Shown here piece after piece: positions 1 through 64,000 of a DNA stretch of 64,000 bases (position 1 is its first letter; each line of letters starts with the position of its first letter). The DNA comes from Marinitoga aeolica. Its GTDB lineage: Bacteria; Thermotogota; Thermotogae; Petrotogales; Petrotogaceae. The position numbers and the translations under genes are program-made. The notes below the pieces were generated by a model. That model was not told the DNA's origin. It ran no database searches and saw nothing but the letters and a program-made list of their open reading frames with translations. The stretch is taken from NCBI RefSeq assembly GCF_029910535.1, contig NZ_CP069362.1, forward strand, positions 2,170,001 to 2,234,000, in the 5' to 3' direction.

Positions 1-170
1 ATAGGGAAGAAATTGCAGAAATTGCTGATGAAGCATTTTTAATATGCTCTGGAAGAATTAAAGCTGAAGGCGATCCGAAAAAGGTTTCAGAAGTTTATAA
101 AACTACTTGTGATAATTGTGCCCACATAAATGTTCCAATCGATTTTTTTGAAAATGAGGTGAAATTATGA
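1..170 (+). CDS. sufC: SufC-type Fe-S assembly ATPase, C-terminal end (partial)
   Basis: Only the last 55 or so codons are present, because the gene starts before the window. The readable tail has the residues FLICSGRIKAEGDPKKVSEVY followed by a Cys-x2-Cys pair, and ends at a TGA overlapping the ATG of the next gene (ATGA). The phrase 'GRIKAEGDP..V' is the usual end of SufC-like ABC ATPases, which power assembly of Fe-S clusters on the SufB/D scaffold in the cytoplasm. The Cys-rich extension after the ABC domain is not part of the minimal SufC fold. The call rests on this short tail plus the SufB/D gene immediately downstream, so it is good but not certain. Confidence 0.75.
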   Translation, partial: REEIAEIADEAFLICSGRIKAEGDPKKVSEVYKTTCDNCAHINVPIDFFENEVKL

Positions 171-1123
171 ATATAGAAAAAAATTATGCCAAAGAATTTG
201 AAATGATAGAAAAAGCTTATGAACAAGCTGGTGGTGATGTAAGTAGTTTACTAAGTAAAGATATAGTTTCCCTCATCATAAGTGGAGATAAAGTGTTGGG
301 TAAAAATACAGTTGAAGGTATTCATTTGAATGTTGAAACCTCTGAGGGTGTTGTAAATTATGAAATGATAATAGAAGATGGCGTGAAATTGGATAAACCA
401 ATACATTTATGCGTTGGTTTTTTAAGAAATCAAGGAGAACAATATATTAATGCAAAATATAAAATAGGGAATAATTGTGATATTAAATTTTTATCGCATT
501 GTTCTTTCCCATTTGGAAAAATTCATCATAAAATGGATTCTGAAATGATAATAGGAGAAAATTCTGTTGTGTTTATGGAAGATGAACATTTTCATAACGA
601 AAAAGATGGTATATTTTTAGAAACATCATATTACACAAAAGTTGGAAAAAATTCAGTTTTCGACAGCAGATTTAAATTAACTAAATCAAGAGCAGGTAAA
701 TTAAAAATAGATATGTTTGTAGATCTGGATGAGAGTTCTAAAGCATTGTTGGAATCTAAGGTTTGGGGAAAAAAAGATGATGAATTAGAAATAAGAGAAA
801 TAGTGAATCTTAATGGGGAATATTCTTCAGGTATTGCAAAAAGTTATATTTTTGCTCAGGATTCGACAAAAGCAGAGGTAGTAAATGAAGCATATGGAAA
901 TGCACCGTATTCAAAAGGTCATATTGAATGTACAGAAATAAGTAAAGGCTCAAATGTAAACATTAGTACAATACCTATTTTAAGAGTAAAAAATGATCTT
1001 TCAGAATTAACTCACGAAGCATCTGTAGGAAGGGTAAACCCTCAACAATTGGAAACATTAATGGCAAAAGGATTAGATGAAGATGAAGCAACAGAATTAA
1101 TTATAAAAGGAATTTTAAAATAA
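167..1123 (+). CDS. sufB: SufB/SufD-family Fe-S cluster scaffold protein
   Basis: A 318-residue SufBD-core protein, shorter than classical SufB (about 470). The family signature is clear at the C-terminus: NDLSELTHEASVGRV at about residues 276-290, followed by the helix that starts QLETLMAKGLDE. The central part is the repetitive right-handed beta-helix type sequence of this family. It would form the scaffold with the SufC ATPase encoded just upstream, with which it is translationally coupled (ATGA overlap). The compact length matches the simplified Suf systems of anaerobes, which use one SufBD protein rather than separate SufB and SufD, so the symbol is approximate. A strong terminator follows. 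Confidence 0.85.
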   Translation: MNIEKNYAKEFEMIEKAYEQAGGDVSSLLSKDIVSLIISGDKVLGKNTVEGIHLNVETSEGVVNYEMIIEDGVKLDKPIHLCVGFLRNQGEQYINAKYKIGNNCDIKFLSHCSFPFGKIHHKMDSEMIIGENSVVFMEDEHFHNEKDGIFLETSYYTKVGKNSVFDSRFKLTKSRAGKLKIDMFVDLDESSKALLESKVWGKKDDELEIREIVNLNGEYSSGIAKSYIFAQDSTKAEVVNEAYGNAPYSKGHIECTEISKGSNVNISTIPILRVKNDLSELTHEASVGRVNPQQLETLMAKGLDEDEATELIIKGILK

Positions 1124-1137
1124 AAATAGATATTATG

Positions 1138-1165
1138 GCGCAGTTAGTTTTAACTGCGCTTTTTT
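1138..1165 (+). terminator. Intrinsic terminator after the suf genes
   Basis: A perfect 9-bp stem (gcgcagtta / taactgcgc) with loop gttt is followed by six T. It lies 14 bases after the SufBD stop codon and closes the suf operon. Confidence 0.9.
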
Positions 1166-1257
1166 ACATAAATTTAATTTAAATAAGATATTTTTTATCC
1201 AATTTATGTTATAATAAATATGATAATATTTATCGTAAATGAGGTGATTTTATAAAT

Positions 1258-1857
1258 ATGATAATAAAATTCTTTAAAGATTTTCTTTCAATATTTTTTG
1301 ACCTTAATAGGGATTTAAATGAATATTTAAAAAAGGATCCAGCATCTAATAGAAAGTTAGGAATAATTCTATTTAATACCGCATTTCATGGTTTGGTATT
1401 ATATAGAATATATCATTTTTTTCACAAATATAAAATATATCCAATTTCATATTTCTTATATATGTTAAGTAAAATATTATATTCAATGGATATTCATCCA
1501 GCTGCAAAACTTGATGCCGGTATTGTAATTGATCATGGAATTGGTGTAGTTATAGGTTCTACAACTACTGTTGGAAGTGGTACTTTAATATATCATCAAG
1601 TAACCTTAGGTGCAAAACATATTAAAAAAGGAAAAAGACATCCAGACATTGGTGAGAATGTAATTATTGGAGCAGGCGCTAAGGTTTTAGGAGATATAAT
1701 AATAGGTGATAATTCAGTAATAGCTGCTAATTCGGTAGTTTTAAGAAATGTTCCTTCAAATTGCCTGGTTGCAGGGATTCCTGCAAAAATCAAAAGTTTT
1801 GAATATGATCAAAATCATATTTATGAAATAAACCATAATTATGATTTTTCTATTTAA
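1258..1857 (+). CDS. cysE: Serine O-acetyltransferase
   Basis: A 199-residue hexapeptide-repeat acetyltransferase that would convert L-serine and acetyl-CoA to O-acetylserine, the carbon precursor of cysteine. The N-terminal helical part has the DPAS and HGLVLYRIYH elements of CysE. The left-handed beta-helix has HGIGVVIGSTTTVG, then YHQVTLG and GKRHPDIG, and closes with VAGIPAK at about residues 171-177. It is a short CysE without the long N-terminal domain of the enterobacterial enzyme. The start ATG follows a GAGGTGATT ribosome site, and a TATAAT box lies at 1210-1215. Its place behind a Suf operon links cysteine supply to Fe-S assembly (inference). Confidence 0.88.
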   Translation: MIIKFFKDFLSIFFDLNRDLNEYLKKDPASNRKLGIILFNTAFHGLVLYRIYHFFHKYKIYPISYFLYMLSKILYSMDIHPAAKLDAGIVIDHGIGVVIGSTTTVGSGTLIYHQVTLGAKHIKKGKRHPDIGENVIIGAGAKVLGDIIIGDNSVIAANSVVLRNVPSNCLVAGIPAKIKSFEYDQNHIYEINHNYDFSI

Positions 1858-1878
1858 ACAAAAAATTTTAGTATAAAT

Positions 1879-1907
1879 TTGTATTTATTATAATTTTTTG
1901 TTATAAT
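1879..1907 (+). promoter_or_regulatory. Sigma-70-type promoter of the opuB-cytochrome operon
   Basis: TTGTAT (1879-1884), a 17-base spacer and TATAAT (1902-1907) lie 30 bases before the first transporter gene. No other promoter or terminator is evident until 7425, so this probably drives seven genes. Confidence 0.7.
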
Positions 1908-1936
1908 TTTTATATATAGAAACCGTAGGTGAAAAG

Positions 1937-2596
1937 ATGGATTATTTAGAATATTTATCATATAATTATGAAAAAATTATAAAAGAATTACTTAATCATT
2001 TACGTATAATTGGAACTGCATTACCTTTTGCAATTCTTATAGGGGTAGGAATAGGGCTTTTAATTTCTAAAAATAAAACTCTATCAAAGATAGTATTGTA
2101 TATAGCTGGTATATTGATGACTATTCCGAGTCCAGCATTATTTGGTATAATGGTAATACTTCTTGCTCCTCTTCATATGGGTTTAGGTAAAACTCCTGCA
2201 ATAATTGCTTTGATAATTTATTCTCTTCTTCCAATGATAAGAAATACTTTAGTTGCTATTCATTCTTTGGATAAAAGTATTGTAGAATCCGCTCGAGGAA
2301 TGGGAATGACCGAATTACAAATCTTATTTAAAATAAAAATCCCTTTATCTATTCCTATAATTATGTCTGGAATAAGAAATTCAGTAGTGATGGGCGTAGG
2401 TGTAGCGACAATTGGTTATTATATAGCTGCAGGAGGATTAGGATATTTTATATTTGCTGGTTTAAGTCGCGGGAGATACGATATGATTATTACAGGAGTT
2501 ATATTATTAGCAGTATTGGGAATTGGGTTAAATTATTTAATGTTAAAACTTGAAGAAATAATTACTCCTAGAGGTTTAAAATTAAAGAGTAAATGA
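1937..2596 (+). CDS. opuBB: Quaternary-amine ABC transporter permease (OpuBB/OpuCB type)
   Basis: A 219-residue inner-membrane permease with about five hydrophobic segments and the BPD-type cytoplasmic loop containing ESARGMGMTELQILFKIKIP (about residues 116-135), the EAA motif that contacts the ATPase. It belongs to the ProW/OpuB permease family for glycine betaine, choline or carnitine uptake as osmoprotectants. It is the first gene of a four-gene transporter set with ATPase, second permease and binding protein in the OpuC-like order. The ligand cannot be read from the sequence. Confidence 0.85.
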   Translation: MDYLEYLSYNYEKIIKELLNHLRIIGTALPFAILIGVGIGLLISKNKTLSKIVLYIAGILMTIPSPALFGIMVILLAPLHMGLGKTPAIIALIIYSLLPMIRNTLVAIHSLDKSIVESARGMGMTELQILFKIKIPLSIPIIMSGIRNSVVMGVGVATIGYYIAAGGLGYFIFAGLSRGRYDMIITGVILLAVLGIGLNYLMLKLEEIITPRGLKLKSK

Positions 2597-2608
2597 TGGA
2601 GGATATAT

Positions 2609-3646
2609 ATGTCTATAGAATTAAAAAATCTATCAAAAAAATATAATGATAAATATGCTGTGAAAAATCTCGATTTAAATATTGAAGATGGAAAAATCAC
2701 TGTATTAATAGGCCCCTCAGGTTGTGGGAAAACTACAACATTAAAATTAATAAATAGACTAATTGAAAGAACGTCTGGTGATATATTATTTGATGGAATA
2801 TCTATAGATAATATAGATAAAATTCAATTAAGAAGGAAAATAGGATATGTTATTCAAGAAATAGGTTTATTTCCACATTATAATGTTTTTGATAATATAG
2901 CAGTTGTTCCGAAATTGTTAGGATGGAATAAGAAAAAAATCAAAAATAGAGTAAAAGAGCTTATAAACTTAATAAATTTAAAATATGATGAAGTAATAAA
3001 TAAATATCCAATGGAATTATCTGGTGGCCAAAGACAGAGAATTGGAGTAGCAAGGGCTTTAGCAGCGGATCCGAAAATATTATTAATGGATGAACCCTTT
3101 GGGGCTATAGACCCTATTAATAGAGAAGTTTTACAAGATGTTTTCCTGGAAATACAAAATAAATTAAAAAAAACTATTGTTTTTGTTACGCATGATATAA
3201 GAGAAGCAATTAAATTAGCTGATAAAATAGCAATATTTAATAATGGTGAATTAGTACAATATAACTCTACTTTAAACATAATAAAGAAACCAAAAAATGA
3301 GTTTGTTAAAGAATTATTAGGCAAAAATGCTGAATTAAATTTTTTAGAATTTGTTAAAGCAGAAAAAGTTATAGTAAATGATTATAAAATTATAAAATCA
3401 TTTAATGAAATAAAGGTAGATAAAAAATCGTGTTATATCGTATTTAATGAGAAATATGAAGGGTTTTTAACAGAAAGTGATATTAAAAATAATAATTATT
3501 ATTTGAGAAAAGAATATATCAACTATAATGATAGTGTTTTAGAAGGATTAAACATAATGTTTAAGAGAAATATACATTATTTACCAGTTTTGAGAGATGG
3601 AAGAGTTATTGGAATATTAAAATACGATTCAATATTGGAGGAATAA
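2609..3646 (+). CDS. opuBA: Quaternary-amine ABC transporter ATPase with C-terminal CBS region
   Basis: A 345-residue ABC ATPase with Walker A GPSGCGKTT (about 35-43), signature LSGGQRQR (about 138-145) and Walker B ILLMDEPFGAID (about 157-168). After the ABC domain it carries a roughly 100-residue tail ending in HYLPVLRDGRVIGILKYDSI, a CBS-type element. In OpuA/OpuC ATPases tandem CBS domains sense ionic strength or c-di-AMP; here the first CBS half looks degenerate. The predicted c-di-AMP phosphodiesterase at 42216-43583 makes such control plausible but unproven. It is preceded by a GGAGG site and followed two bases later by the next permease gene. Confidence 0.88.
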   Translation: MSIELKNLSKKYNDKYAVKNLDLNIEDGKITVLIGPSGCGKTTTLKLINRLIERTSGDILFDGISIDNIDKIQLRRKIGYVIQEIGLFPHYNVFDNIAVVPKLLGWNKKKIKNRVKELINLINLKYDEVINKYPMELSGGQRQRIGVARALAADPKILLMDEPFGAIDPINREVLQDVFLEIQNKLKKTIVFVTHDIREAIKLADKIAIFNNGELVQYNSTLNIIKKPKNEFVKELLGKNAELNFLEFVKAEKVIVNDYKIIKSFNEIKVDKKSCYIVFNEKYEGFLTESDIKNNNYYLRKEYINYNDSVLEGLNIMFKRNIHYLPVLRDGRVIGILKYDSILEE

Positions 3647-3647
3647 T

Positions 3648-4295
3648 ATGAATATTTTTTCATATATGGTGGATAATATTGATGTTGTTATTGAAAGGAC
3701 ATTGGAACATCTGATGATATTTTTCTTTTCTTGGACTTTATCTGTCATTGTTGGAGTTTTTATAGGTATATATATTACTAGAGAAAAAAGAAAAAAATAC
3801 ACCAATATTGCACTTTCAATAACTGGAGTTACTCAATCTGTTCCCAGCATTGCGGTAATTGCTTTAATATTTTTATTTATGGGAATTGGAAAAATAACTG
3901 CTATAACATCGTTATTTTTATATGGATTAGTTCCTATAATATTTAACACAACATCAGGAATAATTAATATTAGTCCAAAAATTATAGAAGTAGCAAAAGG
4001 TATGGGAATGGATGAAAAAGATATTTTATATAAGGTTGAAATTCCAATAGCATTACCAGCTATTTTTTCTGGAATAAGAAATTCTGCAATAATAAATATT
4101 GCAACTGCTACTGTAGCCTCTGTTATTGGAGGTGGGGGATTAGGAGTGATAATATTTACAGGGTTATCACATTATAATGGTCCTATAATATTTGCTGGTG
4201 TGTTGCCTGTTTCATTATTAGCAATATTAGTAGATACATTACTAGGAATATTAGAGAAAAAATTTGTTTCAAGAGGATTAATTACTGAAATTTAA
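3648..4295 (+). CDS. opuBD: Quaternary-amine ABC transporter permease, second subunit
   Basis: A 215-residue permease, paralogous to the product of 1937-2596, with the EAA-like loop EVAKGMGMDEKDILYKVEIP (about 113-132) and about five membrane spans. Together the two permeases form the transmembrane channel. The gene begins two bases after the ATPase stop and has its own GGAGG site, consistent with one transcript. Confidence 0.85.
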   Translation: MNIFSYMVDNIDVVIERTLEHLMIFFFSWTLSVIVGVFIGIYITREKRKKYTNIALSITGVTQSVPSIAVIALIFLFMGIGKITAITSLFLYGLVPIIFNTTSGIINISPKIIEVAKGMGMDEKDILYKVEIPIALPAIFSGIRNSAIINIATATVASVIGGGGLGVIIFTGLSHYNGPIIFAGVLPVSLLAILVDTLLGILEKKFVSRGLITEI

Positions 4296-4307
4296 GGGGG
4301 TATTTTT

Positions 4308-5192
4308 ATGAAAAAATTTGGAGTTATTTTGTTGTTAGTTATCATGAGTTTTAATGTTTTTGCTGCTAAAACAATAGTTGTTGGGTCAAAAATGTTTACA
4401 GAAGGATATGTTATTGCAAATATGATATCTTTACTTTTAAAAGATGCAGGATTTAAGGTTGAAGAACAATTTGGGTTAACATCTTTTCCATTAAGGGCTG
4501 CTATAGAAAATGGACAGGTAGACATTTATTCTGAATATACTGGAACAGCATGGGCAGCTTATTTTAAACAAAAAAAGAATATATATGATCCATATGAATT
4601 ATTCAATGAGGTTGCAAAACTTGATTATGAAAAAAATAAAATTGTTTGGATAAATATGATACCGTTTAATGATACATATGCTATGGCTGTTAGAAACGAA
4701 TTTGCAGAAAAAAATAATATTAGAACTCTTTCAGATTTAGCAAAATTTGTGAATAATGGAAATAAGGTGATATTTGGAGTTAATCCTGAATTTTATGAAA
4801 GAGCGGATGGTTTTTTTGCAATGGCAAATGCTTATAATATGAATGTTCCTAAGAAATATGTGAAAACTATGGAAGCGGGTTTAACATATGAAGCAGTGTC
4901 AGCAGGGAAAATAGATGTAGCTATGGTATATTCAACTGATGCAAAATTATTAAAATATAATTTAACTGTATTAAAAGACGATAAAAGCTTTTTCCCGTTA
5001 TATAATCCAGCTGTATTGGTTAGAGAAGAAGTTTTGAATAAATATCCTGAAATAAAAGAAATTTTGAAACCTTTGACTCTTTATTTAAATGAAAATATAA
5101 TCATTAGACTTAACTATTTAGTTGATGTAAAAGGTATGGAACCAGAAATTGTTGCAAAAAATTATTTAAAGGGGTTAGGATTAATTAAATGA
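4308..5192 (+). CDS. opuBC: Glycine betaine/choline-type substrate-binding protein
   Basis: A 294-residue exported binding protein. Residues 1-19 form a Sec signal peptide ending VFAA; there is no lipobox Cys, so the protein is soluble in the periplasm rather than lipid-anchored, as expected for a cell with an outer envelope. The mature start VVGSKMFTEGYVIANM is the OpuAC/OsmF-type opening, and YSEYTGTAW (about residues 72-80) is a conserved ligand-domain segment. It completes the ABC system encoded from 1937. The likely ligands are glycine betaine, choline or carnitine; the exact one is not deducible. Confidence 0.86.
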   Translation: MKKFGVILLLVIMSFNVFAAKTIVVGSKMFTEGYVIANMISLLLKDAGFKVEEQFGLTSFPLRAAIENGQVDIYSEYTGTAWAAYFKQKKNIYDPYELFNEVAKLDYEKNKIVWINMIPFNDTYAMAVRNEFAEKNNIRTLSDLAKFVNNGNKVIFGVNPEFYERADGFFAMANAYNMNVPKKYVKTMEAGLTYEAVSAGKIDVAMVYSTDAKLLKYNLTVLKDDKSFFPLYNPAVLVREEVLNKYPEIKEILKPLTLYLNENIIIRLNYLVDVKGMEPEIVAKNYLKGLGLIK

Positions 5193-5208
5193 TAATGGAG
5201 GAATTGAA

Positions 5209-5613
5209 GTGCAGGAAATAATTGAATTATTAGGTTGGATAAACGTATTTTTATTGGTGTTTAATCTTTCATTATTTATATCAAGAAGAATTTATAAGTA
5301 TATTATTAAAGACAAAAAATCAAAAGTTGCAAAATATTTTGTTGTAATAATGAATATCTTAAAAAGATATCATAAATTATCTGGAATATTACTAATTATA
5401 ACAGGTATTATTCATGGTTATTTAGCATTAAATGGAAATTTATATTTACATACTGGTGTGATATTGTGGTTAGGAATAATTTTAATGTTTTTAATGTATT
5501 GGTTGGGTAAGGTGCAAGTATTTAAAAAGATATGGGTTAAATGGCATAGATATTTAGGTTTTATATTAATTGTCTTATTATTAATTCATTTAATTAACCC
5601 ATGGTTATTATAG
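5209..5613 (+). CDS. Minimal four-helix membrane protein, predicted di-heme b-type cytochrome
   Basis: A 134-residue protein starting at a GTG seven bases after GGAGG. It has four hydrophobic spans at about 6-25, 53-72, 80-98 and 111-131. Five His are visible: H55, H69, H81, H113 and H127. H55/H69 lie in span 2 and H113/H127 in span 4, each pair separated by 13 residues. That spacing (HX13H in helices 2 and 4) is the bis-histidine arrangement of membrane b cytochromes holding two stacked hemes. I recognise no named family with confidence; ferric-reductase-like or b561-like small membrane cytochromes are the closest. The gene lies 16 bases after the binding-protein gene and 12 before the b5-repeat gene, which suggests an electron-transfer partner. 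Heme binding is inferred, not shown. Confidence 0.7.
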   Translation: MQEIIELLGWINVFLLVFNLSLFISRRIYKYIIKDKKSKVAKYFVVIMNILKRYHKLSGILLIITGIIHGYLALNGNLYLHTGVILWLGIILMFLMYWLGKVQVFKKIWVKWHRYLGFILIVLLLIHLINPWLL

Positions 5614-5625
5614 GAGGGGAAAATT

Positions 5626-6633
5626 ATGAAAAAAGTTTTTTTATTTGTCACTATATTTATTTTAGGTTTGTCTGTATTTGGTGAATATGTAAATATTTTA
5701 GATGTGAAATTTGAGGATTTTGGAACAAAATATAAAATAGTTCCATATAGTGAATTAGTAAAAAATAATGGTAAAGATGGTTCAGATGCATGGGTGGGTA
5801 TAAATGGCTTAGTTTATGATCTCACATACTCTAAATTATGGAAAAACGGGGAACATAAAGGAAAACACAATGCAGGAATGGATTTAACATATGAAATAAA
5901 AGAATTATCTCCTCATGGGATTGGGAAATTAGAGAAATTTGATATTGTTGGAATTTTAGGTTTTACTTTAGATGATTTAAAAGAGTTTAATGGAAAAAAT
6001 GGAAAAAAGTCATATGTAGCTGTAAATGGCATAATATATGATATGTCCCATTCTAAATTATGGAAAAATGGAGAACATAAAGGAAGGCATAATGCAGGAA
6101 TGGATTTAACATATGAAATAACTAAATTATCACCACATGGTTTGAAAAAATTAGATAATGTTTATCCAATAGGTGTTTTGATTCTGGATTTGAATGATTT
6201 AAAAAAATTTAATGGTAAAGACGGAAACAAAGCATATGTAGCTGTAAATGGAATAGTATATGATATGTCTCATTCTAAGTTATGGAAAAATGGAGAACAT
6301 AAAGGAAGACATAGTGCAGGAATGGATTTAACATACGAAATAACAAAATTATCTCCTCATGGATTAAAGAAATTAGATAATGTTTTTAAAGTGGGATATT
6401 TAGTTTTAAATGAAAAAGAATTATCTATTTATAATGGAAAGAATGGTAATAAGGCATATGTAGCAGTAAATGGTGTAATATATGATATGTCCCATTCTGA
6501 CTTATGGAAAAATGGAGAACATAAAGGGAGGCATGAAGCTGGCAAAGATTTAACGTATGAAATAACAAAATTATCACCACATGGATTGGGAAAATTAAAT
6601 AACGTATATAAAATTGGATTTTTATTGAAATAG
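5626..6633 (+). CDS. Exported protein with four tandem cytochrome-b5-like heme domains
   Basis: A 335-residue protein with a signal peptide (about 1-19, ending VFG) and four domains at about 38-110, 113-184, 187-258 and 261-333. Each carries YVAVNGIIYDMS-type strands, SKLWKNGEHKGRH, AGMDLTYEI and SPHG. This is the prokaryotic b5-like heme/steroid-binding family (COG4892 type), usually found as one domain. The His triads are H77/H81/H97, H151/H155/H171, H225/H229/H245 and H299/H303/H319, all exactly 74 residues apart; the first and third are placed like b5 axial ligands. Domains 2-4 are nearly identical and domain 1 is more diverged. The protein should be periplasmic and could carry up to four hemes. 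Its neighbour encodes a likely membrane di-heme protein. Heme binding is inferred from the family. Confidence 0.8.
   Translation: MKKVFLFVTIFILGLSVFGEYVNILDVKFEDFGTKYKIVPYSELVKNNGKDGSDAWVGINGLVYDLTYSKLWKNGEHKGKHNAGMDLTYEIKELSPHGIGKLEKFDIVGILGFTLDDLKEFNGKNGKKSYVAVNGIIYDMSHSKLWKNGEHKGRHNAGMDLTYEITKLSPHGLKKLDNVYPIGVLILDLNDLKKFNGKDGNKAYVAVNGIVYDMSHSKLWKNGEHKGRHSAGMDLTYEITKLSPHGLKKLDNVFKVGYLVLNEKELSIYNGKNGNKAYVAVNGVIYDMSHSDLWKNGEHKGRHEAGKDLTYEITKLSPHGLGKLNNVYKIGFLLK
5737..6624 (+). repeat. Four 222-bp tandem coding repeats (b5-like domains)
   Basis: Four in-frame repeats with a constant 74-codon period fill the gene after its signal peptide. Copies 2, 3 and 4 share most residues, including the invariant LWKNGEHKG and LSPHG segments, which suggests recent duplication. 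Synonymous differences are visible between copies (for example cat/catgg wobble changes), so they are not a fresh assembly artefact. Confidence 0.9.
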
Positions 6634-6642
6634 GAGGACTAT

Positions 6643-7425
6643 ATGGAAAAATATACATTAATAACTGGTGCATCTAGTGGAATAGGATTAGAATTAGCAA
6701 AAATATTTGCAAAAAACAAGCATAATTTAGTGTTGATTGCTAGAAGTTATGATAAATTACAAAGAATAAAAGATGATTTAGAAAAAAAGTATAATATAAA
6801 AGTTATTATAATAAAAAAAGATTTATCTAATCCAAATTCACCAAAAGAACTATACAATGAAATTAAGCAAAAAAATATATTTATAAATATTTTAGTAAAT
6901 AACGCTGGATATGCTACTTTTGGAAAATTTTATGATTTAGATATAGAAAAAGAATTAAATATGATTCAATTAAATGTTGTTACATTAGTTCATTTAACAA
7001 AACTATTTTTAGATGATATGATAAAATATAATGAAGGAAAAATATTAAATGTTGCATCAACCGCTGCATTTCAACCAGGACCATTAATGGCTAATTATTA
7101 TGCTTCAAAAGCATATGTACTAAATTTTAGTGAAGCATTAAATGAAGAATTAAAAGACAAAAATATTTCTGTTAGCGCATTATGTCCAGGTGCAACATCG
7201 ACGGGTTTTGTAAAAAGAGCGAATATGGAAAAATCAAAATTATTCCAGGCTTTAAAACCAATGCGTCCACAAAAAGTAGCGGAAATTGCATATAACGGTT
7301 TAATGAATAAAAAACAAGTTATTATTCCAGGTTTTAGAAATAAATTTTTAGCATTCTCAATTAGATTTACACCTCGAAAAATAGTTCCCAAGATGGTTAT
7401 GAATCTTCAAAAAGAGATGAATTAA
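6643..7425 (+). CDS. Short-chain dehydrogenase/reductase (SDR)
   Basis: A 260-residue classical SDR. The Rossmann motif TGASSGIGLELA is at residues 6-17, NNAGYA near 86-91, the catalytic Ser region is VASTAAF near 132-138, and the YxxxK catalytic pair is in NYYASKAY (about 148-155). It would catalyse NAD(P)-dependent oxidoreduction of a small carbonyl or alcohol; the substrate is unknown. This subgroup (DltE/COG0300-like) often acts on lipids or aldehydes. It is last in the operon with the b5-like protein, ten bases after it, with a GGAGG site. Whether it is functionally linked to the cytochromes is unclear. Confidence 0.85.
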   Translation: MEKYTLITGASSGIGLELAKIFAKNKHNLVLIARSYDKLQRIKDDLEKKYNIKVIIIKKDLSNPNSPKELYNEIKQKNIFINILVNNAGYATFGKFYDLDIEKELNMIQLNVVTLVHLTKLFLDDMIKYNEGKILNVASTAAFQPGPLMANYYASKAYVLNFSEALNEELKDKNISVSALCPGATSTGFVKRANMEKSKLFQALKPMRPQKVAEIAYNGLMNKKQVIIPGFRNKFLAFSIRFTPRKIVPKMVMNLQKEMN

Positions 7426-7428
7426 AAT

Positions 7429-7457
7429 TTGACAAAATATAAAAAATATAATATAAT
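7429..7457 (+). promoter_or_regulatory. Full-consensus sigma-70 promoter
   Basis: TTGACA (7429-7434), exactly 17 bases, then TATAAT (7452-7457). Both hexamers match the consensus perfectly. It starts four bases after the SDR stop and drives the small winged-helix gene at 7482. Confidence 0.9.
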
Positions 7458-7481
7458 AAAATTTGTTGAGGAGGGGATAAA

Positions 7482-7661
7482 ATGGACTCAATCGAATTAG
7501 TTGTTAAAGTTTTATCTGAATCTAAAGAACCTTTAAAAGCTGGAGAGATTGCGGAAAAAGCTGGGATTGATAAAAAAGAAGTAGATAAGGCTATAAAAAA
7601 ATTAAAGAAAGAGGAGAAAATTGAATCTCCCAAAAGATGTTACTATACTATAAAGAGATAA
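7482..7661 (+). CDS. Small winged-helix DNA-binding protein (59 aa)
   Basis: A 59-residue protein with a GAGGAGGGG ribosome site and its own promoter and terminator. It reads MDSIELVVKVLSES, then PLKAGEIAEKAGID, KKEVDKAIKKLKKEEKI and ESPKRCYYTIKR. The helix-turn-helix (AGEIAEKAGIDKKEVDKAI) followed by a short beta wing (RCYYTIKR) is a minimal wHTH fold. It is probably a transcription factor or nucleoid-associated regulator; the target is unknown. A perfect-consensus promoter for so small a gene implies abundant expression. Such single-domain wHTH proteins are common in Thermotogae (general knowledge), and I do not recognise a specific ortholog. Confidence 0.8.
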   Translation: MDSIELVVKVLSESKEPLKAGEIAEKAGIDKKEVDKAIKKLKKEEKIESPKRCYYTIKR

Positions 7662-7665
7662 TACT

Positions 7666-7694
7666 AACTGAAACCTACGGGTTTCAGTTTTTTT
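7666..7694 (+). terminator. Intrinsic terminator after the small wHTH gene
   Basis: A 10-bp perfect stem aactgaaacc / ggtttcagtt with a tetraloop tacg, followed by a T run. It makes the 59-codon gene a monocistronic unit. Confidence 0.9.
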
Positions 7695-7719
7695 ATTTTT
7701 TTGAAAGGAGTTGAAGGCT

Positions 7720-8997
7720 GTGAAAATCGCTATTATAGGGTTTGGTGCTGCTGCAGTTGGTTTTTTGAAAGAAATTGATACTTCTAAACATGAGGTAACT
7801 GTCTACGAAATGAATAGAGATATTTTTTCTTCTTCAATTAGTGGTATCAGGGCAGATGGAAAACTATTTGTTTCATCTGAAATGGGTGGTGATTTGGAAG
7901 AGATACTATTTGATAAACAACTACAGAAAGAAATTGTGGATTATTATTCAGAATTATCGGAAACAGAGCCCGAGATAGGTACAAGAGAAAATCTTGAAGA
8001 ATTACAAAAAAAGTTTTTTATTAATGGATTTAAATTAGTAGAATCAGAATTTTTCCATATAGGAACAGATAAACTAAAAATATTCTTAAAAAATGCACAT
8101 GAAGAATTTGTTAGAAAGGGTGTTAATTTTAAATTTAATTCATTAGTTAAAGATATAGAAATTAATGAAAAAGTAATTGTTAAATATATAGACAGAGAAA
8201 CAAGGAATGAAATAAAAGAAGCATTTGATAAGGTTTATGTTGCTGTAGGAAGGAGTGGATTTAAATTAATAGATACTTTAACAAAAAAGTATCCTGATAT
8301 TATATTATCCAATACTAAAGTTGATTTGGGAGTTAGATTTGAATTACCTGATATTGTAGTTAAAGAATTAAATGAGGCATTATATGAATTTAAAGTAAAA
8401 TTTAAATCTTCAAATGGTCAATTAGTAAGAACTTTTTGTAATAACCCCTCAGGATATGTTGTTACAGAAAAGTATTCGGATTTTATTACAGTAAATGGTC
8501 ATGCTATTCACGACCAAAAATCTACAAATACTAATTTTGCAATTTTAGTGACTCATTCATTTACTAAACCATTTAATGATCCAAATGGTTATGGATCATA
8601 CATTGCAAAATTATCCAATATCTTAGCTGGCGGGAATAAGGTTATACTTCAGACATATGGAGATTTTAAAAAAGGTAAAAGAACAAAAAAGTTATGGAAA
8701 GTATTCCCGACCTTAAGTCAGGAAGAATATGTTTTAGGTGATCTGAACTTGGTTTTTCCAAGTAAAACATCTATATCATTAATAGAATTTATAGATAATT
8801 TAAATAATATTATTCCTGGAATAGCAGATGAAGAAAATCTTTTATATGGAGTAGAAGTTAAATTTTATGGTAAAAAATTAGATAACAATTTATTTGAAAA
8901 TTTAAAATTTATTGGAGATTGTTCAGGACAAACAAGAAGTATAGTACATGCTACAGCCCATGGAATTATTGAAGCGCGAAAATTAATAGAAAGTTAA
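7720..8997 (+). CDS. FAD-dependent dehydrogenase (COG2509-type)
   Basis: A 425-residue flavoprotein. The start is set to the GTG at 7720, nine bases after AAAGGAG; an upstream TTG at 7711 touches the ribosome site. The N-terminus KIAIIGFGAAAVGFLKEI is a dinucleotide-binding Rossmann fold, and the C-terminus FIGDCSGQTRSIVHATAHG, with DCSG near residue 402, is the second FAD contact of this family. It resembles 'NAD(FAD)-utilizing dehydrogenases' of unknown substrate found in many anaerobes. It is a single-gene unit between two terminator-bounded regulators. The biochemical role is not established. Confidence 0.8.
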   Translation: MKIAIIGFGAAAVGFLKEIDTSKHEVTVYEMNRDIFSSSISGIRADGKLFVSSEMGGDLEEILFDKQLQKEIVDYYSELSETEPEIGTRENLEELQKKFFINGFKLVESEFFHIGTDKLKIFLKNAHEEFVRKGVNFKFNSLVKDIEINEKVIVKYIDRETRNEIKEAFDKVYVAVGRSGFKLIDTLTKKYPDIILSNTKVDLGVRFELPDIVVKELNEALYEFKVKFKSSNGQLVRTFCNNPSGYVVTEKYSDFITVNGHAIHDQKSTNTNFAILVTHSFTKPFNDPNGYGSYIAKLSNILAGGNKVILQTYGDFKKGKRTKKLWKVFPTLSQEEYVLGDLNLVFPSKTSISLIEFIDNLNNIIPGIADEENLLYGVEVKFYGKKLDNNLFENLKFIGDCSGQTRSIVHATAHGIIEARKLIES

Positions 8998-9030
8998 ATT
9001 TATTCATGATATATTTTAAATAAATTGGAT

Positions 9031-9054
9031 TATACTATAAGAGTATTAATATAG
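9031..9054 (+). promoter_or_regulatory. Possible promoter/operator of the ArsR-type regulator
   Basis: A TATACT box (9031-9036) overlaps an inverted repeat CTATA-N10-TATAG (9035-9054) 20 bases upstream of the regulator start. ArsR proteins commonly repress themselves by binding such imperfect repeats over their own promoter. No clear -35 is visible, so this is tentative. Confidence 0.4.
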
Positions 9055-9075
9055 AAATTAAGAGGAGCTAAAATA

Positions 9076-9387
9076 ATGGATGAATGTGAATTAATTGCAG
9101 AAATATTTAAGGCATTGTCTCATCCCACACGTTTGAGAATATTAAAAATATTAAAAAATAGAAAATGCAATATAATTGAAATTTCAGAAGAGCTTGATTT
9201 AACACAATCAAGCGTTTCTCAGCATTTAAAAATTTTAGAAAATGTTGGTATAATTAGAAAAAGAAAAGAAGGTAATATAGTTTTTTGTGATCTAAAATAT
9301 GAAGCAATATTTAAATTATTTAATGATGCTAAAAAGATTGTTCATGAAGAATTACAAGAAGCTCATAAAATGATAAAAAATTCTTAG
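9076..9387 (+). CDS. ArsR-family winged-helix repressor
   Basis: A 103-residue ArsR/SmtB-type regulator. The hallmark ALSHPTRLRILKIL is at about residues 13-26, the recognition helix is SSVSQHLKILENVGI at about 46-60, and the wing is RKRKEGNIVFCDL. Cys residues occur at about positions 4, 31 and 70, but there is no CxC pair in the ELCVCDL metal site, so metal sensing of the ArsR kind is not supported. Redox or another cue is possible. It stands alone, preceded by GAGGAG and followed by a small hairpin. The target genes are unknown. Confidence 0.85.
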   Translation: MDECELIAEIFKALSHPTRLRILKILKNRKCNIIEISEELDLTQSSVSQHLKILENVGIIRKRKEGNIVFCDLKYEAIFKLFNDAKKIVHEELQEAHKMIKNS

Positions 9388-9388
9388 C

Positions 9389-9412
9389 CCACATCGTTAG
9401 ATGTGGATTTTT
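9389..9412 (+). terminator. Short hairpin terminator after the ArsR gene
   Basis: A 7-bp stem ccacatc / gatgtgg with loop gtta is followed by a short T run. It is weak, and the next promoter begins immediately afterwards. Confidence 0.6.
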
Positions 9413-9413
9413 A

Positions 9414-9422
9414 TGGTATAAT
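9414..9422 (+). promoter_or_regulatory. Extended -10 promoter directly before the GGDEF gene
   Basis: TGGTATAAT (TGN plus TATAAT, 9414-9422) ends six bases before the ATG at 9429. Transcription would start at or next to the start codon, so the mRNA may be leaderless. No Shine-Dalgarno sequence is present. Confidence 0.6.
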
Positions 9423-9428
9423 AATAGT

Positions 9429-10202
9429 ATGATTGCGATAGAAAAAGGGATTATAGATAAGAAAATTTTAAAAAAATTAAAATTCGAATACGTACTTATT
9501 GATAAAAATACAGAATTAAATTCTGTAAATATTATTGTATCTAGTGATATAGTAAATAGTGATATTTATACAATTCTAGTAGTTGATTCAATGAGCGAAA
9601 ATTTATTAGAAGCGGATGATTTTATTTTAAATCCAATTAATATTGAAGAATTAAATTATAGAGTAGAATTAGGGTTAAAAAAAGTTAAGTTAATAAATGA
9701 ATTAAGAAAATTATCTTTAATAGATTATTTAACAGGTGTTTATAACAGAAGAGCTATTACAGACATTTTAAAAAAAGAGATAGAAAGATCGAAAAGAGAA
9801 AATAGAACATTTGTTATTTCAATGCTTGACTTTGATAATTTTAAGAAAGTTAATGATACATATGGGCATGATGCAGGGGATGAAGTTTTGAGGAAAACTA
9901 TTGAACTTATAAGAAAAAAGATTAGATATTATGATTCCATTGGAAGACTTGGCGGAGAGGAATTTCTGATTGTATTATCTAATATATCTAAAGAAAATGC
10001 TCTTAAAGTTACCGAAAGAATAAGATTGGCAGTAGAGAATAATATTGTACATATAAATGGTCATCAAATTAAAATCACAGTAAGCCAAGGGTTGTCAATA
10101 TTTGATGGAAATAAAAATGTAGATCAATTAATTAAGGAAGCTGATTTAGCTGTATATAAAGCTAAGGATAATGGAAAAAATAAAATAGAGTTTTATGAAT
10201 AA
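9429..10202 (+). CDS. Diguanylate cyclase with a short degenerate receiver-like N-terminus
   Basis: A 257-residue GGDEF protein. The active-site loop is GGEEF (175-179), with an intact inhibitory-site RYYD (166-169) five residues before it, and metal and substrate residues in SMLDFDNFKKVNDTYGHDAGDE. It should condense two GTP to c-di-GMP. Residues 1-85 resemble the end of a receiver domain (EADDFILNPINIEELNYRVELGL) but are too short and lack a clear phosphoacceptor Asp. No membrane span is present, so the enzyme is cytoplasmic. The gene is monocistronic, with a possible leaderless promoter and a strong terminator. Confidence 0.88.
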   Translation: MIAIEKGIIDKKILKKLKFEYVLIDKNTELNSVNIIVSSDIVNSDIYTILVVDSMSENLLEADDFILNPINIEELNYRVELGLKKVKLINELRKLSLIDYLTGVYNRRAITDILKKEIERSKRENRTFVISMLDFDNFKKVNDTYGHDAGDEVLRKTIELIRKKIRYYDSIGRLGGEEFLIVLSNISKENALKVTERIRLAVENNIVHINGHQIKITVSQGLSIFDGNKNVDQLIKEADLAVYKAKDNGKNKIEFYE

Positions 10203-10232
10203 TCCCCGGTGAAAAAATCACCGGGGATTATT
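10201..10232. terminator. Terminator between convergent units
   Basis: A 12-bp perfect stem aatccccggtga / tcaccggggatt with an A5 loop, followed by a T-rich stretch, lies between the GGDEF gene and the leftward oxidoreductase operon. It fits the rightward gene best and may also stop leftward transcription. Confidence 0.85.
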
Positions 10233-10236
10233 ATTT

Positions 10237-10779
10237 TTATTTAACTAAAGCATTCATTCCTGCTTCAATAGCTTTTAAATTTATATCCAATAATGCTGCT
10301 TTTTTACCTTTTAATGATTTTTCTAAAGCTTTTTTTACTGAATCAAAGGAAACAGCATTTGTAGCTTTTAAATAAGCGCCTAACATAACCATATTTTGGA
10401 CTTTAACATTTCCTAATTCATCGGCAATTTCGTTTGCAGGAATTTTATAAACCTGGATATCTTTTCTTTCTGGATCTCTATCGATAACTGATGAATTTAA
10501 TAATAAAATACCATTTTCTGGTAATAATTTTTCAAATTTATACATTGAAGGGATATTAAATGCAATAACTTCTGTTGGTTGGTCTACAACAGGTGAGGCA
10601 ATATATTCTTCTGAGAGAACTACTGTACAATTTGCTGTACCTCCACGCATTTCAGGACCATATGAAGGTAACCATGTCGTATACATATTTTCATACATTG
10701 CAGCTAAAGATAATATTTTCCCAAATAACATTACACCTTGACCACCAAATCCTGCAGCTATAAATGCATGATGTTTCAT
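10237..10779 (-). CDS. vorC: 2-oxoacid:ferredoxin oxidoreductase, gamma subunit
   Basis: A 180-residue gamma (catalytic-gamma) subunit of the pyruvate/2-ketoisovalerate ferredoxin oxidoreductase superfamily. [14 protein letters not shown] (about residues 10-23) and [14 protein letters not shown] (about 40-53) are typical. It completes a four-subunit enzyme with the beta, alpha and ferredoxin-like subunits encoded upstream on the same strand. The complex oxidatively decarboxylates a 2-oxoacid to an acyl-CoA and reduces ferredoxin. Its start overlaps the beta-subunit stop. The neighbouring aminotransferase and butyrate kinases favour branched-chain 2-oxoacids, but 2-oxoglutarate cannot be excluded. 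Confidence 0.85.
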
Positions 10780-11531
10780 TTTTCATCACCCACCTTATCA
10801 ACGTAAACGCCCAATGGATATTCTGGAACCATATTTTCTTCTAACCATTTATTTGCTTCAACTGGTGGAATACCCCAGTTTGTAGGACATGTTGATAATA
10901 CTTCAACCATACCGAAACCTTTACCTTCAATTTGAGCTAAGAAAGCTTTTTTTATCATTTTTTTAGTTTTTATTACATCTTGTGGTTTGTTAACTTTTGT
11001 TCTTGCCAAGTATGCTACACCTGGTAAGTTAGATAATAACTCAGCCATATGGATTGGATAACCTTCATTCTCAGCACTTCTTCCATATGGTGAAGTAGTT
11101 GTTTTCATTCCTAATAATGTAGTTGGAGCCATTTGTCCTCCAGTCATACCATATATAGCGTTATTGATGAAAATTGTTGTAATTTTTTCTCCTCTATTAG
11201 CGGCATGTAAAATTTCAGCTGTACCAATTGCAGCTAAATCACCATCACCTTGATAAGTGAATACAACATTTTCTGGCATAGCTCTTTTCATACCTGTTGC
11301 TACTGCTGGAGCTCTTCCGTGTGGTGCAACAGTTCCATCAACATCAAAAAATTCATATGCAAAAACTGAACAACCAACTGGAGCAACCATTAAAGTTTTT
11401 TCTCTTATACCTAATTCATCAATTACTTCTGCAACAAGTCTATGAACAATTCCATGATGGCATCCTGGACAATATGTAAATTCCTTTCCACTCAATGCTT
11501 CAGGGCCTTTGAATTTTATTTTATAAGACAT
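10776..11531 (-). CDS. vorA: 2-oxoacid:ferredoxin oxidoreductase, beta (TPP) subunit
   Basis: A 251-residue thiamine-diphosphate subunit. It has [12 protein letters not shown] near residues 21-32, a TPP/Mg motif region [20 protein letters not shown] (about 95-114) and [16 protein letters not shown] (about 122-137). These are standard for KorB/VorA proteins. It carries no ferredoxin domain of its own; the 4Fe-4S subunit is the separate gene at 12615. It has a good AGGAGG site and overlaps the gamma gene by four bases. The subunit letters differ between Vor and Kor naming, so the symbol is indicative only. Confidence 0.86.
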
Positions 11532-11546
11532 AATTTTCCTCCTTTC

Positions 11547-12602
11547 TTATATCAATTCCATTAATTTTGCTAATACTTCATTTGGTGTAGGAACAACCCC
11601 ACCAGTTCTTCCATAGAATTCTACTGGTTTTTTACCATTTACAGCTAATTTTACATCTTCTACCATTTGACCCATACTCATTTCTACTGTGAAGAATAAT
11701 TTTGCTTGATCAGCTAATTTTGCCAATGCATCATAAGGATAAGGCCATAATGTAATAGGTCTAAATAAACCAGCTTTAACGCCTTTCTCTCTAGCCATGT
11801 TTACAATTGTTTTTGCTATCCTTCCCATTGTACCATAAGCCACTATAATAACATCAGCATCTTCTGTTTTATATTCTTCCCACATTTGTTCATTTTCAAT
11901 GATTTTCTTATATTTTTCTTGATATCTTAAATTCATTTGTTCTAAAACGTATTCGTTTATATCAAATGAAGTTATTTTATGAGGTTCTCTACCTTTTGCT
12001 CCTTGCATAGCCCATGAGCTATGATCTGGTAATGTGTTTAAATCTCTAAATTCAGGGAATTCAACAGGTTCCATCATTTGACCTAACATACCATCTGCAA
12101 GTATTAAAGCAGGGTTTCTATATTTATCAGCTACATCAAAAGCTTTTGCAGTCAGTTCTACAGCTTCTTGTAATGATTCTGGACCATAAACAACTAATCT
12201 ATAATCACCATGTCCTCCACCTTTTGTAGCTTGAAAGTAATCACTTTGAGCAGGTTGAATATCACCTAAACCTGGACCACCTCTAACAACATTTACAAAT
12301 ACAACAGGTAATTCTGCACCTGCGATATATGAAACCCCTTCCTGCATTAAACTATAACCGGGTGAAGATGTTGAAGTCATAACTCTATGTCCTGTTGATG
12401 CAGCACCATATAACATATTTACAGCAGCTACTTCACTTTCTGCTTGTAAAAAAACACCATCAACTTGAGGCATTCTTCTTGACATATATTCAGTTAATTC
12501 GCTTTGTGGAGTAATAGGATAACCAAAATATAATCTACATCCAGCCCTTATGGCGGCTTCACCAATTGCTTCAGTACCTTTTACCATTACTTTTTCAGCC
12601 AT
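11547..12602 (-). CDS. vorB: 2-oxoacid:ferredoxin oxidoreductase, alpha subunit
   Basis: A 351-residue alpha subunit. It has KGTEAIGEAAIRAGCRLYFGYPITPQSE near the N-terminus (given in pieces: KGTEAIGEAA, YFGYPITPQSE), the AESEVAAVNMLYGAA region and STSSPGYSLMQEG. These form the pyrimidine-binding half of the two-subunit TPP site in the PFOR superfamily. Length and motif pattern match VorB/KorA, used for 3-methyl-2-oxobutanoate and related acids. It lies 12 bases downstream of the ferredoxin gene and has a GGAGGG site. Confidence 0.86.
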   Translation of the reverse strand: MAEKVMVKGTEAIGEAAIRAGCRLYFGYPITPQSELTEYMSRRMPQVDGVFLQAESEVAAVNMLYGAASTGHRVMTSTSSPGYSLMQEGVSYIAGAELPVVFVNVVRGGPGLGDIQPAQSDYFQATKGGGHGDYRLVVYGPESLQEAVELTAKAFDVADKYRNPALILADGMLGQMMEPVEFPEFRDLNTLPDHSSWAMQGAKGREPHKITSFDINEYVLEQMNLRYQEKYKKIIENEQMWEEYKTEDADVIIVAYGTMGRIAKTIVNMAREKGVKAGLFRPITLWPYPYDALAKLADQAKLFFTVEMSMGQMVEDVKLAVNGKKPVEFYGRTGGVVPTPNEVLAKLMELI

Positions 12603-12614
12603 TAATATCCCTCC

Positions 12615-12845
12615 TTAAGCTTTAGCTTTTTCTAATGTTGAAACTGTTATACATACATCGGGACACATTTGATAACAGAAACCACAACCAATACATTTTT
12701 CAGGATTTAAAACTGCAGCAGGATGATAACCTTTTGCATTAAATCCTTCAGAAAATCCTAATGTTCCTGTTGGACATGCATCTATACAAAGACCACATCC
12801 TTTACATCTTTCTTGATCAATTTCAACTTTGTTCTTGTATTCCAT
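12615..12845 (-). CDS. vorD: 2x[4Fe-4S] ferredoxin-like subunit of the oxidoreductase
   Basis: A 76-residue ferredoxin with two motifs, CKGCGLCIDACP (about 15-26) and CIGCGFCYQMCP (about 51-62), each of the CxxCxxCxxxCP type for a 4Fe-4S cluster. It should pass electrons from the TPP centre to soluble ferredoxin. Its place directly before the alpha, beta and gamma genes is the normal layout of four-subunit 2-oxoacid oxidoreductases. It is preceded by a GGAGG site 13 bases after the P-loop gene. Confidence 0.9.
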   Translation of the reverse strand: MEYKNKVEIDQERCKGCGLCIDACPTGTLGFSEGFNAKGYHPAAVLNPEKCIGCGFCYQMCPDVCITVSTLEKAKA

Positions 12846-12858
12846 CGTATCCCTCCTT

Positions 12859-15516
<2,658 letters not shown>

Positions 15517-15525
15517 ATTTTCACC

Positions 15526-16587
15526 TCACATTTTCCAATCTTTAGCCTTTTCCTCATTATTTAGAACTCTTAGGGCTCCTTCGGCTAATGCTTCCATCTC
15601 AAATGAACCTGGATACAACATTATTAAGGCGATTTTTGATATTCTTTGTCTTATCATATCAATGAAATCATCATTTCGGGCCATTCCACCGGTGATAATA
15701 ATTGCGTCAACTTCTCCTTTTAATACAGCAGCCATTCCTCCAATTTCTTTTGCAATTTGATATGCCATAGCTTCAACAACTTTTTTTGCATATTCATCAT
15801 GTTCTGCTTTTTTCATTGCAACTCTTAAATCATTGGTTCCGAGATATGCAACTAAACCACCTTTTCCAATGTATCTCTTTTTTAATTCTCTTTTTTCATA
15901 TTTTCCTGAAAATGCTAATTTAGCTAAATCTCCAACAGGCAATTCACCTGTTCTTTCAGGACTAAATGGACCTTCATCATTAGCATTATTAACATCAATC
16001 ATTTTTCCTTTTCTTTGTGCTCCAATTGATATACCGCCACCTAAATGTGCTATTACAAAATTACATTCTTCATATTTTTTGTTTAATTCTTTAGACGCTT
16101 TACGTGCAACACTTTTCATATTTAATGCATGATACAAACTCTTTCTTTCAATTTCAGGTATCCCAGAAATTCTTGATTCAGGAATAAATTCATCAACAGA
16201 AACGGGATCAGTAATAAATACAGGTATATTATTTTCTGCTAATTCCCAACCAATCACTGCAGCTAAATTTGAAGCATGTTCTATTTTTGTTTTGTTTTTC
16301 AGGAAATCCACCATTTCTTTTGTTACTCTATATGTTCCACTTTCTAAAGGAGGTAACACACCTCCTCTTGCTGCGATAGCATTGAAGTCAGTTATTTTAT
16401 AGCCATATTTTTCAATAAAACTTTTTATTTCATCTCTTCTTAAATCTATTTGATCCATTAATTTTTCATATTTATCTAACTCTTCAGGAGAATGAGAAAC
16501 TTCTTCTGATACTATTAATTTTTCGTCTTCAAAGACTGCAATTTTAGTTGAAGTAGAACCTGGATTAATAACTAAAATACGATTCAT
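15526..16587 (-). CDS. buk: Butyrate kinase, copy 2
   Basis: A 353-residue paralog of the copy at 13520, with the same [19 protein letters not shown] start, [16 protein letters not shown] and NDEGPFSPERTGELP. Sequence differences are spread throughout, so the duplication is not recent. Two kinases beside one Ptb may broaden substrate range (straight versus branched acids) or form a hetero-oligomer; neither is shown. It lies 20 bases after the aminotransferase gene and nine before ptb. Confidence 0.9.
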   Translation of the reverse strand: MNRILVINPGSTSTKIAVFEDEKLIVSEEVSHSPEELDKYEKLMDQIDLRRDEIKSFIEKYGYKITDFNAIAARGGVLPPLESGTYRVTKEMVDFLKNKTKIEHASNLAAVIGWELAENNIPVFITDPVSVDEFIPESRISGIPEIERKSLYHALNMKSVARKASKELNKKYEECNFVIAHLGGGISIGAQRKGKMIDVNNANDEGPFSPERTGELPVGDLAKLAFSGKYEKRELKKRYIGKGGLVAYLGTNDLRVAMKKAEHDEYAKKVVEAMAYQIAKEIGGMAAVLKGEVDAIIITGGMARNDDFIDMIRQRISKIALIMLYPGSFEMEALAEGALRVLNNEEKAKDWKM

Positions 16588-16607
16588 TTTTTCACCTCAC
16601 TTAGTGG

Positions 16608-17858
16608 TTATTTTTTTAATTTTAACTCTAAACCCTTTTTACTAGCATACTCTTCAATAGTTTTTCTTAATCTTTTTGTTCCCTCTTCTAATTCTTCAAA
16701 AGAAGGTAAACAGAATGATACTCTCAGAGTATTTCTTTCTGGCTCATCAACGTAAAATGTTTCTCCTGGAATATAAATTATTTTATTTTCTTTAGCAATT
16801 TCAAACATTTCCATTGTATCAAATCCTTCAGGTAATTTGATCCATGAAAATAAACCACCCTCAGGATGTATCCAGTCGATTCCATCAATATCTCCCAAAT
16901 ATTTATCTAAAGCTTCCATAAATTTATCCTTTTTGGCCTTATATAATTTTATTGTTGGTTGGATTTCTTCAAATAAGTCATATTTTTCCATAAATCTTGC
17001 AGCAATTCTTTGAGTTAATGTTGAAGAACATAAATCCATTCCCTGTTTAGCTAAAACCATTTTTCTTATTAATTGTTTGTTCCCGATGATTACACCAATT
17101 CTTAAACCAGGAGATAATACTTTACTAAATGTGTTTAATAAGATAACCCTTTCACCGTTATTTAATTTAAAAATACTTGGTAATTTTTCTCCTTCAAATC
17201 TTAAAGCACCATATGGATCGTCTTCAATGATAATGAAATCATATTTTTCTGCTAATTCAATTAATCTTTTTCTTTTTTCTAAAGATAAAGTAGTACCAGC
17301 TGGATTGTGGAAATTACTTACAGTATATACAAATTTAAATTTATCAATTTTTCCATCTTTTTTGAGTTTTTCTAATTCTTCTTCTAAAATGTCTAAATTC
17401 ATTCCATCTTTTTCTAAAGGAATACTTATATAATTAGGATTTCTTTGATTAAATGCACTACCAGCACCTAAGTATATAGGTTTGCTAACTGCACAATAAC
17501 TATCTTCATCTAAAAATACAGTACCAATAATAAATAAAGCCTGTTGAGAACCTGTTGTTATCATAAGATTTTCTTCTGTTAATCCCGATATACCCTCATA
17601 TTTTTCTAATAATCTAATATATTGCTTAATTAATTCTGGATCTCCTTCCGTAGAGCCATATTGTAAAGCAATTTTATATTCATTCATAATAACTTCTTTG
17701 GAAATTTCTGATAATTTTTCTATTGGGAAGGTTTCTGGATCTGGAATACCTCCACCAAAAGAAATAATTCCTTCTTGAGTAGCTGTTTTTAACAATTCTC
17801 TAATAATGTTAGATTTAATTCTTTTTACCGTTACAGAATATTTACTTTCAAAATTCAT
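16608..17858 (-). CDS. PLP-dependent aminotransferase, class I/II (2-aminoadipate/branched-chain type)
   Basis: A 416-residue fold-type I aminotransferase of the LysN/AadAT-like branch. GIISFGGGIPDPETFP is near residues 30-45, TTGSQQALFI near 107-116, SNFHNPAG near 182-189, and the PLP lysine lies in NTFSKVLSPGLRIG near 244-257. It would transfer the amino group from branched-chain or other amino acids to 2-oxoglutarate, giving the 2-oxoacids used by the oxidoreductase of the same operon. It is the first gene after the promoter. Its substrate is inferred from context; 2-aminoadipate or aromatic substrates are alternatives. Confidence 0.83.
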   Translation of the reverse strand: MNFESKYSVTVKRIKSNIIRELLKTATQEGIISFGGGIPDPETFPIEKLSEISKEVIMNEYKIALQYGSTEGDPELIKQYIRLLEKYEGISGLTEENLMITTGSQQALFIIGTVFLDEDSYCAVSKPIYLGAGSAFNQRNPNYISIPLEKDGMNLDILEEELEKLKKDGKIDKFKFVYTVSNFHNPAGTTLSLEKRKRLIELAEKYDFIIIEDDPYGALRFEGEKLPSIFKLNNGERVILLNTFSKVLSPGLRIGVIIGNKQLIRKMVLAKQGMDLCSSTLTQRIAARFMEKYDLFEEIQPTIKLYKAKKDKFMEALDKYLGDIDGIDWIHPEGGLFSWIKLPEGFDTMEMFEIAKENKIIYIPGETFYVDEPERNTLRVSFCLPSFEELEEGTKRLRKTIEEYASKKGLELKLKK

Positions 17859-17896
17859 AATATCACCCCTCCAAATTTAGTTTCTTTCTCGATTTT

Positions 17897-17925
17897 ATTT
17901 TACACTTTTAATTTAAAATTTACAA
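17897..17925 (-). promoter_or_regulatory. Promoter of the amino-acid fermentation operon
   Basis: Reading leftwards: TTGTAA (17920-17925), 17 bases, then TAAAAT (17897-17902) with TG just before it. It lies 39 bases upstream of the aminotransferase start. No internal terminator is seen down to 10237, so one transcript of about 7.6 kb is likely. Confidence 0.7.
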
Positions 17926-17982
17926 AGTTGATTATGGAGCCATATATCTGGTTATATACAATTATAAGTGATTATATGCTGT

Positions 17983-17998
17983 GTGAAAAATTTTTCAC
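17983..17998. promoter_or_regulatory. Perfect 16-bp palindrome, possible operator
   Basis: GTGAAAAATTTTTCAC is self-complementary and lies in the divergent region between the fermentation operon and glyA. It resembles the half-site of Rex operators (TTGTGAA/TTCACAA), but the gap between half-sites is two bases longer than the usual one. Rex is encoded at 53480. The assignment is tentative. Confidence 0.4.
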
Positions 17999-18044
17999 GA
18001 AATTTTTTTCAATATCAATACTGGTTTTTACAAAAATAATGTTG

Positions 18045-18050
18045 TATAAT
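18045..18050 (+). promoter_or_regulatory. Likely -10 box of the glyA promoter
   Basis: TATAAT 90 bases upstream of glyA; no convincing -35 is seen at the usual distance. The intervening leader of about 80 bases shows no strong hairpin. Confidence 0.45.
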
Positions 18051-18139
18051 ATGATCGAAACTAAAAACAGTAATGTACGTTAATTGTAAAATTAAATTTT
18101 ATTTTGATTAAGAATTAAATCACATAAGGAGGAGTTAAA

Positions 18140-19411
18140 ATGTGGGAAAATCTGAAAAATGTAGATCCAGAAATTTATAAAATAGTTATGAAAGAATTAA
18201 ACAGACAAGAATATGGTTTAGAGTTAATTGCGTCTGAAAATTTTGCATCACAAGCTGTGATGGAAGCTATGGGAAGTGTATTAACTAATAAATATGCAGA
18301 AGGTTATCCTAAGAAAAGATATTATGGTGGTTGCGAATTTGTTGATGAAGCAGAAACGTTAGCAAGAAATAGAGCTAAAGAATTGTTTGGGGCTAAGTAT
18401 GCAAATGTTCAACCACATTCTGGTTCTCAAGCAAATATGGGAGTATATTTAGCATTAATGCAAACTGGAGAAACATTAATGGGGATGTCTTTAAGTCATG
18501 GCGGCCATTTGACTCATGGAGCTTCTGTTAATTTTTCGGGAAAAATTTTTAATGTTGTTCAATATGGTGTGAATGAAGAAACAGAAGTTATAGATTATGA
18601 TGAAGTGGAAAAATTGGCTTTAGAACATAAACCAAAAGTTATTGTTGCTGGGGGAAGTGCTTATGCAAGAATAATAGATTTTAAAAGATTTAGAGAAATA
18701 GCTGATAAAGTAGGAGCTTATTTGGTAGTTGATATGTCACATTTTGCAGGATTGGTTGCTGCAGGATTATATCCTAATCCTTTGGAATATGCGCATGTTG
18801 TTACAACAACTACCCACAAAACGTTGAGGGGACCAAGAGGTGGAATGATATTAACAAATGATAAAGAATTATATAAATTAATAAATAAAAGTATATTTCC
18901 TGGAATTCAAGGTGGCCCATTAATGCATGTTATTGCTGCAAAAGCTGTAGCTTTTAAGGAAGCTTTGTCTCCTGAATTTAAAGACTATCAAGCACAAGTA
19001 ATAAAAAATGCAAAAAAATTAGCTGAAGAAATGGAAAAATTAGGTTTTAGAATCGTTTCAGGAGGTACAGATTCTCATTTATTCTTAGTGGATTTAAATG
19101 AAAAAGGTGTAACAGGTAAAGCTGCAGAAAAAGCATTAGAAGCATCTGGAATAACGGTTAATAAAAATACAATTCCAAAAGAAACAAGATCACCATTTGT
19201 CACAAGTGGTATTAGAATTGGAACACCAGCAGTAACTACAAGGGGAATGAAAGAAGAGGAAATGAAAATTATAGCAGAATTAATTAATGAAGTTATATCT
19301 AATATAAAAGATGAAGATGGAACTTTAGACGATACATTTAAGGAAAATATGAAATCTAGAGTTAAAGAGTTATGCGAAAAATTTCCATTATATAAAGGAA
19401 AAATATTTTAA
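18140..19411 (+). CDS. glyA: Serine hydroxymethyltransferase
   Basis: A 423-residue PLP enzyme that interconverts serine and tetrahydrofolate with glycine and 5,10-methylene-tetrahydrofolate. It has ELIASENF (about 23-30), the [18 protein letters not shown] block, [10 protein letters not shown], and the PLP lysine K227 in [14 protein letters not shown]. Length and motifs are full and intact. A GGAGG site precedes the ATG and a strong terminator follows, so the gene appears to be monocistronic. It is a central source of one-carbon units. Confidence 0.97.
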
Positions 19412-19438
19412 AGTAAGCCCCAATTGGGGCTTACTTTT
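19412..19438 (+). terminator. Intrinsic terminator after glyA
   Basis: A 10-bp perfect stem agtaagcccc / ggggcttact with loop aatt, then a T run, directly after the stop codon. Confidence 0.9.
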
Positions 19439-19562
19439 GTAGTCAAAGTACAAAATAAAATATTTAAAATAACAATCATTCATCCAGTGAAAATTCTTAT
19501 TCCTAAAGTTGGAATCAAAATAAAACTCATTCAAACGCTTGATTGCTAATCTGAAAAAACCA

Positions 19563-19589
19563 TATTTTTAATGCAACGCATTAAAAATA
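19563..19589. repeat. Perfect 12-bp inverted repeat
   Basis: tatttttaatgc (19563-19574), loop aac, gcattaaaaata (19578-19589). No T run follows a GC-rich stem, so it is not a normal terminator. Its role is unknown. Confidence 0.75.
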
Positions 19590-19805
19590 GATAAAGTTTT
19601 ATATTAAAAATATAATTTAATACATTTTTAAAACAAATAGGTATTTTAATTTATAATATTTAAATTTTTTCGCGAAGCGAAGCTTAGGTAATCTTCGAGT
19701 TTTCATTCGTTTTATATTTGAGTTCCAATAATATACATAATTTCATTTATATTTTTTCATACTTTAATTTGTCATCAGTCTGAAGCACTATTAGGGTTTT
19801 TTTTA

Positions 19806-19863
19806 AATAAAAAAAACGGAGCATTTAAGCTCCGCAAATTCCTTAGTTTATTTTAAGGAGGAT
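19806..19863 (-). ncRNA. Possible small RNA with its own terminator (tentative)
   Basis: On the minus strand a TATAAT box (19870-19875) is followed by an unpaired CTATCCTCC stretch, a weak hairpin (ccttag/ttaagg, 19841-19858), a GC-rich hairpin cggagc/gctccg (19817-19834) and a run of eight U. No leftward gene exists between here and the next rightward gene, so a terminator in this orientation implies a short RNA of about 55-60 nt. No -35 box is convincing. Confidence 0.35.
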
Positions 19864-19991
19864 AGGGGTATTATAATATTATCATTATTATGTTAAGTAA
19901 AAATCAATTAATTATTCAAAAATATGTATTATAAATTAAGAAAAGTAAAACAAAATAGTTATAAAAATATTTTCTTAAAACTAAGAATTAA

Positions 19992-20000
19992 TGATATAAT
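19992..20000 (+). promoter_or_regulatory. Extended -10 promoter of the skp operon
   Basis: TGATATAAT (TGN plus TATAAT), 35 bases before the GTG start of the Skp-like gene. The -35 region is poor, as expected of extended -10 promoters. Confidence 0.6.
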
Positions 20001-20034
20001 ATAACTTAAGAATAAAATTCAGGAGGTGTTTTTG

Positions 20035-20532
20035 GTGAAAAACTTTTCAAAATTTTTAGTTGTAGCAGTTGTTTTATTAGGATTTTTGTTTATTCCTAAG
20101 ATAGGTATTTCAGAAAATTCTAAACAAACAGGTAAGGATTTAAAAATTGCTTTTGTACAAATGCAAAAAGTTACGCAAAGTTATTACAAATGGGTTGATT
20201 TACAAGAAAAATATAAAAATGATCTTCAATATTATCAGAATAAAATCAATCAGATGAAACAAGATTTTGAAAATTTAAAGAAATCAGGCGCATCTACAGA
20301 AGAATTATCTCAAAAACAAAAAGAATTGGAAACAAGAGTATCTGAATATCAAAAGGCAATTCAAGATGAATATACACAAAAAACAAATCAGATATTAGAT
20401 GAAGTAAAGAATAAAGTTATAGAATATGCAAAAGAAAATGGTTATAATTTAGTTCTTTATGAACCGTCTGTAATTTATGCTGATGAATTAGTTGATATTA
20501 CACCACAAATTATAGAATTATTGAAAAAATAA
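20035..20532 (+). CDS. skp: Skp/OmpH-family periplasmic chaperone
   Basis: A 165-residue exported protein. The start is the GTG at 20035, eight bases after AGGAGG; an earlier in-frame GTG (20026) overlaps the ribosome site. Residues 3-22 form a signal peptide or anchor (FLVVAVVLLGFLFIPKIGIS). The mature part begins KIAFVQMQKVTQ, the usual first strand of Skp, followed by a long coiled coil at about 50-120 (QEKYKNDLQYYQNKINQMKQ) and a C-terminal strand region NLVLYEPSVIYAD. It would carry outer-membrane proteins through the periplasm. Its presence supports a diderm (toga) envelope. It is four bases from the LptB-like gene. Confidence 0.85.
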   Translation: MKNFSKFLVVAVVLLGFLFIPKIGISENSKQTGKDLKIAFVQMQKVTQSYYKWVDLQEKYKNDLQYYQNKINQMKQDFENLKKSGASTEELSQKQKELETRVSEYQKAIQDEYTQKTNQILDEVKNKVIEYAKENGYNLVLYEPSVIYADELVDITPQIIELLKK

Positions 20533-20536
20533 TATT

Positions 20537-21241
20537 ATGCATAATCTTGTGTGCAAAAAAATAACAAAAAAATATGGAAGAAAAACAGTATTAAATAAAG
20601 TAGATTTTAAAGCCAGCACCGGCAAAATTGTTGGGATTTTGGGTCCCAACGGTGCTGGTAAGTCTACTTTATTTAAATCAATTTTGGGAATCGTAGTTCC
20701 CAAAAGTGGAGATATATATTTAGATGATAAAAAAATTACTCATTTACCTGTTCATGTAAGAGCAAAAACTGGAATAGCATATCTTCCACAGGAACCGTCG
20801 GTATTCAGAAATTTGACAGTTTGGGATAATATGGATTTAATAGCTACAATGTTGAAAATTAAAAATAAGGAAGATTTCATAAAAGATATTTTAATCGAAT
20901 TTGGAATATATGAATTAAGAGAGCAAATAGCAGATTCGCTTTCGGGTGGTGAAAAAAGAAGATTAGAATTTGCAAGAACTTTGATAACTAATCCAAAATT
21001 TATTTTATTAGATGAACCGTTTGTTGGAATTGATCCAATTACAGTTAAAGATATACAAAAAATAATAAAAACGTTGTCTCAAAAAAATTTAGGAGTTATT
21101 GTTACAGATCATAATGTTGATGAAATTGCAGAAGTTGTAGATATTTTATATGTTTTACATAAAGGTAATGTTATTGCCTATGGGAATCCAGAAGAGGTAT
21201 TAAAAGATAAAGTAGTAATAGAAAATTACTTAGGTTGGTGA
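20537..21241 (+). CDS. lptB: LptB-like ABC transporter ATPase
   Basis: A 234-residue ABC ATPase of the LptB/LivF branch. Walker A is GPNGAGKST (about 36-44), the signature is LSGGEKRRLE (about 134-143), Walker B is FILLDEPFVGIDP and the switch His is in VTDHNVDEIAE. Lpt systems extract lipopolysaccharide or analogous lipid from the inner membrane. The gene next to it encodes an Skp-like protein, which favours an envelope role, although other Lpt genes are not in this window and Thermotogae lack classical LPS. No Shine-Dalgarno sequence is visible before the ATG, so it may be translated by coupling to skp. Confidence 0.82.
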   Translation: MHNLVCKKITKKYGRKTVLNKVDFKASTGKIVGILGPNGAGKSTLFKSILGIVVPKSGDIYLDDKKITHLPVHVRAKTGIAYLPQEPSVFRNLTVWDNMDLIATMLKIKNKEDFIKDILIEFGIYELREQIADSLSGGEKRRLEFARTLITNPKFILLDEPFVGIDPITVKDIQKIIKTLSQKNLGVIVTDHNVDEIAEVVDILYVLHKGNVIAYGNPEEVLKDKVVIENYLGW

Positions 21242-21245
21242 TAAA

Positions 21246-21791
21246 ATGAATATAGGTGTGATTGGATATTCTGGTAACCCTAATGAAGAACCAATCAATT
21301 CTCTAAAAGGTATAGTATATGAAATTGGAAAAATGATAGCTGAAAATAATTGGACTTTATTTAGTGGTGGAAGAGATGGAATTATGGAATTGATTTCTAA
21401 ATCTGTAAAAGAAAATGGTGGAAAAAGCATAGGAATATTGCCCTGGGAAATAGAAGGAAATGAGTATCTTGATATTTCAATAAAAACAGGGTTGGATTTT
21501 TCAATGAGATCATATGTTCTTGTTAAAAGTGTTGATGTTGTTATAAGCATTGGTGGAGAAATAGGGACTGCAATAGAAATTTTAGGAGCATATGCAAATA
21601 AAAAACCAGTAATTTTAATAAAAAGAACTGGTGGTTGGACTGATAGAATACAAAATGTATTGATTGAAGAAAAATATTTAGATAATAGAAAGCTTGCTAA
21701 AATTTATATAGCAAATGATATAAAGGAATTAGAAATGTTACTAAAAAAGTTAGAAAATTCTATTGATAAAGTAAGAGGAGGAGAATTTTAA
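21246..21791 (+). CDS. SLOG/LOG-family nucleotide-binding protein (TIGR00725-like)
   Basis: A 181-residue Rossmann-like protein. It opens MNIGVIGYSG and contains TLFSGGRDGIMELISKSV (about 37-54) and VISIGGEIGTAIEILGAY (about 100-117), the GG and PGGxGT-like loops of the lysine-decarboxylase-like/DprA-related SLOG superfamily. Some relatives release free cytokinin-like bases or bind nucleotides, but for this subgroup the function is unknown. It sits between lptB and gltX with short spacing, in a run of housekeeping genes. Confidence 0.78.
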   Translation: MNIGVIGYSGNPNEEPINSLKGIVYEIGKMIAENNWTLFSGGRDGIMELISKSVKENGGKSIGILPWEIEGNEYLDISIKTGLDFSMRSYVLVKSVDVVISIGGEIGTAIEILGAYANKKPVILIKRTGGWTDRIQNVLIEEKYLDNRKLAKIYIANDIKELEMLLKKLENSIDKVRGGEF

Positions 21792-21792
21792 T

Positions 21793-23196
21793 ATGATTAG
21801 ATTAAGATTTGCTCCTAGTCCCACAGGTAGTATGCATGTTGGAGGAGTGAGAACAGCTCTTTTTAATTGGTTATATGCAAGGAAATATAATGGGAAATTT
21901 ATATTAAGAATTGAAGATACGGATATTGAAAGATCTACAAAAGAATCAGAAAATGAAATTATTAATTCATTAAAATGGTGTGGTTTAACTTGGGATGAAG
22001 GTCCAGATATAAATGGAGATTATGGTCCTTATAGGCAAAGTGAAAGATTAGAAATATATGATAAATATATAAATTATTTGATTGAAAATAATAAAGCATA
22101 TTATGCTGTTTATGATAAAGATAATAATGAAATATACACATCTTCAGAGTATCCAGAAAAATTTAAAGATGAAAGTATTGTAGTTAAATTTAGGGTAGAT
22201 AAAAAAGGAAATACGAAATTTGTAGATTTATTAAAAGGGGAAATAACTTTTAGGAATGATCTTTTAGAAGATTTTATTATCAAACGTTCTAATGGAATTC
22301 CTGTGTATAATTTTACAGTTGTTATAGATGATCATTTTATGGAAATAACTCATGTAATTAGAGGCGAAGACCATATTTCAAATACACAAAAACAAATAAT
22401 GCTATATGAAGCTTTGGGATGGACTCCGCCAAAATTTATGCATATACCATTAATACTGGGAAATGATAGAAAACCGTTAAGCAAAAGACATGGAGGAACT
22501 TCAGTTGAATATTTCAGAAAAGAAGGTATATTGAAAGAAGCTTTAATGAATTATCTTGCGTTACTAGGGTGGACTATAGAAGATGAAATTTTTAACTATA
22601 AGAGTAAAGTTGGTAGTTTTACTCCAGAAAAACTTTCTAATAAAGGTGTAATTTTTGATTATGAAAAATTGGAATGGATTTGTGGAAAACATCTTAGAAT
22701 GAAAAATATTGAAATATTAATGGATGAATATATTGATTGGTTGAACTATATTGAAGATATAGATTTAAAAGAAAAGGTTTTATCTGATAAAAAGTATTCT
22801 CTAAATGTTTTATCCATATGTAGAGAAAAAGTGAATACTTTAAAACAATTAAAAGATTTTTCATATAATTTCTTTATAGAAAATTTTGATTACGAAGAAA
22901 AATTTATAGAAAAATTTTTAAAAAAAGAATGGTCAGAAGAATTAATAAAAATTGCAAAAGAAAAATTTGAAGAATTAGAGGATTATACAGTTGAAAATGT
23001 TGAAAAAGTTATTAGAAATTTAGCAGAGTTAAAGATAGCATCAAAAAAGAATACTTTTCAAACAATTAGAGGCGTAGTTTTAGGTAAACTAGTTACACCA
23101 GGACTTTTTGAATCTATATCGGTTTTAGGGAAAGAAAAAACAATATCTCGTTTTAAAAAGGCAGAGGTGTTTTTAAATGAATATATTAAAAAATAA
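21793..23196 (+). CDS. gltX: Glutamyl-tRNA synthetase
   Basis: A 467-residue class I aminoacyl-tRNA synthetase. The ATP-site HIGH variant is HVGG (15-18, in PSPTGSMHVGG), the KMSKS variant is SKRHG (230-234), and RIEDTDIERST (about 40-50) binds glutamate. It charges tRNA-Glu, and perhaps tRNA-Gln as a non-discriminating enzyme. Thermotogae can carry two GltX paralogs, so this may not be the only copy. It starts one base after the SLOG gene stop, with a GAGGAG site, and its 3' end overlaps coaBC by 20 bases. Confidence 0.95.
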   Translation: MIRLRFAPSPTGSMHVGGVRTALFNWLYARKYNGKFILRIEDTDIERSTKESENEIINSLKWCGLTWDEGPDINGDYGPYRQSERLEIYDKYINYLIENNKAYYAVYDKDNNEIYTSSEYPEKFKDESIVVKFRVDKKGNTKFVDLLKGEITFRNDLLEDFIIKRSNGIPVYNFTVVIDDHFMEITHVIRGEDHISNTQKQIMLYEALGWTPPKFMHIPLILGNDRKPLSKRHGGTSVEYFRKEGILKEALMNYLALLGWTIEDEIFNYKSKVGSFTPEKLSNKGVIFDYEKLEWICGKHLRMKNIEILMDEYIDWLNYIEDIDLKEKVLSDKKYSLNVLSICREKVNTLKQLKDFSYNFFIENFDYEEKFIEKFLKKEWSEELIKIAKEKFEELEDYTVENVEKVIRNLAELKIASKKNTFQTIRGVVLGKLVTPGLFESISVLGKEKTISRFKKAEVFLNEYIKK

Positions 23197-24385
23197 AAAG
23201 ATAGTATTAGGTGTAAGTAGTGGGATAGCTATATATAAAGCTGTAGATTTATCTTCAAAATTGAGAAAGTTGGATGTGGATTTAAATATAGTTTTAACAG
23301 AAGATTCTAAAAAAATGATATCGCCTGTGGTTTTTTCAGCGGTGGGAAATTGTCCGGTATATACAGATTATTTTAATGAAGTAAAGGATGGGTGGATACC
23401 TCATACACAACTTTCTATGGAATCAGATGCAATAATAATAGCTCCGGCAACAGCTAATATTATTGCAAAGATTGCTAATGGTTTTGCAGATGATTTATTA
23501 TCATTGATTGCTCTTGCTTTTAGGAAAGAAGCAAAAATATTAGTGCCGACTATGAATACAAGAATGTATGAATCCCCTACATTACAAAGAAATCTTGATA
23601 TTTTGAAAAAAGATGGATGGATTATAGTGGAACCAGAAGTTGGACATTTGGCATGTGGAGAAGTAGGAAAAGGAAGATATCCAGATAATGAAATGATTTT
23701 GGAATATTTAGAATATGTATTAACAAAGAAAGATATGAAGGGGAAAAAAGTTTTAATAACAGCAGGTCCTACTGTAGAACCTATAGATCCTGTTAGAAAT
23801 ATAACAAATAGATCAAGTGGTAGGATGGGATATGAATTAGCCAGAGCATTTTCTTATAGAGGAGCTGAAGTTACTCTTATTTCTGGTCCTACAAATATAA
23901 ATCCACCATATATATTAAAAAGATTTATTAATGTTAATACTGCATTAGAAATGAAGAATGAAGTAATGAAATATTATAAAAATTCAGATATAATTGTTAT
24001 GTCCGCCGCTGTTTCAGATTATAAAGTAAAAAATTATTCCAATAAAAAGATAAAAAAAGAAAATGAAAATATAATATTGGAATTAGATAGAAATCCTGAT
24101 ATTCTTAAAGAATTAGGAAAAATAAAAAAAGAAAATCAAATATTAATTGGATTTGCTGCTGAGACAAACAACTTATTAAATTATGCTAAAAGAAAATTGG
24201 TGGAAAAAAATTGTGATTTAATAATTGCAAATGATGTATCTAAAAAAGAAATAGGTTTTGATTCAAATTTAAATGAAATAGATATAATAAATAAAATGGG
24301 AGATGTTACCCATGTTAAAAAAAGTTCAAAAAGAGATATTGCTTTTAGGATTATTGATTATATTGCAAACAATTATTCTGGCTAA
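23177..24385 (+). CDS. coaBC: Bifunctional phosphopantothenoylcysteine decarboxylase/synthase
   Basis: A 402-residue fusion for two steps of coenzyme A synthesis. The N-terminal CoaC flavin decarboxylase has GVSSGIAIYK (about 13-22), IAPATANIIAKIANG, the substrate-clamp PTMNTRMYESP and the catalytic Cys in GHLACGEVGKGR. The C-terminal CoaB synthase starts at KVLITAGPTVEPIDPVRNI and has NRSSGRMGYELA and MSAAVSDYK. It is full length. Its start lies inside gltX after a GAGGTG site, and its own last 74 bases overlap the transpeptidase gene in another frame. Confidence 0.95.
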   Translation: MNILKNKKIVLGVSSGIAIYKAVDLSSKLRKLDVDLNIVLTEDSKKMISPVVFSAVGNCPVYTDYFNEVKDGWIPHTQLSMESDAIIIAPATANIIAKIANGFADDLLSLIALAFRKEAKILVPTMNTRMYESPTLQRNLDILKKDGWIIVEPEVGHLACGEVGKGRYPDNEMILEYLEYVLTKKDMKGKKVLITAGPTVEPIDPVRNITNRSSGRMGYELARAFSYRGAEVTLISGPTNINPPYILKRFINVNTALEMKNEVMKYYKNSDIIVMSAAVSDYKVKNYSNKKIKKENENIILELDRNPDILKELGKIKKENQILIGFAAETNNLLNYAKRKLVEKNCDLIIANDVSKKEIGFDSNLNEIDIINKMGDVTHVKKSSKRDIAFRIIDYIANNYSG

Positions 24386-25502
24386 GAATTCTATAACATT
24401 TTTAAAATTTCATAATAATATTATTTATTTGAGAGCAATTACCGAAGAAAGAATGATAAATCCAAAAGTTTTTTTAACTACAATAGGTTTTAGAATAATG
24501 CCAGATTATTCTTATAGTCCGACATATATTGATATAAGAATAAATATTGATGATTTTAGCAGGAAAGATGTTCTAAATTTGGAGATAGAATATGATTCTT
24601 TAAATGGGAGAAAGAAAATAATAGTTAATAAATTTCTTGAACTTAAAGATTTTTTTGATGAAATAAAAGTAGAAGTTTCTACTATAGAAACATTGGATGG
24701 TTGGAAAGGTGTTCTGGTTAATAACTCTAATGGGAGATTTAATGTAGAAAATGTATATCTTGATAATAGGATAAAAATATATAATAGCGAGAGTAATTTA
24801 TATTATTTACCAGAAAGTATTGAGGATGGTTTTCATGAGATAAAAGTTTTTTATTTAAATAAATATAATGTTGAAAGAATAAAAAAAATTAAATTTTTCA
24901 AAAAAGGATGGTTTTATGCATCATCAAATTTAAAAGGAGCTTCTTATAGGGTAAGATTTATTGATAATTACCTTGTAAAGAAGGGTGATTCTATATATAA
25001 AATTGCTAGAAAATATGATGTGAAACCTGGAGAAATAATATTATATAATAATATTTCAGATCCAAAAACAATTTATCCAGGGCAATTATTAAAAATTGGG
25101 AAATTAAAATTTGGAGAAAGTCCTCTGATAATTACCGTTGATCTTGATAAATCTATTCTTAATTTATATTATCTTGGAAAAAAGGTATTAACTTTTCCTG
25201 CAGCAGTCGGAAGGAGTGATGCGACGCCACCTGGGTATTATAGAATAATGTATAAAGAAAAAGAGCCTGCTTTATACTGGTATGGAGAATATATAAAACC
25301 AGGATCTATTATAAATGGTGTTGGTAGTAGATGGCTGCAATTATCTGTAGAACAATATGGAATACATGGAACAACAAAACCATGGGAAATAGGGAAAAGG
25401 ATTTCACATGGATGTATAAGATTATTAAATCAGGATGTGGAATTATTGGATTTCTTAACTGGTATAGGAACAGAAGTGTATGCTTTAAAATCTGCGAGGT
25501 GA
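24312..25502 (+). CDS. LysM and L,D-transpeptidase (YkuD) protein
   Basis: A 396-residue exported or membrane-anchored protein. Hydrophobic residues ILLLGLLIILQTIILA (about 9-24) form a signal. After an unassigned region of about 200 residues comes a LysM domain (YLVKKGDSIYKIARKYDV..., about 216-260). A YkuD catalytic domain follows with the HGTTKPWEIGKRISHGCIR core, where the pattern HGx...SHGCIR supplies catalytic His and Cys. It would form 3-3 cross-links in peptidoglycan or link proteins to it. The start was chosen at the ATG nine bases after GGGAG; this overlaps coaBC by 74 bases. Confidence 0.87.
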   Translation: MLKKVQKEILLLGLLIILQTIILAKNSITFLKFHNNIIYLRAITEERMINPKVFLTTIGFRIMPDYSYSPTYIDIRINIDDFSRKDVLNLEIEYDSLNGRKKIIVNKFLELKDFFDEIKVEVSTIETLDGWKGVLVNNSNGRFNVENVYLDNRIKIYNSESNLYYLPESIEDGFHEIKVFYLNKYNVERIKKIKFFKKGWFYASSNLKGASYRVRFIDNYLVKKGDSIYKIARKYDVKPGEIILYNNISDPKTIYPGQLLKIGKLKFGESPLIITVDLDKSILNLYYLGKKVLTFPAAVGRSDATPPGYYRIMYKEKEPALYWYGEYIKPGSIINGVGSRWLQLSVEQYGIHGTTKPWEIGKRISHGCIRLLNQDVELLDFLTGIGTEVYALKSAR

Positions 25503-25508
25503 TTTTTT

Positions 25509-26420
25509 TTGCTTTTTTTTCTCACGCTATTTAAAATATTACCTTTATTTATAATAATTTTTGTAGGATATATATTTGGAAAAGTGTTTTTTGAATTGGA
25601 TAATGCTATCTTGAATAAAGTAACATTATGGATAGCAGGGAACGTTTTGGCTTTTACAGCTATAAATTCTAATCCTCCAAGATTTAATGAATTAAAAGCA
25701 TTTTTTGTAGGTTATATTTTTATATTTGCTTTAGCAATAATACTACCTTTAATATTAAAAAAGCTTAACTTAATAAAATCTGAATGGGGTATTATTTCTT
25801 TTGCTCTGATGTTTTCAAATGGTGGGTATTTAGGGTATCCAGTTGTAAGTGCTCTTTTTGGTGAAGAATATATAGCTAAAGCAGTGATGTATGTTATAGT
25901 TATGACATTATTATCTTTTTCTATAGGTATAATAATTTTAACTGGAGATATAAAAAAAGGGTTAAAAAATATGATAAAACTTCCAATGTTGTGGGGATTT
26001 TTAATTGGTTGGATTTTAGGAGCTAATGGTTTATCATGGGAGAAATTACCATTTTTTTTACATGAACCATTAAAAATGATAAAGGAAGCTAGTATTGTTA
26101 TAATTCTAATAAATATAGGAGTTTCCCTTTCAAGGATAAAAATAAAGATTTATGATTTATATGATACAATTTTAACAACTACATTTAGATTAATAATATT
26201 TCCAGTTATAGCTGTGTTTTTAGTTCGTTTATTGAAACTGGATCCTATTCTTGCTGGAGTTTTTGTAATAGAAGTGGGAATGCCTGTTGGAATGAATGTA
26301 TCATTTATTACTGAAGAGTTAGAAATAAATCCTGCTCTTGGAAATTTAATGGTTTTTATTAGTACATTGATATCTATTATAACTGTTCCGTTATTATACT
26401 ATTTAATTAGTCTTGTGTAG
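25509..26420 (+). CDS. AEC-family (auxin efflux carrier-like) transporter
   Basis: A 303-residue integral membrane protein of about ten spans. It starts with TTG six bases after GAGGTGA. The first span pair LPLFIIIFVGYIFGKV, the NGGYLGYPVVSALFGEE segment (about 110-126) and the late helix EVGMPVGMNVSFI (about 257-269) are typical of the AEC/MdcF family, which carries organic acids such as malate or malonate. The substrate here is unknown. The T-rich codons at its start (8 T, then gct and a further T8) are unusual but encode plain Phe/Leu. Confidence 0.85.
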   Translation: MLFFLTLFKILPLFIIIFVGYIFGKVFFELDNAILNKVTLWIAGNVLAFTAINSNPPRFNELKAFFVGYIFIFALAIILPLILKKLNLIKSEWGIISFALMFSNGGYLGYPVVSALFGEEYIAKAVMYVIVMTLLSFSIGIIILTGDIKKGLKNMIKLPMLWGFLIGWILGANGLSWEKLPFFLHEPLKMIKEASIVIILINIGVSLSRIKIKIYDLYDTILTTTFRLIIFPVIAVFLVRLLKLDPILAGVFVIEVGMPVGMNVSFITEELEINPALGNLMVFISTLISIITVPLLYYLISLV

Positions 26421-26430
26421 GAGGGATAAT

Positions 26431-26808
26431 ATGTTTGATGTTAGAAAAATAAAAAAGATTGGATTAATTGGTGCAACAACAAACAAAGCTAAATTTGGGT
26501 ATAAAATTTTAAAAGATTTAGTTTCAAAAGGTTATGAAGTTTATCCAGTAACACCAAATTACGATGAAATAGAAGGTATAAAAACTTATAACTCTGTAAA
26601 AGACTTACCAGAAGTAGATATTTTAAATTTTGTTGTTCCGCCAAAAATTGGTTTAAAAGTTACTAAAGAAGCTTATAAAAATGGTTTTAAAAAATTCTGG
26701 TATCAACCAGGGGCGGAGTCAGAAGAAATAAAAGAGTATTTAGAATCATTAAATGATCCAGAAGTTGAATATTTATTTTATAAATGTATAATGGTAGAAA
26801 CAATGTAA
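26431..26808 (+). CDS. CoA-binding domain protein
   Basis: A 125-residue single-domain CoA-binding protein (YccU/PF13380 type). GLIGATTNKAKFGYKILKDL (about 13-32) is the Rossmann loop, VYPVTPNYDEIEG follows, and LNFVVPPKIGLKV and WYQPGAESEEI are also characteristic. Related domains make up part of succinyl-CoA synthetase; the free-standing form has no firm role. The start is the ATG after GGAGGG; an upstream TTG in frame overlaps the transporter gene and lacks a ribosome site. A terminator follows immediately. Confidence 0.82.
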   Translation: MFDVRKIKKIGLIGATTNKAKFGYKILKDLVSKGYEVYPVTPNYDEIEGIKTYNSVKDLPEVDILNFVVPPKIGLKVTKEAYKNGFKKFWYQPGAESEEIKEYLESLNDPEVEYLFYKCIMVETM

Positions 26809-26811
26809 TAT

Positions 26812-26833
26812 AAAGCCCGGACGGGCTTTTATT
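26812..26833 (+). terminator. Intrinsic terminator after the CoA-binding gene
   Basis: aaagccc / gggcttt stem with loop ggac, then T-rich sequence, five bases after the stop codon. Confidence 0.88.
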
Positions 26834-26856
26834 TATACTTAGGAGGGTGTGTTTCT

Positions 26857-28356
26857 GTGTCAGATATAATGAAATTTACAGCAATATTTGCATCTGCTAC
26901 TATGGTAAGCAGATTTTTAGGATTATTTAGAGACATTTTGTTTGCTTATTATTTTGGAAGAAGTGGCCAATATGATGCGTACATAATTGCAATATTACTT
27001 CCATTTTTTCTCAGGCGTATTTTTGCTGAAGGTGCATTTTCTACAGTCTTTGTTCCACTATATACAAGAAAAAAAGGAAAAGATGCAGATATTTTTGCAA
27101 GCACGGCTATAAATTTTTTGTTGTTGATTACAATGGGATTATATATTATAGTTTTTTTATTTTCACCATATGTTGCTAAAATTCTTGGTAGCGGAATGAA
27201 TAAAGAATATTTAAAACTTTCATCTGAACTTATGAAAATAACTTTTCCTTTTATTACATTTATTTCAATATGGTCAATATTCTCTGGCATCTTATATAAT
27301 AAAAATAATTTTTTTGTTTCAGCTGTTTCGCCTGCGATTACAAATATTTTCACAATTTTAGGAATTATATTTTCATATATATTTTCAATAAAAATATATG
27401 GACCAACTATAGGATTTCTTATGGGTGGTTTTTTTCAGATGTTTCTTTTATTTATATATGTAAAAAAGAAAAAATATTTTCAATACCATTTTTCCTTAAA
27501 AAAGGAATATATAAATGAAATAATGGGGATGTTTATACCAGCATTTTTTGGAGTTGCTATATCTCACATTAATAGTATTGTCGATACAAATGTAGCAACA
27601 TGGACCGGAGAAGGCGGTGTTGCAACAATCCAATATGCTTTAAGATTATATCAATTACCTTTAGCAATCTTTTCCGTTAGTATAGCAAATGTGATTTTGC
27701 CTAGATTATCAAAATTATCCTTTAATAATCAAAAAGAAAAATTTATTCAAGAATTTAAAGATGCTATTTTAATTTCATTATTTTTAACTATTCCTGCATC
27801 TGCTGGATTAATAATCTTAAGTAAAGAAGTTATTAGACTTATATATCAACATGGCAATTTTTTGGAAAAGGATACAATTATTACAGCATTAACTTTAATT
27901 ACTTATTCTATAGGAATAATTTTTTATTCAATTCATGGTATTTTGGTTAGAAATTATTATTCGAGATTAAATACAAAAAAACCAACCAGGATTTCTTTTA
28001 TAATGGTTTTAATAAATATTGTTCTGGATATAATTTTGGCTAAATATATGGGAGTTGCTGGTATAGGATTGGCTACAAGTATTTCAGGATTTATTGGTAT
28101 GATAATATTGGGTTGGGAATTCTTTTCACATTTTACAAAAAATGATTATATTGAAATTATTAAAATTATTATTTCTACATCAGGAATGTTGCTTGGTTTG
28201 TATATTTTGAAAATGTTGAATTCCTCTAATATATATACAATAGCATTAGTATTTGCTGGGGTTATTATTTATTTGATATTTACATTATTATTTAAAGTGA
28301 AATATTTACAAAATATAGTTAATATAGTTAAAAGCAAAAGATATAAAAAATATTAA
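26857..28356 (+). CDS. murJ: Lipid II flippase MurJ (MviN)
   Basis: A 499-residue MOP-superfamily membrane protein with about 14 spans. The N-terminus is ATMVSRFLGLFRDILFAYYFG (GLFRD near residues 23-27), and RRIFAEGAFSTVFVPLY (about 51-67) is the canonical MurJ block. It flips lipid-linked peptidoglycan precursor to the outer face of the inner membrane. The start GTG is ten bases after AGGAGG. The gene follows a terminator and has no neighbour in close register, so it appears to be transcribed alone. Confidence 0.93.
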   Translation: MSDIMKFTAIFASATMVSRFLGLFRDILFAYYFGRSGQYDAYIIAILLPFFLRRIFAEGAFSTVFVPLYTRKKGKDADIFASTAINFLLLITMGLYIIVFLFSPYVAKILGSGMNKEYLKLSSELMKITFPFITFISIWSIFSGILYNKNNFFVSAVSPAITNIFTILGIIFSYIFSIKIYGPTIGFLMGGFFQMFLLFIYVKKKKYFQYHFSLKKEYINEIMGMFIPAFFGVAISHINSIVDTNVATWTGEGGVATIQYALRLYQLPLAIFSVSIANVILPRLSKLSFNNQKEKFIQEFKDAILISLFLTIPASAGLIILSKEVIRLIYQHGNFLEKDTIITALTLITYSIGIIFYSIHGILVRNYYSRLNTKKPTRISFIMVLINIVLDIILAKYMGVAGIGLATSISGFIGMIILGWEFFSHFTKNDYIEIIKIIISTSGMLLGLYILKMLNSSNIYTIALVFAGVIIYLIFTLLFKVKYLQNIVNIVKSKRYKKY

Positions 28357-28426
28357 TGAAACAATTTAATTCATAATAAATGGTTATCAATTAGCAAATA
28401 ATGTTTGTATATAATTAATGGATTTG

Positions 28427-28435
28427 TGGTATAAT
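28427..28435 (+). promoter_or_regulatory. Extended -10 promoter of the kinase-mtaB-gyrB gene run
   Basis: TGGTATAAT (28427-28435), 39 bases before the PfkB gene. The genes downstream to about 40368 are so tightly packed that much of this run could share transcripts. Confidence 0.6.
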
Positions 28436-28474
28436 TAAAGTGAAAAAAAGATTATATATTTAGGGGGCTTGAAT

Positions 28475-29431
28475 ATGGATGTAATGACTGTAACCTTAAA
28501 CCCCTCTCTTGATAGAGAGATAATTGTAGAAAATTTTAAATGTGGTAAAATGTTTAGGATTTCAAACCCATCAAATGCTGTTATGGAGCCAGGGGGTAAA
28601 GGTATAAATGTTTCTAAAATGCTTAGTAAATTAGGTATAGAAAATATGGCCTTAGGTTTCTTGGGAGGCTTTATAGGAAAAGTCTTTCTAGAAAAATTGT
28701 TAGAAGATAGAAATATCACATCTAATTTTATTTTTGTAGAAGAAGAGACGCGTGAAAATATTGCAATTTTAGATTTAGTAAATCATTCAATAACTCAAAT
28801 CAATTCTAGTGGTCCAAAAATTACTGAAGTTGATATTGAGCATTTGATTCAAAGATATGAAAACTCTTTATCTTTAGTAGAACATGTATTAATTTCTGGT
28901 AGTGTTCCCCCAAATGCTCCTAAAGATATTTATGCAACATTATTTTCATTAGCTAAAAAAAATGGGATTACAACTTATATGGAGGCAAATGGAGAGCATT
29001 TTAATGAAGCAATAGAGAAATCCTGTCCAATGGTTGTAAGAGTTGACTTAAGAAAAGAAAAGAAATATTATGATAGAGAATTAAAGGAAATGGATGATTA
29101 TATCTATGCTGCAGAAGATATTATTAAACATGGAGCAAAATTAGCTGTTCTAAGTTATCATGTTGAAGGAGATATAATTGCTACAAATGATGGAGTGTGG
29201 TTATTCGCTGTAAATGAAAAAGTTGACAGATCTCATTTATTTGGTGTTGGGGATTCATTTATGACTGGTATAATTTATTATATATTAAAAAATGGTTATA
29301 ATTATCTTGAAGCTGCTAAATTTGGTATGGCGACAGCTATCGCTAAAATACATCATATAGAAAAGTATATAGAGAGTAAAGATGAAATTAACAAATATCT
29401 TGATTATTTTGAAACAAAGAAGGTGAAATGA
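28475..29431 (+). CDS. fruK: PfkB-family kinase, probable 1-phosphofructokinase
   Basis: A 318-residue ribokinase-like sugar kinase. TVTLNPSLDREIIVENF at the N-terminus, GGKGINVSKMLSKLGI near 36-51 and the catalytic signature GVGDSFMTGIIYYIL near 259-273 place it in the 1-phosphofructokinase/6-phosphotagatose kinase branch. It would phosphorylate fructose 1-phosphate (or tagatose 6-phosphate) with ATP. The start is the ATG seven bases after AGGGGG; a TTG six bases upstream abuts that site. No PTS genes are nearby, so the substrate is uncertain. Confidence 0.85.
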   Translation: MDVMTVTLNPSLDREIIVENFKCGKMFRISNPSNAVMEPGGKGINVSKMLSKLGIENMALGFLGGFIGKVFLEKLLEDRNITSNFIFVEEETRENIAILDLVNHSITQINSSGPKITEVDIEHLIQRYENSLSLVEHVLISGSVPPNAPKDIYATLFSLAKKNGITTYMEANGEHFNEAIEKSCPMVVRVDLRKEKKYYDRELKEMDDYIYAAEDIIKHGAKLAVLSYHVEGDIIATNDGVWLFAVNEKVDRSHLFGVGDSFMTGIIYYILKNGYNYLEAAKFGMATAIAKIHHIEKYIESKDEINKYLDYFETKKVK

Positions 29432-29886
29432 TGAGAGTAGAAGATATTATGTTAAAGGATGTTACATCTTTAATGGAAGACGTTACTATAGAAAGATTTA
29501 TTACTTTATGTGAAAGGCATGGGTATTCAGCTTTACCAGTTGTTGATAAAGAATTTCACCTTGTTGGCTTATTAAGTGAATCTATGGTTATAAAAGCATC
29601 TATACCAGGATATCTTTCTTTAATGCAATCTACATCATTTATTCCTGATTCACAACAGTTTATTAAAGGTTTGGGGAGTATTCTACATAAACCTGTTTCT
29701 GAAATAATGGAAAAAAATCCAACAAAAGTTTATTATGATGATACAGCTTTGCATGTGGCAGATGTAATAATAAAAAATAGTTTAAAAATAGTGCCAGTGG
29801 TGGACTATGATAATAGATTAGTTGGTATTGTTAGAAGGATTAAATTACTGAGTCTTGCAGCAAAGGGGATATTGGAAGAATCGTGA
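29431..29886 (+). CDS. Two-CBS-domain protein
   Basis: A 151-residue protein with two CBS motifs, the first around YSALPVVDKEFHLVGLLSE (about 30-48) and the second around LKIVPVVDYDNRLVGIVRR (about 119-137). It has no attached catalytic domain. CBS pairs bind adenine nucleotides and usually regulate a partner. It is translationally coupled to the kinase gene (ATGATGA), which suggests that it may sense energy charge for that or another enzyme. ATG choices at 29428 and 29431 are both possible; the second has better spacing to AAGGTG. Confidence 0.82.
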   Translation: MRVEDIMLKDVTSLMEDVTIERFITLCERHGYSALPVVDKEFHLVGLLSESMVIKASIPGYLSLMQSTSFIPDSQQFIKGLGSILHKPVSEIMEKNPTKVYYDDTALHVADVIIKNSLKIVPVVDYDNRLVGIVRRIKLLSLAAKGILEES

Positions 29887-31175
29887 GTATAAAAAAAATA
29901 GATATTATTACTTTTGGTTGTAAATTAAATCAGGCAGAGAGTGAATTTATTGGTGAAAAATTGAAAAATATTAATTTTGATGTTTCTTATGATAAAAAAA
30001 ATAATAATAGTGATTATGTTTTGATAAATTCTTGTACTGTAACTTCGGAAGCAGAAAGAAAAATAAAACAGTTAATACGTAGTATAAAAAAGAATAATAG
30101 CAATAAAAAAGTAATAGTTGTTGGATGCTATGCACACACGAATGCAGAAGAATTAAGGAATATAGGGGCAGACCTGATATTAGGAAATTTAGAAAAAAAA
30201 TATATTGAAAACTATATTGAAAAAAAAGGTATTTTTGTTGATAAAGTATATTGGAATAAAGAAAAAGAAAGGGTTTTTATTCCTTCTAAACCATATAATT
30301 CATATTCAAGATACTTTCTTCCAATTGAAGAAGGATGTCTTGAATTTTGTAGTTATTGTAGAATTATTTTTGCAAGAGGTAATAAAATTAGAAGTGTTGA
30401 GAAAGAAGATATATTCAATAAAGTAGATGAGATATATAATAAGGGTATTAAAGAGATAGTATTTACTGGAATAAATCTTTCTTATTTTGGCTATGGTACT
30501 GATTATAATTTAAAAAAGTTAATATATGACTTAAATGAGAAGTATTCAAATAAGGAGATCAGATTTAGAATTAGTTCACTATATCCTGATTTTATTGATA
30601 AAAATATAATTAAAGTATTAAATGAAAGTCCTATTTTTGAAAAACATATTCATTTATCATTACAACATGTTTCGGATAATGTTTTAAGAAATATGGGAAG
30701 AAAATACACAGAAAAATATTTATATAATCTTTTTGATATGATTTATTCAATAAATGGGTATTTTTCTGTATCGGCTGATTTAATTGTAGGATTTCCTGGA
30801 GAAAACAAAGAGGATTTTCAAAAATTAATATCTTTTTTAAATAAATACGATTTTTCAAGAGTTCATGCATTTAGATATTCAAGTAGACCAAATACTAAAG
30901 CAGCTAGAATGAAAAATCAGATACCCGGAAATATAAAGAAAGAGCGAATGAAAGAATTGCAAAAATATATAAATATTTCAACAAACCGATATTTGGATAA
31001 ATTAAAAAGCAAAAATACGAAAGTTTTAATAGAAAAGATAAGTGGAAATGAAAGTTTTGGATATGATGAATATTACATATATCATAAAATTGATAAAAAA
31101 TTGAGTGACAATATGTTTTATAGTGTAAGAATTAATAATATTGAAAACACTGGAGTGATTTCTTATGTTTTATAA
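29883..31175 (+). CDS. mtaB: tRNA threonylcarbamoyladenosine methylthiotransferase
   Basis: A 430-residue radical-SAM methylthiotransferase. The N-terminal UPF0004 Cys are C13 (FGCKLNQAES), C51 and C82; the SAM cluster is CLEFCSYC (152-159, CxxxCxxC); and SLQHVSDNVLRNMGRKY is a typical mid-domain segment. The FGCKxNQ opening and overall length place it with MtaB (ms2t6A37 of tRNA) rather than MiaB or RimO. It starts at a GTG overlapping the CBS stop codon and overlaps the next gene by 11 bases. It needs two 4Fe-4S clusters, supplied by Suf. Confidence 0.88.
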   Translation: MSIKKIDIITFGCKLNQAESEFIGEKLKNINFDVSYDKKNNNSDYVLINSCTVTSEAERKIKQLIRSIKKNNSNKKVIVVGCYAHTNAEELRNIGADLILGNLEKKYIENYIEKKGIFVDKVYWNKEKERVFIPSKPYNSYSRYFLPIEEGCLEFCSYCRIIFARGNKIRSVEKEDIFNKVDEIYNKGIKEIVFTGINLSYFGYGTDYNLKKLIYDLNEKYSNKEIRFRISSLYPDFIDKNIIKVLNESPIFEKHIHLSLQHVSDNVLRNMGRKYTEKYLYNLFDMIYSINGYFSVSADLIVGFPGENKEDFQKLISFLNKYDFSRVHAFRYSSRPNTKAARMKNQIPGNIKKERMKELQKYINISTNRYLDKLKSKNTKVLIEKISGNESFGYDEYYIYHKIDKKLSDNMFYSVRINNIENTGVISYVL

Positions 31176-31986
31176 TACAGAAAATTGGATTGAAAAAAAT
31201 AAATATGAAAATGATGATTTTGACTTATTTAACGGTTATTCAACTTATGAGACTTTAAGAACTTATAATAAAAACATTTTTGCCTTACGTTTTCATTATG
31301 AAAGATTAAAAAAATCCGCAATGTTTTTAGGATTAGATATTCCAAAATATGAAGAATTAAAAAATATATTGAATGAAGGAATAGAAAAATTAAATTGCCA
31401 AAATGACGTTAGAATTAAATTAATGCTAAATAAATATACTTCTAGCAAAAAATCGTTTTATGCTTTTATAGAGCCAATAATAGAGATAGATGATTTAAGG
31501 GAAAGTGGGGTTGTACTTACAATATCTCGTGAGAGAAAACCGAAAAATCCCGTAATACCATATTATGTAAAAACATCATTGAATGGTTATAGTATGTATT
31601 TAAGACAGAAATATAATGCTTATTATGATGCTGTAGTGTTGAATGAATTTGGATACGTTACTGAAGGTACAAAGTCTAATATTTTTATTGTTACTGCTGG
31701 GGTTATTACCACTCCACCGGTATCTGCCGGAATATTACCTGGAGTAACGAGAAAAATAGTTTTAGATTTAGTGGAAAGTTTTAATATGGATTTTGAAGAA
31801 AGAAATATAGAAGTTTGGGAACTTCTTTCTGCAGATGAGATCTTTTTGACTCATACAAGTGTTGGAATAGTTCCTGTTAGAAGAATAGTTCCAAATTTTA
31901 CTTTTAATGCACCAGGTATTACTACTGAAACACTTATTAATTATTGGCAAGATTTTATTATTAATAATAATGCTTATTGGGATTAA
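31165..31986 (+). CDS. Class IV PLP aminotransferase/lyase (PabC/IlvE-like)
   Basis: A 273-residue fold-type IV PLP protein. FNGYSTYETLRTYNKNIFALRFHYERL at the N-terminus (in part GYSTYETLRTY), the PLP lysine in YYVKTSLNGY near 136, and NEFGYVTEGTKSNIFIV with PPVSAGILPGVTRKIV are diagnostic. The family contains 4-amino-4-deoxychorismate lyase (folate), branched-chain and D-amino-acid aminotransferases. The short length and the lack of BCAT-specific segments favour a PabC-like enzyme, but the assignment is open. It lies between mtaB and dciA in a tightly packed run. Confidence 0.8.
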   Translation: MFYNTENWIEKNKYENDDFDLFNGYSTYETLRTYNKNIFALRFHYERLKKSAMFLGLDIPKYEELKNILNEGIEKLNCQNDVRIKLMLNKYTSSKKSFYAFIEPIIEIDDLRESGVVLTISRERKPKNPVIPYYVKTSLNGYSMYLRQKYNAYYDAVVLNEFGYVTEGTKSNIFIVTAGVITTPPVSAGILPGVTRKIVLDLVESFNMDFEERNIEVWELLSADEIFLTHTSVGIVPVRRIVPNFTFNAPGITTETLINYWQDFIINNNAYWD

Positions 31987-31987
31987 G

Positions 31988-32284
31988 ATGAAAGATTTTA
32001 ATGATATTTTTAGAGAAATTAGCCATAAAGATAATGTTTTGAAAAAGGTTTTAATGATTAAAGACTTAAAGCAAATAATTAAAAATGTTTTTGATAAATA
32101 TGGATTTACCTCAGTGGAGGTGGTTAATGTAGATTTAAAAACCTCCACACTTTTTTTGTATATAGAAAATAATTATATTAAACAAGAAATAATTTTTAAA
32201 AAGAAAAAAATCTTAAAAGATATTAATGATAAATTGGAATATGACAAGATAATAAATATAAAATTTTCCGGAGGTGTTGATTAA
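31988..32284 (+). CDS. dciA: DciA-like (DUF721) protein, probable helicase-loading factor
   Basis: A 98-residue protein that begins MKDFNDIFREI, one base after the previous stop. It has the DUF721 pattern: a short helical N-terminus, then VEVVNVDLKTSTLFLYIENNYIKQEI (in part VDLKTSTLFLYI), KKKKILKDIND and a final strand INIKFSGG. DciA proteins help load the replicative helicase DnaB in most bacteria that lack DnaC or DnaI. The position just before gyrB, with a one-base overlap (TAATG), is a common place for this family. The match is by pattern and context, as the sequence is short and divergent. Confidence 0.7.
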   Translation: MKDFNDIFREISHKDNVLKKVLMIKDLKQIIKNVFDKYGFTSVEVVNVDLKTSTLFLYIENNYIKQEIIFKKKKILKDINDKLEYDKIINIKFSGGVD

Positions 32285-34206
32285 TGAGTCAATATTCACA
32301 AGAGAACATAAAAGTATTAAAAGGTTTAGAACCAGTAAGAAAAAGGCCGGGAATGTATATAGGCTCTATTGGTAAACCAGGATTAAATCATCTTGTTTAT
32401 GAAATAGTTGATAATAGTGTGGATGAATATATGAGTGGTTTTTGTACAAAAATAATTGTCAAAATAAATAGTGATGATTCAATAGAAGTGAAGGATAATG
32501 GAAGAGGTATACCAGTTGGGCCACATCCTACAGAAAAAAAAGATACATTAGAAGTTGTATTTACAACGCTGCATGCTGGTGGGAAATTTGATAATGCAAC
32601 ATATAAAATCAGTGGAGGATTACATGGTGTTGGTGCTTCGGTTGTAAATGCTTTATCTGAATATTTAGAAGTTTGGGTTCATAGAAATGGGAAAATATAT
32701 TATCAAAAATATTCTCGAGGAATTAAGGTAACTGAGGTAGAAATATTAGGTGATACAAATAAAACTGGAACACATATTAAATTTAAACCTGATCATAAGA
32801 TTTTTGAAAATGGTGATATTGAAGTAGAAGGACAAATAATTGAAAATAGATTAAGAGAATTAGCGTTTTTAAATCCGGGATTAGAAATAGAATTTATAGA
32901 TGAAAAGAGAAATAAAAAGACTTTCTTTAAATTTGAAAAGGGAATTTCGGAGTTTCTAGAATTTCTTGTAAAGAAAAACAAAAAAATTCCGATTCATGAA
33001 ACCCCTATTTTTGGAAAAGGCGCAGTAAAAAATCCAAGAGGAGATAATTTTTCAGATATTATAGTAGAATTTTCAATGATGTATACCAGGAATGATTTTC
33101 CACATATTTATAGTTATGTGAATAATATTAGAACTATAGAGGGTGGAGAACATGAATCAGCTTTTAAAGCTACATTAACAAGATTAATGAATGAGTATGC
33201 AAGAAAAATAGGTGTTTTAAAAGAAAAAGATGAGAATTTTACAGGAGAAGATGTAAGAGAAGGATTAATTGCTATTATAAGCATTAAACTTCCAGATCCG
33301 GTTTTTGAAGGCCAAACAAAAGCTAAGTTAGGAAGTAAAGAAGTGAGAGTTGCTGTAAATGAAATATTATCCGAATATTTAATTAAATATTTAGATTCGC
33401 ACCCAAAAGATACAAAAATGATTTTTGAACGTATTAAAGAAGCTGCAAGAGCTCGTATAAATGCACGAAAAGCGAGAGATAAAGTAAAAAGGAAATCTAT
33501 TTTTGAAAATTCACCGTTACCAGGTAAGTTAGCTGATTGTACTTCAACAAATTTAGACGAAACAGAATTATTTATAGTTGAAGGTAATTCTGCTGGAGGA
33601 AATGCTAAATCAGCAAGAGATAGAAATTTTCAGGCTATTTTACCTTTAAGAGGTAAAATTATTAACGTAGAAAAACATGATATAGAGAGATTGATGAAAA
33701 ATGAACAGGTTTCTAACATTATATCTGCAATAGGTACAGGGATTGGTGAAAATTTTAATATAAAAAAATTAAGATATGGTAAGATTATAATTATGACTGA
33801 TGCGGATGTTGATGGTGCACATATTAGAACATTGTTATTAGCATTATTCTTTAGATTCATGCCTGAACTAATTAAAGAAGGTAGAATATATGCAGCACAG
33901 CCGCCACTATACAAATTTAAATCTGGAAAATTTGAAACATATTTATATAGTGATGAAGAATTGGAAGAACTAAAAAAAGAATATCCAAAATATTCACTTC
34001 AAAGATATAAAGGTCTTGGTGAGATGAATGCTGATCAATTATGGGATACAACAATGGATCCTGCAAAGAGAAAATTAATCCAAATTAACATTGATGATCT
34101 TGTTGAAACAGAAGAAATTTTAGAGATATTAATGGGAAGTGACCCATCTTCGAGAAGAGAATTTATTGAAGAACATGCTTTGAAGGTTAAGGAGTTAGAT
34201 ATTTAA
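32284..34206 (+). CDS. gyrB: DNA gyrase subunit B
   Basis: A 640-residue type IIA topoisomerase ATPase subunit. The GHKL pocket is seen in EIVDNSVDEYMSG (about 40-52), DNGRGIPVG (about 73-81) and SGGLHGVGASVVNALSE. The TOPRIM domain has IVEGNSAGGNAKSARDR (about 435-451) and MTDADVDGAHIRTLLL, and the tail RYKGLGEMNADQLW is typical. Together with GyrA (not in this window) it introduces negative supercoils using ATP. It is full length with a canonical motif set. Confidence 0.97.
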   Translation: MSQYSQENIKVLKGLEPVRKRPGMYIGSIGKPGLNHLVYEIVDNSVDEYMSGFCTKIIVKINSDDSIEVKDNGRGIPVGPHPTEKKDTLEVVFTTLHAGGKFDNATYKISGGLHGVGASVVNALSEYLEVWVHRNGKIYYQKYSRGIKVTEVEILGDTNKTGTHIKFKPDHKIFENGDIEVEGQIIENRLRELAFLNPGLEIEFIDEKRNKKTFFKFEKGISEFLEFLVKKNKKIPIHETPIFGKGAVKNPRGDNFSDIIVEFSMMYTRNDFPHIYSYVNNIRTIEGGEHESAFKATLTRLMNEYARKIGVLKEKDENFTGEDVREGLIAIISIKLPDPVFEGQTKAKLGSKEVRVAVNEILSEYLIKYLDSHPKDTKMIFERIKEAARARINARKARDKVKRKSIFENSPLPGKLADCTSTNLDETELFIVEGNSAGGNAKSARDRNFQAILPLRGKIINVEKHDIERLMKNEQVSNIISAIGTGIGENFNIKKLRYGKIIIMTDADVDGAHIRTLLLALFFRFMPELIKEGRIYAAQPPLYKFKSGKFETYLYSDEELEELKKEYPKYSLQRYKGLGEMNADQLWDTTMDPAKRKLIQINIDDLVETEEILEILMGSDPSSRREFIEEHALKVKELDI

Positions 34207-34207
34207 A

Positions 34208-34678
34208 ATGAGCACTTCTCGCACCTTATTGCTATTAATATCGATGTTATATTTATTTATTATTTTTTATATAGGTTCACAATTTTTTGTTACAAAAAGT
34301 CAACGATTAAGAAATTATTATGCAACACAACAACCTATATGTGTGGTAAAATTTAATAGCAGGTATCTTCTTTTAAGTAAAGATGAAATAATTTTTAAAA
34401 TTTCAGATGTTCCTATTGTTGGTTATCCTATTATAAATTTTAAAGATTATTTTATTCATAAAAATGAAATAGCTAAATTGACCTTAAATCAGTTAAATTA
34501 TATATCGAGAATAGATTTTAAACAAAAAATATTATATGTAAACATTGGTTATAAAATATTGTTTAATTCATGGCAAGATGTTGTAAATCATTTTAAAGAT
34601 GTAATAAATAAGTTAGAGAAATATGAACCGGGGAATTATTATCTTCTCTCTGGAGGTAGCTTAATTAGCATTTATTAG
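34208..34678 (+). CDS. Membrane-anchored protein, possible POTRA-less FtsQ/DivIB
   Basis: A 156-residue protein with one N-terminal transmembrane helix (about 5-27) and a periplasmic domain. The order of elements after residue 42 resembles the beta domain of FtsQ: CVVKFNSRYLLLSKDEIIFKI, a VPIVGYPII turn, IDFKQKILYVNIGYKILF and a late helix KDVINKLEKYEPG with a final strand. No POTRA domain fits between the membrane and this region. It sits immediately before ftsA and ftsZ, where FtsQ is encoded in many bacteria. I therefore suggest a reduced FtsQ, at moderate confidence; it could be another division-linked membrane protein. Confidence 0.5.
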   Translation: MSTSRTLLLLISMLYLFIIFYIGSQFFVTKSQRLRNYYATQQPICVVKFNSRYLLLSKDEIIFKISDVPIVGYPIINFKDYFIHKNEIAKLTLNQLNYISRIDFKQKILYVNIGYKILFNSWQDVVNHFKDVINKLEKYEPGNYYLLSGGSLISIY

Positions 34679-34688
34679 GAGGGATAAA

Positions 34689-35999
34689 ATGGCCAAAAAG
34701 GTTATTTATGCAATTGATGTAGGAAATTATTTTATAAAAGGAATTGCATTAGAAGAAAATAAAAATGGTTATCAACTTGTATCTAAAGCATTAGAACGAG
34801 CTGAAGGAATAGTAAATGGGCAAGTACAGGATGTTAGGTCTTTACGAAGAAAAATAGAAAATATTATTTATTCCCTTGAAGGTGAAAACAATAAAGCTAA
34901 AGAAATAGAAATAGTTTTATCATATGCTACAAATGAATTAAAAATTTCAAGGGAAGGTTATACCTTAGAATTTTCAGAACCTAAGGAAATAACTGAGGGA
35001 GATTTGGAAAGAATTAAAGCTAATATCCAACAGAAATATTCAGAATTAAATAAAGAAGTTTTGGACATTAAATTTGTTAACTTTGAAGTTGATGATAAAA
35101 AGGTAAAAAATCCAGTTGCTTTTGTCGCAAACTACAGTTTAAATGCACTTATAAATGTTGTGTGGGTACCTGAAAATTCTTTTGCGCCAATTAGGAATAC
35201 AATAAAAAATTTAATAGAAGGTGAAATACCAATATATGATTCTACACTAGCATCAGCATATGGTGTAACCAATACTTCAGATAGAAATCTTGGAGTTGGA
35301 GTTGTAGATTTAGGACATTCTAAAGCCAGGATGTTGATATTTAAAGATGGAATACCTAAATTTTATTTAGATTTTGAAGTTGGAATGGAATATGTGTTAA
35401 AAGATATAATGCATGTATTAAAAACTTCAGAAAAAGAAGCCTTAAGATTATTAGAGGAACAAGCAGTTTGTCTTCAGGATACTAAAATAGTTAAAAAAAT
35501 TGATTATTTAAGTTTAGTTGGAGACCATTATGAATATACTACTCAAAATTTGTTAAATAAAATTGTTTTTGCTAGAACAAGAGAAATAATAAATAAACTA
35601 AATAGTGATCTGGCAAAACTAGAATATGAAAATACCTTTGAAATTGCTGGTGGTTTACAGGCAGGAATAGTTCATACTGGTGGTGGAGCAAGAATAAAAA
35701 ATATTGAAAAAACTATTTCAGACTTTATGGGTGCTCAAACAAGATTAGGGATTGCATCTAATAATGCTAATAATTTTTATATCGAGAATGCCGATGAATT
35801 ATATAAAGATCCATTGTTTTCACCTATAATTGGTACAATTAATTTGTATTTTAGTGGTGCGAACATACCTAAATTATATATAGAAGATACAAAAACATAT
35901 TCTGAAAATAATTATGTAGAAGAAAAAGTAGAAAAAAAGGGAGGGTTCTTCTCAAAGCTTGGAAGAATTCTTTTAGGAGGTAATGAAGATGCCATTTAA
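34689..35999 (+). CDS. ftsA: Cell division protein FtsA
   Basis: A 436-residue actin-like ATPase. Phosphate-1 motif AIDVGNYFIKGIALE is at about 7-21, GVVDLGHSKARMLIF near 203-217 is phosphate 2, and HTGGGARIKNIEK near 330-342 is the adenosine motif. The C-terminal GGFFSKLGRILLGG is the amphipathic membrane-targeting helix. It anchors FtsZ filaments to the inner face of the membrane. A GGAGGG site precedes it and its end overlaps ftsZ by 11 bases. Confidence 0.95.
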   Translation: MAKKVIYAIDVGNYFIKGIALEENKNGYQLVSKALERAEGIVNGQVQDVRSLRRKIENIIYSLEGENNKAKEIEIVLSYATNELKISREGYTLEFSEPKEITEGDLERIKANIQQKYSELNKEVLDIKFVNFEVDDKKVKNPVAFVANYSLNALINVVWVPENSFAPIRNTIKNLIEGEIPIYDSTLASAYGVTNTSDRNLGVGVVDLGHSKARMLIFKDGIPKFYLDFEVGMEYVLKDIMHVLKTSEKEALRLLEEQAVCLQDTKIVKKIDYLSLVGDHYEYTTQNLLNKIVFARTREIINKLNSDLAKLEYENTFEIAGGLQAGIVHTGGGARIKNIEKTISDFMGAQTRLGIASNNANNFYIENADELYKDPLFSPIIGTINLYFSGANIPKLYIEDTKTYSENNYVEEKVEKKGGFFSKLGRILLGGNEDAI

Positions 36000-37101
36000 T
36001 TTACCTATTGAAGATGAACCAAAGGAGATGTTTCATAAAAGACCAAAATATGTAATTAAAGTTATAGGGGTAGGTGGAGCCGGTAATAATGCCATTGAAA
36101 GAATGGTAAGGTTAGGAGTTTCTGATGTTGATCTTATAGCTGCAAATACAGATGTTCAAGTATTGGAATCAAGTAGTGCTAAATTTAAATTACAGCTTGG
36201 AAAAGAATTAACCAGGGGATTAGGTGCTGGCGGAAATCCTGAAAAAGGTGAAAAAGCTGCCGAAGAAAGTGTAGACGAAATAAGAGAAATGATTCAAGGT
36301 ACTGACTTATTATTTATTACTGCAGGATTCGGCGGTGGAACTGGAACTGGTGCTTCTCCTGTAATTGCTCGTATTGCAAGAGAATTAGGAATATTAACTG
36401 TTGCTGTAGTTACAATACCATTTCATTTTGAAGGATCAACAAAACAAAAAATTGCTAATAGTGGGTTAAATAAATTAAAGCCATATGTAGATACATTAAT
36501 TAAGATTTCAAATGATAAATTATTAGAAGATAATGATGATATTCCAATAAGACAAGCCTTTGCAAAGGCTGATGATATTTTATACCAGGGAATTACTGGA
36601 ATATCAGATTTAATAACAAAAAAAGGTTTAGTTAATACAGACTTTGCTGATGTTGAATCAGTTTTAAAAAGAAGAGGTTCTGCAATGTTAGGTATAGGTT
36701 GGGGTAAAGGTTCTAATAAGGCAGAAGAGGCTGCTAAAAGCGCATTAAACTCCAAGTTTTTAGAGAATTCTGTTCAAAATGCCACAGCAGCTCTGGTGAA
36801 TGTTTCGGGTAAAAATCCAACATTAAAGGATTTGAAAATTGTAACTTCTATTTTGCATTCTTATTCAACTGATGAAGTTAATTTGAAATATGGAATTACC
36901 GAAGTAGAAGATATGCAACCTGATGAATTAAAAGTTACTATTGTAGCCGCAGGATATAATAAGATATTGAATGATTTTGATGGAGAAAATATCTATGAAA
37001 TTCCAGCTATATACAGATTATTTGGTAATAATGTCTTAAATGAAGAAAGAATTAAATTGGAAAAATATTTAGAAGCGCAGCAGGGAGATTATGAAGAATA
37101 A
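35989..37101 (+). CDS. ftsZ: Cell division protein FtsZ
   Basis: A 370-residue tubulin-like GTPase. The GTP-binding signature GGGTGTGAS is at 115-123, with VIGVGGAGNNA at about 25-35 and the T7-loop area in NTDFADVESVL. The C-terminal conserved peptide appears as EIPAIYR (337-343), only a short linker after the globular core, and is followed by a 27-residue charged tail instead of ending the protein. The start is the ATG eight bases after AGGAGG; the earlier ATG at 35983 is too close. It forms the division ring and binds FtsA from the preceding gene. Confidence 0.97.
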   Translation: MPFNLPIEDEPKEMFHKRPKYVIKVIGVGGAGNNAIERMVRLGVSDVDLIAANTDVQVLESSSAKFKLQLGKELTRGLGAGGNPEKGEKAAEESVDEIREMIQGTDLLFITAGFGGGTGTGASPVIARIARELGILTVAVVTIPFHFEGSTKQKIANSGLNKLKPYVDTLIKISNDKLLEDNDDIPIRQAFAKADDILYQGITGISDLITKKGLVNTDFADVESVLKRRGSAMLGIGWGKGSNKAEEAAKSALNSKFLENSVQNATAALVNVSGKNPTLKDLKIVTSILHSYSTDEVNLKYGITEVEDMQPDELKVTIVAAGYNKILNDFDGENIYEIPAIYRLFGNNVLNEERIKLEKYLEAQQGDYEE

Positions 37102-38230
37102 TTTAGATGAAATATCTACTTTACAACTTTTTTATAATAAAAAAATAAGTAAAAATACAGAAATTAAAGATTTGAATTCTGGTATGCTTTTTGAAAAGTA
37201 TATGAATATTCTTTTAGAAAATAAAGTTACAGATTTGCATTTTTCTCCTACAGTAGGTCAAACTGTAGTATCTTATAGATTCAATACAACATTGATAGAA
37301 TATGAGAGGATATCTCAAAATTCATATGAGAAGATAATCACTAAAATTCAGGTATTATCAGGAATTGACATTATTAACGACAAGGATCCGTCAGATGGGT
37401 CCTTTACTTTTTATAATCATAGATTTAGAGTATCTTTGATAAAAAATTTTAACGGTATAAATTGTGTTATAAGAAAATTAAAAAATATATCTGATTTAAC
37501 GCTTGATAATTTGAATTATTCTGAAAAATTCATTAATCATATAGAAAGAATAAAAACATTAAAAAGTGGTCTTATTCTATTTTCTGGTCCTACGGGAAGT
37601 GGTAAATCAACAGCATTAAGTTATATACTTATTAATATATTAAAAAGTTATCCAAAAAAAATTATTACAATAGAAAATCCGCTTGAATATCAGATACCAG
37701 GTGCTCAACAAATTGAAATAAGAAATGATTCTGAAAAAACAACAATCTTAAAAAACATATTAAGGCATGATCCTGATATTTTAATGACTGGGGAAATAAG
37801 AACTAAAGAAATAGCAAGATTAACTATTGAAGCTGCAATGACGGGGCATTTGGTTTTCTCAACAATACATTCAAATAATGTTTTTAATGTAATTAATAGA
37901 TTAATTGAAATGGGAATTAGTAAAAATGATATATTTAATTCTACAAAGATAATATTTAATCAGAATTTTGTAAAGATATTGTGCGATTGCTATATAAATG
38001 AAAATGAAAAAGGGTGTAAAAAATGTCATTATACAGGTTATTCTGGAATAACACCTATTTTTGAAATTTTAGAAATTAATGAATTAACCAAAGCTTTTTT
38101 AAAAAATGAAGACTTTAAAAGTTTAAAGAATACACCTTTTTATATATCTTATGAAGAGGAATTAAATCAATTATTTATTAAGGGGAAAATATCTTTAGAA
38201 GATTACAAATCTTTTATTTCTGATAGTTAG
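37091..38230 (+). CDS. Short PilB/GspE-type secretion ATPase
   Basis: A 379-residue type II secretion/type IV pilus ATPase. It lacks the usual N-terminal N1 domain (family members are about 550). Walker A is GPTGSGKST (166-174), the Asp box follows, Walker B is DPDILMTGEIR, the His box is TGHLVFSTIHSN, and a tetracysteine metal site CDCYINENEKGCKKC lies near 297-311. It would energise pilus or pseudopilus assembly at the inner membrane. The gene overlaps ftsZ by 11 bases, and pilus genes are not seen nearby. Thermotogae share this ftsZ-pilB order (general knowledge). Confidence 0.87.
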   Translation: MKNNLDEISTLQLFYNKKISKNTEIKDLNSGMLFEKYMNILLENKVTDLHFSPTVGQTVVSYRFNTTLIEYERISQNSYEKIITKIQVLSGIDIINDKDPSDGSFTFYNHRFRVSLIKNFNGINCVIRKLKNISDLTLDNLNYSEKFINHIERIKTLKSGLILFSGPTGSGKSTALSYILINILKSYPKKIITIENPLEYQIPGAQQIEIRNDSEKTTILKNILRHDPDILMTGEIRTKEIARLTIEAAMTGHLVFSTIHSNNVFNVINRLIEMGISKNDIFNSTKIIFNQNFVKILCDCYINENEKGCKKCHYTGYSGITPIFEILEINELTKAFLKNEDFKSLKNTPFYISYEEELNQLFIKGKISLEDYKSFISDS

Positions 38231-38241
38231 AGGTGAATTAT

Positions 38242-39477
38242 ATGAAATATCATAGCAAGACACCTGAAGAATGGGAAAAATATGATGAGGAAAAGGAAAA
38301 AAAAGATTATATAAAAAAAATGCATAAACGAAGGCAAAAGATTAATAATATATTGATTATTTTTATTTCTATTTTAGCAATTTCATTGATTATGATATCA
38401 AAATATTATTTTCCAAGGTATAATCTTGGTTTTTCTATTTTGCTGAATGGGATTTCTTTTTCTATAATGTCAGAAGATAATTATACATATCCAGATGCTC
38501 TAAATATAAATGTGAATATGTTTAATACAAAAAGTAAACCAGAAGACATGAAATTAGATTCTTTTAGATTTAAAATTTATAAAATTACCAAAAGTTCAAG
38601 TGAAGTATTTTATAACTTTGAATATCCTAAGATAATAGACTATAAATTATATCCAATGGAAAGTAAAAAAATATTTGATTTGAAAAATATAAATCCTTTA
38701 TCTAAAATTCCTAACGGAAAATATATTATAGAAACTGCATTTAATTATAACGGGAGAAAAATACGTTTAAAAAAAGAATTTAATTATATTCATTCTATTA
38801 AATATAATATATATCTTGAAAAAGGATTTTATACAGAAAATGAACGAGCAAAACTCTATATTGAACCAAAAAATTATTCTGCTGAAATAAAAAGTATTAA
38901 TTTAATTGGAGATATTGAAATTTATACTAAAAAAAGGAAATTAATAAAAAAAATTCCGATAAATCTTGGTTATGTGACTTTGAAACCACTTGAAAAAAAG
39001 GAATACAGTATTATTTTACCTACAATTAAAAAAGGAACTTACGAATTATATTTTGTCTCAAAAGAATTAAATCAAGCAGTATATATACCTTTTCCTGTAA
39101 CTGATAAAGTTGAAAGAAAATTAAAAAATGTCAATTTATCAGTAGATACTTATTTATTTTATCCTATCAATGAAACTTTTAAAGGTGCATTTTATATAAA
39201 CAATCTGGATTTTAAAAAGGAAAGATTTTTAGAAATTGAAGGTTACACGATTCGATTAATAAATATAGAAAATAATACGATATTTTTTAATTATGAAAAT
39301 AAAGATAAAAGAAGAATATATATTAGTGAAGGTGGCAAAACGTTAATTAATATTATTTTACCAGAACCACCGGTGAAATTGTCAATACCGGGTAATTATA
39401 AGTTAATATTTACAGTATTTGCAAATGAAAATTCTTTAGAAAAAGACTTAGATTTATATGTTGGAATTTCTCAATAA
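38242..39477 (+). CDS. Membrane-anchored protein of unknown function
   Basis: A 411-residue protein with a highly charged N-terminal 33 residues, one transmembrane helix (about 34-53) and a long periplasmic part rich in beta-strand-like segments. The segments FYNFEYPKIIDYKLYPMES and IPNGKYIIETAFNYNGRKI look like the BsuPI/immunoglobulin-like folds of exported proteins, but I do not assign a family. The start is the ATG six bases after AGGTGA; a GTG at 38233 lies inside that site. It lies between the PilB-like ATPase and a DUF5685-like gene with short spacing, so it may belong to a cell-surface system. Confidence 0.6.
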   Translation: MKYHSKTPEEWEKYDEEKEKKDYIKKMHKRRQKINNILIIFISILAISLIMISKYYFPRYNLGFSILLNGISFSIMSEDNYTYPDALNINVNMFNTKSKPEDMKLDSFRFKIYKITKSSSEVFYNFEYPKIIDYKLYPMESKKIFDLKNINPLSKIPNGKYIIETAFNYNGRKIRLKKEFNYIHSIKYNIYLEKGFYTENERAKLYIEPKNYSAEIKSINLIGDIEIYTKKRKLIKKIPINLGYVTLKPLEKKEYSIILPTIKKGTYELYFVSKELNQAVYIPFPVTDKVERKLKNVNLSVDTYLFYPINETFKGAFYINNLDFKKERFLEIEGYTIRLINIENNTIFFNYENKDKRRIYISEGGKTLINIILPEPPVKLSIPGNYKLIFTVFANENSLEKDLDLYVGISQ

Positions 39478-39492
39478 GGATGTGAAAGAATA

Positions 39493-40368
39493 TTGTATGG
39501 GTATATTTCACTTTATTTTAAACCGAATGAAGATGAAAGATTAAATTATATAAGTCATTATTGCTCTATGTGTCATTCATTAAAAAAAGAGTTCGGGAAT
39601 TTATATAGAATGTTTATAATAAGAGAAGTTTCTTTCTTTTCTATAATGAAATTAGATTTTGAGAAATCAAATATAAAAGAGATTACATGTCCATGGGTGG
39701 GCTTTAAAAAAAGATATATATATAAAAATTTGGACACATTTAAAGAATTTTCATATCTAAATGCATTTATTATATATGGGAAACTATTTGATAAATTACA
39801 TGATTCGCATCTTGAAAATATGAAAATATTTATAAAAAATTTGAGGAAAAAAATAGTTGATTATTATGGAGAAAGTTTCATTACTGAATATGAAAATATA
39901 TTAAGAGAACAATTTGAATTGGAAAAAGAAAAATTAGAATTAGAAGATTATTTTATACCTTCAATAAAGATTATTAATATGATTGTTAATAGGCATAGAT
40001 TGAATTTACCTGAAGAATTTAGTTATTATGTTGGAACACTGATATATATATTTGATGCGTTATATGATTTCGAGAAAGATATAAAAAAGAACAATTTTAA
40101 TCCTATTCATGTAATATATAACATTGATAAATTAAGCAAATTGTCTCTGCGGGAGAAAGAATACATAGATTTTATAATAGATTACTCTATAAAAAATATT
40201 TTAGATATATTTGAAAATGCTGAAATAAACAATAAGCATTTTGTAAAAAAATTATTTACATTTAGTGCAATACATCATAAATCTAAAATAGAAGAATTAT
40301 TTCATGAATTTAAAAATCATAAAAATATTAAGTTGAATGATTCTTTATACTTAGAAATAAAAAAATAG
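39493..40368 (+). CDS. DUF5685-like protein
   Basis: A 291-residue protein with a TTG start. The N-terminus LYGYISLYFKPNEDERLNY, then HYCSMCHSLKKEFGNLYRMF, matches the DUF5685 opening (a YGY-type start with CxxC and a short Arg-rich helix). Later segments such as TLIYIFDALYDFEKDIKKNNFNPIHV fit the same all-helical fold. A metal site with the CSMC pair is plausible. The function is unknown. It is the last gene of the gyrB/fts run and ends in a bidirectional terminator. Confidence 0.65.
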   Translation: MYGYISLYFKPNEDERLNYISHYCSMCHSLKKEFGNLYRMFIIREVSFFSIMKLDFEKSNIKEITCPWVGFKKRYIYKNLDTFKEFSYLNAFIIYGKLFDKLHDSHLENMKIFIKNLRKKIVDYYGESFITEYENILREQFELEKEKLELEDYFIPSIKIINMIVNRHRLNLPEEFSYYVGTLIYIFDALYDFEKDIKKNNFNPIHVIYNIDKLSKLSLREKEYIDFIIDYSIKNILDIFENAEINNKHFVKKLFTFSAIHHKSKIEELFHEFKNHKNIKLNDSLYLEIKK

Positions 40369-40392
40369 AAGCCTGATGGCTTCTATTTTTTA
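40365..40392. terminator. Bidirectional terminator between convergent genes
   Basis: A 9-bp stem atagaagcc / ggcttctat with loop tgat and T6 to the right. On the left side A7 gives a U run for leftward transcription. It separates the fts run from the DUF1015 gene. Confidence 0.9.
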
Positions 40393-41634
40393 TATTTCAT
40401 GAATTAATAATCCTGATCTTAATTTTGGTTCAAACCAAGTTGATTTTGGAGGCATGGTTTTATTATCATCAGCAACAGCCATTAATTCCTCAATAGATGT
40501 TGGGAACATTGAAAAAGCTACTTTCCATTCTTTTTCATCTATCCATTCTTCTAATGCTTTAACGCCTCTAATACCACCTAAAAAGTGAATTCTTGGGTCT
40601 TTTCTAGGGTTTTCTATTCCCAGTATAGGAGCTAATAAATAATTTTGTAAGATATATACATCTAATTGTTTAACAGGATCATTTTCATCTATTATTTCAT
40701 TCTTTGCTTTTAATATATACCATTTTTTATTTATATACATTCCAAATTCATGCTTGGATTTTGGTTTATATGGGCTTTCTGGAGCATCTATAATTTCAAA
40801 ATGTTCAGAAATCTTATTCATAAATTCATCATCGGATAGTCCATTTAAATCTTTAACAACTCTGTTGTAATCTAATATTTTTAATTCATCATGTGGAAAA
40901 ACTACAGCCATAAAATAATTATATTCTTCATTTCCGGTATGTAATGGATTTTTGGATTTTAATATTTCCCTTGTTCTTGAAGCAGCTGCAGCTCTATGAT
41001 GTCCATCTGCAATGTATAACGCTTCTACTTTTTCGAAAGCGCCCTCTAATTTTTTTATCAAATCTTTTTGAGTTAGAACCCATAATTCATGATGAACTTC
41101 TTTTTCATCAATAAAATCATAAATTTTTTCAGCTTTTTCAACACCTTCATTAATTAATTCTTTTATTTTATTTTCAGATTTGAAAGTTAAAAATACAGGT
41201 CCGGTTTGAGCTTCTAAAATCATAATATGTTTTGTTCTATCGTCTTCTTTATCTTGTCTTGTTAATTCATGTTTTTTTATTAAACCACTTTGATATTCTT
41301 CTACAGAAAAAGTAGCAAAAATACCTGTTTGTGAATGTCCTTGCCACGTTTCTCTATATAAATAAAGTGCGGGTTCTTTTTCCTCTATTAATATACCGTC
41401 TTTTTTAAACTGATCTAAATTTTCTTTAGCTTTTTTATATACTATTTCACTATGAGGATCAATCTCATTTTCAAAATCTACTTCTGCTCTGGTAACCCTT
41501 AAAAAACTGTTTGGATGTTTAGAAACAATTTCTTTAACTTCATTTTCTTCTAAAACATCATAAGGCGGACATGAAAATTCTTCAACAATATCTTTTCTTG
41601 GTCGCAACCCTTTAAAAGGTCTAATAATAGACAC
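40390..41634 (-). CDS. DUF1015-family protein
   Basis: A 414-residue protein of the DUF1015 family. It begins IIRPFKGLRPRKDIVEEF with SCPPYDVLEENE, and contains KHELTRQDKEDDRTKH and a ParB/Srx-like ADGHHRAAAA near 208-217. The DGHHR element recalls the ParB/sulfiredoxin superfamily, in which the free serine kinase SerK is found, so a small-molecule kinase role is possible. A good leftward promoter lies upstream. It is a single-gene unit. Confidence 0.75.
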   Translation of the reverse strand: MSIIRPFKGLRPRKDIVEEFSCPPYDVLEENEVKEIVSKHPNSFLRVTRAEVDFENEIDPHSEIVYKKAKENLDQFKKDGILIEEKEPALYLYRETWQGHSQTGIFATFSVEEYQSGLIKKHELTRQDKEDDRTKHIMILEAQTGPVFLTFKSENKIKELINEGVEKAEKIYDFIDEKEVHHELWVLTQKDLIKKLEGAFEKVEALYIADGHHRAAAASRTREILKSKNPLHTGNEEYNYFMAVVFPHDELKILDYNRVVKDLNGLSDDEFMNKISEHFEIIDAPESPYKPKSKHEFGMYINKKWYILKAKNEIIDENDPVKQLDVYILQNYLLAPILGIENPRKDPRIHFLGGIRGVKALEEWIDEKEWKVAFSMFPTSIEELMAVADDNKTMPPKSTWFEPKLRSGLLIHEI

Positions 41635-41672
41635 TTTAATACCTCCCTTATTTTTATTTTTATACCAGGACT

Positions 41673-41701
41673 ATTATATCAATTAGAGTAAGTTTCCTCA
41701 A
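41673..41701 (-). promoter_or_regulatory. Promoter of the DUF1015 gene
   Basis: Reading leftwards: TTGAGG (41696-41701), 17 bases, TATAAT (41673-41678) preceded by TGA (extended -10). It lies 39 bases before the start codon. Confidence 0.75.
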
Positions 41702-41809
41702 ATAGATTCAATAAAAAAATAAGGTATTATAAAGTAAATATTATTAATTAAAGCAAAAAATCATGCATACTTACATATAAAGAAAATAATGAAATATTTT
41801 TCATATATA

Positions 41810-42226
41810 TTAAAATAATTCTTTAAAATATTTGTCTTGGAGATCAAACATTTCTCTTTTTTCATTTTCATCAATGTGGTCATATCCGCAGATATGAAGA
41901 ATACCATGAATTAAAATATAAAAAAATTCTTCTTCAAAAGTATTTCCAAATTCAGGTGCTTGCTCTTCAATCTTTTCAACTGAAATTATAATGTCACCAA
42001 TAACGTCTTTGTCTAATCCATATTCAAAAGATAAAACATCAGTGGGGCCTTCTTTTTTTCTATATTCTTCATTGTAATATTTTATATTTTTATTGTCAGT
42101 AATAAGAATATTTAATTCATAATTTCCTTCACCAACTTCTTTGAGTAAGACATTTTTTGCAATATTTTTTAATTTATTTATATCGATATTTTTAATTTTT
42201 TGTTCATTAAATATATTAATTTTCAA
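41810..42226 (-). CDS. ybeY: Endoribonuclease YbeY
   Basis: A 138-residue metal-dependent RNase for rRNA maturation and ribosome quality control. The zinc signature HGILHICGYDH (three His at the usual spacing) lies near residues 109-119 and the DVLSFEYG segment near 64-71. It follows pgpH, which it overlaps by 11 bases, with phoH upstream. This phoH-pgpH-ybeY order is common in Gram-positive and related bacteria. Confidence 0.93.
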   Translation of the reverse strand: MKINIFNEQKIKNIDINKLKNIAKNVLLKEVGEGNYELNILITDNKNIKYYNEEYRKKEGPTDVLSFEYGLDKDVIGDIIISVEKIEEQAPEFGNTFEEEFFYILIHGILHICGYDHIDENEKREMFDLQDKYFKELF

Positions 42227-43583
42227 TTTTATTCACCTCTTTAAGCAATTCTTTTGGAATCTCAGGATAACTAATTCTTGAATGATTCATATTTAATATA
42301 GTTTCTGTCATTGAATGTGCAATTTTTTTAATTTCTCCCAAAGTTAAACCGCAATCGTCCAATTGACCTTCAAAAAAAAGATCCTGTATTAAATTATCTA
42401 TTTTCTCTTCAATATTTTTTTTGTTAATTTCTTTCATACTTCTTGTAATAGCTTCTATATTATCAGCAATCATTAATATAGCAGCCTCTTTAAATTGAGG
42501 AATAGGACCAGGGTATTTAAATAAATCAGGAGGTAGATTTTCATTTGATTCCATATTTTTATGAAAAAAGTATCTTTTTATTCTTGTTCCATGATGTTGA
42601 ACTATCAAATCTTCTATTAATATAGGTAATTTATATTTTTTTGCTAATTCTTTTCCTTTGGTAACATGAAGGTTTAATATTAAAGCGCTTAATTTAGGAT
42701 TTATTTTATCATGCGGATTAATGCCCCTTTGATTTTCTGTGAAAAATAAAGGTCTTAATGATTTTCCAATATCATGAAAATAAGCTCCAACTCTTAGAAG
42801 AATAGGATTTGCATTTATAGATTCTGCTGCACTTTCAACTAGATTAGCAATAATTAGACTATGATAATAAGTACCAGAAGCATTTAATGAAAGTTTTCGT
42901 AATAAAGGATGATTTAAATTTCCTAATTCTAAAAGACCAATGTCGGAATATATTCGAGTTATGTACTCTAAATAAGGTAACACACCTAGTACAAATAACA
43001 TTTGAACAAGATTAGATATAAAAATTTGAGGTATGGCTAAATATTCAAAATCTTTATATATTAAATAAATTATTATTTGAGAAATAGTAGCTCCTAAAAA
43101 TGGTATAACTATTCTAACTCTTGAATATATTTTTTTGCTTAAATAAGCGCTTGTTAAACCAATTATAAAAAGAGAAATAAAAGTTTTTAGTGGAGAACCA
43201 ATTAAAAAAGAAAAATAAAAAGCAAAAACAAGAGAAGATAAAAAGCCTAAATAAAAATTCATCATAAGGGTGATTGTCACAGCAACAAATAAAGGTGTAA
43301 TGGAAGGATCAGAAAAATATTTTAAGGAGAAAATATTAATAATAATCCCTAAGTCTAATATTATTAAAAAAGATAACCAGTAATTTGCAGGATGCAAATT
43401 AAACATTTTATCCTTTTTTATCAAATATTGTGTAATAAAAAACCAGAATGGCATAAAAATTATCGTGAAGTTAAATAGAAAACTCCACGTAAAGTTATGC
43501 CATAATAGAATTTCTGTAAATATTTGCAATAAGAAAAAGTTAAAAAATAAAAAGATATTCATGTATATCTCATTTTTGTCCAT
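42216..43583 (-). CDS. pgpH: HD-domain membrane phosphohydrolase (PgpH-like, c-di-AMP)
   Basis: A 455-residue protein with about eight hydrophobic spans (roughly 10-240), followed by a cytoplasmic HD domain containing YYHSLIIANLVE, GAYFHDIGKSLRP, NPHDKI, HHGT and MIADNIEA. PgpH enzymes hydrolyse the messenger c-di-AMP. Typical members are about 700 residues with a large extracytoplasmic 7TMR-HDED domain; that part is missing here, leaving only the helices and the HD domain. The start is the ATG after AGGTGA within phoH; an upstream GTG overlaps that site. Confidence 0.82.
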   Translation of the reverse strand: MDKNEIYMNIFLFFNFFLLQIFTEILLWHNFTWSFLFNFTIIFMPFWFFITQYLIKKDKMFNLHPANYWLSFLIILDLGIIINIFSLKYFSDPSITPLFVAVTITLMMNFYLGFLSSLVFAFYFSFLIGSPLKTFISLFIIGLTSAYLSKKIYSRVRIVIPFLGATISQIIIYLIYKDFEYLAIPQIFISNLVQMLFVLGVLPYLEYITRIYSDIGLLELGNLNHPLLRKLSLNASGTYYHSLIIANLVESAAESINANPILLRVGAYFHDIGKSLRPLFFTENQRGINPHDKINPKLSALILNLHVTKGKELAKKYKLPILIEDLIVQHHGTRIKRYFFHKNMESNENLPPDLFKYPGPIPQFKEAAILMIADNIEAITRSMKEINKKNIEEKIDNLIQDLFFEGQLDDCGLTLGEIKKIAHSMTETILNMNHSRISYPEIPKELLKEVNKIEN

Positions 43584-44562
43584 CTTTTTCACCTTTTATT
43601 CTTTCAAATTTATCATATGCTTTTATAATTTCTTTAACTAAAGGGTTTCTAACAACATCATTTTCAGTAAGCTCAATAAAACTTATTCCTTTGATATTTT
43701 TTAATATATGTTGCACAATCAATAAACCAGAATCTTTTTTATTTTCAAGATCTATTTGTGTAGTATCTCCAGTCACTACAGCTCTTGAATTAAACCCTAT
43801 TCTTGTTAAAAACATCTTCATCTGATAATACGTGCTGTTTTGAGCTTCATCTAATATGATAAAAGCATTATTTAAAGTTCTACCTCTCATATAAGCTAAC
43901 GGAACAACCTCTATTATTCCTTTTTCTTTATATTCTATAACTTTATCAGCACTGATAAAATCCATCAGCGAATCATATAAGGGTCTTAGATATGGATCAA
44001 CTTTGTCATATAAAGTACCAGGCAAAAATCCTAATTTTTCTCCAGCTTCTACAGCGGGTCTTGTTAAAATAATTCTTTGAACTCTACCAGTTTTTAAAAA
44101 TTCGACGGCCATAGCAACTGCTAAATATGTTTTTCCTGTTCCGGCTGGACCTATACAAAATACAATATCATTTTCTTTCATAGTTTTTATATAGTCTGAT
44201 TGGCCATAAGTTTTTGCCTGAACTCTTAGCCCACTTACTGTTGTATTAACAACTTTATTATAATCACTTTTGTTTGATTTAATTAAATCTTTTTCTGTTT
44301 CGTATAGAGAAACAATATATTGAAATTCTGTCCAATCAAGTAGATGACTATTAGACGTAATTTCTATAATTTCTTTTAATATATTTTTTACTTTATCAAT
44401 ATTTTTTTTCTTCCCTCCGTTTAAAATTATTTTATTTTCCAGATAAGAAATTTGAACATTGAATTTATTTTTTAAATATTTAACCCTATTATTATAAGTA
44501 CCAAATATTTCAGTTAGTTCTATATCCTCAGGAATAGTTAAATAATCTTTTATAACAATCAC
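43570..44562 (-). CDS. phoH: PhoH-family ATPase
   Basis: A 330-residue PhoH-like ATPase. Walker A GPAGTGKTYLA is at about 146-156, and AEVLDEAQN-type Walker B is FIILDEAQNST. The segment TRPAVEAGEKLGFLPG is diagnostic. PhoH is linked to RNA metabolism and often partnered with YbeY. Its start is unclear: the GTG at 44562 forms part of the only ribosome-binding sequence (GAGGTGATT). Translation may begin at this GTG or at a nearby non-standard codon. It overlaps pgpH at the 3' end. Confidence 0.88.
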   Translation of the reverse strand: MIVIKDYLTIPEDIELTEIFGTYNNRVKYLKNKFNVQISYLENKIILNGGKKKNIDKVKNILKEIIEITSNSHLLDWTEFQYIVSLYETEKDLIKSNKSDYNKVVNTTVSGLRVQAKTYGQSDYIKTMKENDIVFCIGPAGTGKTYLAVAMAVEFLKTGRVQRIILTRPAVEAGEKLGFLPGTLYDKVDPYLRPLYDSLMDFISADKVIEYKEKGIIEVVPLAYMRGRTLNNAFIILDEAQNSTYYQMKMFLTRIGFNSRAVVTGDTTQIDLENKKDSGLLIVQHILKNIKGISFIELTENDVVRNPLVKEIIKAYDKFERIKGEKDGQK

Positions 44563-44573
44563 CTCTATAGCAA

Positions 44574-45563
44574 TTAGTATTTTTTGTCATAATCAACAAT
44601 AGAAAGAGGAACACCAAATTTTAAATAATTTTTAATATTTTCTATAGTATAATCTATTCCAGCAGTAGTTGCATGATATGAATATCCTCCTACATGTGGA
44701 GAAAGAACAACATTATTGAATTCCCATATTGGGAATCTTGATGGCATAATATTCTTATTGTTAGTAGTTGGGTAGTTAAACCATACATCTAAAGCCACGC
44801 CTTTTAATATATTTTTTTGAATTGCACGGTATAATCCCTCTTCATGAATTAAACGGCCTCTTCCTACATTTATTAAATATTTTCCTTTCATTTTCATTAA
44901 ACGCTTTTCATCAATTATTTCATATGTTTTTTCTGTTAATGGTAAAGTCAAAAATATCATTTCACTATCATTTAAAATCTTATCAATATCATAATAAACT
45001 TTATCAACATTTTTTGGCAAATAATCGATTTTCTTATTTTTTAAAATATAAATATGTGTATCAAAATTTTTTAAAAATTTTGCTATATTTTGTCCAATTG
45101 AACCAAATCCTAAAATTCCAATATTCATTCCTTGGATAGATGTCCAGGAATCGAATATAGATTCACCAACAGTGAAACCATGCCATATCCCTTTTTTTAA
45201 ATCATTATGAAAAGGAACAATTTTACCTAAAAGAGTTAAGGCTAAAGCTACGGCTCTTTCAGCAACATATTTCCCGTTTCCGTGTGCATTGGAAATTATA
45301 ACTTTTTTTTCTTTTAGTTTTTGCATTGGTAATTGTTCGACACCTGCAAAAGGAACAAATATAATCTTTAAATTTTTCGCAATTTCTAATTCCTTTTCAG
45401 TGATAAATCCACCAATTATTCCATCTGCAATTTCTAATAATTCTTCTTTTGTTTTTTTATGTTTTCCTGGAAAGATAATTTCTATTTCAGAGAAATGTTT
45501 TTTTAATTCATTAATTTTTTTATCCCAGTACGAGTTATGTTTGTGTAAAAATAAAAGTTTCAA
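44574..45563 (-). CDS. D-isomer 2-hydroxyacid dehydrogenase
   Basis: A 329-residue NAD-dependent dehydrogenase. The Rossmann loop GILGFGSIGQNIAKFL is near residues 149-164, VGRGRLIHEEGL carries the catalytic Arg region, and LSPHVGGYSYH carries the catalytic His near 293. Its broad family includes phosphoglycerate, glyoxylate and lactate dehydrogenases; the substrate is not identifiable. It begins with TTG seven bases after AGGAGGG and precedes phoH by 11 bases. Confidence 0.85.
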   Translation of the reverse strand: MKLLFLHKHNSYWDKKINELKKHFSEIEIIFPGKHKKTKEELLEIADGIIGGFITEKELEIAKNLKIIFVPFAGVEQLPMQKLKEKKVIISNAHGNGKYVAERAVALALTLLGKIVPFHNDLKKGIWHGFTVGESIFDSWTSIQGMNIGILGFGSIGQNIAKFLKNFDTHIYILKNKKIDYLPKNVDKVYYDIDKILNDSEMIFLTLPLTEKTYEIIDEKRLMKMKGKYLINVGRGRLIHEEGLYRAIQKNILKGVALDVWFNYPTTNNKNIMPSRFPIWEFNNVVLSPHVGGYSYHATTAGIDYTIENIKNYLKFGVPLSIVDYDKKY

Positions 45564-45575
45564 AAAATTCCCTCC

Positions 45576-46019
45576 TTAGAAATTTTTTAATCTTTTTCCT
45601 AACAATTGTTCAATATCTTTTCTATAAACTCTTATTGTAACATAGGCCATTCCCTGTGTCATGTCGAATCCTTCATCTATTTCCTGAGCACCTTTGATAA
45701 CTCCCCATAACGATGAATCTATTGTCTTATTTTTTAAAGCAAAATCTTTAATAGTTGTATTGGAATCAATAAATATTCCATAAATATACTCGACAGCTTT
45801 TGAATATGCATCCTGCCTGGCAGCTTCTAAAGCAGCTAATTTGGCTTGGGCTTCTTGTGGAAAAGATTTATAATCTATAATACCAAAACCTTTAAAATCA
45901 TGATAAGCCGCGCCCTTTTGATTTTCAGGTTGAGAGAATATTCCAAATGTGTTTGCTCCACATGATGCAAACAAAAGAATTAATAATAAAAGCATTATAA
46001 AAAATAAACTTTTTTTCAT
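45576..46019 (-). CDS. LPP20-like exported lipoprotein
   Basis: A 147-residue lipoprotein. The signal peptide MKKSLFFIMLLLLILLFASC ends with a lipobox LFASC, so Cys20 would carry the lipid. The mature part has KLAALEAARQDAYSKAVEYIYG, the LPP20 pattern, and ends YVTIRVYRKDIEQLLGKRL. The start is the second ATG, six bases after GGAGGG; the first ATG touches that site. It has an extended -10 promoter (46054-46062). The function of the LPP20 fold is not known. Confidence 0.78.
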   Translation of the reverse strand: MKKSLFFIMLLLLILLFASCGANTFGIFSQPENQKGAAYHDFKGFGIIDYKSFPQEAQAKLAALEAARQDAYSKAVEYIYGIFIDSNTTIKDFALKNKTIDSSLWGVIKGAQEIDEGFDMTQGMAYVTIRVYRKDIEQLLGKRLKNF

Positions 46020-46053
46020 CCTCATCCCTCCAATTTGTTATTTTTTCAATTTT

Positions 46054-46062
46054 ATTATACCA
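46054..46062 (-). promoter_or_regulatory. Extended -10 promoter of the lipoprotein gene run
   Basis: Leftward TGGTATAAT with TATAAT at 46054-46059, 35 bases before the start. No recognisable -35. Confidence 0.6.
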
Positions 46063-46129
46063 CAAATATAAGTATCTTATTTAGAATAAGTATTTTTTCA
46101 TTAATATATCTATTTGTTAACAGGAGCTG

Positions 46130-46138
46130 TGGTATAAT
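46130..46138 (+). promoter_or_regulatory. Extended -10 promoter of the DUF218-yqeH-pduL run
   Basis: TGGTATAAT (46130-46138) ahead of the DUF218 gene; divergent from the promoter at 46054, so the two share a 70-base control region. Confidence 0.6.
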
Positions 46139-46170
46139 AAAAAATATAATAGGAGTATAGGAGGAGTTGT

Positions 46171-46944
46171 ATGTTGTGGATTAGAAAAATAATACAATCT
46201 TTTTTTGAATTACCAGGATTGTTTGTTACATTAGTCATACTATTGAATTTTCGGATAAAAAAATCAAAAAAATTAAGAAAAATGATTATAATTACATCGT
46301 TTATAATATATCTTTTTTCTATTCAAATTACGTCAAGAATTTTAGTATATCCATTAGAAGATGCCTTTTCTCCAATAAATTATAATAAAATAGATAAAAG
46401 TATTCCTTCAATAATAGTTGTATTGGGGGGTGGCGCTATACCGAAAACTCCGAATTCACCTGTAATAGGGGAATTATCTGATCAAAGTTTTAAAAGAATA
46501 TTTGCAGGTTATGAGTTGTATAAAAAAACAGATTTTCCTATAGTAATTTCAGGTGGGAAACCACCAAATACAAATTATGTTCCTGAAGCATTAATAATGA
46601 GAGATTATCTGGTTAGGTTTGGAGTTACTCCATCGAATATTTTTATTGAACCTGATGCACAAACAACAGAAGAAAATGGCAAGTTTGTAAATTCATTAAT
46701 TGGAAGTATGAAAATAGATCGAATATTTTTAGTAACTTCTGCTATTCATCTATCAAGATCATATAAAATTTTTAAAAATTTTATAAATAAAGATATAGAG
46801 ATAATTCCTGTACCTTCGAATTATTTGATAACAAGAGAAAAAATTACATGGTTGGATTTTAAACCAGATATATCAGCATTGGAAGCTAATGCTATGGCTA
46901 TTCATGAATATCTGGGAATGATATATTTTTATATTTTTAAGTAA
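46171..46944 (+). CDS. YdcF/ElyC-like DUF218 membrane protein
   Basis: A 257-residue protein with two N-terminal hydrophobic helices (about 12-27 and 38-55) and a DUF218 domain. The domain has IIVVLGGGAIPKTP (about 82-95), YKKTDFPIVISGGKPP and QTTEENGKFVNSL with VTSAIHLSRSYKIF. ElyC-type relatives act in envelope-carbohydrate or undecaprenyl-phosphate-linked metabolism; the biochemical role is not settled. It has a GGAGG site and is followed by yqeH 12 bases later. Confidence 0.83.
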   Translation: MLWIRKIIQSFFELPGLFVTLVILLNFRIKKSKKLRKMIIITSFIIYLFSIQITSRILVYPLEDAFSPINYNKIDKSIPSIIVVLGGGAIPKTPNSPVIGELSDQSFKRIFAGYELYKKTDFPIVISGGKPPNTNYVPEALIMRDYLVRFGVTPSNIFIEPDAQTTEENGKFVNSLIGSMKIDRIFLVTSAIHLSRSYKIFKNFINKDIEIIPVPSNYLITREKITWLDFKPDISALEANAMAIHEYLGMIYFYIFK

Positions 46945-46955
46945 GAGGTGATAAA

Positions 46956-48077
46956 ATGAAATGTCATGGATGTGGAGTTGAAATACAAACAAAAAATCCT
47001 GATGATTTAGGTTTTTTACCAGAACATATTTTTGAAAAATTTATTGGGCGAGAAGACGAGGCTTTATGTCAGAGATGTTTTAAATTAAAACATTATGGTG
47101 AATTAATTCCTATTCCTATAAATAAAAATTTTTATAATCAATTGAAAAGTATAATACATGAATTTAAGACTGTTTTATGGGTAATAGATATAATAGATTT
47201 TGAGGGGACATTTGATAAAGATATTTTGGAATTAGTAAAAAATAAAGAACTTTTTTTAATTATAAACAAAGTTGATTTATTGCCTAAAAGTGTATCTTTC
47301 TCAGAATTAAAGAATTGGGTATACAATAGAGTAAAAAATGAATTAGATATTAAAAAAGATAATATTCGCTTAATAAGTGCGAAAAAGAACTTTGGTATAA
47401 ATAGAATGGTAAAGATTCTAAAGGAAAAGAGAATAGAAAAAGCTATAGTTATTGGAACTACAAATGTCGGGAAATCTTCTTTATTGAATAATATTACTAA
47501 TGTAAAAATCACTACTAGTTCATTTCCTGGAACTACCTTAGGAATAGTAAAAAGAAAAATTTTGGATTCTGATATAGAATTATATGATACTCCTGGAATT
47601 GAGACTAAAAAAAGATTTACAGATTTTTTCGATATATATACTCAAGTTGAAATGATACCAAAAAAGACAATTAGTAGGAAAACATTTAAACCAGATGTAG
47701 GTAAAGTTATATTTGTAAGTTCTTTGTTTAGATTTAAAATACTTTCATTAGCAAAAGATAGTTTAAAACCAATATTTTTAATATTTGCTCCAGAAAAAAT
47801 AGCTTTTCATCAAACAAAAGAAGAAAGAGTCAATGATTTATTGAAAAATCATATTGGAGATATATTATTTCCGCCATATGAGAAGGAATATCCTTTGAAT
47901 ATTGAATATGAAAAAGAAATCATTTCTATAGATGAAGGTGATGAATTAGCAATGCCGGGGTTGGGATGGATTTCCGTCAGAAGAGGTCCTTTAAATATTG
48001 AAGTAGTAAAACCTAAAAATATTGAATTAGTTATTAGAAAACCATTAATTACTCCAAAAAGAGGGAATATTATATAA
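46956..48077 (+). CDS. yqeH: Ribosome biogenesis GTPase YqeH
   Basis: A 373-residue circularly permuted GTPase for 30S ribosome assembly. The N-terminal zinc motif is C3/C6 (CHGC) plus CQRC near 48-51. G motifs come in permuted order: NKVDLLPKS (G4), SAKKNFG (G5), GTTNVGKSSLLN (G1) and DTPG (G3). The C-terminal domain is present. It has a GAGGTGA ribosome site and lies before pduL. Confidence 0.92.
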   Translation: MKCHGCGVEIQTKNPDDLGFLPEHIFEKFIGREDEALCQRCFKLKHYGELIPIPINKNFYNQLKSIIHEFKTVLWVIDIIDFEGTFDKDILELVKNKELFLIINKVDLLPKSVSFSELKNWVYNRVKNELDIKKDNIRLISAKKNFGINRMVKILKEKRIEKAIVIGTTNVGKSSLLNNITNVKITTSSFPGTTLGIVKRKILDSDIELYDTPGIETKKRFTDFFDIYTQVEMIPKKTISRKTFKPDVGKVIFVSSLFRFKILSLAKDSLKPIFLIFAPEKIAFHQTKEERVNDLLKNHIGDILFPPYEKEYPLNIEYEKEIISIDEGDELAMPGLGWISVRRGPLNIEVVKPKNIELVIRKPLITPKRGNII

Positions 48078-48093
48078 TCGGAGGTGTAGGTAT

Positions 48094-48684
48094 ATGAAAT
48101 TAAAAGAACCAGGAATTATTGTAGGTGTTTCAAACAGACATGTTCATTTATCAAAAGAAGATTTAGAAATTTTGTTTGGTGAAGGTTATGAATTACATCC
48201 TATAAAAGATTTAAAACAACCAGGACAATATGCCGCAGAAGAAGTTGTAACTTTAGTTGGACCTAAAGGAAAAATCGAAAGGGTTAGAGTTTTAGGTCCA
48301 GTTAGAAAAGAAACACAAATAGAAATTTCACAAACTGATGCATTTAAATTAGGAGTCCAACCACCAGTTAGAGATTCTGGAGATCTTGATGGAACACCAG
48401 GTATTAAAATTGTTGGACCTAAAGGAGAGGTTGAAACTAAAAAAGGATTAATTTTAGCTAAAAGACATATTCATATGTTACCAGAAGATGCAGAGAAATA
48501 TGGCGTTAAAGATAAAGATTTGGTTTATGTTGCTGTTGAAAAAGGAGATAGAAAATTAATATTTGGTGATGTATTAATTAGAGTTAGTCCAAAATATGCT
48601 TTGGAATTTCATGTTGATACAGATGAAGCAAATGCTGCATTGATAAAAACAGGTGATGAAGTAAAAATAGTAGAAGAATTTTAA
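48094..48684 (+). CDS. pduL: PduL-type phosphotransacylase
   Basis: A 196-residue phosphate propanoyl/acetyltransferase of the PduL family, unrelated to Pta. The zinc-binding elements NRHVHLSKED (about 14-23) and KRHIHMLPEDAEKYG (about 123-137) are intact, as is GGDLDGTPG-like DSGDLDGTPG. It converts acyl-CoA and phosphate to acyl phosphate for an acetate- or propionate-kinase route. No microcompartment shell genes are nearby and no N-terminal encapsulation peptide is seen, so it is a cytosolic version. A strong terminator follows. Confidence 0.9.
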   Translation: MKLKEPGIIVGVSNRHVHLSKEDLEILFGEGYELHPIKDLKQPGQYAAEEVVTLVGPKGKIERVRVLGPVRKETQIEISQTDAFKLGVQPPVRDSGDLDGTPGIKIVGPKGEVETKKGLILAKRHIHMLPEDAEKYGVKDKDLVYVAVEKGDRKLIFGDVLIRVSPKYALEFHVDTDEANAALIKTGDEVKIVEEF

Positions 48685-48712
48685 TACCCGGTTTCTAAAC
48701 CGGGTATTTTTA
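48684..48712 (+). terminator. Intrinsic terminator after pduL
   Basis: An 11-bp stem atacccggttt / aaaccgggtat with a two-base turn, then T5, directly after the stop codon. Confidence 0.88.
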
Positions 48713-48742
48713 TTATTAATATAATTCAAAAGAGTTTTTAAC

Positions 48743-48771
48743 TTGACTAAAAAATTATTTTATTGTATAAT
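48743..48771 (+). promoter_or_regulatory. Strong promoter of the tRNA-Thr gene
   Basis: TTGACT (48743-48748), 17 bases, TATAAT (48766-48771). It lies 11 bases before the tRNA 5' end. Confidence 0.88.
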
Positions 48772-48782
48772 ATACTAGGTTT

Positions 48783-48860
48783 GCAGGTGTAGCTTCAACA
48801 GGTTAGAGCGCTGCCTTGGTAAGGCAGAGGTTGTGGGTTCGAGTCCCATCACCTGCTCCA
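48783..48860 (+). tRNA. tRNA-Thr (anticodon GGT), CCA encoded
   Basis: A cloverleaf with acceptor GCAGGTG/CACCTGC, anticodon stem CTGCC/GGCAG, loop TTGGTAA (anticodon GGT, reads ACC and ACU), T-arm GTGGG/CCCAT with TTCGAGT and an encoded CCA end. It is flanked by its own promoter and a terminator hairpin. Confidence 0.95.
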
Positions 48861-48865
48861 GTTAC

Positions 48866-48890
48866 TCCCCGAATTATCGGGGATTTTATT
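48866..48890 (+). terminator. Terminator after tRNA-Thr
   Basis: Stem tccccga / tcgggga with loop atta and a T-rich tail, five bases after the tRNA end. Confidence 0.82.
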
Positions 48891-48910
48891 TTATTAATAG
48901 GGGGATTATT

Positions 48911-49660
48911 ATGAAATCATGGGAATATTATGATAAAATTGCTAATGAATATGATTCTATGTATAATGATCCATATTGGCAAATGCATAATAAGGTTTCT
49001 GAAAGAATAATTTTTAATAATATAAAAATAAATAAAGGAAAAATACTCGATATTGGTGCAGGAACCGGTTATTGGACTAAAATCTTTTTAGATAAAAATT
49101 TTGAAGTTTATTCATTGGAACCGTCTAAAAAAATGTGTGAATTAATGAAAAAAAGATTTGAAAATTATGATAATATAAAAATTATAAATAGTTTTGCTGA
49201 AGATATTCCTATTGAAGACAATACTTTTGATATAATACTTGCAATGGGAGATATACTGAGTTATTCAGAAGATCAAGAAAAGTTTATAGCAGAAACATAT
49301 AGAGTATTAAAAAATAATGGTATTTTTATTGGAACTGTTGATAATTTAAATAAATTTATTTTCGATGCTTTTTTTTCGAAAGATTTTGATATAATAAAAG
49401 TAATGGAAAGAGAGAAAAAAATAAAAGTTGGAGTATCTGAGCATATGTCATTTTATTCTAAATTATTTACAAAAGAAGAAATTGAAAAGTTTTTATTAAA
49501 ATATTTTAATAACGTGAAAATCTATGGAATAATGTCATTTCCTTGGGAAAACGTTCCTGATATTTCAAATTATTGGGCAAATGTATTAGAATTGGAACTG
49601 AATTATTCAGAGAAATTTTATGATGTTGCAGAACATTTATTATATATGGTTGTGAAATAA
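48911..49660 (+). CDS. SAM-dependent methyltransferase (class I)
   Basis: A 249-residue protein with motif I KILDIGAGTGYWTKIF (about 43-58), motif II acidic residue in YSLEPSKKMCELM and DIPIEDNTFDIILAMGDILSY as post-motif region. The start is the ATG nine bases after AGGGGG; an in-frame upstream extension would run into the tRNA. The small-molecule or protein substrate is unknown. It overlaps the sigma-factor gene by one base (TAATG). Confidence 0.85.
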   Translation: MKSWEYYDKIANEYDSMYNDPYWQMHNKVSERIIFNNIKINKGKILDIGAGTGYWTKIFLDKNFEVYSLEPSKKMCELMKKRFENYDNIKIINSFAEDIPIEDNTFDIILAMGDILSYSEDQEKFIAETYRVLKNNGIFIGTVDNLNKFIFDAFFSKDFDIIKVMEREKKIKVGVSEHMSFYSKLFTKEEIEKFLLKYFNNVKIYGIMSFPWENVPDISNYWANVLELELNYSEKFYDVAEHLLYMVVK

Positions 49661-50286
49661 TGAGTAAATATAAATTAAGGACATTACGCGTAGAAGGTTT
49701 GATTAAGTTAGCTCAATCTGGAGATAAAGAAGCAATGAATTTGATCATGGTTAAATTTGAACCCATGATTAAGTCAATTGCTTCAAAATATTATGGTGCT
49801 TGGGCAGAATTTCAAGATTTAGTTCAAATAGGTTTTGTGGGTTTAATACAGGGGGTTTATTCTTTTGATGAGACTAACAAAACAAAATTTTCTACATTTG
49901 CTTATTTAAATATTTCTTCTGAAATAAAATCTTTTTTAACTTATCTTAATAGATTAAAAAATAAGGTATTGTCAGACGCAGTAAGTATAGAATCTATGTT
50001 TGAGGATTATTCTGAAGATTCTGATTATTATTTTGAGGTTCCATCTGAAACAGATTTATATCAATCTGTTGTATATAATTATATATTTGAAAGATCTATT
50101 GAACAAATGAAGGATATCGAAAAAGAAATTGTTAAAATGTGGTTGGATAATAATTCATATGATGAAATTTCCAAAGAAATTAATATTTCAAAGAAAAAAG
50201 TAGATAATACCATACAGAAATTCAAAAAAGTTGCAAATAGGGTAATGAAATATGTTAATTCAGCAATAGCGATAGGAGGTAAATGA
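49660..50286 (+). CDS. Sigma-70 family factor (SigH/ECF-like, two-domain)
   Basis: A 208-residue RNA polymerase sigma factor with region 2 (LIKLAQSGDKEAMNLIM, then EFQDLVQIGFVGLIQGVYSFDE, FSTFAYLNISSEIKSFL) and region 4 (MKDIEKEIVKMWLDNNSYDEI, then EISKEINISKKKVDNTIQKF). Region 3 is absent, as in SigH- or ECF-type factors. It probably directs a specialised regulon. A membrane-anchored protein gene follows with a four-base overlap, which could encode an anti-sigma or regulatory partner, but that protein shows no recognised anti-sigma fold. Confidence 0.85.
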   Translation: MSKYKLRTLRVEGLIKLAQSGDKEAMNLIMVKFEPMIKSIASKYYGAWAEFQDLVQIGFVGLIQGVYSFDETNKTKFSTFAYLNISSEIKSFLTYLNRLKNKVLSDAVSIESMFEDYSEDSDYYFEVPSETDLYQSVVYNYIFERSIEQMKDIEKEIVKMWLDNNSYDEISKEINISKKKVDNTIQKFKKVANRVMKYVNSAIAIGGK

Positions 50287-50909
50287 TGAGAATAACAAGA
50301 ATATTGTTATATTTAGCAATAATATTATCTGTAATTTCAATAATAATGTCGATTGGAAGCGAAATAAGATTTTCAAAATTCCAAAATTATATGGAAAGCC
50401 TATTTAATAGGCAAAATGCGAAGGTTAATGATAATGTGTCTATGTTAAACACTAAATTAGAAGAAATGGGAAAGTATTTTGAACCAAATGGAATTGTAGA
50501 AAAATTTATTAATTATAAAAGTAATTTGGAAAAACATTTAAATGATCTGGAGAAGTTATTAACTCTAGCTCAAGAGGATCAGAATGTTGGGTATTTTCAA
50601 TTATATATTACAGGTTCAAGAGAAGTTTGGATAGGAATTAAAGATGAGAAAGAAAAATATATATTTCAGGGTATGTTAAAACCTGGACTATCTCCTTATA
50701 AATTTTATTTCTTTAAAGATCCTTCTATAAGAACCTCATATACAATAAATGTTCCATATAATGCACAAATTCAGACGGCTAATCCGGATAATGTATATTT
50801 TTTAATTCAAGAGCCTGGTCAAAGAAGATTAAAAAAAATGCCAGAAGCAAAACTAAAAAATATATCTGAAGAATTAAATCTATATATACCAACCATTCGA
50901 GGTAAATAG
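50286..50909 (+). CDS. Membrane-anchored protein downstream of the sigma factor
   Basis: A 207-residue protein with one N-terminal transmembrane segment (about 5-24, RILLYLAIILSVISIIMSIG), a coiled-coil stretch (about 38-95) and a compact C-terminal domain containing YFQLYITGSREVWIGIKDEKEKYIFQG (in part REVWIGIKDEK). I recognise no family. Its translation is coupled to the sigma-factor gene, so it may sense the envelope and act on that factor; this is inference only. The start is the ATG six bases after GGAGG. Confidence 0.6.
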   Translation: MRITRILLYLAIILSVISIIMSIGSEIRFSKFQNYMESLFNRQNAKVNDNVSMLNTKLEEMGKYFEPNGIVEKFINYKSNLEKHLNDLEKLLTLAQEDQNVGYFQLYITGSREVWIGIKDEKEKYIFQGMLKPGLSPYKFYFFKDPSIRTSYTINVPYNAQIQTANPDNVYFLIQEPGQRRLKKMPEAKLKNISEELNLYIPTIRGK

Positions 50910-50940
50910 TTAAAAAGGTCTTTTAATTTGAAGAAAATTT

Positions 50941-50949
50941 TGGTATAAT
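50941..50949 (+). promoter_or_regulatory. Extended -10 promoter of leuS
   Basis: TGGTATAAT (50941-50949), 39 bases before the leuS start. No T-box-like leader fits in the remaining space. Confidence 0.6.
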
Positions 50950-50988
50950 ATATGAGAAAGTTATCACTTGAATATAGGAGGGAAGGTC

Positions 50989-53466
50989 ATGGATTATAAT
51001 CATATAGAAATCGAGCAAAAATGGCAGAAAGAATGGGAAGAAAAAAAGGTATTTAAAACTTCACAAAGAAGCGATAAAGAAAAATATTATGTTTTAACAA
51101 TGTTTCCTTATCCATCAGGTACGATCCATGTTGGACATGTTAAAAATTATGTTATAGGTGATGTAGTAGCAAGATATAAAAGAATGCAAGGATATAACGT
51201 ATTACATCCATTTGGATATGATGCTTTTGGATTGCCTGCAGAAAATGCAGCTATAAAGAATAATGTTAATCCAGGAGAATGGACATTTAAAAATATAGAG
51301 ACTATAAGAAATCAAATAAAAAAAATTGGAATTAGTTATGATTGGGATAGAGAAATTGCAACATGTACTGAAGATTACTATAAATGGACACAATGGATAT
51401 TCTTAAAATTGTATGAAAAAGGTTTGGCATATAAAAAACATGCGGCAGTAAATTGGTGTCCAAGCTGTAAGACTGTTTTAGCTAACGAGCAAGTAGTTAA
51501 TGGTAAATGTGAAAGATGTGGAACTGAAATTGAAATGAAAAAGCTTGAGCAATGGTATTTTAAGATAACAGAATATTCTGAAAAATTATTAAACGATCTT
51601 GATATTCTTGAAGGATGGCCAGAAAATGTAAAAATAATGCAAAAGAATTGGATTGGGAAAAGCGTTGGAGCTGAAGTTAATTTTACTATAGATGGAACAG
51701 AAAAAGAATTAACAGTTTTTACAACGAGACCTGACACATTATGGGGAGTAACTTTCATGGCTTTAGCTCCTGAATCACCATTGGTTGAAGAGTTAACAAC
51801 ACCTTCTCAAAAAAAGGAAGTTGAAGAATTCTTAAATAGAGTAACGAAGGAAGATAAATTTAAGAGGATTGCTCAAGGGGCTAAAAAAGATGGTGCGTTT
51901 ACAGGAAGTTATGCTATTAATCCTGTAAATGGCGAAAAAATTCCAATTTATGTGGCAAATTACATTTTATTTGAATATGGAACAGGCGCCATAATGGCAG
52001 TTCCTGCACATGATCAAAGGGATTTTGAATTTGCTAAAGAATTTAATTTACCAATAAGAATCGTCATTAAGCCAGAAAATTCAGATTTAAAGGTAACAGA
52101 TTTACAAGAAGCGTTTACTGAAGATGGAATAATGATTAATTCTGATAAATTTGATGGAATGAAGAACAGAGAGGCTTTACCTGAAATAATTAAGTGGTTA
52201 GAAGAAAATAAATTAGGGAAAAAGAGTATTCAATATAAATTAAGAGATTGGCTAATATCAAGACAAAGATATTGGGGAGCACCTATACCAATAGTATATT
52301 GTGATGATTGTGGTATAGTGCCTGTTCCAGAAAAAGACTTACCGGTAAAACTACCAACTGATGTTAAGTTTGAACCCACAGGGAAAAGTCCGTTAACATA
52401 TACAGAAGATTTTATACATACGACATGCCCTAAATGTGGTAAACCAGCAAGACGAGAAGTAGATACAATGGATACATTTGTAGATAGTAGTTGGTATTAT
52501 TTAAGATATATTAATCCAAAAATGGAAGATAAACCATTTGATACAGATGATGCAAATTATTGGCTTCCAGTTGATCAGTATATTGGTGGTGTCGAACATG
52601 CGATTTTACATTTACTATATTCGAGATTTATTACTAAAGTTTTATATGATTTGGGATATATAAACTTTATTGAACCGTTTTCAAATTTATTTACTCAAGG
52701 AATGATTTATAAAAATGGGGCTAAAATGTCAAAATCCAAAGGAAATGTTGTTTCGCCTGATGAAATGGTTGAAAAATACGGAGCAGACACATTGAGGCTC
52801 TATATGTTATTTATGGGACCTCCAGAAAAAGATGCAGAATGGAATGATGCTGGTCTAGAAGGTGTAGCAAGATTTATGAATAAAGTTTGGAATTCAATGT
52901 CAAAAATAATAAATATTACTAAAAATGTAAATATAAAAAATATGAATTTGAATACAAAGGAAGAAAAATCTCTTAGAAGAAAATTACATCAAATGATTGG
53001 AAAAATTACAAATGACATTGAAAAGAATTTTCAATTTAATACAGCAATTAGTGGTATGATGGAGTTAATTAATGAGTTGAACAGCTATATGAATAATACT
53101 CCAGAAGAAAAATGGAACAAGGAGTTGCTAAAGGAAGTAGCTCAAGATTTTATAATATTATTATCCCCATTTGCTCCACATTTAGCAGAAGAATTATGGC
53201 ATATGATGGGTCATTCAACTTTTGTTTTAAATGCAAAATGGCCAGAAGTAGATAAAAATGCATTAAAAGTTGAAGAGTTAGAAATAGTTGTTCAAATAAA
53301 TGGGAAGGTAAGAGCAAAAATAGTAGTAGATGCAAATGCCACAGAAGAAGAGATAAAAAATAAAGCATTTGAAGAGGAAAAAGTGAAAAAATATCTTGAA
53401 AATTCGGAAGTAAAAAAGGTAATATTGGTAAAAGGGAAATTGCTTAATATAGTTATAAAAAAGTGA
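50989..53466 (+). CDS. leuS: Leucyl-tRNA synthetase
   Basis: An 825-residue class I synthetase. The HIGH motif is HVGH (47-50), a zinc-binding module CPSCKTVL...CERC follows, the editing CP1 domain has [19 protein letters not shown], and KMSKS is intact at 579-583 (KMSKSKGN). The C-terminal LeuS-specific domain ends [12 protein letters not shown]. The start is the ATG after AGGAGGGAAGG; an upstream in-frame TTG is in the leader. The rex gene follows 13 bases later. Confidence 0.96.
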
Positions 53467-53479
53467 TTGGGGGTAAATT

Positions 53480-54136
53480 ATGAAAAATCCAAAAATACCA
53501 AAACCAACAATTAAAAGGCTTGCAATGTATTATAGATGTTTGGAAAATAAAAAATCTGCTGGAATGCAAAAAACATCATCTAAAGATTTAGCGGATTCGT
53601 TACATATTAAAGCGAGCCAAATAAGAAAGGATTTATCTTATTTTGGAGAATTTGGGAAACGTGGGGTAGGTTACGATATTGATAAATTAATGAATTCTAT
53701 TAAAACAATTTTAGGGCTTAATAAAAAATGGAATGTTGCTATTGTAGGAGTTGGAAATTTAGGATCGGCTATTGCAAACTATACAGGACTTGAAAAAAGT
53801 GGTTTTTATATTAAAGCTGCGTTTGATAAAAATAAAAATAAAGTTGGAACACAAATTTCTGCAGGAATTCTTGTATATGATATGAGAGATTTGAAAAAGG
53901 TTTGTAAAGAGAAAAACATTGAAATAGCTATATTGACAGTTCCCTCAGAAGTTGCACAAAAAGTAGCTAATCAATTAGTTGAAACTGGGATAAAAGGAAT
54001 ATTAAATTTTGCTCCAATATCATTAACATTGCCTGAAAGCATTTCTGTTGAAAATGTAGATTTTACTATATCATTAAAATCATTAACATATGATATTATT
54101 TCCAGCAATAAAAATCTTTATGAAATAGAAGAATGA
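53480..54136 (+). CDS. rex: Redox-sensing transcriptional repressor Rex
   Basis: A 218-residue NADH-responsive repressor. The winged helix spans about residues 1-80 with the conserved IRKDLSYFGEFGKRGVGYDI (about 48-67). The Rossmann domain contains the NAD(H) loop GVGNLGSAIANY (about 94-105). High NADH releases Rex from its operators upstream of fermentation genes. Its targets in this window may include the amino-acid fermentation operon (see the palindrome at 17983), but this is not proven. It is co-transcribed with leuS, and tRNA-Leu follows directly. Confidence 0.95.
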   Translation: MKNPKIPKPTIKRLAMYYRCLENKKSAGMQKTSSKDLADSLHIKASQIRKDLSYFGEFGKRGVGYDIDKLMNSIKTILGLNKKWNVAIVGVGNLGSAIANYTGLEKSGFYIKAAFDKNKNKVGTQISAGILVYDMRDLKKVCKEKNIEIAILTVPSEVAQKVANQLVETGIKGILNFAPISLTLPESISVENVDFTISLKSLTYDIISSNKNLYEIEE

Positions 54137-54140
54137 AAAA

Positions 54141-54227
54141 GCCGAGGTGGCGGAATTGGCAGACGCGTATGACTCAGAATCATATGGACTTATGTCCATG
54201 CGGGTTCAAGTCCCGTCCTCGGCACCA
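54141..54227 (+). tRNA. tRNA-Leu (anticodon CAG), CCA encoded
   Basis: Acceptor GCCGAGG/CCTCGGC, anticodon stem TATGA/TCATA with loop CTCAGAA (anticodon CAG, reads CUG), long variable arm TGGACTTATGTCCA typical of type II tRNAs, T-arm CGGGTTCAAGTCCCG and encoded CCA. It follows the rex stop by four bases, so it may be cut from a leuS-rex transcript. Confidence 0.95.
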
Positions 54228-54230
54228 TAT

Positions 54231-54253
54231 AGCCCGCGGTAGCGGGTTTTTTT
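54231..54253 (+). terminator. Terminator after tRNA-Leu
   Basis: agcccgc / gcgggtt hairpin with loop ggta, then T5. It ends the leuS-rex-tRNA unit. Confidence 0.88.
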
Positions 54254-54269
54254 AATGAGAGGTGAAAAT

Positions 54270-54959
54270 ATGGGAAAATTATTCATTATAGGAACGCCAA
54301 TAGGAAATTTAAAAGACATTTCTTTAAGAGCTATTGAAACTTTAAAAGAATCTGATATTATTTTTGTCGAAGACAAAAGGGTTACAATAAAGTTATTGAA
54401 TAATCTGGATATAGGGAAAAAAGAATTATTTACTTTCAGCGAATATAATGCAAATAAAGTTTTAAAAAAGGCTGTAGAGTTAGTAAAAGAAAATAATGTT
54501 TGCTCTTTAGTAAGTGATGCCGGAATGCCTGTTATTTCCGATCCGGGTTATCAATTAATAAACAAATGCTGGCAAGAAAATATTGAAGTTGATATTATAC
54601 CTGGTCCAAATGCGCCATCTGCTGCAATTGCAGTAAGTGGATTTCCAGGGTCAAAATACATGTTTCAAGGCTTTTTGCCAAGAGGTAAAAATAAAAGAAG
54701 AGTTTTAAGAAAAATAAAAGATTTAGGTATTCTATTTGTGTTTTTTGAATCTCCACAAAGATTGAATAATACTTTGAAAGAAATATTGGAAATAGTTGGA
54801 GATAGAGAAATATTTATTGCTAGAGAAATGACAAAAGTACATCAAGAATTCTTTAGAGGAAAGGTCAGCGAAGCAATAATTCACTTTTCAGAAAAAAATA
54901 TAAAAGGTGAAATAACTGTTGTATTATCTGGAAAAGAGGGTGAAAATGAAAAAATTTAA
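54270..54959 (+). CDS. rsmI: 16S rRNA (cytidine-1402-2'-O)-methyltransferase
   Basis: A 229-residue tetrapyrrole-methylase-fold enzyme. GKLFIIGTPIGNLKDISLRAIETL begins the protein (in part IGTPIGNLKDISLRA), with VSDAGMPVISDPG (about 84-96) and IPGPNAPSAAIAVSGFP (about 113-129). It modifies C1402 of 16S rRNA with SAM. The start is the ATG after GAGGTGA; an upstream ATG at 54255 lies in the leader. It overlaps xseA by 14 bases. Confidence 0.92.
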   Translation: MGKLFIIGTPIGNLKDISLRAIETLKESDIIFVEDKRVTIKLLNNLDIGKKELFTFSEYNANKVLKKAVELVKENNVCSLVSDAGMPVISDPGYQLINKCWQENIEVDIIPGPNAPSAAIAVSGFPGSKYMFQGFLPRGKNKRRVLRKIKDLGILFVFFESPQRLNNTLKEILEIVGDREIFIAREMTKVHQEFFRGKVSEAIIHFSEKNIKGEITVVLSGKEGENEKI

Positions 54960-56349
54960 AGATTTATTAGATTTAGTTAAATGGATTACAAATGAATTAG
55001 AAAAAACATCTATTTTAGATGATACTATAGTATTTTCTGGAGATATATCAAAAGCAAAAACAAGCAGCTCTGGGGATTTATATATTGAAATTTCCCAAAG
55101 AAATGACAATGGGAAGACTTATAAAATAACTGTATTTTTATCTAGATATTACATAAAAACATTATTAGATAATTTAAAGTTAAAAAATATTTTTGAATTA
55201 GAGAATAAAAAATGGATAGTTATTGGAAAGTTGTCTTTTTGGCCATCTTCGTCATCATTTGCAATAAAGCTTCAATCACTTTTGCCATCTGGAGAATCCA
55301 ATCTTGAAAAAAGAAAAAGAGAGATACTAAATAAATTAAAATTAGAAGGATTAATTAGAACTAAAGAAAATAAATTAGAATTCCTTGAACCAATAAGAAA
55401 AATAGCTGTAATTTCTTCCGAAACAGCAGCTGGTTATGGAGATTTTATAAAGAATATTAACAAATTAAAAAATCCTCCCCTAATCCACCTTTATCCATCA
55501 CCAATGCAAGGAATAGAGGTTCCAATAAGTATTAGTAAATCACTAAAATTAATAATAGATTCCAAAATAGATTATGATGTTATTGCTATTATTAGGGGTG
55601 GAGGGGCTAAAGCTGATTTAATGTATTTTGATGATTATAATTTAGCTCAAAATATAGCCTGGGTTTCAAATAATAAAATTCCAATTTTAACTGGTATTGG
55701 TCATGAACAGGATACTACCATACCAGACTTTGTATCTTATATGAGATTTTCAACACCAACTGAAGTTGCAAGAGCAATAGTAAAACAAATAGAATATTAT
55801 AATAAAAAAATAGATGATAATTTTCAAAATATAATTTATTCTATTAATAACATATTCATACAAGCAGAATTTTTTTCCAAAAATATATTGAATAATTTAA
55901 GTAGTATGATAGATCAATTTTTTGAAGAAGAAAATAATAAAATGAAATTATATTTAAACGTATTAACTAATTTTTCTAATATAATTTATTCCAATGAGCA
56001 AAATTTAAATAAAGCTATAAATAGTATTAAATTCTTTTCTAATTATATAGGTAATAATTTAGAAAACCTTGAAAAAAATAATGACAAAATTGAGGAAAAC
56101 TTAAAATATTTTTTCGATAATTATCTCTCAAACAATTTAAAAAAACTAAATGATTATTATTTAAACATAACAAAAAATAGTCCATTTAGTGCTTTTTTAA
56201 GTGGTGGAGCTGTTTTGATTCAAGATTCTCAAAAAATTGATAGTATATATAAAGCAAATATGGAAAAAAATTTAGAAATTATATTATATGATGGAGAAAT
56301 GAAGACAGAAATAAAAGAAATAAAACATTATAGGGAGGAAGAAAAATGA
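54946..56349 (+). CDS. xseA: Exonuclease VII large subunit
   Basis: A 467-residue large subunit. An N-terminal OB domain (IVFSGDISKAKTSSSGDLYIEI; ELENKKWIVIGKLSFWPSS) precedes the catalytic domain with KIAVISSETAAGYGDFIKNI (about 152-171), DVIAIIRGGGAKADLMYFDD (about 204-223) and IPILTGIGHEQDTTIPDFVSY. The long coiled-coil region follows, with the terminal barrel DSQKIDSI. It degrades single-stranded DNA into oligonucleotides. The start is the ATG five bases after GAGGG, inside the end of rsmI. Confidence 0.9.
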   Translation: MKKFKDLLDLVKWITNELEKTSILDDTIVFSGDISKAKTSSSGDLYIEISQRNDNGKTYKITVFLSRYYIKTLLDNLKLKNIFELENKKWIVIGKLSFWPSSSSFAIKLQSLLPSGESNLEKRKREILNKLKLEGLIRTKENKLEFLEPIRKIAVISSETAAGYGDFIKNINKLKNPPLIHLYPSPMQGIEVPISISKSLKLIIDSKIDYDVIAIIRGGGAKADLMYFDDYNLAQNIAWVSNNKIPILTGIGHEQDTTIPDFVSYMRFSTPTEVARAIVKQIEYYNKKIDDNFQNIIYSINNIFIQAEFFSKNILNNLSSMIDQFFEEENNKMKLYLNVLTNFSNIIYSNEQNLNKAINSIKFFSNYIGNNLENLEKNNDKIEENLKYFFDNYLSNNLKKLNDYYLNITKNSPFSAFLSGGAVLIQDSQKIDSIYKANMEKNLEIILYDGEMKTEIKEIKHYREEEK

Positions 56350-56603
56350 CTATTGATGAAATTTTAAAATTATCAAAAACTGAGTTGAAAAAATATTCTT
56401 TTAAGGAAATATCTAATATGCTTGAACTAATTTCTCAAATATTCCAAAAAAACAGTAATGATTTAGATGTAGAATATGCTTTAGAAATATATAAAAAAGG
56501 ATTGGACTTACTTTTGATTGCCAAGGAAAAACTAGCTATAACAAAAGAAGAAAAGGAAAAAATTGATAAGAAATTTGAAGAAATAAAATCAAAATTTGAA
56601 TAA
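56346..56603 (+). CDS. xseB: Exonuclease VII small subunit
   Basis: An 85-residue helical protein with the XseB layout: SFKEISNMLELISQIFQKN, then a second helix YALEIYKKGLDLLLIAKEKL. It is fused to the xseA end by an ATGA overlap, and it forms the hexameric small subunit coat with XseA. The match is good by pattern and position, though the sequence is divergent. Confidence 0.82.
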   Translation: MTIDEILKLSKTELKKYSFKEISNMLELISQIFQKNSNDLDVEYALEIYKKGLDLLLIAKEKLAITKEEKEKIDKKFEEIKSKFE

Positions 56604-56680
56604 TACCTCCATTTTCTAAGGAAATTTTAAGGAAAGTAAGGTATCATTAAGTTGAAGTTAAAAATAGGGAGGTGAAAAAA

Positions 56681-57238
56681 ATGAGAAAAGTACTTGCTGT
56701 ATTATTGATAACAGTTTTGAGCATTTCTATGTTTGCTTTTACCAGAATTCCTATATTAGACGAAAACCAGTTAATAGAAGTGAAAGGTGCAATTGAAAAT
56801 ATCAAGGACAAACCTGGAAACAGATTTTTTACGGTTAGTTTAAAAGACGAACCTAATTTTGAAATTGTATTTCCAAGATTTCCAGAATTATTAAAATGGA
56901 TTGAGAAAGATACAGATATCGCATTAAAAGGATACTACATAGAATTAAAAACAGGAAAGTATTTTGTTCCAGTAAAAGTAACATATAAAGAAAAGTCATT
57001 TGATTTAAGAAAAGAAATTGCAAGAAGACTATATGCTAGAAAAAAGATGTTATATTATAAACAAAAAAACAGAAGACCTTATAATTATAATATGTATCCA
57101 GGATATTCCCCGAATATGATGAACAGGCCAGATTATTATAACCCAGGATTACCAAAATATCCAGGATATAGTCAAAATACACCATATACTCCTAATACCA
57201 ATTATTATCCACCAAGAAAAGTTCCACCTATTAAATAA
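56681..57238 (+). CDS. Exported protein with a Tyr/Asn/Pro-rich tail
   Basis: A 185-residue secreted protein. Residues 1-19 form a signal peptide ending MFAF. The middle part (about 30-110) is an OB-like single domain with VKGAIENIKDKPG and IVFPRFPELLKWIEKDTDIALKG. The last 60 residues are low-complexity, rich in Tyr, Pro and Asn (NYNMYPGYSPNMMNRPDYY, then YPGYSQNTPYTPNTNYYPP). I assign no family. Such tails are found in surface-exposed or aggregation-prone proteins. The start is the ATG six bases after GGGAGGTG. Confidence 0.6.
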   Translation: MRKVLAVLLITVLSISMFAFTRIPILDENQLIEVKGAIENIKDKPGNRFFTVSLKDEPNFEIVFPRFPELLKWIEKDTDIALKGYYIELKTGKYFVPVKVTYKEKSFDLRKEIARRLYARKKMLYYKQKNRRPYNYNMYPGYSPNMMNRPDYYNPGLPKYPGYSQNTPYTPNTNYYPPRKVPPIK

Positions 57239-57266
57239 TATCCCCCCAAATTATGGGGGGTTATTT
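57236..57266. terminator. Bidirectional terminator, C6/G6 hairpin
   Basis: cccccc (57242-57247), loop aaattat, gggggg (57255-57260), flanked by AT-rich arms that extend the stem with one mismatch. It lies between the exported protein gene and the guaB stop codon of the opposite strand. Confidence 0.75.
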
Positions 57267-58715
57267 AATGGAATAGTTTGGAGACTCTTTCGTTATTGAT
57301 ATATCATGGGGATGACTTTCTTTAAAACTAGCGGCGGTTATTTTTATAAATTCTGCTTTATTGTGAAGTTCTTTAATTGTTTTTGCACCAATATAACCCA
57401 TTCCTGATTTTAATCCACCTAATAATTGGTAGATAACTTCATTTACTGTGCCTTTAAATGGCACCATTCCTTCAACACCTTCAGGTACAAGCTTATCTGT
57501 ATTTGTAATATTTTCCTGGAAATACCTATCTTTACTTCCTTTTTTCATGGCACCAATTGATCCCATTCCTCTATATGTTTTATATTTTCTTCCCTGATAA
57601 AGTATAGTTTCTCCTGGAGCTTCTTCTGTTCCAGCAAATAAACTTCCAAGCATTACTGTATTTGCACCTGCAGCTAATGCTTTTACAATATCTCCTGAAT
57701 ATCTGATTCCTCCGTCTGCAATTACAGGAATATTATGTTTTTTTGCAACTTTTACAACATCCATAATTGCAGTTAATTGTGGAACTCCAATACCAGCGAC
57801 GACTCTTGTAGTGCATATTGAACCAGGGCCTATACCAACTTTTAATGCATCTGCACCCGCCTTTATTAGGTCATTTGCAGCTTCTTCTGTTGCAATGTTT
57901 CCTGCGATAACAGGAATTTCAGGAAATTTAGTTTTCAAAAGTTTTATTGTTTCTATAATATTTTTAGAATGGCCATGTGCGGAATCCAGAACAATGACAT
58001 CCACATTTGCATCAATTAATGCAGAAGCTCTTTCTAAAGCGTCAGAAACCCCGACTGCACCACCAACCAATAACCTACCTTTAGAATCACGAGAAGCATT
58101 TGGATGTTCTATTACGGAGAAAATATCTTTTATTGTTATTAATCCTATTAATTCTTGTTTTTCATTTATTATAGGAAGTTTTTCTATTTTATTTTCATGA
58201 AGTATTTCTTTAGCTTCAGTAATTGAAATATGAGGTCCAGCAACAATTAATTTTTTTAGTGGTGTCATTAATTCTTTAGCTTTTTTTGTAGAATCTTTTT
58301 CAAATCTCATATCTCTATTAGTTAAAATACCTAATAATTTATTATTTTCATCAACTACTGGAAGGCCCCCTATTTTATACTCATGCATTATTTTTTCAGC
58401 TTTGAATATAGGTGTATCAGGAGTTATAGTTATGGGATCATATATAATTCCATTTTCAGATTTTTTAACTTTTTCAACTTCATGAGCTTGTTCTTCTATA
58501 TTTAAATTTTTATGAATAATTCCTATACCACCAGAATGAGCCATGGCTTTTGCCATTTGGCTTTCTGTCACAGTATCCATTGCTGCTGATAAAAAAGGTG
58601 TATTTAAATATATATCTTTGACTAATAATGATTTTGTATCAACTTGTGAAGGAGTAACTTCACTGTATTTTGGTTTTAGTAACACATCATCAAATGTTAG
58701 AGTTTCTCTAAACAT
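57261..58715 (-). CDS. guaB: IMP dehydrogenase
   Basis: A 484-residue enzyme that oxidises IMP to XMP with NAD. RETLTFDDVLLKPKYSEV opens the protein; two CBS domains follow (about 93-205) with KIGGLPVVDENNKLLGILTNRD and KLPIINEKQELIGLITIKDI. The catalytic loop with the active-site Cys is VGIGPGSICTTRVVAGIG near 295-312, and GGIRYSGDIVKALAAGA binds the phosphate. The start is the ATG after AGGAGG; longer reading frames extend into guaA. It is the second gene behind the guanine riboswitch. Confidence 0.95.
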   Translation of the reverse strand: MFRETLTFDDVLLKPKYSEVTPSQVDTKSLLVKDIYLNTPFLSAAMDTVTESQMAKAMAHSGGIGIIHKNLNIEEQAHEVEKVKKSENGIIYDPITITPDTPIFKAEKIMHEYKIGGLPVVDENNKLLGILTNRDMRFEKDSTKKAKELMTPLKKLIVAGPHISITEAKEILHENKIEKLPIINEKQELIGLITIKDIFSVIEHPNASRDSKGRLLVGGAVGVSDALERASALIDANVDVIVLDSAHGHSKNIIETIKLLKTKFPEIPVIAGNIATEEAANDLIKAGADALKVGIGPGSICTTRVVAGIGVPQLTAIMDVVKVAKKHNIPVIADGGIRYSGDIVKALAAGANTVMLGSLFAGTEEAPGETILYQGRKYKTYRGMGSIGAMKKGSKDRYFQENITNTDKLVPEGVEGMVPFKGTVNEVIYQLLGGLKSGMGYIGAKTIKELHNKAEFIKITAASFKESHPHDISITKESPNYSIK

Positions 58716-58728
58716 AAAATTCCTCCTT

Positions 58729-60237
58729 TCATTCCCATTCAATTGTAGCGGGGGGTTTTGAAGTAATATCATACACAATTCTTCCAATTCCTTTTACTTC
58801 ATTTGTGATTCTCGTTGAAGCCTCTTCTAATATTTCAAAAGGTATCTTCGACCAATTAGCAGTCATTCCTTCAACACTATTAACACTTCTAATAGCTAAA
58901 ACATAATCGTAATTTCTCTCATCTCCTACAACTCCCACAGTTTTAATTGGAGTTAAAACTGTAAATGCCTGCCAAACTTTATCATACCAATTGTTTTTCT
59001 TTAAGGTTTCAATAAATATGTGATCCGCTTTTTTTAATATATTCAATTTTTCTTCTGTAATTTCACCAATTATACGTATGGCTAAACCAGGTCCTGGAAA
59101 TGGATGTCTGTATAAAATATGTTTAGGAATTCCAAGAATTTCACCAATTTTTCTAACCTCATCTTTGAAAAGATATTTTAATGGTTCAATTATCTTAAAT
59201 TCAATATCTTCAGGTAAACCACCAACATTGTGATGACTCTTTATTTTTGCAGTATTTTTCCCCGAAGCAGCACTTTCAATAACATCAGAATATATAGTTC
59301 CTTGTATTAGATAATCATAGTTATTTTTCGATACTTCTTCAAAAACCCTAATAAATTCTTCTCCAATTATTTTTCTCTTTTTTTCAGGATCAATAATATT
59401 TTTTAATTTGTCTAAAAATCTTTTTTTTGCATCTATAACAGTTAAATTAATCCCGATTAAATCATTAAAGATTTTTTTTACTTCTATCTCTTCATTTAGT
59501 CGCAATAATCCGTGATTTACAAAAACGGCTTTAAGATTTTTCCCAATGGCTTTATGAACTAAAACGGTAGCAACGGAGGAATCAACACCGCCAGATAAGG
59601 CTATAATAGCTTTTTTATCATTGATTTCATTTCTGATTTCTTCTATTTTTTCTTCTATAAAATAATTTAATGACCAATTTTTTTCCAATTTTGCAATTTT
59701 AAAAAGAAAATTTTCAATGATTTTATCTCCGAATTCAGTGTGTTTTACTTCTGGGTGGAATTGCAAACCATATATGTTATTTGAAAATTTAATAGCTGCA
59801 TATATATTATTTTTGGTTTTTGCAATAACACTACTATTTTTTGGTAAAAAAACAACAGAATCACCGTGACTCATCCAGGTTATTATATTTTTTGGAATAT
59901 TATCAAAAATAGGATCATTAGAAATTTCGATTTCAGTTTTTCCATATTCTGAAATTTCGGTTTTCTCAACTTTCCCTCCAAGTTCTTTTGATAATAATTG
60001 AAGGCCATAACAAACACCTAATATAGGTTTCTTAGTATTTAATATCCATTTTGGTAAAGGTAAGGCGTCAACATCATTAACACTTTTTGGCCCTCCCGAA
60101 AGAATTATTCCACCAATTTCATCTGGTGGATTGTCGTCGTATTGTATAACTTCTGAATAAACGCCTAATTCCCTTATTCTTCTTGCAAGCAACTGTGTGT
60201 ATTGAGAACCGTAATCGATAATAACAACTTTTTTCAT
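58729..60237 (-). CDS. guaA: GMP synthase (glutamine-hydrolysing)
   Basis: A 502-residue fusion of a class I glutamine amidotransferase (GVCYGLQLLS with catalytic Cys near 77; HPEVKHTEFG with His near 163) and an ATP pyrophosphatase synthetase domain (ALSGGVDSSVATVLV near 212-226; RHPFPGPGLAIRI). It converts XMP to GMP. The start is the ATG after GGAGG, directly behind a guanine riboswitch terminator, so it is likely repressed by guanine. guaB follows after 13 bases. Confidence 0.96.
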   Translation of the reverse strand: MKKVVIIDYGSQYTQLLARRIRELGVYSEVIQYDDNPPDEIGGIILSGGPKSVNDVDALPLPKWILNTKKPILGVCYGLQLLSKELGGKVEKTEISEYGKTEIEISNDPIFDNIPKNIITWMSHGDSVVFLPKNSSVIAKTKNNIYAAIKFSNNIYGLQFHPEVKHTEFGDKIIENFLFKIAKLEKNWSLNYFIEEKIEEIRNEINDKKAIIALSGGVDSSVATVLVHKAIGKNLKAVFVNHGLLRLNEEIEVKKIFNDLIGINLTVIDAKKRFLDKLKNIIDPEKKRKIIGEEFIRVFEEVSKNNYDYLIQGTIYSDVIESAASGKNTAKIKSHHNVGGLPEDIEFKIIEPLKYLFKDEVRKIGEILGIPKHILYRHPFPGPGLAIRIIGEITEEKLNILKKADHIFIETLKKNNWYDKVWQAFTVLTPIKTVGVVGDERNYDYVLAIRSVNSVEGMTANWSKIPFEILEEASTRITNEVKGIGRIVYDITSKPPATIEWE

Positions 60238-60249
60238 AAACACCTCCTA

Positions 60250-60288
60250 TAAAAAAATACGCTCCCCTATAAGGAAAGAGGAGCGTAT
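60250..60288 (-). terminator. Regulated terminator of the guanine riboswitch
   Basis: Leftward stem atacgctcc (60257-60265) pairs with ggagcgtat (60280-60288), followed by a U7 run (60251-60257). It ends ten bases before the guaA ribosome site, so its formation would stop guaA-guaB transcription. The loop contains a sequence complementary to the 3' side of riboswitch stem P1. Confidence 0.88.
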
Positions 60289-60315
60289 ATTCTTTATACA
60301 CTATATACAAAACCC

Positions 60316-60390
60316 CTTTCCTATAGTCAGATGGTTTACGGCCATCTGGTAGATACTTCCAGACCATATTACTGGAATTATATAGGAAAG
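60316..60390 (-). promoter_or_regulatory. Guanine riboswitch aptamer (purine class)
   Basis: On the minus strand the aptamer has a perfect 10-bp P1 (CTTTCCTATA / TATAGGAAAG), P2 TTCCAG/CTGGAA with loop AATATGG, J2/3 GTATCTACC, P3 CAGATGG/CCATCTG with loop CCGTAAA and J3/1 ACTAT. The key base of the ligand pocket is C in GACTAT (equivalent of position 74), which pairs with guanine; adenine riboswitches carry U there. It sits 79 bases upstream of the guaA start with the terminator between. Confidence 0.96.
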
Positions 60391-60413
60391 TATAATCGTA
60401 TTTAATTTTCTGT

Positions 60414-60422
60414 ATTTTAACA
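60414..60422 (-). promoter_or_regulatory. Probable promoter of the riboswitch-guaA-guaB transcript
   Basis: Leftward TGTTAAAAT (extended -10 form, TAAAAT at 60414-60419), 24 bases before the aptamer. The -35 region is weak. Confidence 0.45.
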
Positions 60423-60463
60423 AAAAAAAACTGTTTTTCTTTTTCTAAGTGATTAATAATTTG

Positions 60464-61192
60464 TTAATCCATTTTATATTTAACATATAATAGATATTCA
60501 ATATTGCCTTCTTTTCCTTTAATTGGTGATTCTGTTATTCCAATAATTTCAAACCCGTTGTTTTTAAATGATAATGTTACTTTTTCAATTGCCTCATTTC
60601 TAAATTTATCATTTTTTACTATTCCTTTTATGAGTTTAGATGGTTCCAATTCAAATTGCGGTTTAATTAATACAATTCCTTCAGATTTTTTAGATATAAT
60701 ATTTTTTATTGGAGAAATTAATTTTGTAATAGATATAAAAGATACATCACAGGTAAAAAAATCTATTTCTTCAAAATTTTCTTTTTTTAAATATCTAGCA
60801 TTTGTATTTTCCATTAAAATAATTTTTGGATTATTTCTTAATGATTGATGTAGCTGATTTGTTCCAGAATCAATTGCATAAACCCTTTTTGCACCTTTTT
60901 CTAATAATACTTGAGTAAAACCACCCGTTGAAGATCCTATATCCATACATACTTTTTTTTCAATATTTATATTAAATACTTCAAATGCATGTAATAATTT
61001 ATAAGCTGCTCTACTTACATATTTTTCGGTTGAGATAATTTCAATATAGTCATTTTGATTAACTTTTTTAGAAGGTTTAGTTATAATAATATTATTAACT
61101 TTAACTTTTTTTTCTTTAATTAAACGTTGCGCTTTTTCCCTTGATTCAATATAATTGTTTTTAACCAGAAATATATCCAATCTATTTTCCAT
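60464..61192 (-). CDS. tlyA: TlyA-type rRNA 2'-O-methyltransferase
   Basis: A 242-residue protein with an N-terminal S4 RNA-binding domain ([22 protein letters not shown], about 3-24) and an FtsJ-like methyltransferase domain with VCMDIGSSTGGFTQVLLEKGA (motif I, about 81-101), DFFTCDVSFISI and VLIKPQFELEPS. It likely methylates 16S C1409 and 23S C1920. TlyA was long called a haemolysin, but the rRNA role is better founded. The start is the ATG after GAGGT inside the end of the preceding gene. Confidence 0.88.
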   Translation of the reverse strand: MENRLDIFLVKNNYIESREKAQRLIKEKKVKVNNIIITKPSKKVNQNDYIEIISTEKYVSRAAYKLLHAFEVFNINIEKKVCMDIGSSTGGFTQVLLEKGAKRVYAIDSGTNQLHQSLRNNPKIILMENTNARYLKKENFEEIDFFTCDVSFISITKLISPIKNIISKKSEGIVLIKPQFELEPSKLIKGIVKNDKFRNEAIEKVTLSFKNNGFEIIGITESPIKGKEGNIEYLLYVKYKMD

Positions 61193-62444
61193 TTTTATAC
61201 CTCATTGTAATATTATTTTTTTTAGTGATTTTTACTTTATTATTTTTTATAAAAATATTTTTATTTTCTAAAGATATTGTTTTTTCTGTGCGTAATTTAA
61301 TATTATTTTCAATTTTCGATGTTTGACCAATAAAATATAATCCACCGGTTTTTAAATCTATTGAATATTTTTTACCTCCAAATGTTAAGACAGATATTTT
61401 ATTATCTTTAACAGTTATATATGAAGGTGCTCTTTCCATATCTCTTATAATGTTTCTCAATCCAACAGTTATTATTTCTCCGTAGGATGTAATAAGATAA
61501 ATAGTAAAATTATTTTCATAGGCAAAAACAGGAATTCCATGAAATTGAATGCCTTTATTTTTTTCTAAAATACCAAATGGTGAAGCGAAAACAGCGTTTT
61601 CAACAATTAAAATATTATCTCCTTTTTTGGGAATCCAAACACTTTTTTCAGTTCCTGTAATTTCAATACCAGTTTCTAAATCAAAAATTCCCAAAATTTT
61701 TTTGAAAGATATTTCTTTTTCTATAATTTCTGATATTAAAGGTATTTCATATTTATTATAAATATTTTCAAGATTAAATTTTATTTTTTCATAAGGAGTT
61801 TCAAGAGTATAATTATTTGGTGGTAATATCATATGTTCTTCTAGTTCAATTTTTTTCCCATTTAATGTTGCATCTCCAGTATATCCAAGAAAATTAACTT
61901 CAATCCACCTTTCAGGTACTTTTTGTAAACTCTGTCCAATAGGTGTTTTGACAGGAACATTAAAAATCATGTTGTTTTTTAGAATTTTGACTCTTAAATT
62001 TTCTGACCAATTAAAAAAAGCAGAGTTAACGATTTCTCCAGACTCATCAAACATTTGACAATTATTTGCTATCAAATAAATTCTTCTTTGATAGTAATTT
62101 TTAAAAACATCTGATAATAAAGATTTAAAATTGGTCAAAGAATCTGTATATTCTTTTTTATCAAAATCTATTATAATGTTTGAAGCTTGAATAGTTATTT
62201 CTAATCTTTTTGAACTTGTTGATGGTGGGGTTTCTATATCAACATATTTATATATATTATAAAATACATCTGAAAATAAAGAAGAAGGGCCATTATATAC
62301 TAGCCCTATTTTTTCTTTTGAAAATATTGATATATTTATTAAAATAATACAGAATAAAAGTATAATCCTTGTGGTGGAGCTGATGCTGGAGCTTTGGAAC
62401 GACTTTTTGCTTCTAAAATTTCTTTTATATATTCTGGTTCCCAA
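61182..62444 (-). CDS. Exported protein of unknown function (start uncertain)
   Basis: The reading frame runs from a TTG at 62444, but its first 35 codons overlap truA. The true product probably begins near 62371-62340, where the signal segment [18 protein letters not shown] starts; no ATG, GTG or TTG is found there. From that point about 395 residues follow. They contain strand-rich segments such as [23 protein letters not shown] and [23 protein letters not shown] (in part). I recognise no family. It lies between truA and tlyA and overlaps the latter by 11 bases. Confidence 0.6.
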
Positions 62445-63076
62445 CTTTCTGTCCCTACCTTTACTAAAGCACCTACAATATTTCTTACCATTCTTCTCAA
62501 AAACGAATGACCCTCTACTCGTATCAATATGATATTATTTCTCATTTTTAAAATTCGTATTCTATATATTGTTCTTACAGGATTTCTATCATCATTTCCA
62601 GTTTTAAATGTTGTAAAATCATGTTCCCCTTCTAAATATTTAGCAGCTTTTCTCATTTTCTCTATGTTTAAATTATAAGGAAACCACCAAACCCTATCTC
62701 TTAAAAATATGTTTGGCTCATCATTTTGATAAATGAAATAATGATAAATTCTTTTTTTTGCTTCGTGGCGTGGAGAGAATTTATCTCGAACATTTCTAAC
62801 TTCCCTAACATAAATATCTTCAGGTAGATTTGCATTCAAGGCATCTTTTATATTTTTTAATGTCATTCTTTCATTTGGAACGCTAAAAGCTATAACTTGT
62901 CCATAACCATGAACTCCTGTATCTGTTCTTCCAGCACCCCACGAAATTACTTTTTGTTTAAAAATCCTTTTTAAAGTTTTTTCAAACTCACCTTGAACAG
63001 TTCTAACTTTAGGTTGTCCTTGAAATCCATTAAATCTAGTTCCATCATATGCAACTATTGCAGCAACTCTTCTCAT
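62339..63076 (-). CDS. truA: tRNA pseudouridine synthase A
   Basis: A 245-residue enzyme for pseudouridine 38-40 in tRNA. The catalytic Asp is in [17 protein letters not shown] (near residue 52). [15 protein letters not shown] and [17 protein letters not shown] follow, as does [17 protein letters not shown]. It is full length with a GGAGGT site. Confidence 0.94.
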
Positions 63077-63088
63077 ATTTTACCTCCA

Positions 63089-63679
63089 TTATAAAACGCC
63101 TTTTTCCTTTAAAACACCAGTTTCTAACAGTTTATAAGCAATTTCTTTTTCTTGTTTTTCGAGTAATTCTAAATCTTTTTTAAATAGTTTTTCATAAATT
63201 CTTATTAAATAAAGGTTCGCAAATTTTGATACGTACATTTTTATTGTTTCTTTATGAGAATCTTCAACATTTTTAACTAAAGTTTCTAACCAATCTTCAT
63301 AATTTTCCCTTATTTTTTGGGTTTTTATTAAAGAATTAAATTCATGTATTGTTTCATATAATCCAATAAATTCTGATATAAGTTCTATATAATCACCATA
63401 CAACTCTCTTATTTCTTCTGATAAAAAATCTACAAAAGAAACTTTTAAATATGATGAAACCTTTTTATCTATTTTTAAAAATCTTTTTAAACCAACTAAA
63501 TTTCCTTTTTTTTCTTTCAATACAAAATAACCTAAAATACCATTATTAAAATTTTGGATATTTTCCAAATCTTCTTCACTATATAATATAATTTTTAATG
63601 TTTTAGAATCTATAAATTCGCATTTTTTTGGAACGTAGAAATCACCATTATTGGTTACTAATAATAGATTTGGTTCCAT
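63089..63679 (-). CDS. Protein of unknown function (196 aa)
   Basis: A soluble, mostly helical 196-residue protein rich in Lys and Glu. The first 50 residues are strand-like (NLLLVTNNGDFYVPKKCEFI), and the rest is predominantly helical with ELYGDYIELISEFIGLYETI and KFANLYLIRIYEKLFKKDLELLE. I assign no domain. It follows the phosphohexomutase gene by nine bases, with a GAGGTGA site, and precedes truA by 12 bases. Confidence 0.55.
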   Translation of the reverse strand: MEPNLLLVTNNGDFYVPKKCEFIDSKTLKIILYSEEDLENIQNFNNGILGYFVLKEKKGNLVGLKRFLKIDKKVSSYLKVSFVDFLSEEIRELYGDYIELISEFIGLYETIHEFNSLIKTQKIRENYEDWLETLVKNVEDSHKETIKMYVSKFANLYLIRIYEKLFKKDLELLEKQEKEIAYKLLETGVLKEKGVL

Positions 63680-63688
63680 AATTTCACC

Positions 63689-64000
63689 TCAATATTCAGT
63701 CAATGAATTTACAACCTCTTTTGCACCTGAAATAATATTTTTTGCTTCAACTTCATTATTTCCTTTTGCTAACAAATAAAATTTAATTTTTGGTTCTGTT
63801 CCAGATGGTCTTCCGATAATTTTTAGTTTATTTTCATAATTTAATTCTACCACATTAGATTGAGGCAAATCATTAATACCTTTCAAATAATCTATAATTT
63901 CCATTAATTTTAAATTTTTTACTTGAGTTGGTGGATTATTTCTTAATTTTTGCATGATAGTATTAATTTTGTTTAGACCTTCAATACCTTCTAATGTAAA
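63689..64000 (-). CDS. Phosphohexomutase (PMM/PGM), C-terminal end (partial)
   Basis: The coding frame runs from the right edge of the window to a TGA at 63689; the gene begins outside. About 103 codons remain. The final domain IV signature RPSGTEPKIKFYLLAKG (phosphate-binding loop, SGTEP) identifies the phosphoglucomutase/phosphomannomutase family, which isomerises glucose or mannose 1- and 6-phosphates. An ATG at 63955 is internal, because in-frame coding sequence continues upstream of it. Confidence 0.85.
   Translation of the reverse strand, partial: FTLEGIEGLNKINTIMQKLRNNPPTQVKNLKLMEIIDYLKGINDLPQSNVVELNYENKLKIIGRPSGTEPKIKFYLLAKGNNEVEAKNIISGAKEVVNSLTEY

Follow-up and report, generated by a model that had tools for sequence, protein, structure and literature searches.

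A two-gene unit of Thermotogota encoding a minimal four-helix membrane protein and an exported cytochrome b5-domain protein, a candidate b-heme electron conduit

What might a 134-residue membrane protein (hereafter M) and an exported protein with four cytochrome b5 domains (hereafter b5), encoded by open reading frames only 12 nt apart, be doing in a member of a supposedly fermentative phylum? The two genes lie in a stretch of 64,000 nucleotides from Marinitoga aeolica (hereafter the window; Table 1), which we compared with 103 Thermotogota genomes representing 38 genera. Computational analysis of the ligand set, membrane topology, b5 fold class, conserved partnership and missing biosynthetic pathways, described below, identifies M and b5 as a real conserved two-gene unit that most likely is an outward b-heme electron conduit. 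As far as the literature found goes, this unit is previously undescribed; a search for papers on cytochromes or b5 proteins in Thermotogota or Marinitoga returned no relevant one. In the window, the pair likely shares a transcript with the upstream OpuC-type transporter genes and the downstream dehydrogenase gene. These genes were considered as functional parts of the unit and rejected: the linkage is real in near relatives but is not conserved elsewhere.

Table 1. Features of the M-b5 locus (positions in the window)
Feature	Position	Strand	Remarks
OpuC-type ABC transporter genes (ATPase, permease, OpuAC binding protein)	2609..5192	+	upstream
Ribosome binding site of M gene, GGAGGA	5197..5202	+	6 nt before GTG; from the sequence
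M gene	5209..5613	+	minimal four-helix predicted di-heme b membrane protein, 134 aa, GTG start
H55 codon	5371..5373	+	predicted cytoplasm-side heme ligand, partner H113; invariant
H69 codon	5413..5415	+	predicted outer-side heme ligand, partner H127; invariant
H81 codon	5449..5451	+	HTG motif, outer start of helix 3; nearly invariant
H113 codon	5545..5547	+	predicted cytoplasm-side heme ligand; invariant
H127 codon	5587..5589	+	predicted outer-side heme ligand; invariant in all intact copies
Ribosome binding site of b5 gene, GGAGGGG	5613..5619	+	overlaps M stop codon; from the sequence
b5 gene	5626..6633	+	exported protein, four cytochrome b5 (b5M/COG4892-like) domains, 335 aa, ATG start
b5 domain 1	5737..5958	+	predicted ligands H77/H97
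b5 domain 2	5959..6180	+	predicted ligands H151/H171; 81% identical to domain 3
b5 domain 3	6181..6402	+	predicted ligands H225/H245, invariant in 10 aligned relatives
b5 domain 4	6403..6630	+	predicted ligands H299/H319
Short-chain dehydrogenase gene	6643..7425	+	downstream

The membrane protein

The preliminary description of this DNA had assigned to M four spans, with one HX13H pair in each of spans 2 and 4, and had proposed two b-heme sites. The five histidines of M are located at positions 55, 69, 81, 113 and 127, such that H55/H69 and H113/H127 form exact HX13H pairs within these two spans; the chance of obtaining two disjoint pairs of this kind from five randomly placed histidines is about 0.003. 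Conservation of the histidines is a much stronger test than this estimate. Among 14 relatives with 36-83% identity, only 9 alignment columns are invariant, and these include all four paired histidines; in the 19-row alignment, the four are altered solely in a truncated copy and are unchanged in all intact members. The remaining histidine, H81, which had been overlooked previously, belongs to an HTG motif and is nearly invariant, with Tyr in some copies from genus g12. An AlphaFold2 model of M built from 3 sequences (pLDDT 73.5), which is of modest confidence and carries no heme, consists of helices 2-31, 39-73, 82-100 and 103-129, each His pair falling within one helix. The proposed span and histidine arrangement is thus confirmed by sequence, conservation and modeled helices alike, and two b-heme sites can be predicted from the invariant HX13H pairs. 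An internal duplication, suggested by the pattern H..G..L...H in both halves of M, was rejected because 98 of 2000 class-preserving shuffles score equally high.

In all 19 rows of the alignment, loop 1-2 contains 7-10 K/R residues, loop 2-3 contains 0-1 and loop 3-4 contains 2-6. This positive-inside charge pattern indicates that both termini of M are outside and that helices 2 and 4 are parallel and run outward. In this orientation, the cytoplasmic face carries H55 and H113, the outer face carries H69 and H127, and the two sites are stacked. From helix geometry rather than from the coordinates of the model, we infer that, 14 residues being equivalent to 3.9 turns, both histidines of one helix face nearly the same way and are about 21 A apart.

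M falls below the cut-off of every Pfam and NCBIfam model. The best profile match of the window protein is DUF4405 (PF14358; 22.4 bits, E 1.8e-4, below the cut-off of 26.7 bits), and the scores with Ferric_reduct (PF01794; 13.9 bits vs a cut-off of 28) and the prokaryotic cytochrome b561 family (PF01292; 13.5 bits vs 30.1) are also below threshold. Nevertheless, weak matches to DUF4405 (best E 1.2e-4), Ferric_reduct (5.5e-4), bacterial b561, Ni_hydr_CYTB and PepSY_TM recur among several members of the M family. We take all five to be di-heme membrane families, and all of these except Ni_hydr_CYTB presumably belong to one Pfam clan of di-heme membrane cytochromes. A PDB sequence-profile search with the M profile gave no match; profile alignment with MsrQ (E 0.04) covers only the KxWxxxH helix of MsrQ, and hhalign comparison with CybB yields an E-value of 0.44. 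The top Foldseek match of the M model is the bacterial NADPH oxidase SpNOX (E 0.93), and FdnI and NarI are also among the top ten, none of which are significant.

In its ligand pattern, M resembles the superfamily that includes SpNOX, NOX and MsrQ and has HX12-13H in each of two parallel helices that bind a stacked pair of hemes, the feature characteristic of PF01794. The differences are equally clear: M has four helices within 134 aa, as opposed to the six helices plus a FAD/NAD(P)H domain of NOX/FRO proteins, contains no additional domain, and scores below the family cut-off. CybB, described as the smallest di-heme b protein with a solved structure (PMC7096707), is likewise a small four-helix di-heme b cytochrome, as predicted for M, but it is ubiquinone-dependent and its histidines are placed differently, at 13, 45, 137 and 151; M would amount to about 7.4 kDa per predicted heme, compared with 9.8 for CybB by the same estimate. 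M appears to work like the di-heme membrane cytochrome class and is assigned to none of these families.

Given that the superoxide oxidase CybB and MsrQ both belong to the small di-heme membrane cytochromes, the pair could conceivably run inward or serve in defense, with b5 collecting electrons from superoxide or other reductants and M conveying them into the cell in a CybB-like manner, or could assist a periplasmic repair enzyme as in MsrPQ. Oxygen defense benefits strict anaerobes, and the sporadic loss of the pair described below would fit an accessory role. We nonetheless regard this possibility as quite unlikely, considering that neither the CybB ligand positions nor the HX12H in the last heme helix of MsrQ correspond to the two-plus-two HX13H arrangement of M, that UbiA is absent, so that there is no quinone synthesis to accept electrons, and that no MsrP-like partner is conserved beside the pair.

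The exported b5 protein

The neighbor of M was expected to be an exported protein with four b5-like domains, and this expectation is borne out: PF00173 matches the b5 protein in four stretches with 91.5 bits (cut-off 23.7), and a Sec-type N-terminal signal sequence is recognizable by eye. Each of the four repeats carries the WKNGEH...SPHG (GxH...SPH) histidine pair, and conservation suggests that both histidines of each pair are axial heme ligands. Additional Pfam matches, to Ntox5, PRA-CH and others, were discarded as repeat artefacts of short stretches. The closest solved structures are the archaeal cytochrome b5 proteins 6nzx (Hadesarchaea) and 6vz6 (Methanococcoides burtonii), which share the fold, the ligand pattern and 39-43% identity with the b5 domains in the fold alignment; both are single domains, whereas the window protein contains four in tandem, has a signal sequence and is paired with M. 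Of these, 6vz6 presumably corresponds to the b5M protein described by Teakel et al. in 2022.

Pairwise identities among domains 2-4 are 72-81%, which points to a fairly recent expansion. In relatives, the number of intact ligand pairs per protein is 4, 3, 2 or 1, the remaining repeats being degenerate, and every complete b5 partner retains at least one GxH...(S/G)PH or GH pair. The suggestion of up to four periplasmic hemes therefore agrees with the four ligand pairs of the window protein but does not describe the core design: with relatives keeping 1-3 intact pairs, one to two hemes would be the common state. By these predicted heme counts, the tetraheme state is a Marinitoga-like extreme and the length of the wire is lineage specific.

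The loss of ligand histidines from many b5 repeats of relatives could also be taken to indicate that b5 binds a non-heme ligand in the manner of MAPR proteins, to which Teakel et al. in 2022 (cited in PMC10499268) are said to have related the b5M class, or is structural, with M as a membrane anchor or chaperone. This appears very unlikely, because complete b5 partners keep at least one His pair and intact M copies keep all four histidines, and a structural role would not preserve precisely the ligand residues.

Partnership across Thermotogota

The M family is represented in 43 of the 103 genomes and the b5 family in 44, with both present in 36 (Fisher p 4e-13). At the genus level, M and b5 are each found in 14 of the 38 genera and together in 12 (Fisher p 3e-6), a count that removes the effect of relatedness only in part. 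In 25 genomes, the two genes are adjacent on the same strand, in the order M-b5 in 8 and b5-M in 17. The flanking genes mostly differ between genera, which implies that selection acts on the pair itself. In some genomes, e.g., G023 and G062, M and b5 are located at distant sites, and the retention of both argues for function as opposed to mere hitchhiking. The distance matrices of the two families correlate (r = 0.87, 0 of 5000 permutations), although vertical descent alone could produce such concordance. The neighborhoods of the Thermotogota loci reveal neither an electron donor domain nor a reductase gene dedicated to the pair.

DOMON is another b-heme-type domain. In two genomes that encode M but no b5 (G038 and G045), M is directly followed by a gene for an exported protein of 180-182 aa with a DOMON domain (E-values 1e-12 and 3e-14), a domain that was not detected in any other of the 103 genomes. 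These M-DOMON loci are located at L073:6631-7571 and L086:1122-2090. The replacement of b5 with an unrelated b-heme fold beside the same M suggests that heme-to-heme electron transfer is the common denominator, and we consider this apparent partner swap to be the best single argument for such a function. Together, co-occurrence, adjacency in both gene orders, concordant distances and the DOMON swap bear out the coupling of M and b5 that had been proposed from the window, and provide strong comparative support for a real functional pair.

The association is not universal. M is present without a detected b5 in G026, G029, G032, G071 and G073, and broken copies occur on both sides: M is broken with b5 intact at L094 (G064), L095 (G070) and L082 (G056), and b5 is broken with M intact at G025:C1:2968319-2969223 and G028:C40:45377-46342. 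The system is thus being lost in places, and M without b5 and the broken copies indicate that it is dispensable.

A profile scan of genome contigs for M aimed beyond the phylum, based on a narrow alignment, recovered only two loci, both from Thermotogota. A tblastn search of plasmids yielded no match for M and five Firmicutes records for b5; the three of these with usable annotation contain lone single-domain b5 genes, with no M-like neighbor listed. Another design that combines b5 with the membrane, in which one b5 domain is joined to a DUF2231 membrane domain in the same protein, is encoded at L087:6776-7498 (G008) and, judging from similar frame lengths only, in G009-G011.

Heme, quinones and the proposed conduit

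A survey for heme synthesis genes, which the preliminary description had proposed, detected neither HemB nor ferrochelatase in the complete genome to which the window belongs; UbiA prenyltransferase and CcsA/CcmC were not detected either, and RnfC is present. Heme, if used, must therefore be imported. Ferrochelatase was found in none of the 103 Thermotogota genomes and HemB in only four of them (G078, G079, G080 and G015), so that any heme used by these bacteria must come from import or by an unrecognized route.

Under such conditions, the pair might instead be a heme acquisition relay of a heme auxotroph, in which the tandem b5 protein is a hemophore-like catcher and M hands heme across the membrane or stores it. 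The absence of the synthesis genes is compatible with this scheme, tandem extracellular heme domains resemble hemophores, and the DOMON partners would also bind heme. We find it unlikely, however, as M shows neither a transporter fold nor an ATPase and has no such gene as a conserved neighbor, its stacked bis-His HX13H sites have the geometry of cytochromes that transfer electrons, and few other heme clients are known, the window genome having no CcsA/CcmC. Moreover, Thermotogota with c-type cytochrome islands mostly do not possess the pair: of six such genomes, only G041 has M.

The existence of these islands also shows that the view of b- or c-type respiration as foreign to the phylum was too broad, since six genomes, each from a different genus (G041, G021, G002, G015, G085 and G101), encode both a NapC/NrfH-type cytochrome and CcsA. 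G041, which belongs to the same genus as the window, carries a respiratory-type island at L169 (G041:C14:24000-43000), 5917-17639. It includes a ubiE-type methyltransferase gene, a polyprenyl synthase-like gene and UbiA, along with genes for a NapC/NrfH-type tetraheme cytochrome, ResB/CcsA, a small multiheme c7-like cytochrome, an ethylbenzene-dehydrogenase-type heme domain and FixABCX-like electron transfer flavoproteins. Judging by gene content, this island appears to be a respiratory module based on menaquinone and c-type cytochromes, although the phylum is supposedly fermentative.

Based on all these considerations, we propose that the M-b5 pair is probably an outward transmembrane conduit made of two proteins and b-type hemes only, for which heme binding and the flow, direction, donor and acceptor of electrons are inferred as follows. 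Helices 2 and 4 of M would enclose two bis-His hemes, ligated by H55-H113 on the cytoplasmic side and H69-H127 on the outer side, and M would take single electrons from a cytoplasmic non-quinone reductant. Quinone had originally been suggested as a donor, but in the absence of UbiA electrons are unlikely to come from a quinol unless the cell scavenges quinones; candidate donors include reduced flavin, NAD(P)H via a flavoprotein, and a ferredoxin/Rnf-linked carrier. From M, the electrons would move outward to b5, which has room for up to four bis-His hemes and would hand them to an acceptor outside the membrane, perhaps Fe(III), sulfur/disulfide species or a periplasmic enzyme. Because the genome encodes no heme synthesis genes, the heme of the conduit would be scavenged.

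On the best reading, the pair would operate in the manner of the CYBDOM proteins of plants or of ferric reductases. In plants and animals, CYBDOM proteins (b561-DOMON fusions, e.g., Arabidopsis HYP1) combine DOMON with a di-heme b cytochrome, that is, two membrane b hemes plus at least one extracytoplasmic b heme, and the plant form carries electrons outward to ferric compounds (PMC10784544), the direction proposed here for M-b5. The likeness is closest in G038 and G045, where the partner is a true DOMON domain. The architectures differ, however: CYBDOM is a single chain with a b561 membrane domain of five or six helices, one histidine in each of four helices and DOMON, whereas M and b5 are encoded by separate genes, M has four helices with HX13H in two of them, and its partner in the window and in most genomes is b5. 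No ascorbate is known for M-b5.

A bolder version of the conduit model, which we offer only tentatively, is that of a quinone-free and c-cytochrome-free respiratory or reductive export line built of noncovalently bound, scavenged hemes, in which a di-heme membrane cytochrome smaller than any other known would be joined to a secreted multi-b5 wire that can be extended, and by which Thermotogota would discharge electrons onto external acceptors, e.g., Fe(III) or sulfur. To our knowledge, no gene is known for electron transfer from some Thermotogota to acceptors outside the cell. The M-b5 pair provides a specific, testable candidate, and it can serve as a minimal model for b-heme conduits across a membrane. 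Judging from the exchange of b5 for DOMON, a single membrane module may be able to serve two unrelated extracytoplasmic heme folds. If the proposed function is correct, mostly heme-auxotrophic fermenters would keep a heme-dependent electron export line.
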